From Bacillota bacterium (GTDB lineage Bacteria; Bacillota; Bacilli; Alicyclobacillales; SLC66): 36,054 bases of DNA. Below, one piece after another: positions 1 to 36,054 of the stretch (positions are counted from its first letter, which is position 1; every line of letters starts with the position of its first letter). The stretch covers positions 1 through 36,054 of the forward strand of contig JAKACV010000022.1 in NCBI GenBank assembly GCA_021821085.1, in the 5' to 3' direction. A program made the position numbers and the translations under genes. The notes under the pieces are model-generated. The model saw only the letters and a program-made list of their open reading frames with translations, did not search any database and had not been told where the DNA came from.

Positions 1-240
1 AAGGAACAGGACAAGGAACAGGACAAGGAACAGGACAAGGAACAGGACAAGGAACAGGACAAGGAACAGGACAAGGAACAGGACAAGGAACAGGACAAGG
101 AACAGGACAAGGAACAGGACAAGGAACAGGACAAGGAACAGGACAAGGAACAGGACAAGGAACAGGACAAGGAACAGGACAAGAAACAGGACAAGAAACA
201 GGACAAGAAACAGGACAAGAAACAGGACAAGAAACAGGAC
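1..240 (+). repeat. 12-bp tandem repeat, 20 units, continuing off the left edge
   Basis: Fifteen exact copies of AAGGAACAGGAC (1-180) are followed by five exact copies of AAGAAACAGGAC (181-240). The array stops at 241, where the sequence continues as AAGGATTTT. Twelve bases are four codons, so copy-number change keeps the reading frame. The perfect identity within each block points to recent expansion by slippage or unequal exchange. There are no unique spacers, so this is not a CRISPR array. Confidence 0.98.
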
Positions 241-341
241 AAGGATTTTGGTGGTTTATTCAGAATTTTATTTCCGAGCTTATTACACGTGTCTCGCAAG
301 CCTGGAGAGATATTTTCGGGTCGTTTTTTTCTCGACTATAG
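1..341 (+). CDS. C-terminal end of a GTGQ-repeat protein (5' end outside window)
   Basis: Reading from base 3, this frame is open to a TAG at 339-341 and encodes about twenty GTGQ-type tetrapeptides followed by a non-repetitive tail of about 33 residues. The tail is rich in aromatic and hydrophobic residues (it starts GFWWFIQNF and ends FGSFFSRL) and looks like an amphipathic helix. I chose this frame because the tail looks protein-like and because the stop directly abuts the next reading frame. The other two frames are also open across the repeats, giving KEQD or RNRT, so the choice is an inference. No function can be assigned. The adjacent pilin-like gene suggests a surface or pilus-associated protein, but that rests on position only. 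Confidence 0.5.
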
Positions 342-371
342 ATGCAGACGCATGGGAAGGGGAAGGGGCGA

Positions 372-911
372 ATGCGAAGATTGATGCCTATGCTGGCAAA
401 TGATAATGGATTTGCACTGGTCAGTGTGTTGCTGTTTGCTGTCGTTCTATCTGTTTTGATGACCGCAGTTGTGCTGATAACCTTAAATTCCCAAGGGACT
501 GTTACTTCAACGCTGAATCATACTCAAGCATTATCTAATGCGCGAGCTGGTATTGCTGTAAGTGACTATAATATATCTCAGGCTGTGAACACGATTGTAA
601 ATTCAGCTAACGGCGTACAGGCCTCTTATCAGCGAAGAAGAAGATCAGTTATCCATGCGATTTCACAGTTGCCTCGCTATCAAAATACTCAGGAAAATAT
701 TGGGTGGATTGATTCTTATGCGTACATGTCCACAGACGAGCATGCTGACAGTTTGCGTTTCTTGCTTCAATCAACAGGTAAAGATCATACCAGTTCAGTT
801 TCTCTGGAGGCTACAATTTCGATTCAAATTCAACACGTGAAGGATCGTAGTGGCGATGTGGGTGTCTCTTTTTCCACGCCAGTACCCGTCATTTTTTCAA
901 CTCATAATTGA
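372..911 (+). CDS. PilX-like type IV pilin family protein
   Basis: A short basic leader is followed by a prepilin-type junction: NDNG then FALVSVLL, and about 22 hydrophobic residues. This is the class III signal processed by prepilin peptidase. The residue at +5 is Ser rather than the usual Glu, as in some PilX/minor-pilin-like proteins. The rest (about 145 residues) looks like a soluble pilin body with no motif I recognise. The frame is open from an ATG at 342 that abuts the upstream stop. I prefer the ATG at 372 because AAGGGG (357-362) lies 9 nt upstream; the protein is then about 179 residues. It was probably co-transcribed with the repeat protein before it. Expected role: a minor pilus subunit at the cell surface. 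Confidence 0.65.
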   Translation: MRRLMPMLANDNGFALVSVLLFAVVLSVLMTAVVLITLNSQGTVTSTLNHTQALSNARAGIAVSDYNISQAVNTIVNSANGVQASYQRRRRSVIHAISQLPRYQNTQENIGWIDSYAYMSTDEHADSLRFLLQSTGKDHTSSVSLEATISIQIQHVKDRSGDVGVSFSTPVPVIFSTHN

Positions 912-947
912 ACGGCCATGACGATGCATGGTCTGTGAATTTCCTAT

Positions 948-966
948 AGACTCTATGAGTTTTTTT
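948..966 (+). terminator. Possible weak terminator after the pilin-like gene
   Basis: A 6-bp stem (AGACTC with GAGTTT, one G-U pair) with a 3-nt loop runs into a T tract. The stem is short, so this is a tentative call. Confidence 0.4.
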
Positions 967-1100
967 GCTGTTCGTTGAGCATAGTATGAGCGCGGGCTGT
1001 CTACCTCGAAAAATAATTTTCCCCTATCCACTGACTTATACAGCCTTATAAAACAAGGTTGTGTTTTGTGAAGTCGTACTCTGAAGTCAAATCCACCCCA

Positions 1101-1128
1101 AACTGTATGGTGTGAAAATTATACAGTT
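1101..1128. repeat. Perfect 8-bp inverted repeat, operator-like
   Basis: AACTGTAT (1101-1108) and ATACAGTT (1121-1128) are exact reverse complements separated by 12 nt. The size and AT-rich content are compatible with a repressor site, but no regulator is known from this window. Confidence 0.5.
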
Positions 1129-1225
1129 GCGCACCGGGGCCGTCGCGGTCGCAATGATCATCTTACGGGGCGTATGAAAGCGGTGCTAGCGATAAAAGTG
1201 AATAGTTGAAACCACTTAACACGCT

Positions 1226-1303
1226 ACGTGCGGTCACGCACTGGTCCGTCGCGAGTTCGGCGCAGCCGTGTTTGGACAGGGGGCAGTATGCGTGACCGCA
1301 CGT
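1226..1303. repeat. Long stem-loop: perfect 15-bp inverted repeat with a 48-nt loop
   Basis: ACGTGCGGTCACGCA at 1226-1240 is the exact reverse complement of 1289-1303. The 48-nt loop is GC-rich and can form a short inner pairing (GTCC at 1244 with GGAC at 1274). No T tract follows, so it is not a standard terminator. It could be a small RNA, a leader element or a mobile-element remnant. Confidence 0.75.
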
Positions 1304-1533
1304 GGCACAAATTTGCTCAAAAAGGGCCTTTGAAAAGTCTCATTTCTTAAAAAAAATAAAAACAGTAAAAAATGCTCTCTATGATTTCTAGTTGTAGAGG
1401 CTATACAATTTGCAAAAAGATATGGTCTGTGGGATGAAATTTGTGCATAATGTGAACCAAGAAGGATTATCTGCCCAGTGTGCATCTTTAGGTTTGTCAG
1501 TTCGTGCAGATTACAGATTTCCAATCGCACCCA

Positions 1534-1561
1534 TTGCACAATGGCAAATGAGTGTTATACT
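1534..1561 (+). promoter_or_regulatory. SigA-type promoter for the 3D-domain gene
   Basis: TTGCAC at 1534-1539 and TATACT at 1556-1561 are spaced by 16 nt. This predicts a start of transcription near 1568, about 75 nt upstream of the chosen start codon at 1646. Confidence 0.6.
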
Positions 1562-1645
1562 ACATCCTAGTTTGATAGGCAGTAGGCGCTGTCTGATGCT
1601 TTGCCCCTTTTCCGTAAGAGTTTATACGTGAAAAGAGGTGGTCAG

Positions 1646-2629
1646 GTGCAGAAGTTCCGCCGAACAAAGTATGGTCTCATGGTAACGTCAGCTGCATTTG
1701 TGGCTTTGGGCTTGACGACAGGCATGACATCATACAAGTCGGTTGATGTGGTGGTAGATGGTCGCGTACTGACAGAAGGTACGTATGCTGGGGAAACAGT
1801 GGCTCAGTTTTTGACCCAAGAAGGCATTCACATCACAGACTACGATTTGGTTGAACCAGCAAGAGCGACACTACTTCAAAATGGCATGAAGATCGTCGTT
1901 AAGAAAGCGAAGCATGTGTCATTTCGAAATGGCGGCAATGCTGCCATTTCCATGCATACGCTCGCGAATACCGTCAAAGGGTTTTTACAGCAGGCAAATG
2001 TTCATTTGGATCGAAACGACAAGCTAAACGTTTCGCTTGACGCCAAGATTGAATCAGGAATGAACATCACCATCACTAAATTGCAGACGATAGTAAAGAC
2101 TCGAAAGGAAAGTATTCCCTACGTGGTGGAACGAAGATCATCGAGTCAGTACTCTGTGGGCAATGATGTTGTTGCCCGTGCAGGAGTAAATGGCTTGATG
2201 CAAATCACTATGCGCAACAATTACGTAAACGGGAAGCTAGTTCATACGCGTCAATCCAAAAAAGTGATACAACGACCGATCAATGAAATAATTGACGTGG
2301 GAACGGCCCCACAAGCTCCCGTGATGTCGAGAAGTGATGCATCGCTCGTCGCAAATCAAGTACTCACTGTCGTAGCGACAGCTTATTCTAATCCAGGTGG
2401 ATATACAGCAACAGGTGCTCCTGCAGGATATGGAGATGTTGCGGTTGACCCAAGTGTCATTCCGCTCGGAACCAAGCTTTATATTCCGGGGTATGGATTT
2501 GCTGTGGCGAACGACACAGGTAGTGCGATTCAGGGGTATCGCATCGACTTGTGTTTTAACTCTGTAACCCAAGCGATCGATTTTGGACGCCAGATGGTTC
2601 ACGTATACATACTAGGGCAGTCATCGTGA
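1646..2629 (+). CDS. YabE/Rpf2-like cell-wall protein with DUF348, G5 and 3D domains
   Basis: This is a predicted cell-wall remodelling enzyme of the resuscitation-promoting-factor-like group. It has a membrane anchor or signal segment at about residues 10-28, two DUF348-like repeats (about 33-140), a G5-like domain (about 141-220) and a C-terminal 3D domain (about 238-327). The three aspartates of the 3D domain are visible in AVDPSVIPLGTKLY, VANDTG and YRIDLCF. The family is thought to act as lytic transglycosylases on peptidoglycan. I chose the GTG at 1646 because AGAGGTGG at 1634-1641 lies just upstream; an ATG at 1601 would add 15 residues but has no visible ribosome site. Its own promoter lies at 1534, and a terminator follows at 2708. 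Confidence 0.85.
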   Translation: MQKFRRTKYGLMVTSAAFVALGLTTGMTSYKSVDVVVDGRVLTEGTYAGETVAQFLTQEGIHITDYDLVEPARATLLQNGMKIVVKKAKHVSFRNGGNAAISMHTLANTVKGFLQQANVHLDRNDKLNVSLDAKIESGMNITITKLQTIVKTRKESIPYVVERRSSSQYSVGNDVVARAGVNGLMQITMRNNYVNGKLVHTRQSKKVIQRPINEIIDVGTAPQAPVMSRSDASLVANQVLTVVATAYSNPGGYTATGAPAGYGDVAVDPSVIPLGTKLYIPGYGFAVANDTGSAIQGYRIDLCFNSVTQAIDFGRQMVHVYILGQSS

Positions 2630-2703
2630 TGTAGTGTATAGGTGTCAGTCGTTGCGGTTGGGAAAAGGGCTAAAACGCAGGGAGAAGACAGCGCCGTAAG
2701 ACC

Positions 2704-2730
2704 AAAGGGAGCTAGTGAGCTCCTTTTTTT
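2704..2730 (+). terminator. Rho-independent terminator after the 3D-domain gene
   Basis: GGAGCT at 2708-2713 pairs with AGCTCC at 2718-2723 around a 4-nt loop, followed by seven T residues. Confidence 0.85.
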
Positions 2731-2779
2731 GCGTTCTCATGATATAGTAAAAGGTATAGAAACAGGGGGGGCTCTATAT

Positions 2780-3112
2780 ATGATTACCATCGTGACAGAG
2801 GAAGAATGGCAAATGCAAGTGAATCAATTACAAAAACCTTTTTTATTATTTAAACACAGTACGACATGCCCTATTAGTGCAGGGGCATATCGTGAAATTA
2901 CGCGTTATGATGCGAAGGGAGAAATTCCAATCTTGATGGTGAAAGTAATCGAATCACGACCACTTTCATTAAAATTAGCTGATGTATTAGGTGTTTCACA
3001 CGCATCGCCACAAGTTGTTTTAATTGACGATGGGGTTGCTGTGTGGATGACTTCGCATGGGCAAATTACTGAACAGAATTTGATGAAAGCAGTAGCGGCG
3101 CATCGACATTAA
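2780..3112 (+). CDS. ytxJ: Bacillithiol-system redox protein, YtxJ family
   Basis: This 110-residue monothiol thioredoxin-like protein belongs to the YtxJ family (DUF2847), linked to bacillithiol redox chemistry in Bacilli. It carries the family's single-cysteine site as TTCPIS after a KPFLLFKHS strand, and a thioredoxin-like cis-proline region near SPQVVLIDDG. There is no second cysteine in the active-site motif. Translation most likely starts at the ATG at 2780, behind a strong G-rich ribosome site (AGGGGGGG at about 2763-2771). The same frame is open upstream to 2642 but runs through the terminator at 2704-2730, so the longer form is unlikely. The gene is monocistronic and convergent with the antiporter gene. 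Confidence 0.85.
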   Translation: MITIVTEEEWQMQVNQLQKPFLLFKHSTTCPISAGAYREITRYDAKGEIPILMVKVIESRPLSLKLADVLGVSHASPQVVLIDDGVAVWMTSHGQITEQNLMKAVAAHRH

Positions 3113-3185
3113 CCGAGTGGTCGCCTTGCTAGGTGGATAATGGGAGGTGGATGCCTTTGCGCCGCCTTATGTAGACCTTTCGGGG

Positions 3186-4400
3186 TTAATTTTGAGCCAA
3201 CTCGCGTGGGTGGGACATGATGTTAAAGAGGAAAGGCGCCAATAAGACTGTAACCATAGCGGTGGCGATTAATAATCCTTCTTCCGTGCCATTAATCATC
3301 TTGATGTGTGCAGCGACTGTGGTTACCGCAATGACTAGTGTAAAGCGAGTAGACATTAAAATGCCTCCCATTATCGTTTCACGCCAGGTAAATACGGGCC
3401 GAAAGGCCGCAGCAGAACCGATTTTAACAAGAAATGCAAGAAGTACATAAATGGGTAGGTTGGTTAAGACGGAGTCGAATTGAACATGACTGAGATCAAG
3501 TTCCATACCGACTGTTACAAAAAACATAGGTAAGAAGAGTGCATAGCCTAGGATTTCTAATTTTCCACGTAAGACTTCATGCTGATCTTGAGCAAGGAGT
3601 GAATACACAAGCCCTCCAATAAAACCACCTAAAATCACCTCCGCGTGTAATGCCATAGCTACTGTACCGCAGATGGCCATAATCGCGAGCGCTGCACGCA
3701 CGCCTAATTGCGAGACGCGAACAATTCGCTGTTTCAAGTTGATGATACGTAGTGCGAAAATCCCCGTAAAATAGATAGCTATACCGAGCGCTGTGAGCAC
3801 GATCATCTGAAGACCGAGATCTCCCTCTGGGCGAGTGGGGCTTTTTAATACCCAAGATGCGAGAAATACTGTCATAAAATCAGCGACTAAGGATGAAAGT
3901 AATAATGCTTGCCCGAGAGTTTTCTCGATCAATTCAGTTTCTTTAAGAATAGGTACCACTACACCTAGTGACGTTGTGGCAAAGATAAGAGATGTTAATA
4001 ATGGGTTTTTGGTCAATCCGAGTTGCCATAGTAAGCGACCTGCAAAGAGAGCGAGCGCTGCCGTTGCAAGAAAATTGACGAGCGCAATGACAAGTGTTTT
4101 TGAACTGGCCGATGATGAGGTATTTTGCGTATCAACTGGTTGAATTTTTTTTCGCTTGAGAGGGATACGAATTTCTAGCCCGGCGAGGAACATTAAATAA
4201 AGCAAACCGATTTTCGTTACTACTTTCATCCAATCAGGAGGTAATATTAGGTGGAATCCACCTCGCCCAACAAGAATGCCGCAGATGATTTCGAGAATGG
4301 CCGTGGGGATTCGCAACTGCGGAATTAACAGCGCCAGAATTGGCATGGCAAATGCGATGATAAACACACTCGAAAACGTAAAGAAGGGGGATGAAAGCAA
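3186..4400 (-). CDS. CPA2-family cation:proton antiporter (KefB/GerN-like)
   Basis: This is an integral membrane protein of about 404 residues with about 12 hydrophobic segments in the Na+/H+ exchanger fold. Early residues EIICGILVGR and FLAGLEI match the CPA2 pattern (LGEILAGILLGP, FLIGLE). It ends soon after the last membrane segment, so it lacks the C-terminal RCK/TrkA-N domain of KefB and KefC and looks like a transport-only form. The start is probably TTG at 4400: AAGGAGGTG sits 6 nt upstream, whereas an ATG at 4446 or above has no ribosome site. A basic loop (PLKRKKIQ) follows the third segment. It is divergent from the SpoIIB-like gene. The transported ion (Na+ or K+) cannot be read from sequence. 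Confidence 0.8.
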   Translation of the reverse strand: MLSSPFFTFSSVFIIAFAMPILALLIPQLRIPTAILEIICGILVGRGGFHLILPPDWMKVVTKIGLLYLMFLAGLEIRIPLKRKKIQPVDTQNTSSSASSKTLVIALVNFLATAALALFAGRLLWQLGLTKNPLLTSLIFATTSLGVVVPILKETELIEKTLGQALLLSSLVADFMTVFLASWVLKSPTRPEGDLGLQMIVLTALGIAIYFTGIFALRIINLKQRIVRVSQLGVRAALAIMAICGTVAMALHAEVILGGFIGGLVYSLLAQDQHEVLRGKLEILGYALFLPMFFVTVGMELDLSHVQFDSVLTNLPIYVLLAFLVKIGSAAAFRPVFTWRETIMGGILMSTRFTLVIAVTTVAAHIKMINGTEEGLLIATAMVTVLLAPFLFNIMSHPRELAQN

Positions 4401-4537
4401 ACGAGTCACCTCCTTGAGATTGTCCCTATAGGATATGAAGAAATAACCGTACAAAGAAGTTGTAGTCATGAACAAAGTAGGACGCTACATTCATCATTCA
4501 AGTACAACTCATAGATTTGAATTTCCAATCATATCTT

Positions 4538-4566
4538 CCTACTAGCGTAAAAACTCGACTAGTAGG
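4538..4566 (+). repeat. Inverted repeat covering the ribosome site of the SpoIIB-like gene
   Basis: CCTACTAG (4538-4545) is the exact reverse complement of CTAGTAGG (4559-4566), with a 13-nt loop. The right arm includes the start of the AGGTG ribosome site used by the TTG at 4575. In mRNA the hairpin could hide that site; in DNA it could be an operator. Confidence 0.55.
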
Positions 4567-4574
4567 TGATAGAA

Positions 4575-5645
4575 TTGGCATATAAGTGGAGTTTTGAATG
4601 GGATTCTACAACGGGAGAATTACGAGAAAAAGGGGAGATACATTCAACGAGGGAGGGGGAGCTGCACAACCAGGTTGCAGACGTTGAACTACCTCATCTG
4701 TCACCGCTGCCTTCTGTGGACAAACACATGCGGCAAGTGTTGCAGCATGCGCGAGAGTTAGCCAGTGCGAGCGAGGCCACTTGGAGTCGTGGGATGGGTT
4801 CTTCAATTCCACGCGGGAAACGTAATTGGCGGAATAAAACGAGTCGTGTGCGATCAGCACGAGAGCGATGGACGTTGCGCGAGATTGCTTTTGCCGCGTT
4901 GTCGGTTGGCGTAACGATGGGTGCTTTGTTAATTGCAGCTTTGCACTTTCTTTTGGTTTTTGCCCCTCTGGGAATCGCGACTTCGGGTGCGGCTAGTACA
5001 GCGACGCAAGTTCAAATTCCGAGCAATAAAATGGTTCAGACCGCCGTGAGCGATCATGTGATAGTGATTCCACCCGTGACGATCATGATGTATGAAGATG
5101 GAGTGTTTGCTACATTGTCTAATGCTCAAAAAGCACTTGCGGATGTGCATAGAAGTGGCGTGAATGCTGTCATTTCTGCGAAATCTCCATATCACTTGTT
5201 GCTAGGGCCCGTGCTCCAAGTGCATGGTGATCCATCGTTTGACGCATGGCTAAGACGGGCGGAAGTTCCTTATTTCGTCAAACCTTATTCGACAAGCAAA
5301 CGAACAATATCGCTACCTGCCGGTGTTTATCAAAAGGTGAGTCCACAAGTACTTTCCAACGTGGAGAGCTTGATTGTTTTAGATAGCAACATTCTGCAAG
5401 GCTTATTTGCCCTAAATTCCAATTACCAAGTTCCTCAACTGGATACTTGGGAAACTCAAAGTGCAACTTTGGCCAAGAAAGTGACTCCCACACTTTCTTC
5501 GCTTGGTAGTATTGGCATACAAATCGCTACATTTCACTCTGCAGTGGAACAGGCGCTGAATGACTTGCATGATATTGAAAATCCAAGTAGCGATCTCGGG
5601 AAAATTGTCTTGACCAAAGCGTTTGTGACTGAGCAAAAAATATAG
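4575..5645 (+). CDS. spoIIB: SpoIIB-like protein with one membrane segment and a SPOR-like domain
   Basis: The 356-residue protein has a charged, low-complexity cytoplasmic N-terminus (about 1-105), one membrane segment (about 110-137, including TMGALLIAALHFLLVFAP) and an external part. A SPOR-like repeat starts near VIVIPPVTIMMYEDGVF and covers about 55 residues. SPOR domains bind septal peptidoglycan, and SpoIIB in B. subtilis acts in engulfment. Sequence similarity by eye is weak. The call rests on architecture plus position directly upstream of maf-radC-mreB, where spoIIB lies in B. subtilis. I chose TTG at 4575 because AGGTG lies 6 nt upstream; a GTG at 4566 is possible. Confidence 0.6.
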   Translation: MAYKWSFEWDSTTGELREKGEIHSTREGELHNQVADVELPHLSPLPSVDKHMRQVLQHARELASASEATWSRGMGSSIPRGKRNWRNKTSRVRSARERWTLREIAFAALSVGVTMGALLIAALHFLLVFAPLGIATSGAASTATQVQIPSNKMVQTAVSDHVIVIPPVTIMMYEDGVFATLSNAQKALADVHRSGVNAVISAKSPYHLLLGPVLQVHGDPSFDAWLRRAEVPYFVKPYSTSKRTISLPAGVYQKVSPQVLSNVESLIVLDSNILQGLFALNSNYQVPQLDTWETQSATLAKKVTPTLSSLGSIGIQIATFHSAVEQALNDLHDIENPSSDLGKIVLTKAFVTEQKI

Positions 5646-5846
5646 AGACAACTGTCCTAAGATCATTTATTGTAAAGCAATTATTCATATGGGAGTGGGC
5701 AGAGCAATTGCCGATGTTATACTTGTAGAAAGAGAAGCAGTATGTTCAGAAATGAATTGAGTTATCCGTTTTTTCGCGAATACAAACATATAAATACATC
5801 TGTGTGGGGCATCTTACCAAGTAAGTCGATTAGAAGGTGAATGGGA

Positions 5847-6422
5847 ATGCTTCAGGAAATTGTACTTGCTTCAAGTTCTCCGCGAAGAACCGAGTTACTT
5901 CGTATGATCGGTGTCCCCCATCGCGTATATAGTATACCTATTGATGAGACTTTTCTGGAGAATGATTCGGTTCCAAACAATGTAATGCATCTGGCGGAGA
6001 AAAAGGCGTTCGCAGTTGCACAGCGCGAGGCGTCTGCTTACGTAATTGGTGCTGATACGGTTGTCGTATACGATAATCAGATCTTTGGAAAACCAGGAGA
6101 CGACTCAACTGCTATCGCCATGTTGCAAACATTACAAGGCCGAGTGCATGAAGTTTTTTCAGGGGTGGCTGTGGTCGCATCGAATTCATTGCAAATCCAT
6201 ACTGGTTACCGTCGGGTGGAGGTAAAAATGCGTGAACTTTCTCTAACGGAGATTCAACACTACGTGCATACAAAAGAACCGTTTGATAAAGCCGGAGCCT
6301 ATGCGATTCAGGGAGTAGGCGCTCAATTTATCGAATGGATCCGCGGCGATTATTATGCCGTAGTTGGTTTGCCGATCGAGTTAACCACAAGACTTTTACG
6401 TGCAAGTGGATATCAGGTTTAG
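5847..6422 (+). CDS. maf: Maf nucleotide pyrophosphatase (dTTP/UTP type)
   Basis: This is a Maf/YhdE-family house-cleaning enzyme of 191 residues that hydrolyses dTTP, UTP and modified pyrimidine triphosphates. Visible family motifs are the N-terminal LASSSPRR substrate loop, the IGADTVVVY catalytic Asp region, FGKPGD, and the C-terminal DKAGAYAIQG. ATG 5841 and 5847 are both in frame. The AAGG of AGAAGGTGA is only 3 nt from the first but 9 nt from the second, so 5847 is preferred. About 200 nt separate it from the SpoIIB-like gene. A weak TTGAGT/TACAAA pair at 5757-5786 is the best promoter candidate there. In Bacillus, Maf is linked to septum inhibition. Confidence 0.92.
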   Translation: MLQEIVLASSSPRRTELLRMIGVPHRVYSIPIDETFLENDSVPNNVMHLAEKKAFAVAQREASAYVIGADTVVVYDNQIFGKPGDDSTAIAMLQTLQGRVHEVFSGVAVVASNSLQIHTGYRRVEVKMRELSLTEIQHYVHTKEPFDKAGAYAIQGVGAQFIEWIRGDYYAVVGLPIELTTRLLRASGYQV

Positions 6423-6438
6423 AGGATTGCGAGGATGA

Positions 6439-7173
6439 TTGCATTTGGTCGAGCGCCAAAGTCGTGAACGTGGTACACTTATGGCTGAATTGCCAATCGA
6501 AGAGAGGCCGCGTGAACGTCTGCTGCAAGCAGGGGCGCAAACGTTGTCAACTTCAGAATTGCTTGCTTTGGTTCTTAGGACAGGAACTCGCGGGGAATCC
6601 GCAATTGCAGTGGGAGAACGTGTGCTAAGTCACGTTGGAGGTCTGCGCGAATTGCTGGATGTGCAAGTGAGTGAACTCAGACAGGTGTCAGGTGTTGGAG
6701 TGGCTAAAGCTGTAACGATACTGGCTGCCATTGAGCTTGGCAGACGCCTTCAGATAACTGCCGGAGCGCCATTGCAAAAAATTACTTCGCCACAAGATGC
6801 GGCAGGGTATTTGATGGAGAAATTGCGCTTTCTTCGGAAAGAACATTTTGTTACCATCCATTTAGACACTAAGCACCAAATCCTTGGGGAAGAGGTGGTT
6901 TCAATCGGGTCTTTGAATGCCTCCATCGTCCATCCGCGCGAGATCTTTAAAACGGCTGTCAAGCGGAGTGCGGCTGCTATTATTTGTGCGCACAATCATC
7001 CAAGTGGAGATCCGACTCCAAGCCAGGAGGATATCGACGTTACACGCCGTTTAATCGCTGCAGGGGGTATACTCGGTGTTGAGGTATTAGATCACATTGT
7101 CATTGGTGATAAGAGGTTTATAAGCTTGCGTGAAAGAGGTCATTTTACAGACTCTCATTCTTTGCTTGGCTGA
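6439..7173 (+). CDS. radC: RadC family protein (JAMM domain)
   Basis: This protein has the RadC arrangement: a helix-hairpin-helix N-terminal part (about residues 15-110, with LIEERPRERLL-like and GVGVAKA motifs) and a C-terminal JAMM metalloprotease-like domain. The metal motif is complete (HNHPSGDPTPSQED). The old link to DNA repair is not well supported biochemically. The TTG at 6439 follows GAGGAT closely. The ATG at 6481 (start MAELPIEERPRER) matches the usual family N-terminus better but has a poor ribosome site, so the start is uncertain by 14 residues. The gene lies 16 nt after maf. Confidence 0.92.
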   Translation: MHLVERQSRERGTLMAELPIEERPRERLLQAGAQTLSTSELLALVLRTGTRGESAIAVGERVLSHVGGLRELLDVQVSELRQVSGVGVAKAVTILAAIELGRRLQITAGAPLQKITSPQDAAGYLMEKLRFLRKEHFVTIHLDTKHQILGEEVVSIGSLNASIVHPREIFKTAVKRSAAAIICAHNHPSGDPTPSQEDIDVTRRLIAAGGILGVEVLDHIVIGDKRFISLRERGHFTDSHSLLG

Positions 7174-7181
7174 CTATTTGA

Positions 7182-8234
<1,053 letters not shown>

Positions 8235-8261
8235 GTACGAGAGGCGAAGGGAGAGGCAGTT

Positions 8262-9122
8262 GTGGGGAAGTTTTTTTCGGGTGGGCGCTTATTTGGATTG
8301 CTGGCGCTGATCATCTTACTTGTGGTCGTCGCAGGCGTAACGCTGCGTTCGCGCATTACACAACTTTCTTTACCGGAAAAATGGATTCATGATTCGGAAT
8401 CAGTGGTAAGCGGGTGGATCTATGAGCCTGTTTTTCAGGTGGACACGTTTTTTCGACATCTTAGCGATTTGCAGACTCTTTATGAGGAGAATGCACAATT
8501 GCAGACGCTTGTAAACCAGGATCAGAGCTTGCGAACAGAGGTCTACCAAGAAGAACTACAAAATCGCATGTTGAAGCAGATGTTGGGATATAAAGGAAAA
8601 ACACCTCAATTCCAATTGATTGCAGGCAATGTGACGGGAAGAAGCCCGATTTCTTGGAATGATGAATTGACGATTTCCATCGGCTCACGTGCAGGTGTTG
8701 CGAAGAATTATCCAGTGGTGAATCAAAGTGGACAATTGGTTGGTCGCGTTGTTGCTGTGGCGCAGTATAGCAGCACAGTTGAATTACTCACGTCGACTGC
8801 GACTTCTGATGGGGTGTCTGCCTCCATCGTATCTTCAGTTGCGCCTGCTTACGGGGTGATTCAAGGCTCTCGATCGCATTCAGGGATGTTAACGATGCAG
8901 TTTATTTCACAATTGGCAAGTGGATTGAAAGTAGGTAACCAAGTCGTCACTTCAGGATTAAGTAACATTTATCCAAGAGGTATTGTGATCGGCACTATTT
9001 CTCAATTTGTCTCTGATGGCACTGGAATTACGCGTTCTGCTATTGTTCAACCGGCAGCCAACATGAATGCACTGGACTATGTATTTGTCATCTCACCAAA
9101 ACCTGGGCAGGTGTTGCAATGA
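8262..9122 (+). CDS. mreC: Rod-shape determining protein MreC
   Basis: MreC of 286 residues links cytoplasmic MreB to extracytoplasmic wall synthases. It has one membrane segment at about residues 10-28 (LFGLLALIILLVVVAGV), a coiled-coil stretch at about 68-105, and the double beta-barrel domain after it. The GTG start follows GAAGGGAGAGG. The last four bases overlap the mreD start (ATGA), indicating translational coupling. Confidence 0.94.
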   Translation: MGKFFSGGRLFGLLALIILLVVVAGVTLRSRITQLSLPEKWIHDSESVVSGWIYEPVFQVDTFFRHLSDLQTLYEENAQLQTLVNQDQSLRTEVYQEELQNRMLKQMLGYKGKTPQFQLIAGNVTGRSPISWNDELTISIGSRAGVAKNYPVVNQSGQLVGRVVAVAQYSSTVELLTSTATSDGVSASIVSSVAPAYGVIQGSRSHSGMLTMQFISQLASGLKVGNQVVTSGLSNIYPRGIVIGTISQFVSDGTGITRSAIVQPAANMNALDYVFVISPKPGQVLQ

Positions 9123-9634
9123 AGGCCATCGCGTTGTTCTTTGTTCTCCTTCTGAGTTTGATTCTCGAGTCGACCCTGTTTCGCGTACCAGGATTCGTAT
9201 CCTATGCGCCAAACTTAGTTGTTCTGGGAATTGTAATGGTTGGAATCTTACGTGGATCGCGTATGGGAATGTTATTTGGTGTGATTATTGGGCTGATTCA
9301 GGATGTGAGTTTTGGACCATTTCTTGGACAAACGGCATTTGCTTACTTGCTAGTAGGATATTTGAGTGGATATTTTCGGAGTTTAGTTATGCGTGAAAGT
9401 ATGTTGCTGGCTTTGCTTTTAAGTGGTATGGGTGCAGAGATATCCGCATGGATTATATATGGGGTGAGTCGATTGTTTGCCGAAGCTCCAGTCGGCGTTC
9501 ATCTCATTTTGCGGGAATCCTCCAGATCGTCGTTGATGACCATGGTTGCTTGTTTACTATTTTATCGAGCCTACAGGAGAGCATTTCTCTTAAAACCACG
9601 AGTAAAGTATCATTCTGACACGGCTACCATGTGA
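9119..9634 (+). CDS. mreD: Rod-shape determining protein MreD
   Basis: This 171-residue membrane protein has five or so hydrophobic segments, as is usual for MreD. The pattern LILESTLFRVPGF near the N-terminus and GLIQDVSFGPFLG are typical. It overlaps mreC by 4 nt. MreD is a membrane partner of MreC in the elongation complex. Confidence 0.92.
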   Translation: MKAIALFFVLLLSLILESTLFRVPGFVSYAPNLVVLGIVMVGILRGSRMGMLFGVIIGLIQDVSFGPFLGQTAFAYLLVGYLSGYFRSLVMRESMLLALLLSGMGAEISAWIIYGVSRLFAEAPVGVHLILRESSRSSLMTMVACLLFYRAYRRAFLLKPRVKYHSDTATM

Positions 9635-9718
9635 AATAGCTGATTTATCGTTTCTAGCTGTGCATCGTGATTGCCTACTGGGAGAGGGATCGGGCAATCT
9701 AGGCGCAGAGGAATATAC

Positions 9719-11581
9719 ATGGATGAAGAAAAACTTATTACACGAGCAAGGCGTTTTAGTATTCTCCAAGTCGGGGTCGCTGTAAGCCTTGGATTTCTGA
9801 TTTTAAGGCTCGGTGGAATGGAAATGTCCGGATATGATCACTATGTAGCCTTATCGTCGCGCAATCGCGTGGATACTTTCCCGACCCCGGCACCGCGTGG
9901 TACGATCTATGATCGAAACCACCACGTTCTCGTATATGACAAACCAGCATTCAGTTTGATTTACGCACGTAGCGGGCGTGACGTTGTTCCACTTGCAACA
10001 AAGTTGGCACCGCTACTAGGGGTATCGAAACAGTCGCTTATTGTGCGTATGGTTGGCTATGATCCTGGAAGCGTTCATACGTTGCTGGCCACGCATGTTT
10101 CCGACCGAGCCATTGCGTTTATTGGCGAACATCTGTCAGAATTGCCTGGGGTGCGCCTGATTCCTGATTCTGTACGTATGTATCCGCAAGGAGATTTAGC
10201 CTGCCACGTGATCGGCTATATCAATTCGATTCCTGAAGCGAAACGCAATCAATATGTGCGACACGATGAATTTCCCGCATCTTCCAAAATAGGGTGGAGT
10301 GGTATCGAACTTACGTATGATCGTATGCTTCGTGGAAAACCAGGTAAAATTTGCGTCGAGGTGAATAGCGAGGGAGTACCTGTGCGAACGCTCCCTGAGA
10401 CGCGTATGCCAAAGCGTGGTGTAGACCTCACGTTAACGATAGATTCAAATTATCAAGCAGCAGTTCAACGTATTCTTGCACAACAAGTGCGCTACCTTCA
10501 GTTACATGGGCATAAAGATGTTACCCATGCGATGGCAGTGGCGCTTGATCCCAATACAGGTGCCGTCTTGGCGCTTGCAAGCGCTCCAACATACAATCCG
10601 GAGTGGTTCGTAAACGGGATATCCTACAGGACATACAAGAATCGCTTTGCACCTGCTGAGCGCAATTGGGCTACGCAAGCTGCGATCGCACCAGGATCTA
10701 TCATGAAGCCATTGACTGCATTGTTTGCTCTTTCGCAACACGTGATTACACCCAATCGTTTGATTGATTGTGATGGGGGATTACGTATTCCCGCGACGCG
10801 TGGGAAGGTGATCCGATGTTGGACGCGTCACGGGGAAGTGTCGTTGGCAACCGCACTTGCCGAGTCTTGTGATGTATACTTTTATCAGACAAGTCTTGAT
10901 TATGGACATTGGCCTCCGAATTCTGATCGTGATATTCCGTTTTGGTTACATCGGACGCGATTAGAAACTTTGCGTAAGTTGGAGCAACTTCAACATGCCT
11001 TTGGATTGGGGATAGAAACTGGGATTGATCTTCCTGACGAGGAACTAGGTTATGTAAATGAGGGGTCAGGGCAGGTGACTGACTTACCTTATACGGCAAT
11101 CGGGCAAAATGAAGTTTTCACTCCGCTTGAACTCGCCGTATATGCGTCCGCGCTTGCAAATGGTGGGAAGCGTGTTACGCCGTATGTCGTATCGTCATCC
11201 CATGTGGATCACGCGTCTCCTCGTTCAATACAAAATCCGGATATTTTTCATTTTGGTGTTCAGCCACGTGATCTTGCGGCTGTCCAATGGGGCATGTATT
11301 TAACGTGTAATAGCCCGAATGGAACTGCTTATCATACCTTTCACGGGAACCATCCGACCGATTACGTTGCGGCTGGAAAAACTGGTACAGCCGAGACAGG
11401 AATTATTGGCTTTGACAATTCAGTATTTATTGGTTATGCACCGTTTAATCACCCAAAGATTGCAGTGGCAGTTGTAATCCCGGGTGGAGGACATGGATCA
11501 GATTCGTCTGGACCTATTGCGCGGTCAATGCTTGATCATTTTTTTGCCCAATCTAGCAGGAGAATATCATCACTACGTTGA
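9719..11581 (+). CDS. Class B penicillin-binding protein, PBP2/MrdA type
   Basis: This is a peptidoglycan transpeptidase of 620 residues, the likely wall synthase partner of MreBCD. It has a short cytoplasmic N-terminus, one membrane segment (about 14-33), a dimerisation/pedestal region with the RGTIYDRN motif of class B PBPs, and a transpeptidase domain. The catalytic SxxK is SIMK at residues 327-330, the second motif is SCD (383-385; Asp in place of Asn is normal for PBP2), and KTG is at 554-556. I chose ATG 9719 with CAGAGGA upstream; the frame is open from 9671. A 7-bp inverted repeat (9669-9675 with 9693-9699) lies in the leader. B. subtilis has no PBP gene at this place in the cluster. 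Confidence 0.93.
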   Translation: MDEEKLITRARRFSILQVGVAVSLGFLILRLGGMEMSGYDHYVALSSRNRVDTFPTPAPRGTIYDRNHHVLVYDKPAFSLIYARSGRDVVPLATKLAPLLGVSKQSLIVRMVGYDPGSVHTLLATHVSDRAIAFIGEHLSELPGVRLIPDSVRMYPQGDLACHVIGYINSIPEAKRNQYVRHDEFPASSKIGWSGIELTYDRMLRGKPGKICVEVNSEGVPVRTLPETRMPKRGVDLTLTIDSNYQAAVQRILAQQVRYLQLHGHKDVTHAMAVALDPNTGAVLALASAPTYNPEWFVNGISYRTYKNRFAPAERNWATQAAIAPGSIMKPLTALFALSQHVITPNRLIDCDGGLRIPATRGKVIRCWTRHGEVSLATALAESCDVYFYQTSLDYGHWPPNSDRDIPFWLHRTRLETLRKLEQLQHAFGLGIETGIDLPDEELGYVNEGSGQVTDLPYTAIGQNEVFTPLELAVYASALANGGKRVTPYVVSSSHVDHASPRSIQNPDIFHFGVQPRDLAAVQWGMYLTCNSPNGTAYHTFHGNHPTDYVAAGKTGTAETGIIGFDNSVFIGYAPFNHPKIAVAVVIPGGGHGSDSSGPIARSMLDHFFAQSSRRISSLR

Positions 11582-11620
11582 AATTAGTCAATTGGAACCT
11601 TTAGCAATGGGAGGCCGGTC

Positions 11621-12307
11621 ATGTCAAAGGCGGCGAAGTCAGTCCCTTTCGTTGGATTACGTGAACTTGTGACGATTAAGGGGATCCGTAGTGGGTTGCT
11701 GTTTGTACTTGCCGAGGATGCGCCTTTTGCAGATGTTGTGAAAGACTTAAAGCAAAAGCTTACGGGGAGTCATCAGCACCTGCTTTCGGGTGCGACAGTA
11801 AATGTATATATTGAGTGTGGCGTGCGAAATCTTTCACGAGAGGAACAAGATATGGTGCGCGAGGTGTTCGCTACGCACGAGAACCTCGTTTTGGATGGAT
11901 TTGATGGCCCGCCCCCAAATCGTGAAATGAATGAGAAAGCGTCTTATGTATTTAAAGGCACTTTGCGGTCCGGACAACTGATCGAGCATGACGGGGATGT
12001 TATTATCGTTGGCGATGTCAATCCGGGAGCGCAAATTATAGCATCAGGCGATATATTTATCATGGGTCATCTGCGGGGATTTGCACATGCGGGGGCTAGG
12101 GGCGATGTTCACGCTGTTGTTGCAGCAGCTTATTTTGAACCGCTTCAAGTACGGATTGCTGAAGTGGTGCGCAGATCGCCAGAAACATATGACCGTCCAG
12201 CGGAGATGGAGTTTGCCTATTTAGAAGGGGAACAGATGGCGGTTGAGAAAATGGCGGTTTTTACGTATCATCGTCAGCGCAGGAACGGTTCGCGCGCTGT
12301 GATATAA
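11621..12307 (+). CDS. minC: Septum site-determining protein MinC
   Basis: MinC blocks FtsZ ring assembly away from mid-cell and is recruited to the membrane by MinD. The N-terminal domain (about 1-100, starting after FVGLREL) is followed by the beta-helix C-terminal domain (about 105-210) with the typical repeats DGDVIIVGDVNPGA and ASGDIFIMGHLRG, which bind MinD. The length of 228 residues is normal. GGGAGG precedes the ATG, and minD follows after 12 nt. Confidence 0.95.
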   Translation: MSKAAKSVPFVGLRELVTIKGIRSGLLFVLAEDAPFADVVKDLKQKLTGSHQHLLSGATVNVYIECGVRNLSREEQDMVREVFATHENLVLDGFDGPPPNREMNEKASYVFKGTLRSGQLIEHDGDVIIVGDVNPGAQIIASGDIFIMGHLRGFAHAGARGDVHAVVAAAYFEPLQVRIAEVVRRSPETYDRPAEMEFAYLEGEQMAVEKMAVFTYHRQRRNGSRAVI

Positions 12308-12319
12308 GGGGGGCATGGC

Positions 12320-13114
12320 ATGGGAGAAGCGATTGTGGTCACGTCCGGCAAAGGTGGTGTCGGAAAGACGACTTCCTCCGCTAACATTGGAACTGCACTT
12401 GCATTACTTGGAAAAAAAGTATGTCTAGTAGATACAGATATCGGTCTGCGCAATCTTGATGTGGTAATGGGGCTTGAGAACCGGATTATTTTTGACATCG
12501 TAGATGTTGCGACAGGAGCGTGCCGCGTAGAGCAGGCATTGATAAAAGATAAGCGCTTTGAACACTTGTTTTTACTCGCAGCTGCACAAACAAAAGATAA
12601 ACTTGCGTTAAGTGTTGATAGTATGCAAATGATTGTTCGCAAACTTAAATCTCAATTTGATTATATTGTAATTGATTGTCCAGCCGGAATTGAGCATGGA
12701 TTTCGTGTGGCGATTACAGGTGCCGATCAAGCCATAGTTGTCACAACTCCGGAGCAGGCGGCGGTACGTGATGCCGATCGGGTAATCGGGTTACTAGAAG
12801 CTGAAAAATTACCTCCGGCCAAGTTGGTTATAAATCGTATTCGCCCTCATATGGTTAAAAACGGGGACATGCTTGATATTGACGATATTATTGGTATTTT
12901 ATCGATTGATCTTCTTGGAATTGTGCCTGATGATGAGCAGGTGATTAAAGGGGCTAATCAGGGAGAGCCAATCGTTATTAGCCCTGATTCAAAAGCTTCT
13001 ATTGCTTATCGGAATATTGCTCGTCGTATTTTAGGCGATTCTGTTCCATTATTGAATTTGCAAGAAGACGATGGGTTCTTTAAACGCATGCGTAAATTGA
13101 TCGGGTTGCGGTGA
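12320..13114 (+). CDS. minD: Septum site-determining ATPase MinD
   Basis: This ParA/MinD-family ATPase of 264 residues carries the deviant Walker A motif SGKGGVGKTT at the N-terminus, Walker B-like VIDCPAG, and a C-terminal amphipathic membrane-targeting helix (GFFKRMRKLIGLR). It recruits MinC to the membrane. The ribosome site is AAGGGGGGC upstream of the ATG. No minE-type gene is nearby, so polar placement would rely on DivIVA, as in Bacillus (inference). Confidence 0.97.
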   Translation: MGEAIVVTSGKGGVGKTTSSANIGTALALLGKKVCLVDTDIGLRNLDVVMGLENRIIFDIVDVATGACRVEQALIKDKRFEHLFLLAAAQTKDKLALSVDSMQMIVRKLKSQFDYIVIDCPAGIEHGFRVAITGADQAIVVTTPEQAAVRDADRVIGLLEAEKLPPAKLVINRIRPHMVKNGDMLDIDDIIGILSIDLLGIVPDDEQVIKGANQGEPIVISPDSKASIAYRNIARRILGDSVPLLNLQEDDGFFKRMRKLIGLR

Positions 13115-13198
13115 TGCTCGCATAATCTCTTCTCTTCCCACATAGAGTTAGATGGACGAGTTGTAGGGTTCATCGTGATGATGGGAGGAGGGGGGCTT

Positions 13199-14092
13199 TT
13201 GTTTTTTCGTGCGAAGAGACGCCCTTTAGTGCAGCGACAAGATGTACGCCCGGAGTATTCGACAGGTCCAGATGACGATCTCTATGGATCACCTCGATCA
13301 TGGACTGGTGCGCAGTGGTCTGAAACGCATGGGGAAGCAGATCCTAACGTAAGATTAACTGAAAATGGTTTTGAAACGACAGTGTTAACTCGTGAAAGTG
13401 AGTCATCTGGATTTGAAATGCCGTCTTATTCACGGGAGTCTGTTCGTGATCCGAGACCGCCCCTACCGCGCCATCGTAAGACGTCTTTACTTCAGGAGCG
13501 GAACGTTTTGAATTCAGTATCTCCCTTAACCGTGCAAACGATCGCGGCCGTATTTCTCGTTGGCACCACGTTTTTTATGTTTCACAGCACTCGACCTCTT
13601 GCATTGCAAATGCAAAAAGATGTTCGCACAGTATTTTCGAGCGACTATTTGTCGACGCTTTTGCCAAAGCAATTGGCATACGATCTGGGGATGAACGTGC
13701 AGTCCAGTGCCAATAAATCCGTGCCAGTGAGTATCGGCACCGTGCAGGCGGTGCTTCCAATGAAGGGAACGGTCGTGAGATCTTATTCCGTTGTTTCTCC
13801 TGATCTTGTGATCGAAGGGAGACCTGGTTCCGAAGTTGTGGCGGCAACCGATGGCTTGGTGACAGACGTGGGCGAAACTCAGGCGTATGGTAAATATATT
13901 ACGATTGATCACGGTGCATTTGGTCAGACATTTTATGCGCATCTTGGTGCGGTCAACGTTCATACGCATGAGTATGTTGTTGCGGGGCAAAGTATAGGAT
14001 ATCTGCCAAAGAATCAACGAGAGCTCGTGTTTGGATATATTCGGGGCAATTCGTATCGGAATCCATCTGTATTATTTGGTGGGGCAAAATGA
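13199..14092 (+). CDS. spoIVFA: SpoIVFA-like M23-domain sporulation protein
   Basis: SpoIVFA holds SpoIVFB inactive in the outer forespore membrane during sporulation until the SpoIVB signal arrives. Here a cytoplasmic N-terminus of about 105 residues is followed by a membrane segment (TIAAVFLVGTTFFMF) and an outside M23/LytM-like domain at the C-terminus (IEGRPGSEVVAATDG, YGKYITIDHG, TFYAHLG). The zinc ligands of active M23 enzymes are incomplete, as in SpoIVFA. I favour TTG at 13199 because GGGAGGAGGGGGG lies just upstream; GTG/ATG at 13175-13183 would add up to eight residues encoded by that ribosome site. It overlaps spoIVFB by 4 nt. Confidence 0.85.
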   Translation: MFFRAKRRPLVQRQDVRPEYSTGPDDDLYGSPRSWTGAQWSETHGEADPNVRLTENGFETTVLTRESESSGFEMPSYSRESVRDPRPPLPRHRKTSLLQERNVLNSVSPLTVQTIAAVFLVGTTFFMFHSTRPLALQMQKDVRTVFSSDYLSTLLPKQLAYDLGMNVQSSANKSVPVSIGTVQAVLPMKGTVVRSYSVVSPDLVIEGRPGSEVVAATDGLVTDVGETQAYGKYITIDHGAFGQTFYAHLGAVNVHTHEYVVAGQSIGYLPKNQRELVFGYIRGNSYRNPSVLFGGAK

Positions 14093-14973
14093 AGGTTTGG
14101 GGGATAAAGTTACGAATTAACCCGCTGTTTTTGGCCGTCATCGCGATTGCGGTTTACGGCCATTATTTTACACAAATCGCGCTACTGTTTACGATTGTAT
14201 TGCTGCATGAATTGGGACATGTCGTGGCCGCTCGTGCTTATGGCTATGAGGTCGAATCTATAGAATTACTACCTTTTGGCGGTGTAGCTAAACTATCTTC
14301 GCATGGCTTGGGATGGAATGTGAAACATGAGACAATTATTGCGATTTGCGGACCTCTCGTTAATTTACTGTTAAGTTTATTGGGTATTAGTTTACATTTA
14401 ACAAACCATATTTCACAGACTGAAGCGATGAATTTTGTTTCGATGAACTTGACGATCGCGCTGTTCAATTTACTCCCGGGACTACCATTGGATGGTGGAC
14501 GAATTGCACGTGCGACGCTTTCTGTGCAATATGGGTACGAAAGGTCTACACGGGTGGTGACACGAATGTCTTACTATCTGTCTGTTTTTCTCATGTTTTT
14601 TGGGATTTTATCGCTTTGGCTTGGATATGCAGATTTAGGCCTGTTGGCGCTTGGTGTTTTTTTATTGTTCTCCGCATTTACCTTAAGCAAACAATCCCGA
14701 TATGATACGCTGCGTTTCCTTGATTCTAAGCGCAGATCGAAAAAAAATGCGGCAGAGCCGCTACGTGCTCTTGTCGTGCATCCGGAAACAGCAATAGGTG
14801 ATATTGCTGTTCAATTTTCCCCAGGTACTTATCATGTGATCTATATTCGGGATGAATCGCTGCATGATCAGCGATATGGGTTGTTTGCTAGAACAATTGA
14901 CGAGGAGCAGATCTTATCTGCCATTTTTGATCGTGGATTATGGCGTGAACCCATTCTTGAATTGCTTTCATGA
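14089..14973 (+). CDS. spoIVFB: SpoIVFB-like site-2 metalloprotease (M50)
   Basis: SpoIVFB is the intramembrane protease that cleaves pro-sigma-K in the mother cell. The zinc motif HELGH sits in the second hydrophobic segment, and the third ligand lies in LPGLPLDGGR. There are about six membrane segments in the first 200 residues, then a soluble tail of about 80 residues resembling the CBS-like region that binds ATP in SpoIVFB. The 4-nt overlap with spoIVFA supports coupled translation of the pair. Confidence 0.93.
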   Translation: MKVWGIKLRINPLFLAVIAIAVYGHYFTQIALLFTIVLLHELGHVVAARAYGYEVESIELLPFGGVAKLSSHGLGWNVKHETIIAICGPLVNLLLSLLGISLHLTNHISQTEAMNFVSMNLTIALFNLLPGLPLDGGRIARATLSVQYGYERSTRVVTRMSYYLSVFLMFFGILSLWLGYADLGLLALGVFLLFSAFTLSKQSRYDTLRFLDSKRRSKKNAAEPLRALVVHPETAIGDIAVQFSPGTYHVIYIRDESLHDQRYGLFARTIDEEQILSAIFDRGLWREPILELLS

Positions 14974-14990
14974 TGATCTGTATGTTATCC
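14962..14990 (+). promoter_or_regulatory. Weak promoter candidate for rplU
   Basis: TTGCTT (14962-14967) and TTATCC (14985-14990) are spaced by 17 nt, just before the L21 leader. The -10 match is poor, but a promoter is expected here because the leader RNA begins soon after. Confidence 0.3.
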
Positions 14991-15018
14991 TAACGTGGTA
15001 GTATGTAGTTTGGGTTAA

Positions 15019-15099
15019 AACCGCTTGTTAACAGGCCATGTTAAAATGGAATAAAAGCCATGCCTGCAGCAGCGAGTCTCATAGGTGGAGGTGCGCGTT
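15019..15099 (+). ncRNA. L21 ribosomal protein leader RNA
   Basis: The leader upstream of rplU carries the pattern I recognise from the Firmicute L21 leader: CTTGTTAACAGGC, then TAAAAGCC, then GCAGCAGCGAGTCTC and ATAGGTGGAGGTG running into the ribosome site. GGC at about 15035 can pair with GCC at about 15057. It is expected to bind ribosomal protein L21 and limit expression of its own operon. The call is by remembered motif; a covariance-model search would confirm it. Confidence 0.7.
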
Positions 15100-15100
15100 T

Positions 15101-15412
15101 ATGTACGCGATTGTTGAAACAGGTGGCAAACAGTTCAAAGTATCTGAAGGTATGACGCTGTACGTTGAGAAGTTGGATAATGCTGTTGGTGATACTGTAA
15201 CTTTGGATAAAGTATTCTTGCTTGAAACAGATGGTCAAGTGAAAGTTGGAATGCCTTATCTCGATGGAGCTTCTGTTACAGTGACTGTGCTTGATCACGG
15301 GAAAGCAAAAAAGATTATTGTCTACAAGTATAAGTCAAAAAAGAATTATCGTCGTAAACAAGGACATCGGCAGCCGTTTACAAAGGTTAAAGTTACATCA
15401 ATTCAAGCGTAG
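15101..15412 (+). CDS. rplU: 50S ribosomal protein L21
   Basis: L21 of 103 residues begins [14 protein letters not shown] and ends with the basic region [19 protein letters not shown], both typical. GGAGGTG precedes the ATG. The frame is open upstream to 15038, but that part is the leader RNA. Confidence 0.98.
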
Positions 15413-15417
15413 TTTAT

Positions 15418-15735
15418 ATGATTGTCGGGCGAGTTTTTGTCTCGGAAACTGGACTGATTGAACGTTTCTTAGTGACCGGTCATGCAGATTCTAAAGAATA
15501 TGGTCGCGATATTGTATGTGCTGCAGTTTCAGCTTTGACAATTAACTTTGTGAATAGTGTAGAGATGTTATGTCGTGTTACTTTGCAAAATGAGGTAACA
15601 GATGGTTACTATGACGTGTATGTAACTGATTCTCATGATATTCAACTCTTAGCACAAAGTATGAAAGTTGGAATGCAGGGGATCGCGAAAGAGTATGGTA
15701 TGTTCATGGAAATTAAAGAAATTCATACAAGTTAG
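15418..15735 (+). CDS. prp: Ribosomal-processing cysteine protease Prp (YsxB)
   Basis: Prp removes the N-terminal extension of ribosomal protein L27, encoded next door. The catalytic His lies in VTGHADSKEYG and the catalytic Cys in DIVCAAVSAL, spaced as in the family. The length of 105 residues is normal. There is little visible ribosome site, and the gene starts 5 nt after rplU, so it probably depends on coupling. Confidence 0.93.
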   Translation: MIVGRVFVSETGLIERFLVTGHADSKEYGRDIVCAAVSALTINFVNSVEMLCRVTLQNEVTDGYYDVYVTDSHDIQLLAQSMKVGMQGIAKEYGMFMEIKEIHTS

Positions 15736-15758
15736 GCTAATGTTTAGGAGGTCATACA

Positions 15759-16070
15759 ATGTTACAATTTAATTTACAATTGTTTGCTCATAAAAAAGGC
15801 GTTTCATCGACTCGGAACGGTCGTGACAGTCATGCTCAACGGCTAGGTGTGAAACGTGCAGATGGTCAAGTGGTAAGTGGTGGGAGCATTCTTGTACGGC
15901 AACGTGGAACGCGGATCTATCCTGGAGCCAATGTCGGACTCGGTAGTGACGATACGCTTTTTGCAAAGGTTACTGGACGTGTGAAGTTTGAACGTTGGGG
16001 TCGCGATCGCAAGCGTGTAAGTGTTTATCCAGTCACGAGTGAGACTGCGGTTGAAACGGTAAACGCCTAG
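15759..16070 (+). CDS. rpmA: 50S ribosomal protein L27 with a Prp-cleaved N-terminus
   Basis: L27 of 103 residues starts [14 protein letters not shown]. The stretch LQLF followed by AHKKG is the Firmicute cleavage motif recognised by Prp, exposing Ala as the mature N-terminus near the peptidyl transferase centre. The ribosome site is TTAGGAGG. It is the last gene of the rplU operon, followed by a terminator. Confidence 0.98.
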
Positions 16071-16094
16071 GACTAGTACATGCAGATGGAAAAA

Positions 16095-16127
16095 ACGACC
16101 CAGTTGCCTCGTTGCGACTGGGTTTTT
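16095..16127 (+). terminator. Rho-independent terminator of the rplU-prp-rpmA operon
   Basis: ACCCAGTTGC (16098-16107) pairs with GCGACTGGGT (16114-16123) through one G-U pair, with a 6-nt loop and a T tract. An A tract upstream makes it potentially bidirectional. Confidence 0.9.
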
Positions 16128-16188
16128 CTCTTCTGTGAACGTTATGCAAAGTAGCATGGCAAGGTATTTATAGAAAGATGGTGAAATT

Positions 16189-17466
16189 GTGTTCGTTGAT
16201 GTAGCGAAAGTTGAAGTGAAGGCGGGCGATGGGGGCAACGGGATGGTTGCCTATCGTCGTGAAAAATATGTCCCAATGGGTGGACCCGCAGGTGGAGACG
16301 GCGGGCGTGGTGGAGACGTGATCTTTGTAGTGGAACCGGGATTGCGCACATTAATGGATTTTCGTTATCAACGTCATTTTCGTGCGAAGCTAGGTGAAAA
16401 TGGACGTCCCAAAAATCAACATGGCGCAAATGCCGAAGATTTGGTAGTGAAAGTTCCGCCAGGTACGATTGTCCGTGATGCGCAAACCCAAGATTTAATT
16501 GCAGATTTAACGGAAATTGGTCAACGAGCGGTCATCGCGAAAGGTGGTCGCGGAGGACGGGGAAATGTTCGTTTTGCAACTGCTAAAAATAAAGCGCCTG
16601 ATATGGCTGAACGGGGTGAACCTGGCGAAGTAAAAGATGTTTTTTTGGAATTGCGATTATTGGCTGACGCGGGACTTGTCGGATTCCCAAGTGTGGGAAA
16701 ATCTACACTTCTGTCTGTGGTAAGTGCTGCACGTCCCAAAATTGCTTCTTATCATTTTACAACCTTATCCCCACATTTAGGAGTCGTGTCTCTCGATAAT
16801 GAACGTTCATTTGTCTTGGCTGATTTACCTGGTTTGATTGAGGGTGCTCATGAAGGCCTTGGTCTTGGTCATGAATTTTTACGGCATGTGGAACGGACAA
16901 AGATACTTGTTCACGTGATTGATATGGCCGCCACGGAGGGAAGAGATCCAGTAGCAGATTATCATGCAATTCGTAACGAATTGATCGAGTACAATCCATA
17001 CTTGGCGGAACGCAAACAGGTTGTTGTTGCTAATAAAATGGATTTACCCGAATCTAAGGAGAATCTTGAGCAATTTCGTCAACAGATTACTGACGTCGAA
17101 ATTTATCCCATTTCTGCTATAAGTCGAGATGGGATTGACGCCTTAATGTATTGCATTGCTACCTTGTTAGATGAGTTACAAGCTGCAGAGTCGACGAGAA
17201 TTGAAGCAGAGCAGGATGAAGTGGTGTATAGAGCTCGCGCTCCACGTTTCATCTTTACAATTGGACGAGATGACACCGTATTTGTCGTAGAAAGTGTGGA
17301 ACTTGATAAATTAGTGACGATGACCAATTTTGATCAATATGATGCGGTGAAACGATTTCAAACAATTTTGCGTCGCTCAGGAGTTGATAGCGCTCTGCGG
17401 GCTGAAGGAGCAAAAGACGGCGATGTCATTCGCATTGGCGACATGGAGTTTGATTTTGTTGAGTAA
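16189..17466 (+). CDS. obgE: GTPase Obg (CgtA)
   Basis: Obg is a ribosome-associated GTPase involved in 50S assembly, stress responses and sporulation control. The glycine-rich Obg domain comes first (about 1-158, with [14 protein letters not shown]), then the G domain with [18 protein letters not shown] and NKMD, then the C-terminal OCT domain (about 345-425). The GTG start begins [10 protein letters not shown], as is usual. Its ribosome site (AGATGGTG) is moderate. In B. subtilis spo0B lies just upstream; here only 118 nt with a terminator separates it from rpmA. Confidence 0.97.
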
Positions 17467-17478
17467 GGAGCGATTTCT

Positions 17479-17937
17479 TTGTACAAAGGTACAGAAGGCG
17501 TGACTCGAGACTTTGTTGCAACAGGGCTTGTCGTGCTAGAAGAACGGGTTCTTCTTCTGTTTCATCATAAGTTACAACGCTGGTTACCACCAGGAGGTCA
17601 CATTGAGCATCCAGAACTCCCTGAGGATGCGGCGATGCGTGAAGTATTCGAAGAGACAGGAATTCATGTGGAAATTGTTGCAGAACATGAACCAACTGGA
17701 TTTGAACACGCCCTCGCGCGTCCGGCTGGAATCCAGTTAGAAGATATTGAGCCGGGACATCAGCATATTGATTTACTTTATTTCGCACGACCATTAGGTA
17801 GTATTGAAGTTAAGCGCAACGAAGAATCAGATGCAATTGGTTGGTTCACAGTAGAAGAGATGAGAGAGATGGGGGTCACGGAGGAGGTTATGGCGTGGAG
17901 CGCGAAGGCCATCGTGGCAATTTCGCGAATCAAATAG
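17479..17937 (+). CDS. Nudix hydrolase
   Basis: This 152-residue protein has a full Nudix box: GGHIEHPE, then about eight residues, then REVFEETGI, fitting GX5EX7REUXEEXGU. The substrate, a nucleoside diphosphate linked to another group, cannot be told. The TTG start follows AAGGAG by about 8 nt and comes right after the obgE stop, so the two are probably co-transcribed. The next gene starts inside its 3' end. Confidence 0.88.
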   Translation: MYKGTEGVTRDFVATGLVVLEERVLLLFHHKLQRWLPPGGHIEHPELPEDAAMREVFEETGIHVEIVAEHEPTGFEHALARPAGIQLEDIEPGHQHIDLLYFARPLGSIEVKRNEESDAIGWFTVEEMREMGVTEEVMAWSAKAIVAISRIK

Positions 17938-18368
17938 AATTATTCATTTCAGCAGTGGCTTTCGATCATATGCGTAGTCACATTACGCAGCACATGCCGT
18001 TTGAAAGCGGTGGTCTATTGACCGGCGCACGAGTATCCAGTCATTTTGTCATTGAGGAGTTTTTACCACTTAATGTTGTGATGCCATCATATAGTCGCTA
18101 TGTGTCAAGTGCCAGAGACACAGTGAAGACCATTTTATGGGCTGATCGGAATGGGAAAAGGATAGTGGGAACCATTCATAGCCATCCGGGAGGAAGTAAC
18201 TGTCCTTCAGAGATTGACTTGGACAATGCTTATGGTTACAAAAACATGATCCATCTCATTGCATATCCAAGCCATGGTCAGGTGTCATTCTCAGCATTTT
18301 ACTACTATTTATCAACGGTACATGTGCAGGCAATTGATTATGAAGAAATCGCGTATACCCTGATTTGA
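17895..18368 (+). CDS. JAMM/MPN-domain metalloprotease-like protein
   Basis: A complete JAMM metal-site motif is visible: an early Glu in FESGGLLTGA, then HSHPGGSNCPSEID (HxHP, Ser and Asp ligands). Bacterial stand-alone JAMM proteins of this size (157 residues) include desulfurylases and isopeptidase-like enzymes acting on ubiquitin-like sulfur carriers. I cannot tell which this is. I chose the GTG at 17895 because GGAGGAGG at 17880-17887 is 7 nt upstream, which makes it overlap the Nudix gene by 43 nt; a GTG at 17955 has no ribosome site. A terminator follows. Confidence 0.75.
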   Translation: MEREGHRGNFANQIELFISAVAFDHMRSHITQHMPFESGGLLTGARVSSHFVIEEFLPLNVVMPSYSRYVSSARDTVKTILWADRNGKRIVGTIHSHPGGSNCPSEIDLDNAYGYKNMIHLIAYPSHGQVSFSAFYYYLSTVHVQAIDYEEIAYTLI

Positions 18369-18395
18369 GTGACTTAATCTTAATAGACTTTGCTG

Positions 18396-18430
18396 AAACT
18401 TTGCGCGAGATTTTCATGCAAAGTTTTTTT
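18396..18430 (+). terminator. Rho-independent terminator after the JAMM gene
   Basis: A perfect 9-bp stem (AAACTTTGC 18396-18404 with GCAAAGTTT 18418-18426) has a 13-nt loop and a T tract. Confidence 0.85.
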
Positions 18431-18512
18431 GTGTTGATTGGTGCCGCTGATCTCGTATTTGTCCAATGTTTTATATAAACAGTGATTTAGTAAAAAGGAC
18501 ATTGTTTAGCTG

Positions 18513-18693
18513 TTTCGAACAGTCCCTTTATGAGGTTGTTCAAAAAGGGTCGAGAACTCTGCGTCGCAGGGCTTCGGCTTGTGCTGGACATGCGTGCTCA
18601 TGTACCACCTATCGTACACTCCGCGCGCATGTCCAGACTTCACCAAACCCCTGCTTGCATCTTACCTCAACCCTTTTCGAACAGTCCCTTTAT
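18513..18693. repeat. 19-bp direct repeats bracketing copy A of the 153-bp element
   Basis: TTTCGAACAGTCCCTTTAT occurs at 18513-18531 and exactly again at 18675-18693. The second copy overlaps the right end of the element (its final GAACAG). It may be a long target duplication, or the trace of two tandem element ends. Confidence 0.8.
18532..18684 (+). repeat. 153-bp MITE-like palindromic element, copy A
   Basis: The element begins GAGGTTGTTCAAAAAGGG and ends CCCTTTTCGAACAG, so its ends are imperfect inverted repeats. Inside, CTGGACATGCG (18584-18594) pairs with CGCATGTCCAG (18626-18636), and TGTAC pairs with GTACA at the centre. The whole unit can fold into one long hairpin. A second copy lies inverted at 21184-21336 with only two differences by my reading. 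It has no coding capacity and ends 32 nt upstream of the comGA start codon. Confidence 0.85.
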
Positions 18694-18716
18694 AACAGAT
18701 GTGGAGGGATGGACGT

Positions 18717-19784
18717 GTGAATACAGGAGAGATTGTCGATGAACTCATCGACATGGCCATACGGTTACAAGCTTCAGATATTCACTTTGATCCGCGGGAT
18801 GACCTGGTATTAGTACGTTTGCGTATTCATGGCAGGTTGGTTGATATCGATCATGTTTCCTCTTATGCAAAACTTTTCACTCGACAAGCAGTAACCCGGT
18901 TGAAGGTGTTGGCAAAGTTGTCGCTTGCTGAAACACGAAGACCGCAGGATGGCCATTTTCATTTACAGGGGGATTTTGGTGAGTGTGATCTGCGAGTATC
19001 TACAATTCCGACTGTACAAGGGGAACGTGTTGTTATTCGTCTTATACCAGAGAAGTCCATGTTTGAAACGTTTATAGCACTTGGTATGACAAATGCACAA
19101 GTGGCTCAGTTACGAGCGGTAGTCAATGGAATGGGTGGAATGATTATTGTTGCAGGCCGCATTGGAACTGGAAAGAGTACTACTTTACATGCGATTTTAG
19201 CTGAAAAGGCACGCTTAGGCGATTCTATTCTTACGATTGAGGATCCGGTGGAACGGAGAATTCTTGCCTATCAACAAGTGGAGGTAGACGAACGCATAGG
19301 ACTTACTTTTGCTGAAGGGTTACGAGCCGCAGTACGACAAGATCCTGATGTACTCATGGTGGGAGAAATTCGCGATGAGATGACGGCGCAAATTGCTGTG
19401 CGAGCTGGACTAACTGGTCATCTCTTACTCAGCACAATGCATGCCGATCCAGGATTACAAGTGATCTATCGTTTATTAGAGTTAGGGATTTCTTCAGATT
19501 ATGTGCGACAAGCACTGAAATTAGTTATTTGGCAAACTCTACAGCCTATTGTTTGTACGATGTGCAAGGGGAGCGGATGTTCTTCGTGTCATGGGTTGGG
19601 AATTATAGGGCGCAGGGCTGAGTTTTCATTCCTAACTTCAGATGCAATAGAAAGAGTGGTCTCTGGTTATCAATTCAAGCGGAATCCAACTTCTTCCACG
19701 ATAGATCAGAGTACAAGAAACGGAGGGCTTGCAGTTGCAGAAGAAACCTCGGGGAAAACTCGATATGGAGAATTTCCTCGTTGA
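18717..19784 (+). CDS. comGA: ComGA-like type II/IV secretion ATPase
   Basis: This cytoplasmic ATPase powers assembly of the competence pilus. It is about 355 residues, the short ComGA form that lacks the N-terminal PilB domain. Walker A is GRIGTGKSTT, and Walker B and the Asp/His boxes are in DPDVLMVGEIRD and TGHLLLSTMHAD. A four-cysteine zinc-type motif is present (CTMCKGSGCSSC). I chose GTG 18717 with GGAGGG 8 nt upstream; ATG 18699 has no ribosome site. The 153-bp element sits directly upstream, between this gene and the nearest earlier terminator. Confidence 0.9.
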   Translation: MNTGEIVDELIDMAIRLQASDIHFDPRDDLVLVRLRIHGRLVDIDHVSSYAKLFTRQAVTRLKVLAKLSLAETRRPQDGHFHLQGDFGECDLRVSTIPTVQGERVVIRLIPEKSMFETFIALGMTNAQVAQLRAVVNGMGGMIIVAGRIGTGKSTTLHAILAEKARLGDSILTIEDPVERRILAYQQVEVDERIGLTFAEGLRAAVRQDPDVLMVGEIRDEMTAQIAVRAGLTGHLLLSTMHADPGLQVIYRLLELGISSDYVRQALKLVIWQTLQPIVCTMCKGSGCSSCHGLGIIGRRAEFSFLTSDAIERVVSGYQFKRNPTSSTIDQSTRNGGLAVAEETSGKTRYGEFPR

Positions 19785-20760
19785 TTTAAGTGACTTGTTG
19801 CGAGCAGGTATTGATATCGATTTTGCATTGGTTATTTTATCTGAACAAAGTTCACGGCATGCTGCCGACGCAGGAGAATTAAGGACCTATTTACGTTCTG
19901 GATATTCTCTGTCAAGAGCTTTCGCCTTAATCCAATTTCCACAGTCTATTGTAAGTTTTGTGCGCATTTCAGAGATGACAGGTGAGTTAGATCGCGTGCT
20001 ACAAAGAACAGGTGAATTCCTTGCGCAGCAACGCGTTAGGAAAGAGAAGATAATTAAATTGTTTTCTTATCCCTTGCTATTAGTTGCTCTTTCCACCGCC
20101 GTTTTATACGTGCTTGCCGTGGTGGTGATGCCCAATTTTGAAACTATGTACAATTCGATGCATTTGCAATTGACACCAAGTACGAGATTTATCTTTTTCA
20201 TGTCACGACTGATTGTTTTGTGGTTGCCTTCTGGTTTATTGATATGTACTGCACTTTTGGGGATTGGATTTATTTTTCACAGACGTATTCTTCCACTTAT
20301 TGTTCGTATCTTCTTTTTGCAATCTGGTCTTCGTTCGATCATTCAAGTTTGGAAAGGTCGAGAAGTAATGGAGATGATGTCATTCCTATTATCAGCTGGA
20401 GTGGACTTACTCTCTATGCTACAAGTGTTTGTAGAGATTGATGCAGCACATATGGGATCCCAATGGAATGAAGTAATTCGAATGCTTGAGAATGGACAGC
20501 CGTTTTCAAAGGCGATTAGCAACATTTCACTTCTTCCTCGATTAGTCACTGAAATGGTTGCAATTGCAGAAACAACGGGGAACTTGGATCAAACTGCAGA
20601 ACGACTTCACTTACACTTAGAAAGGGTAATCGATCGATTTTTAGAACGGTCGGTCCGCGTTATTGAGCCTAGTTTAACTATCATGCTCGGGTTTACTGTT
20701 GGAGGTGCGACATTATTTTTAATGATGCCGATGCTTGCTATGGTCAGACAACTTTCATGA
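19735..20760 (+). CDS. comGB: ComGB-like polytopic platform protein (PilC/GspF family)
   Basis: ComGB is the membrane platform of the competence pilus. It has two GspF-type domains, each starting with a helical cytoplasmic part (LLRAGIDIDFAL and LLSAGVDLLSML), with hydrophobic segments at about 115-145, 160-185 and 315-340. The length of 341 residues is normal. TTG 19735 has GGAGGG 7 nt upstream; the TTG at 19729 is too close to it. It overlaps comGA by 50 nt. Confidence 0.88.
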   Translation: MQKKPRGKLDMENFLVDLSDLLRAGIDIDFALVILSEQSSRHAADAGELRTYLRSGYSLSRAFALIQFPQSIVSFVRISEMTGELDRVLQRTGEFLAQQRVRKEKIIKLFSYPLLLVALSTAVLYVLAVVVMPNFETMYNSMHLQLTPSTRFIFFMSRLIVLWLPSGLLICTALLGIGFIFHRRILPLIVRIFFLQSGLRSIIQVWKGREVMEMMSFLLSAGVDLLSMLQVFVEIDAAHMGSQWNEVIRMLENGQPFSKAISNISLLPRLVTEMVAIAETTGNLDQTAERLHLHLERVIDRFLERSVRVIEPSLTIMLGFTVGGATLFLMMPMLAMVRQLS

Positions 20761-20772
20761 GGAGGAGTGAAG

Positions 20773-21150
20773 ATGAAATTTTTATTAGAAAAGAGTGTGG
20801 TTGTGAACCGTAAGCTTGGGTTTGAAGACGGATTTACGCTTATCGAGATGGTTATTGCATTATTTATTGCAGGCGTTATGATGGCAGTTGCGCTGCCAAA
20901 CTTGCGTGTGGCAGGAGTCAATGCGAGTGAAATGGCTGTGCAAGGCGACGAAAAAGTGATTGATGCAGCACTGACGCAATATTACTTGAATAATCATCAA
21001 TATCCAACTGAATTAACTGTGCAGGGAGACCTAGCGGATTTGAAAAACGCTGGGTATTTAGATAGCATTCCAGCTTGTCCAACGGGGGGTTCATTTGTAA
21101 TTACAATATCCCCCGATGGAACAGCGGCTACGGTTTCCTGCACTACTTGA
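20773..21150 (+). CDS. comGC: ComGC-like major pseudopilin
   Basis: A 125-residue prepilin. The basic leader ends in EDG, and the mature protein starts FTLIEMVIALFIAG with Glu at +5 and a hydrophobic helix of about 20 residues. Two cysteines near the C-terminus (PACPTGG and VSCTT) could form a disulfide. GAGGAGGAG precedes the ATG at 20773; the GTG at 20767 is too close to that site. This should be the main subunit of the DNA-uptake pilus. Confidence 0.88.
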   Translation: MKFLLEKSVVVNRKLGFEDGFTLIEMVIALFIAGVMMAVALPNLRVAGVNASEMAVQGDEKVIDAALTQYYLNNHQYPTELTVQGDLADLKNAGYLDSIPACPTGGSFVITISPDGTAATVSCTT

Positions 21151-21183
21151 GGTTCTCTGTTCGTGATAAGACCCTAGAAGATC

Positions 21184-21336
21184 CTGTTCAAAAAGGGTTG
21201 AGGTAAGATGCAAGCAGGGGTTTGGTGAAGTCTGGACATGCGCGCGGAGTGTACGATAGGTGGTACATGAGCACGCATGTCCAGCACAAGCCGAAGCCCT
21301 GCGCCGCAGAGTTCTCGACCCTTTTTGAACAACCTC
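21184..21336 (-). repeat. 153-bp MITE-like palindromic element, copy B (inverted)
   Basis: The reverse complement of this stretch matches 18532-18684 except at two positions. Its ends are CTGTTCAAAAAGGG and CCCTTTTTGAACAACCTC. It lies in the 200-nt gap between comGC and comGD. It is not flanked by the 19-bp direct repeat seen at copy A. Together the two copies bracket comGA-GB-GC in opposite orientation. Confidence 0.85.
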
Positions 21337-21377
21337 TAGAAGGGTAAATTTGATCATGAGTATGGGGGTCTACACAC

Positions 21378-21839
21378 TTGAAAGCCGATTGTGGTTTTTC
21401 CTTAGTGGATATGCTTTTGAGTCTTGCAATATGGGCCATTGTAATTGCCATTGCACTTCCAAATTTTATCGGTTTATTAGACAGTGCCAATTTGCAGCAG
21501 ACTGCACTCCAGGTTGTTTCTGATTTAAGATCACAACAAATTCGGGCTGAACGATTTCAAACCTACCAGGAAGTACGTTTTGCACCTTTCAATAATTACT
21601 ACTTGCTGTATGGAAACGGAACGGGTTATGAGGGATTCAAAATTTTTGTGTGGCCAACTCACTACTTTGATGGCTACTTACATCTCAATTACCCGACTGT
21701 GCGTTTTGATGATAATGGCGATATTAATGAGAGTGGTCAAATTGGATTTTCAGATTCATTTGGCCACACTCAGAATATTGTAATCTATTTGCAATATGGA
21801 GATATGAGATTGATACCTCATATGATTATGGGGACATAA
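21378..21839 (+). CDS. comGD: ComGD-like minor pseudopilin
   Basis: This 153-residue protein has a very short leader (MKADCG) and a mature start FSLVDMLLSLAIW with a hydrophobic helix. The +5 residue is Asp instead of Glu, which is unusual but conservative. The body has a GspH/ComGD-like size. The TTG start follows GGGGG by about 9 nt. Assignment to comGD rests on order after comGC. Confidence 0.7.
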   Translation: MKADCGFSLVDMLLSLAIWAIVIAIALPNFIGLLDSANLQQTALQVVSDLRSQQIRAERFQTYQEVRFAPFNNYYLLYGNGTGYEGFKIFVWPTHYFDGYLHLNYPTVRFDDNGDINESGQIGFSDSFGHTQNIVIYLQYGDMRLIPHMIMGT

Positions 21840-21873
21840 GCCGAATAAGCGAAAAAAACAGCGGAGGGGTTAT

Positions 21874-22215
21874 ATGACGCTAGGTGAAGTAATTGTGGCA
21901 TTGTGGGTTTATTGTTTAGCTCTTGTGGTGTGTTTTGACAGTGTACAAACAGCGTTTCTCGGCATGGAAAGGGTAGAAAGTACAGAAGGTGCGATGTATT
22001 TATGCCAGAGTGAATTAGATACTGCGTGTAGAACCATCGCACTAGGTGAACAACTCACACCAGTTCAAGTGGAAACGGTAAACGGCACGTCGTACACCTT
22101 AACAGTTCAATCCGTACCATGGCAACCCCGTGTCTTAAACGTAAAAGTGGTCATTTCCTATGAAACGATAGGGGGACATCATAGCTTATCATGCGATACT
22201 TTGGAGGCAATATGA
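21874..22215 (+). CDS. comGE: ComGE-like minor pilin protein without a leader
   Basis: The protein of 113 residues starts MTLGEVIVALWVYCLALVV, so the initiating Met sits where the mature +1 residue of a pilin would be, with Glu at position 5. No leader peptide with a start codon precedes it in frame. GGAGGGG lies 4 nt before the ATG. The upstream in-frame sequence reads lysine- and arginine-rich, but this comes from the A/G-rich ribosome site. The assignment is by position and helix pattern only. It overlaps the next gene. Confidence 0.6.
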   Translation: MTLGEVIVALWVYCLALVVCFDSVQTAFLGMERVESTEGAMYLCQSELDTACRTIALGEQLTPVQVETVNGTSYTLTVQSVPWQPRVLNVKVVISYETIGGHHSLSCDTLEAI

Positions 22216-22724
22216 TGCGTTGTGAGATGCAAACACCGTCTCTGTATCAGTTGCGTATGGGAGGATTGTCAGAGTATAGACAAGCTGGATTTAGTTTACT
22301 TGAAACGATGTTTAGCGTTGCGATTACAGGTTTATTACTAACAATTGGTTTAGCCGCATATGTCATGTGTTTGCACGTAAGTGAGCAACTCTCCCTAAAA
22401 ACTTTTCAAATAGACGATACTTGGACCGCCTATCATGCCATTAATAAAGATATCCATGAGGCGACGTCTTATACCTTTCAGGGAGGGACCATTTATATAC
22501 AGCAAGGTACGGCGACAACATTAACATATCTCCTGTCTCCTGATCAAATGATGTATCGTAGTAAGAATGGCAACGGAGTGGCCATCGTGTCGACAAACGT
22601 CAATCGTGTGCAATATCAAGTCATGCCAAGAACAGGGGTTGACATGGATGTCTATTATGGGAATGAAACTTCGACGCTCAATAGTCGTTTTTTTCTCGTA
22701 TTTGCGCTTGGACACGTGGAATGA
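22212..22724 (+). CDS. comGF: ComGF-like minor pseudopilin
   Basis: A leader of about 23 residues ends RQAG, followed by FSLLETMFSVAITG with Glu at +5 and a hydrophobic helix. The body resembles ComGF in its run of beta strands (TFQGGTIYIQQ, TLTYLLSPDQMMYRS, VNRVQYQV). ATG 22212 follows TTTGGAGG; the frame is also open from 22191. It overlaps its neighbours on both sides. Confidence 0.7.
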   Translation: MMRCEMQTPSLYQLRMGGLSEYRQAGFSLLETMFSVAITGLLLTIGLAAYVMCLHVSEQLSLKTFQIDDTWTAYHAINKDIHEATSYTFQGGTIYIQQGTATTLTYLLSPDQMMYRSKNGNGVAIVSTNVNRVQYQVMPRTGVDMDVYYGNETSTLNSRFFLVFALGHVE

Positions 22725-23094
22725 TCGAGGTTTTGCTTTGCCATTTGTGCTTTTATTAGTTGGAGTGATGATGGTCATTTGTGGTACCGTTCTGGCGCTT
22801 AGTGTTGAATCAGCGCAGCGTGAAAGCGCAAGAGTAGATATTTTAGATGCATATGATCTTGCTCATGCTGGATTTGAAAATGCATTAGGTGATTTGTTTG
22901 CAGGGCAATCTACAGTCCTTAATCAGGTTGCCTATGCTAATGGATCCTATAGTGCGTGGATTTCGAATACTTCACAAAGCAATATTGTAGAGATTCAATC
23001 AAAAGGCATTACGCGAGATGGTGCGAATGCACTGATCATTGCCGATGTAAATACTTCCACGCACTCCGTTTTATCTTGGTCACAGATGCCTTAA
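22648..23094 (+). CDS. comGG: ComGG-like/PilX-like minor pilin protein
   Basis: A prepilin-like N-terminus reads NDRG followed by FALPFVLLLVGVMM and more hydrophobic residues; there is no Glu at +5, as in other PilX/ComGG-like proteins. Candidate starts are ATG 22648, 22657 and 22663. I list 22648, with AGGGG 10 nt upstream, but this is uncertain. It overlaps comGF by 77 nt. The FALPFV start resembles the FALVSV start of the pilin-like protein at 372-911. Confidence 0.6.
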   Translation: MSIMGMKLRRSIVVFFSYLRLDTWNDRGFALPFVLLLVGVMMVICGTVLALSVESAQRESARVDILDAYDLAHAGFENALGDLFAGQSTVLNQVAYANGSYSAWISNTSQSNIVEIQSKGITRDGANALIIADVNTSTHSVLSWSQMP

Positions 23095-23160
23095 CTTTGA
23101 TAGGCTCTATGAGTAAATTGTGTTAACATAGTGTGGCGTTCATATATGAGGAGGATCACA

Positions 23161-23670
23161 ATGATCACCTTGATTGGTTTTACAGGAGCGGGCAAGTCGT
23201 CAATTGGTCGAATTTTGGCATTGCGCTATGGATTTCTCATTTGGGACTTAGATCACTTGATTGCCATTCAAGAGGGGATACCCATCACTGAAATATTCGC
23301 AGTCAAAGGTGAGGATTATTTTCGTGAAATTGAGGCCGTTATGCTTGCATCGTTATTAAAACACCAAGGTATTTTGGTAACGGGTGGTGGAGCTGTAATG
23401 CGGGCACAATCCAGGGAGCTACTGCTCAAACATTCCTTTGTTGTTCATATTCATTCGACATTGGATGTAATTGTACAGCGACTACAAAATGATACATCTC
23501 GACCTTTGCTACTGGGACGAGATTTGAACATTGCGCTAGCAGATCTTTATGAAAAACGGGAACAAGCATATGACTTTGCTCATATGCTTGTTGATTCCTC
23601 TGATTTAGAACAATCGGCTGATCGTATTGTTGGCAGTTGGCTCGATTGTCATCGAGGACACCTGATTTGA
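23161..23670 (+). CDS. aroK: Shikimate kinase
   Basis: Shikimate kinase phosphorylates shikimate in the chorismate pathway. The 169-residue protein has Walker A GFTGAGKSS, the substrate-binding DxD as WDLDHL, the GGGAV loop and the lid RPLL. GAGGAGGATCACA precedes the ATG. It follows the comG cluster, as aroK does in B. subtilis. A second gene of the same pathway, aroQ, lies at 33539. Confidence 0.93.
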   Translation: MITLIGFTGAGKSSIGRILALRYGFLIWDLDHLIAIQEGIPITEIFAVKGEDYFREIEAVMLASLLKHQGILVTGGGAVMRAQSRELLLKHSFVVHIHSTLDVIVQRLQNDTSRPLLLGRDLNIALADLYEKREQAYDFAHMLVDSSDLEQSADRIVGSWLDCHRGHLI

Positions 23671-23703
23671 GTAAATCGATTGACTAGAAAGGATGTCTTA
23701 AAC

Positions 23704-25626
23704 GTGTGTGGAATCGTTGGATATATGCATCGTCAAGGACAAGTATGCGAGGCAGAAATTGTCCATGCGATGAATGGAGAGATCATTCACCGCGGGCCTG
23801 ATGATGAAGGATATTATTTTGATGGTCCGGCGGGATTAGGATTTCGGCGTTTAGCCATTATTGACTTAAAAGGCGGGCATCAACCATTAACAAATGAAGA
23901 TGGGGCAATATGGATTGTCTTCAATGGCGAAATTTATAATTATAAGGACCTTCGTGATCACTTAGTGTCCTTGGGACATACGTTTAAAACAGAGACTGAT
24001 ACTGAAATTATTGTACATTTGTACGAAGAATATGGCGCAGAATGTGTTGGAAAATTGCGTGGAATGTTCGCATTTGGCATATGGGATGGGAAACGCGAAG
24101 AGCTGTTTTTGGCTCGCGATCCATTTGGGATAAAGCCACTATACTATACTGAACAACCTCGTTTTTTAGCGTTTTCATCGGAAATTAAAAGCCTCTTGCA
24201 AGTTCCTGACGTTTCACGAGAAATTAATCGAGAGGCATTTTGGAATTATCTTACATTTCAATATGTTCCGGAACCAATGACGATGTTTGAAGGGATTCAA
24301 AAATTACCTCCTGCCCACTATTTGATTGCGCGCGGTAGCGAGGTCACGATTAAACGGTACTATCAGTTAGAGTTTTCGCCAATTGAGCAGCCTATTTCCT
24401 ATTTTGTCGATGGAATACTTGACCAACTCAGAGACTCTGTTCATGTTCATATGAACAGCGATGTGCCGCGTGGTGCATTTTTGTCTTCTGGTGTTGATTC
24501 GAGTGCCATAGTGGCGCTATTAAAAGAATTAGAAGACGTACAGACCTTTACAGTAGGTTTTGAGGGAGCAGGAGGATTAAGTGAAATTGACTATGCGCGT
24601 GAAACTGCTCGCGTGCTTGGCACCGTTCATCGGGATACGGTAATTACCGCAAAGCAATATCTGGATGAATTACCGCGCTTAGTTTACCATCAAGATGAAC
24701 CAGTAGCGGATCCATCAGCTATTGCGTTGTATTTTGTTTCTGAATTGGCAAGTGAGCATGTGACAGTGGTGTTATCTGGTGAAGGCGCAGATGAGTTATT
24801 TGGTGGTTATACGATTTATCGTGAGCCGATTTCTTTACGCATGTTTAACTATCTTCCACCAAGTATGAGAACCAGCCTTGGTGAATTTGCACAACTCTTG
24901 CCTGAAGGAGTGAAAGGACGCAGCTTTCTGACTCGTGGCTCTAAGACAGTCGAACAGCGATTTTTTGGGAATGCGTTTTTATTTTCTGAGGCAGAGAAGA
25001 AGAGGTTTGTCAAATTTGATCCGGACAGCATGCGATATCGGCGTCCGTTAGATATCACAGGACAGTACTACAAGCAAGTTCAAAACACAGATGATGTGAC
25101 AAAAATGCAATACTTGGACTTGCACACATGGTTGCCAGGGGATATTCTCATGAAAGCAGATAAAATGACCATGGCTAATAGTGTTGAACTTCGCGTTCCT
25201 TTTTTAGATAAAAATGTATTCGAATTTGCGGCGAAAATCCCAATGGCTTATCGTATGGCGAATGGAACGACAAAACATGTCATGCGCGAAGCTGTGCGTC
25301 AATTGCTTCCGAAGGAAGTCACCGAACGGAAAAAATTAGGATTTCCGGTACCTACGCGAAAGTGGTTGAAAGATGAGCATTATCAATTTGCACGTGACTT
25401 GATTGGATCCAGTCCACTGGATGACTTGTTTGATAAAGAGTATGTTCTCCATTTATTAGAAGAACATCGTCAGGGAGTACGTGATCATGCTCGTAAAATT
25501 TGGGCAATTGTTATTTTTCTATTGTGGCACCAGACGTATGTGGAGCAAACACGAAGTTTTACATCGAAAGAGTCCGAGTTGGTTTTAAAACGTCGACAAC
25601 GAATGTTTGCGGAGGCTTTTGTATGA
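23704..25626 (+). CDS. asnB: Asparagine synthase (glutamine-hydrolysing)
   Basis: The 640-residue enzyme makes asparagine from aspartate, ATP and glutamine. I chose GTG 23704 because it places the nucleophile directly after the start (CGIVGYM), which glutaminase activity requires; a TTG at 23680 would add eight residues. The N-terminal Ntn domain covers about 1-210. The synthetase domain has the PP-loop SSGVDSSAI and the GEGADELFGGY motif. AAAGGATG precedes the start. Its stop overlaps the next start by 4 nt. Confidence 0.93.
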   Translation: MCGIVGYMHRQGQVCEAEIVHAMNGEIIHRGPDDEGYYFDGPAGLGFRRLAIIDLKGGHQPLTNEDGAIWIVFNGEIYNYKDLRDHLVSLGHTFKTETDTEIIVHLYEEYGAECVGKLRGMFAFGIWDGKREELFLARDPFGIKPLYYTEQPRFLAFSSEIKSLLQVPDVSREINREAFWNYLTFQYVPEPMTMFEGIQKLPPAHYLIARGSEVTIKRYYQLEFSPIEQPISYFVDGILDQLRDSVHVHMNSDVPRGAFLSSGVDSSAIVALLKELEDVQTFTVGFEGAGGLSEIDYARETARVLGTVHRDTVITAKQYLDELPRLVYHQDEPVADPSAIALYFVSELASEHVTVVLSGEGADELFGGYTIYREPISLRMFNYLPPSMRTSLGEFAQLLPEGVKGRSFLTRGSKTVEQRFFGNAFLFSEAEKKRFVKFDPDSMRYRRPLDITGQYYKQVQNTDDVTKMQYLDLHTWLPGDILMKADKMTMANSVELRVPFLDKNVFEFAAKIPMAYRMANGTTKHVMREAVRQLLPKEVTERKKLGFPVPTRKWLKDEHYQFARDLIGSSPLDDLFDKEYVLHLLEEHRQGVRDHARKIWAIVIFLLWHQTYVEQTRSFTSKESELVLKRRQRMFAEAFV

Positions 25627-26552
25627 GTTTAGAACGGTTGGGTGGTTTACTTCCAAAGTCGTTTACGATTACACGGGACAAGCTAGATCCAAATACATGG
25701 CGTGAGACATTGCCAATCCTACGAGAATTAAAAGTCTCTGACAACGCCATCTTACACGCTCAACCACTCCTGTTAGATTTTATATCACAGACTAAAATAT
25801 GTAACGGGTGTATTGGTTATGAACATTGCGGTAAGATTGGCGACGCCAAAGGTATGCAGAGTCACCTTGTAGTGTACAATGAACAAATTACTATTCAAAC
25901 AGGTCATTGTTCACCTTTTCGAGATTATTTGGCTTTGTCGCGTGCGGCACGATATCAATCTTACTCGGAGCGGACATCGCACGATTTGCAACTTACTTTT
26001 TCAAATTTTCCTACGTCGCAACGGATGCGCAAGCCGAAATTATTTGATGCTGCACAAAAGTTTGCTAATCATTACAATCCTGGCGACGATATGAGCGGCA
26101 TCTATATTTTTGGGCCAGCGGGAGTTGGAAAGACGCATCTTTTGCATGCCATATTGAATCGTTTAGAGGAGCGGCGAATACCGGCAATTTTTGTTCGAGT
26201 TGATGCGGTATTTGATCGATTGCGCAGTATGATTGGCGACGGGAAGGACATTGAGCCCGCACTTGAAATGTTCTCGACTGTACCGGTACTCGCTTTAGAT
26301 GAAATAGGACAGGAACGTCCAAATGAATTTACGCTAGAAAAGTTATTTCGCATTGTGAATCAACGTTTTTCTGCTAAACTCCCGACGCTTTATACGAGTA
26401 ACTTTGCCCCTCCTAATTTGTACGATAGAATGCCCCAGAGTATGGTGAATTTTATTGATCCTCTAAAGAGTAGGGTCATTGGAGGATCGCTAGTAGGATA
26501 TCTTGATGGCGGTGACTATCGCATTGCTAACGCTGAAATTCTTGACGTGTAG
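25623..26552 (+). CDS. DnaI-like AAA+ ATPase (helicase loader family)
   Basis: This 309-residue protein has a DnaI-like layout. The N-terminal half holds a cysteine cluster (CNGC, EHCGK and GHC at about residues 59-98) that could bind zinc. The AAA+ domain follows, with Walker A GPAGVGKTH, Walker B VLALDEIG and sensor-like TLYTSNF. DnaI loads the replicative helicase in Bacillus. GGAGG precedes the ATG, which overlaps the asnB stop (ATGA). Being coupled to asnB is not the usual dnaB-dnaI setting, so this may be a paralogue rather than the main loader. Confidence 0.75.
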   Translation: MSLERLGGLLPKSFTITRDKLDPNTWRETLPILRELKVSDNAILHAQPLLLDFISQTKICNGCIGYEHCGKIGDAKGMQSHLVVYNEQITIQTGHCSPFRDYLALSRAARYQSYSERTSHDLQLTFSNFPTSQRMRKPKLFDAAQKFANHYNPGDDMSGIYIFGPAGVGKTHLLHAILNRLEERRIPAIFVRVDAVFDRLRSMIGDGKDIEPALEMFSTVPVLALDEIGQERPNEFTLEKLFRIVNQRFSAKLPTLYTSNFAPPNLYDRMPQSMVNFIDPLKSRVIGGSLVGYLDGGDYRIANAEILDV

Positions 26553-26564
26553 ACATAAAGATCG

Positions 26565-27410
26565 TTATGCTGGCGGCGTTGCCAGATAGACTAGAGCCAT
26601 TTGCTGCGGGCGAACCTCAATTTTTGGCTCTGTGCGCCAAATGAGTTCTGCACGCCGCAGTTCTTGTTCCGCTTGAATGGACCAATGACTAGTTGCTTCA
26701 TCCGTCTGATAAGTTGAATCTTTGTTCTCTGCATTTGTATCGCATGATTGGTAATAGTGATCCAATTTTGCTAACTCTTTCTCTAATCGATCGTGTGCTT
26801 CTGTCGCCCAGCTATGATCACGATCTTCCACATCATACTTTACGCATTGCAGTACGAGGGAAAAAACTTGGTCCATATCGATAGGTACTGGGAGAATTTG
26901 TGCGCGAAGTGGGCGATCATCCTGCAAGTTTCGTTTTATGAGTTGGTCCATGACATCTCCATATACTTGCAATGTCGTGAGATCAATCGCATACGACTCA
27001 AGGAAATCGATTCGACGATCAGAGACAAAAGAAATTTTAACGACAAATACAGCGTACGGTGACAGTCTTGAGCTATTTTCATATACCGCCGCAAACGTTC
27101 CACGAGATTTAGCACTAGAATAAATTCTCATCATCCGATAGGAACCATGAGTGATTTGTTCTGGTTTTACGCCTTCGGGGATTGTTTGTATTTGCATGTC
27201 TGGTCGAAATGTGAGATACAGAATTGTATTTGGCGGATTTTCGTTCATGGCCTCTACCCACATCCAGTAAAACGGACGATCTGTTAATTCTTTATCAACA
27301 TCCCGCGGGATTTCAATGCATAAGGCTCCTTCTTCTGCAGGTAAAAATGTGGCACCGACCGTGTTGAAGTAGCGTGTGCAATATTCATAGAGATTAGTTT
27401 GCATAGACAA
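26565..27410 (-). CDS. yqhG: YqhG family protein of unknown function
   Basis: This 281-residue soluble protein has no membrane segments and no known catalytic motif. The start LYEYCTRYFNTVGATF and its place beside the SNF2 helicase gene match YqhG of Bacillus, which is uncharacterised. TTG 27410 has AAGGAAG 9 nt upstream; ATG 27404 is an alternative. It is the second gene of a two-gene minus-strand unit and converges with the DnaI-like gene with only 12 nt between stops. Confidence 0.75.
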   Translation of the reverse strand: MSMQTNLYEYCTRYFNTVGATFLPAEEGALCIEIPRDVDKELTDRPFYWMWVEAMNENPPNTILYLTFRPDMQIQTIPEGVKPEQITHGSYRMMRIYSSAKSRGTFAAVYENSSRLSPYAVFVVKISFVSDRRIDFLESYAIDLTTLQVYGDVMDQLIKRNLQDDRPLRAQILPVPIDMDQVFSLVLQCVKYDVEDRDHSWATEAHDRLEKELAKLDHYYQSCDTNAENKDSTYQTDEATSHWSIQAEQELRRAELIWRTEPKIEVRPQQMALVYLATPPA

Positions 27411-27480
27411 GTTTATACACTTCCTTTTACATCGATCAGTTGGTACATGCGTTTGAAGGTAGCCATGTTTATTTCATCTA

Positions 27481-29139
27481 TTACACGCTTGCTAACTGTT
27501 CGATGTTGGAATTTTGAACACGATGAGAAAGAGCGGATAGACGTGCGCGTACTTCAGCGTTATCGGTGCTTTCCATGAAGGTGCGCATTAAGTCCTCTTC
27601 AAATGCCTTTATGCCAAGAATTACGTCTAATTTCCCAATGACCATCTCAAACATTCGGATTTTATCTTGAAGTAAATGTACAATGTGTTCTTCGATGGTA
27701 TTTTGTGTGGAAAAATTGTGAATATAGACAGGACGAGTTTGACCCAGTCGATGTACACGACCAATTCGTTGTTCAATTCGCATTGGATTCCATGGTAGAT
27801 CAAAGTTGATCACTTGATTACAAAATTGCAGATTTATACCTTCTCCGCCAGCCTCTGTTGCGATTAACACTTGTGCTTTATGCTCAAACAAATCCTTCAT
27901 CCAATCCTTTTTTCCTCGTTTATATCCACCGCGAAAAAGTACACCTTTAATTCCGGATTGTTGTAGCATGTAGAGTAGGAAATCTTGTGTGGCGCGATAC
28001 TCAGTAAAAATGATGACTTTATCATTGATTTTTTTGACAAGATCAATGACATGATTGACTTTTGTATAGTTTGGTATGGATTCAGCTAGATGGTACAGAT
28101 CGCTTAAGGCGATGTGTTCATTTTCGGAGAGCCGTTTGTCCCTTTGCATGGTTTCAAGAGTGCCAAGTACAGCATAAGAACTGCTGCAAATTTCTCGCTG
28201 CAGAGTAATCAAAGAGAGGACACTGCGCTTCGCTTCGCGTCGTTTCGAATAGGCATCTTTGATAAAATTTGTAACTGTGTCATAAAGGACCTGTTCTTCT
28301 TTAGATAGTGTGATTGGCACCACCTCTACAAGTCGCTCTGTAAATTCAACCCCACCGCCTTCCCTCCTGTTTCTGACCATCACTTCACCCACTGCACTTC
28401 GCAGTGCATGTGGATTTTTAGGCAGTCGTTTTGAATCTACGTGTGTAGCATTGAAGGTGGTTGAGTTTCCTAGTTGTCCTGGTCGCAGAAGATTAATTAG
28501 ATTGAAAAGTTCACGCATGTCGTTTTGCACAGGCGTGGCTGTCACCAATAACAGATATTTTTTTCGTAATTGATTGATCAACTGCCAATTTCTAGTTTTT
28601 TTATTTTTTAGCTTGTGAGCTTCGTCAACGATGACGATATCGTAATCCTGTGAAAGAACTGCACTACGATGTGGATCTCTTTTGGTGGTATCAATGGATG
28701 CAACAAGAATGTCGTAAGTCGTCCATGACCACTCGTTTCGTTGTGCAAAGGCAGAGATTGAAAATTTCTCATTGAGTTCACGTGTCCACTGTATTACGAG
28801 GGAGGCTGGAACGAGAATTAATGCCTTTTTCACGAGCCCACGCATCATGTATTCTTTTAAAATAAGTCCAACTTCAATCGTTTTTCCTAGCCCTACTTCA
28901 TCCGCCAGCAAGGCTCGTCCATGTAATTCGTTGACTACACGTTTGGCTGTCGCGATTTGATGGGGGAATGGGACGAGGTTTGGAAGGGCATCGAGACAGA
29001 TAAAGTCTTCAAATGATGAGGAAAGAGATTGTTTCTCCGCTTCATATGCCAATTGAAATAACGACCATTTACCAGCGGGCATGTCTCCGCGTTCAGTCAA
29101 TTGTTTGCGGAGATCCAGTTGTTCATGATACTGATACAC
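27481..29139 (-). CDS. yqhH: SNF2-family DEAD/H helicase (YqhH/RapA-like)
   Basis: This SF2 ATPase of 552 residues has motif I DEVGLGKTIE, motif II DEAH, motif III TATPVQND, and in the C-terminal half EAGGEGINLQ and QRIGRVHRLGQ. It lacks the extra flanking domains of long RapA proteins. It probably remodels nucleic acid-protein complexes, but no substrate is known. The GTG start follows GAGAGGAGC. It is divergent from the glycine-cleavage operon, as in B. subtilis. Confidence 0.88.
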   Translation of the reverse strand: MYQYHEQLDLRKQLTERGDMPAGKWSLFQLAYEAEKQSLSSSFEDFICLDALPNLVPFPHQIATAKRVVNELHGRALLADEVGLGKTIEVGLILKEYMMRGLVKKALILVPASLVIQWTRELNEKFSISAFAQRNEWSWTTYDILVASIDTTKRDPHRSAVLSQDYDIVIVDEAHKLKNKKTRNWQLINQLRKKYLLLVTATPVQNDMRELFNLINLLRPGQLGNSTTFNATHVDSKRLPKNPHALRSAVGEVMVRNRREGGGVEFTERLVEVVPITLSKEEQVLYDTVTNFIKDAYSKRREAKRSVLSLITLQREICSSSYAVLGTLETMQRDKRLSENEHIALSDLYHLAESIPNYTKVNHVIDLVKKINDKVIIFTEYRATQDFLLYMLQQSGIKGVLFRGGYKRGKKDWMKDLFEHKAQVLIATEAGGEGINLQFCNQVINFDLPWNPMRIEQRIGRVHRLGQTRPVYIHNFSTQNTIEEHIVHLLQDKIRMFEMVIGKLDVILGIKAFEEDLMRTFMESTDNAEVRARLSALSHRVQNSNIEQLASV

Positions 29140-29238
29140 TCTATTCGCTCCTCTCAGGTAATGTTATGTTGTCTAGCTAGTATGTCCAAATCTCTCTGAA
29201 ACAAGCACGGATGCAGTGATTTCAAGCTGGTAAAAACG

Positions 29239-29268
29239 TTGATTTATCTGTATACTAAAAGTGATAAT
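29239..29268 (+). promoter_or_regulatory. Promoter of the glycine-cleavage operon
   Basis: TTGATT (29239-29244) and GATAAT (29263-29268) are 18 nt apart. The expected transcript starts near 29275, just before the riboswitch. Confidence 0.6.
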
Positions 29269-29283
29269 TGAATAGGCGAATGA

Positions 29284-29487
29284 CCATCGTAGGAGAGTGC
29301 TGGATTGACGATCCACCGCCGAAGGAGCAAACAAGTAAAGCGCGGTCTTATCTTGTGAATCTCTCAGGTAGAAGTACTGCGATGGGACGCAACTCTGGAG
29401 AGTGCCACAGGCCACCCACGGGGAAATGCTGATAAACGATTCGATTTTATCGATATATCACACGAACTCTCAGGTAAATGGACAGAG
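29284..29487 (+). ncRNA. Tandem glycine riboswitch
   Basis: Two aptamers are visible. The first is closed by CCATCG (29284-29289) with CGATGG (29380-29385) and contains GGAGAGTGCTGG, GCCGAAGGAGCAAAC and CTCTCAGGTA. The second is closed by CTCTG (29393-29397) with CAGAG (29483-29487) and repeats GGAGAGTGCC and CTCTCAGGTA. These are hallmarks of the gcvT element, which turns on glycine cleavage when glycine is high. It sits immediately upstream of gcvT. Confidence 0.95.
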
Positions 29488-29489
29488 AA

Positions 29490-29521
29490 GATACCAGCGT
29501 TAGTTTGGTGTCTTTTTTTTG
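29490..29521 (+). terminator. Expression-platform terminator of the glycine riboswitch
   Basis: GATACCA (29490-29496) pairs with TGGTGTC (29506-29512) around a 9-nt loop, followed by a run of eight or nine T residues. It lies just 3' of the second aptamer's closing stem, consistent with an on-switch in which glycine binding prevents termination. Confidence 0.85.
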
Positions 29522-29548
29522 TTGGAGAGTTAACGAAGGAGGGTAAAA

Positions 29549-30640
29549 ATGGTGCTTAAGCGTACTCCGTTATATGAACTGTATTCAAAATTCGGCGCAA
29601 AGACTATTGATTTTGGCGGTTGGGACATGCCTGTCCAATTTAACGGGATTATGGCAGAGCATGAGGCTGTACGTACAAATGTGGGTTTGTTTGACGTTTC
29701 ACATATGGGTGAATTTGAAGTCTCCGGGCCGCATGCACTCGAATTTTTGCAGAACATTATCACCAATGATGCAAGCAAATTGCAGTTATTTCAAGCACTT
29801 TACAGCCCTGTTTGCTATGATGACGGAGGTACTGTAGACGATGTATTGATCTACCGCTTGGCACAAGATAACTATTTGGTTGTGGTCAATGCTGGAAATA
29901 TTGAAAAAGATGAAGAATGGTTCATGTCACATAATCATGGCGCGACCATTATAAATCGTTCCGCACAAATGGCGCAATTGGCGTTGCAAGGCCCAAAGGC
30001 TGTGAAAGTATTGAAAAAAGTAACAAATGAAGCCGTGGAGGATATTTCGTACTATCACAGCCAACCTAATATGGTTGTTGCTGGCGTATCCTGTATCGTC
30101 TCGCGAACCGGCTACACAGGGGAAGACGGATATGAACTTTATCTCGATGCAAGCGATGCACAATCGCTATTTTTGGCACTTATGAAGGCGGGAGATACTG
30201 AGGGAATTTTAGCTTGTGGTTTAGGTGCCCGTGATACATTGCGATTAGAAGCTCGCTTACCGCTTTATGGTCATGAGCTTAGTGCAGACATTAGTCCACT
30301 TGAAGCCGGACTTGGGTCATTTGTAAAATTGAAAAAAAATGAATTTCATGGCCGGTCAGCATTAGTTCAACAAAAGGATAATGGAATTGTGCGCAAAGCG
30401 GTTGGTTTTGAATTGTTAGATCGTGGAATTGCGCGTGCATCTCAACGCGTGTTTGTAGGCGATCGGGAAATTGGGATTGTGACGAGTGGCACAATGAGTC
30501 CCACTTTGCATAAGAGTATTGGACTTGCGCTAATCGATGCCAAGTTTTCGCCAATTGACACAGAAGTTATGATTGACATCCGTGGTAAATTGACTCGTGC
30601 AAAGTTTGTAAAAACGCCATTTTACCGTAGAGAAAAGTAA
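29549..30640 (+). CDS. gcvT: Glycine cleavage T protein (aminomethyltransferase)
   Basis: The 363-residue T protein transfers the methylene group from aminomethyl-lipoyl H protein to tetrahydrofolate. Family sequence is clear: FGGWDMPVQF, FDVSHMGEF, GYTGEDGYELY and LGARDTLRLEA. AAGGAGGG precedes the ATG. It is the first gene under the glycine riboswitch. No gcvH is in the window. Confidence 0.97.
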   Translation: MVLKRTPLYELYSKFGAKTIDFGGWDMPVQFNGIMAEHEAVRTNVGLFDVSHMGEFEVSGPHALEFLQNIITNDASKLQLFQALYSPVCYDDGGTVDDVLIYRLAQDNYLVVVNAGNIEKDEEWFMSHNHGATIINRSAQMAQLALQGPKAVKVLKKVTNEAVEDISYYHSQPNMVVAGVSCIVSRTGYTGEDGYELYLDASDAQSLFLALMKAGDTEGILACGLGARDTLRLEARLPLYGHELSADISPLEAGLGSFVKLKKNEFHGRSALVQQKDNGIVRKAVGFELLDRGIARASQRVFVGDREIGIVTSGTMSPTLHKSIGLALIDAKFSPIDTEVMIDIRGKLTRAKFVKTPFYRREK

Positions 30641-30694
30641 GATGCTCATGGCTTTGTTTACGTAAAGTTAGTGATGACATGTGGAGGCGAGTGT

Positions 30695-32038
30695 GTGAAT
30701 TCGTTTAGTTATATTCCAAATACACGTGAAGATCGCGAATATATGCTGCGAGAACTTGGAATGGTTCATGTAGATGAACTTTTTTCTGATATTCCCGAAG
30801 AGGTAATGTTGAAACGAGAACTGAGGCTTCCCCCGGCTGCGAGTGAATGGGAACTTATGAGTGAATTGCGTGGACTTGCAACTAAGAATGTGGAACTAGA
30901 GAATGCAATCTCGTTTATTGGAGCTGGAGCTTATCGTCATTATATTCCAAGTATAGTAGATGCGGTGATAGGAAGGTCTGAATTTTATACTTCATACACG
31001 CCATATCAGCCAGAGATTAGTCAGGGTATGTTACAAGCGATTTTTGAGTATCAGTCGTTAATTGTAACGCTGATGGGACTTGATGTCTCGAATGCATCAC
31101 TCTACGATGGGCCAACGGCACTTGGCGAAGCGGGTGTCATGGCATGTGCTCACACGCGTCGAGACACGATCCTCATTGCGCGTACTGTTCATCCTGAATA
31201 TCGGCAAGTGTTTCAAACTTATGTGTCTGGGCAACACATTGTCGCGAAAGAACTTGGAATGACGAATGGCCTTCTGGATATTTCAACGCTTGAGGCCTTG
31301 CTGTCTGATGAAGTTGCTGCAGTCATTATTCAATATCCGAATTTTCTGGGGGGAATTGAAGACGTCCGTGCTATTGCAGATCTTGCACATGCGCATGGAG
31401 CGCTACTTATTGTGAGTGTGAATCCGATTTCTTTAGGTATGCTTGAGGCGCCTGGCAAATTAGGTGCTGACATCGCTATTGCAGAAGGCCAGTCACTAGG
31501 AAATTCGCTTTCCTTTGGCGGCCCATATTTGGGGGTGATGGCCGCGACGACGGCACTTACGCGCAGACTGCCAGGGAGAATTGTCGGGCAAACAAAAGAC
31601 CACGATGGCAGACGCGGTTTTGTTTTAACCTTACAGGCTCGTGAACAGCATATTCGGCGTGAGAAGGCATCTTCGAACATTTGTTCGAATCAGGCACTAA
31701 ACGCACTCGCCGCCTCTGTGTATCTTTCCTATATGGGGCCCAAGGGATTAAGAGAAGTCGCTTATCAGTCTTTTGCAAAGGCTCATTTTGCACAAAAACA
31801 GTTTGTCGCTGCAGGGGCGTCGTCACCTTTTACCGGACCGTATTTTCATGAATTTGTGATCTCCTTGCCAAATGGTAAGAGAATATGGGAAAAACTTGCA
31901 AAAGAACACATTTTTCTTGGTCATTCTCTCGGCGACGCGTATTCGGAATTGCAGGATCACTATGTTGTAGCCACTACTGAAGTGATGACACGTGATCAAA
32001 TCGAACACGTAGCCAAACGCTTGGAGGCGATTCTATGA
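30695..32038 (+). CDS. gcvPA: Glycine dehydrogenase (decarboxylating) subunit 1
   Basis: The 447-residue N-terminal half of the two-subunit P protein starts [15 protein letters not shown]. It is a PLP-fold type I subunit without the PLP lysine, which is in the partner. GTG 30695 has GGAGG 7 nt upstream; the frame is open from 30671. The gene ends overlapping gcvPB by 4 nt. Confidence 0.96.
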
Positions 32039-33504
32039 GTCGGCAAACTGCAGATTATCCACTGATTTTTGAACTGAGTAAAACGGGACGAGTTGCATAT
32101 AGTTTACCTGCATTAGATGTACCAGAGATTGAACCTGAAAATGAATTCCCAGCATCCTATCTTCGCGAAGAAGCCGCATGGCTTCCTGAATTGTCTGAGG
32201 TCGACTTGATTCGGCATTACACGAGATTGTCTACGCGTAATCATGGCGTTGATTCGGGTTTTTATCCACTCGGATCTTGTACCATGAAGTATAATCCAAA
32301 GCGTAACGAAATGGCGGCGGGTTTAACCGGTTTTACAGACATTCACCCATACCAGCCAGAGGAGACCGTGCAAGGCGCACTTGAAGTACTATATCGGTTG
32401 CAAAACTACCTTTGTGAAATTACTGGAATGAATGCAGTGAGCTTGCAACCGGCAGCTGGTGCTGCGGGAGAATGGACCGGTCTAATGATGATTCGAGCTT
32501 ATCATGAGCAACGGGGGGAGAAACGTACGAGAGTGATCATTCCCGACTCCGCCCATGGAACGAATCCAGCGAGTGCAGTAGCAGCTGGGTTTACTGCAGT
32601 TACGGTGCGCTCGAATGAACATGGCGGTGTGGATTTAGATGCATTACGTGCAATAGTCGGTTCTGACACCGCAGCGCTGATGTTGACAAATCCGAGTACG
32701 CTTGGATTATTCGAGGGGCAAATTGTGGAAATTTCCAAAATTATTCATGAAGCTGGCGGTTTATTGTACTATGATGGGGCGAATGCCAATGCAATTCTAG
32801 GGTATGCACGACCTGGAGATATGGGCTTTGATGTGGTGCATTTAAATTTGCATAAAACTTTCTCAACACCACATGGCGGTGGTGGACCTGGTGCGGGACC
32901 AGTTGGAGTTAAGGAGGCCATGATTCCGTTCTTGCCAAAACCAATGATTGCCCAACATGACAACGGCACTTTATTCTTAGATTATGATCGACCTCATAGT
33001 ATCGGGAAAGTGAAGGGCTTTTATGGAAATTTCGGCATCCTGCTACGTGCTTATGCGTATATTCGTACGATGGGGCCAGAGGGGCTAAAACGTGTGGCGC
33101 AGGATGCTGTGTTAAATGCGAATTATTTACTGCATCGTTTGGCCCCCTACTATCATGTGCCTTTTCAGAAAATGTGCAAACATGAATTTGTTCTATCCGG
33201 CAAACCATTCAAAACATCTGGAATCAAAACGCTCGATATTGCAAAGCGAATTCTTGATTTTGGATATCATCCCCCAACGATTTATTTTCCGTTAAACGTT
33301 GAAGAGGCGATGATGATTGAACCTACCGAATCGGAAAGTAGAGAGACGCTCGACGCGTTTGCAGAGGTAATGATTCAAATTGCACGCGAGGCGTTAGAAG
33401 ATCCTGAGGTTGTGAAAAATGCTCCCCATACAACTGTTATTAATCGTTTAGATGAGACGATGGCTGCACGCAATCCAATTCTATGTTACCGACCGACAAA
33501 ATAG
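32035..33504 (+). CDS. gcvPB: Glycine dehydrogenase (decarboxylating) subunit 2
   Basis: The 489-residue C-terminal half carries the PLP-binding lysine in [17 protein letters not shown] (Lys 274) and the [10 protein letters not shown] and SAHGTNPAS motifs. With subunit 1 it decarboxylates glycine and loads the lipoyl arm of the H protein. Its ATG overlaps the gcvPA stop, so equal translation is likely. Confidence 0.97.
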
Positions 33505-33538
33505 TTTGTGGATTTTGTTCCGAAGGAGTGCTTTGTTT

Positions 33539-34000
33539 ATGAAAAAGATCCTTGTTCTACATGGTCCGAACTTAAATTTATTAGGACAGCGCGAGCCGGG
33601 AATATATGGGAATACAACTCTTTCTGATATCACTTTGCGACTAGAGGCAAAAGCGGTTGAACTGTCTTTTAGCGTTCAGACCTTTCAGTCAAATAGTGAG
33701 GGTGATTTAATTGATGCGCTCCATAAGGGGCTGAATGAAGGGATTGCAGGATGCATTTTTAATCCTGGAGCATATACACACTACAGCATCGCCTTGCGCG
33801 ATGCTGTAGCTGGTGTTTCCTTTCCCGTGATTGAAGTTCATTTGTCTAATATTTATGCCAGGGAGTCATTTCGCTCGCATTCAGTGATTGCACCTGTCGC
33901 AAAAGGGCAGATATCAGGGTTCGGGGCTATTGGGTATGAACTTGCGCTAGTTGCACTGAAGGAACATCTTAATAGCCTCTCGGCATTTGGACGTCCTTGA
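33539..34000 (+). CDS. aroQ: Type II 3-dehydroquinate dehydratase
   Basis: The 153-residue enzyme converts 3-dehydroquinate to 3-dehydroshikimate. Motifs are LHGPNLNLLGQREPGIYG (with the catalytic Tyr), SNSEGDLID, NPGAYTHYS and EVHLSNIYARE. GAAGGAGTG precedes the ATG at 33539. It follows gcvPB after 34 nt with no terminator, so it may also respond to the glycine riboswitch. Confidence 0.96.
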   Translation: MKKILVLHGPNLNLLGQREPGIYGNTTLSDITLRLEAKAVELSFSVQTFQSNSEGDLIDALHKGLNEGIAGCIFNPGAYTHYSIALRDAVAGVSFPVIEVHLSNIYARESFRSHSVIAPVAKGQISGFGAIGYELALVALKEHLNSLSAFGRP

Positions 34001-34033
34001 ATAGATAAAAGCCGTAATTATTCAAGATTTTTA
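33996..34033 (+). terminator. Probable terminator after aroQ
   Basis: CTTGAATA (33996-34003) and TATTCAAG (34019-34026) are exact reverse complements, followed by ATTTTTA. The stem starts inside the aroQ stop region. It is AT-rich, so termination strength is uncertain. Confidence 0.5.
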
Positions 34034-34157
34034 CTGGAAATGCAACGTAGCGTGGATGAATCGCTGACTGCCGTAGCGTAGTAGGCATGACAAAGAAACG
34101 ACGACAAAGATGATTTTGAAAAATCGTCGCTTGTGCAGTGTGTATCTCCGTGTGGCT

Positions 34158-34433
34158 TTACGCCGCCAAGAGCGTTGATTTTAAGTCGATGTCAATCTCT
34201 TGGTACCAGGCATCCAAGTGCTGGCACATCATGATCCCGAAGATCCTGATCAGCCACATCTTCGTGCTGCGGTGTCTGGCGGCTTCAAACTTGTAGTCGA
34301 TCTTCTCCCGCTTATTTGAACGCTCGACTGTTGTTCTCCGTTTGTAGACATCGTTCCATTCGTCGCTGTGGCGGGCGACGGGCGGGAATAAGCGAGGATT
34401 GTCCTTGGTATATTGTTTTCTCTGCATAAACAA
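34158..34433 (-). pseudogene. C-terminal fragment of a DDE transposase
   Basis: The 91-residue frame matches the C-terminal end of DDE-type transposases by its pattern: YKRRTTVERSNKREK (the region of the catalytic Glu), then RHRSTKMWLIR and a MCQHLDAWY end. The N-terminal two-thirds, including the catalytic Asp residues, is absent. A strong GGAGGGG lies 8 nt before an ATG at 34427, so the fragment could still be translated. No intact insertion sequence surrounds it. Confidence 0.65.
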
Positions 34434-34854
34434 ATCCCCTCCACTAATAATTTAAGATTAATGGACAAGGGATAAAGACTCAAATCCAATTTTGGGGCTT
34501 AAGTGTAGAGACAACAATTTAACGGTTTTATACGCTAAGTATTAGCGGACATAACAAGCTGATTTCAGGCCATTTAATGACCGCTAATGAGCTTTAGTGG
34601 ACATTCAACACACTGAAATAATGACATTTTATTGCTTAGAATAAAGAAATCCAACAATCACCTTCCAAAACCTGTCTTAGCGTATGTTTTCGTTAAAATG
34701 TTGGCGGTACCCCTATATGGTGTCGTGGGACGTGTACCAAGACGGCATTCCAAGCGCTGAATTTCGGATGAGTGTAGGCGGTCGCTTCATGGATTTGCCT
34801 GAGACGGTTTGTTTTCGATGGGATGTTCATGCAATTGTTTGGGGGGTATCAACA
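34434..34854. other. Stretch without a clear gene, with site-like repeats
   Basis: Three TTAGYGGACAT-type sites occur: TTAGCGGACAT at 34542-34552 (+), ATGACCGCTAA at 34577-34587 (inverted, one mismatch) and TTAGTGGACAT at 34594-34604 (+). ATACGCTAAG at about 34530 and CTTAGCGTAT at about 34676 form an outer inverted pair. From 34684 a frame is open into the ThiF-like gene and encodes WRYPYMVSWDVYQDG-like sequence I do not recognise; it could be a gene remnant. Confidence 0.55.
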
Positions 34855-34961
34855 ATGGTAACTCCTATCCGTGTCTTAGATCCTGAGAAAACGATCCTCC
34901 TCATCGTAGGCGTTAGTGGAACCAGCGGGTATGTGTTGCAACAAGTGGCACGTCTACTTTA

Positions 34962-35015
34962 CGCACTCAAGGAGCAAGGACAGAAGATTCCTTCTGTCCT
35001 TGCTCCTTGAGTGCG
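34962..35015. repeat. Perfect 25-bp inverted repeat with a 4-nt loop
   Basis: 34962-34986 and 34991-35015 are exact reverse complements; the loop is ATTC. The left arm begins CGCACTCAAGG. No T tract follows, and the repeat lies within the ThiF-like coding sequence at the frameshift. Confidence 0.95.
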
Positions 35016-35050
35016 ATATCGTGGATCAAAAAAACCTGCTGCGCCAATAT

Positions 35051-35076
35051 TTCTTGCCACAGGATCTAGGCAAGAA
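35051..35076. repeat. Perfect 8-bp inverted repeat inside the ThiF-like gene
   Basis: TTCTTGCC (35051-35058) and GGCAAGAA (35069-35076) are exact reverse complements, with a 10-nt loop. Confidence 0.75.
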
Positions 35077-35127
35077 AAAAGCAGAAGTGCTTGCACAACG
35101 CTATGCACTCACTTATGGCATCGACAT

Positions 35128-35160
35128 CGTTGCCTATCCAGAGTACCTGGATAGGCAACG
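35128..35160. repeat. Perfect 14-bp inverted repeat inside the ThiF-like gene
   Basis: CGTTGCCTATCCAG (35128-35141) and CTGGATAGGCAACG (35147-35160) are exact reverse complements, with the 5-nt loop AGTAC. The reading frame stays open through it. Confidence 0.95.
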
Positions 35161-35367
35161 AACGATCACCGATCTGATTGCGAGTGTACACACACCGGAG
35201 AGACCTTATGCCCAAGTGGAACCGATCACGCCAGTTGTCGTAGGTTGCGTCGACAATGCACCCACACGAAAGCTTTTGCACGAACAAGTGCACGCGCTTC
35301 GTGATGGGGTGTATATCGACATTTGTGCGGTCTGAGGCGGCGATGGATCACGTGTTGGAAGTGTCGT

Positions 35368-35414
35368 TATAACCAGTCAAAGCCCTCTTCTTATGGGGGC
35401 TTTGACTGGTTATA
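35368..35414. repeat. Perfect 18-bp inverted repeat after the ThiF-like gene
   Basis: TATAACCAGTCAAAGCCC (35368-35385) is the exact reverse complement of 35397-35414, with an 11-nt loop. It lies between the ThiF-like stop and the toxin-antitoxin pair. It could act as a terminator for either strand, but neither side has a good T tract. Confidence 0.9.
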
Positions 35415-35449
35415 CTAATAGTAAATGAAAAAATATTGGAGTGATAAAC

Positions 35450-35635
35450 ATGGCTGAAAATCGCGAACGTCAAAAGATTAGTTTTGAAGCTAAAAGGGTT
35501 GTTACTTTAGGACCTAATTTCGATTTCTGGATCAATGAAGAGGATGATATTTATGATGAACTTTACACAAAGAAGGCCGAAACAGGGCCAAATTTATCTG
35601 ATGGCAGTGGAATATCGAGATCGTCCCAACATTAA
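35450..35635 (+). CDS. Probable antitoxin of a MazF/PemK-type pair
   Basis: This small acidic protein of about 61 residues lies upstream of and overlaps the toxin frame by 83 nt, the usual toxin-antitoxin order. It contains FWINEEDDIYDELYTKK. The N-terminal part (RQKISFEAKRVVTLG) does not match a DNA-binding fold I can name. TGGAG lies 9 nt before the ATG at 35450. The role is inferred from context. Confidence 0.55.
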   Translation: MAENRERQKISFEAKRVVTLGPNFDFWINEEDDIYDELYTKKAETGPNLSDGSGISRSSQH

Positions 35636-35897
35636 AAAGGTTAGACATGTAGTGGTTGTTTCTAACGAACGAGCCACAGATATTGATGTAATTGCTGTAT
35701 CTGTATCAAGTCAATTAAAAAATCAGAATTTGATGTTTCGATTCACTATTTGGAAGGAATGCGGATTATCCAGACCATCCATTGCTCGTACTTCCAAGCT
35801 GTTATCGGTTAGCAGTCAACAATTGCAAACTTATCTTGGCAAATTAGACGCTACGGATTTAAATCGTATTATTGAGAAATGCAAAGATGTTTTTTAA
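35553..35897 (+). CDS. MazF/PemK-type endoribonuclease toxin
   Basis: The 114-residue protein fits the MazF/PemK fold: QGQIYLMAVEYRD, the strand RHVVVVSNE, VIAVSVSSQ, and a C-terminal part with SRPSIARTSKLLSV and LGKLDATDLNRII. Family members cleave mRNA and are held inactive by the upstream antitoxin. The usual basic residue before the VVV strand appears as KKVRH. Start at ATG 35553, with AAGAGG 9 nt upstream. Confidence 0.75.
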   Translation: MMNFTQRRPKQGQIYLMAVEYRDRPNIKKVRHVVVVSNERATDIDVIAVSVSSQLKNQNLMFRFTIWKECGLSRPSIARTSKLLSVSSQQLQTYLGKLDATDLNRIIEKCKDVF

Positions 35898-36054
35898 AGC
35901 GATGCCATCTTGTATCTACGGATACAACCTTTTGAAAAGTGGTTACTCCTCTTGGAATCAGGTAAAAATGACATTGCCAAGAAGACACATGTCGCACGTG
36001 CGATTGACTGGCGAGGGATTGAACTTGGCAAACCTCTTAGTTTTGAGAATAGCA
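35898..36054 (+). other. Open frame running off the right edge, unidentified
   Basis: In the same frame as the toxin and right after its stop, the sequence is open to the window end. From a TTG at 35910 it reads LYLRIQPFEKWLLLLESG and later ARAIDWRGIELGK. There is no clear ribosome site, and I do not recognise the family. It may be the start of a further gene or a remnant. Confidence 0.25.

Follow-up and report, generated by a model that had tools for sequence, protein, structure and literature searches.

Quasipalindromes Probably Perfected by Replication Template Switching in a Decayed PRTRC-Like ThiF Paralog

Introduction

How did four perfect hairpins come to lie within 453 bp of a single bacterial locus? 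The window analysed here is a stretch of 36,054 nucleotides from a Bacillota bacterium (contig JAKACV010000022.1 of assembly GCA_021821085.1). An original prediction, made from the letters of this DNA, placed four perfect hairpins in a row at 34962–35414, and all four were found there. The predicted stems of 25 and 18 bp were correct for the outer two hairpins, whereas those of 8 and 14 bp for the inner two were in fact 9 and 15 bp. Three readings had been offered, namely template switching, a structured RNA, and single-strand transfer or a mobile element. The first is the one favoured by the present analysis; the other two found little support.

The correction of quasipalindromes was the subject of earlier work (Ripley, 1982; van Noort et al., 2003, as cited in PMC7202029 and PMC6649704). 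The E. coli reporters described in PMC7202029 indicate that template switching brings a quasipalindrome closer to perfection or all the way to it. Changes in coding genes were attributed to the same process in the yeast study PMC8604942, and PMC8794818 describes how it can give compensatory changes in RNA genes. For the locus in the window, comparison with its gene copies suggests that quasipalindromes within a decayed PRTRC-like ThiF paralog, and at its 3′ end, were probably perfected by template switching during replication.

Results

Density of Hairpins in the Window and the Genome

Hairpins with a stem of at least 9 bp and a loop of 3–15 nucleotides were counted. The remaining 35.6 kb of the window held five of them, with stems of 9 to 13 bp, which agreed with the claim that the density in the cluster was far above that elsewhere in the window. 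The count was extended to a sample of the same genome (G000, a draft in 107 contigs) instead of the whole genome. This sample comprised 20 stretches with 294,163 bases, about a tenth of the genome, and contained 58 hairpins. The stem was at least 14 bp in 14 of the 58, and the longest was 22 bp. No 453-bp stretch of the 294,163 bases had three or more hairpins; a density similar to that of the cluster was not found in the 294-kb sample, and the predicted excess was not refuted. Furthermore, when first-order Markov sequences were generated from the segment (2000 runs), at least one hairpin occurred in 2% of the runs and at least two in none.

Relatives of three other hairpins were sought in the genomes of the window's genus (G000, G001, and G002) to test generality. 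No homolog across the hairpin was found in these three genomes for L034:839–905 (G000 contig 5), a perfect hairpin with a 27-bp stem and a loop of 13, or for the 20-bp hairpin of L124. The 19-bp hairpin of L059, which lies in coding sequence, was mostly covered by homologs in G001 and G002, where its pairing looked poorer by eye.

Decayed ThiF Copy and Its Neighbourhood

The hairpins had been described as lying in and after one gene. Their position was as described, but the gene was not intact: it is a broken ThiF copy whose frame stops inside the first hairpin. As judged from the alignments, the hairpin segment belongs to a broken two-gene unit and represents a decayed paralog of a PRTRC-like ThiF gene; its features are given in Table 1. 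An intact copy was found on contig 79 of the same genome (L021), where a JAB/MPN protein gene overlaps a gene for a ThiF-like protein of 286 aa. Contig 50 ends with a second broken copy (L022). L021 resembles the PRTRC pair of ThiF (TIGR03736) and protein A (TIGR03735) in that it has both side by side as best matches, and it differs in that both proteins score under the curated cut-offs (103.4 bits against 144.75 for ThiF; 54.8 bits against 101.8 for its neighbour). The score of the window ThiF fragment against TIGR03736 was 46.9 bits.

Table 1. Features of the hairpin segment, in window coordinates.
Feature	Position	Strand	Description
3′ end of JAB/MPN (PRTRC protein A-like) gene	34714–34861	+	Fragment; homology to L021 starts here
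ThiF 5′ part	34855–35010	+	In frame; ATG at 34855 to TGA at 35008–35010 in the right arm of H1
H1	34962–35015	+	Perfect hairpin, 25 bp, loop 4
Extra T relative to L021	35000	+	Completes H1 and shifts the ThiF frame; also in L022
ThiF codons continued, shifted frame	35011–35321	+	ORF 34916–35335 reads through
H2	35050–35077	+	Perfect hairpin, 9 bp, loop 10; between FLP and GKK codons
H3	35127–35161	+	Perfect hairpin, 15 bp, loop 5; window-only GA to AG at 35153–35154
Deletion junction, 344 bp relative to L021	35321–35322	+	Right end falls in a palindrome of 8 bp in the intact gene
H4	35368–35414	+	Perfect hairpin, 18 bp, loop 11; former 3′ end of ThiF

The JAB/MPN fragment in the window has two extra bases (34737 and 34841) compared with L021 and L022, and the window and L022 have in common a sequence that replaces the front of this upstream gene. 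Despite the deletion, the window copy retained the last ThiF bases and the stop-codon hairpin. Partial copies of the unit were frequent in G002. An aroQ-type dehydroquinase gene and a possible transposase fragment (34158–34433, matches under the cut-off only) are located upstream of the segment, and a PemK/MazF-type toxin gene is located downstream. The stretch 35322–35700 was 92% identical to contig 25 of G002.

Several other observations were made around these copies. Directly behind the hairpins, at 35450–35897, a small ORF without a Pfam/NCBIfam match overlaps the toxin gene. The intact ThiF gene of L021 is followed, at 1993–2865, by a gene like those of the Rpn recombination-promoting nuclease family (52.3 against a cut-off of 52.1). 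An insert of about 150 bp at L022:997–1151, with inverted ends of about 20 bp and flanked by repeated CGCTAAG, interrupts sequence that is continuous at 34533–34539 of the window, and by eye it looks like a small non-autonomous transposon.

Completion of H1 and the Break of the Reading Frame

H1 was the longest of the four hairpins. In the intact copy L021 its inner stem comprises 10 bp, and there is a one-base bulge as well as mismatches, whereas all 25 of its 25 pairs are formed in the window and in L022. The right arm in the window differs from that of L021 by the inserted T and by substitutions at 35006, 35011, and 35012, and all four differences complete pairs with the left arm; the derived arm matches the reverse complement of the left arm exactly. 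Three of the four (the T and the changes at 35011 and 35012) are in common with L022, in which a stop corresponding to that of the window frame is also present. Hence, the completion of the palindrome is tied to the break of the ThiF frame, because the same inserted T does both.

The fourth difference was of another kind. The window and L022 differed in 27 of 217 columns overall, and in the 50 bases of the H1 arms they differed at 34971 and 35006 alone, two positions that are partners in the stem. Two random differences in the arms fell on partner bases in 0.7% of draws. At this pair, the right base differs from L021 in the window and the left base differs in L022.

H1 was covered by only three copies, and the copies found in G001 and G002 do not align across it. 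The polarity of the change therefore rests on the in-frame L021 together with the outgroup genes. Among 14 sequences of relatives besides L021 (three of them duplicate records), a perfect stem of 9 occurred at the H1 site only in L010, and the other 13 had stems of 4 to 6. A 9-bp perfect stem was also present in L186, a plasmid gene close to L010.

States of H2, H3, and H4 in Other Copies

The perfection of H3 was due to the two adjacent changes listed in Table 1. All 10 of the other copies covering H3 were imperfect, and in L021 it has 11 Watson-Crick and two G-T pairs of 15.

H4 was also imperfect in L021. In nine copies, excluding L034 and L038 with missing or gapped arms and including L022 and L033, which are identical in H4, it had 13 to 18 Watson-Crick pairs of 18, and the arms differed between copies but mostly matched each other. 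The arms were paired at 17 of 18 positions in the G002 copies L029, L031, and L037, which means that the perfection of H4 was not achieved in the window alone. As a separate observation, a 28-bp perfect palindrome in G000 contig 14 (L035:1138–1196) resembles, by eye, two right halves of H4 head to head, as though the hairpin had been rearranged through its centre.

At the site of H2, hairpins of 9 bp in L010 and 8 bp in L186 are present, and several of the window bases resemble those of outgroup genes; for these reasons H2 need not be a correction. It may owe its presence largely to the FLP and GKK codons. A hairpin at H2 can arise from synonymous codons, with a probability of 0.018 for L010. 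In L022, H2 is fully paired by eye if G-T pairs are allowed.

Simulated Substitution of L021 and L022

The L021 segment from H1 to H3 was randomly substituted at 6, 12, and 14%, and three or more hairpins arose in none of 4000 runs at each level (0 of 12,000). In simulations starting from L022 (6000 runs), the 25-bp H1 survived in 13% at 4% change and in 1.65% at 8% change, against an observed 27 differences in 217 columns, and two new hairpins never arose. The window copy had 22 changes of its own outside the arms; part of it may therefore come from another allele.

Functional RNA, Terminator, Mobile Element, and Artefact

The reading that survived best besides template switching was that the hairpins belong to a functional RNA or a regulatory structure and were kept paired by compensatory changes. 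This was considered unlikely. The matching variation of the H4 arms among the nine copies is what such a structure would give, as are the persistence of pairing in H1 through the two-sided difference between the window and L022 and the full G-T-tolerant pairing of H2 in L022. Moreover, in a comparison with 150 codon shuffles, the L021 segment folded better than 148 (z of −2.2), which leaves room for structural constraint. However, the perfect stem of H1 was not conserved in 13 of the 14 relatives' sequences, the open gene in L021 was less paired than the broken copies, and the change that completed H1 broke the reading frame. Six Rfam matches were obtained with E-values from 0.0002 up to 1, but the families concerned were eukaryotic microRNA and plastid hairpin ones, and the scores of 24–32 bits were below half to little over half of the gathering scores of 56–82.

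A more ordinary explanation is that H4 is the intrinsic terminator of the ThiF unit and that the remaining hairpins reflect chance and codon bias. H4 does sit at the ThiF stop codon of L021, synonymous codons can yield H2 as noted above, and the copy in L022, in which a G+C-rich stem is followed by TTTTGCTGTTT, looked more terminator-like by eye. In the window, however, no T tract follows the 18-bp stem, and chance fails for H1 and H3 according to the genome sample and the substitution simulations. A terminator scan, which allows loops of 3–8 only whereas the H4 loop is 11, found none. This explanation was judged improbable, somewhat more so than a functional RNA.

Lower still was the probability assigned to hairpins of single-strand transfer, of a replication origin, or of mobile-element ends. 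Many partial copies exist in the genus; the homology of L021, L025, L029, and L037 ends at 35416, directly behind H4; several copies begin at 35075–35077; and the possible transposase fragment lies upstream. The left ends of the copies, however, differed widely, so that the two common ends of an IS200/IS605-like element were not found, and the window and contig 25 of G002 remain alike past H4, at least as far as 35700. Of the four hairpins, three are inside former codons, and no Y1 transposase or relaxase match was obtained among the four window ORFs scanned. An assembly or amplification artefact was hardly credible: the genome is a draft and a contig of 3,688 bases in genome G005 is an end-to-end palindrome, so that artefacts may occur in drafts, but H1 is present on two contigs that differ at one of its base pairs, and H4-type hairpins are also present in another genome, G002. 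The G005 contig itself (contig 45, L093; 3688 bases) is a perfect palindrome over its whole length, with arms of 1842 bases, and is probably an assembly artefact.

SbcCD and Long Hairpins

The distribution of SbcCD was explored in 21 genomes. SbcD scored over its cut-off in 13 of them, and the same 13 had SbcC matches with E-values of 1e-35 or better; none of the SbcC matches in the 21 genomes reached its own cut-off. In G000–G002, the SbcD matches were under the cut-off (the best was 58.5 bits, in G000, against 77.65), and SbcC was absent in G000 or trivial (E about 1e-5). From these matches, SbcCD seems to be missing from the genus of the window. Hairpins with stems of 14 bp or more numbered 34 in six genomes without SbcCD (1,075 kb sampled) and 18 in five genomes with it (820 kb sampled), an excess that was not significant by rough arithmetic, with base composition differing between the genomes. 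One of the 34 was the end-to-end palindromic contig of G005, and G001, of the same genus as the window, was low, with three such hairpins in 142 kb. The absence of SbcCD as the driver of long hairpins was not supported by this comparison, and no causal claim is made for it, because long hairpins were not clearly commoner in the sampled genomes that lack it.

Discussion

Template switching remains the probable origin of the perfect state of H1, H3, and H4 in the decayed ThiF copy. A polymerase that had stalled would briefly take the opposite arm of the hairpin as its template before returning to its own. Imperfect inverted repeats, on which it could act, are found in L021 for H1, H3, and H4, and H3 is imperfect in the nine further copies covering it as well. 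The changes came in tracts, with the inserted T and three substitutions of H1 within 13 nucleotides and the two adjacent substitutions of H3. For H1, we infer that about 13 nucleotides of the left arm (34965–34977) were copied into the right arm (35000–35012), which would give the inserted T and the three substitutions in one event. L022 has the T and two of these substitutions in common with the window; this step would accordingly predate the parting of the window copy and L022, and its frameshift would have broken the ThiF reading frame. The pair 34971/35006 would have been settled separately in the two, because it is matched in both copies with different bases. H3 would then have been completed by the two-base change in the window copy, and H4 by changes within the family of hairpins at the gene end. 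The loss of coding constraint may have let such changes persist, so that the dead copy keeps what the live one could not. The occurrence of several sites in one gene may be explained by the intact form, which already carries quasipalindromes.

The correction of a quasipalindrome in lacZ reporters of E. coli (Klaric et al., 2020; PMC7202029) is among the nearest known parallels. As described there, an imperfect repeat becomes perfect and the changes match the other arm, including frameshifts and multi-base changes; in the present case, the process is deduced from gene copies and concerns three sites within some 450 bp of a single decayed gene. The yeast changes described by Abraham and Hazkani-Covo (2021; PMC8604942) are alike in their homogenized inverted-repeat arms in coding DNA and their multinucleotide mutations, whereas they concern 39 yeast genes across strains and not a bacterial gene family with a broken reading frame. 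Paired changes on both arms were explained by copying in the RNA hairpins of Monttinen and Loytynoja (2022; PMC8794818), in RNA genes rather than in what is here mainly former protein-coding DNA. The locus is best regarded as a neat example of a mutation mechanism already known and not as a new system.

A wider reading was entertained tentatively, and it is rather doubtful. The ThiF coding sequence might be a recurrent hotspot of template switching, open genes included, in which quasipalindromes keep being perfected by replication with an amino-acid change or a broken frame as the outcome; the apparent absence of SbcCD may ease the process in the window's genus. On this reading, the gene would carry quasipalindromes because the codons of the KEQG/VLL and FLP/GKK motifs are nearly complementary. 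In L010 (G026; protein 59.6% identical) and in L186, an Alicyclobacillus plasmid gene near-identical to it (794 of 813 bases), the left arm of H1 encodes KEQR and not the usual KEQG, and it pairs better than in sister genus members. This pattern is suggestive of one more such event in a gene that is still open.

Two aspects of the decayed copy are notable, namely the number of sites in one gene and the single change that both completed a palindrome and broke a reading frame. Even without an RNA function, decaying DNA can acquire long perfect hairpins whose two arms carry matching changes, which is a warning not to read covariation alone as proof of structure. With its intact sister copy in the same genome, this locus offers a clear natural case in which the perfection of a palindrome broke a bacterial reading frame.
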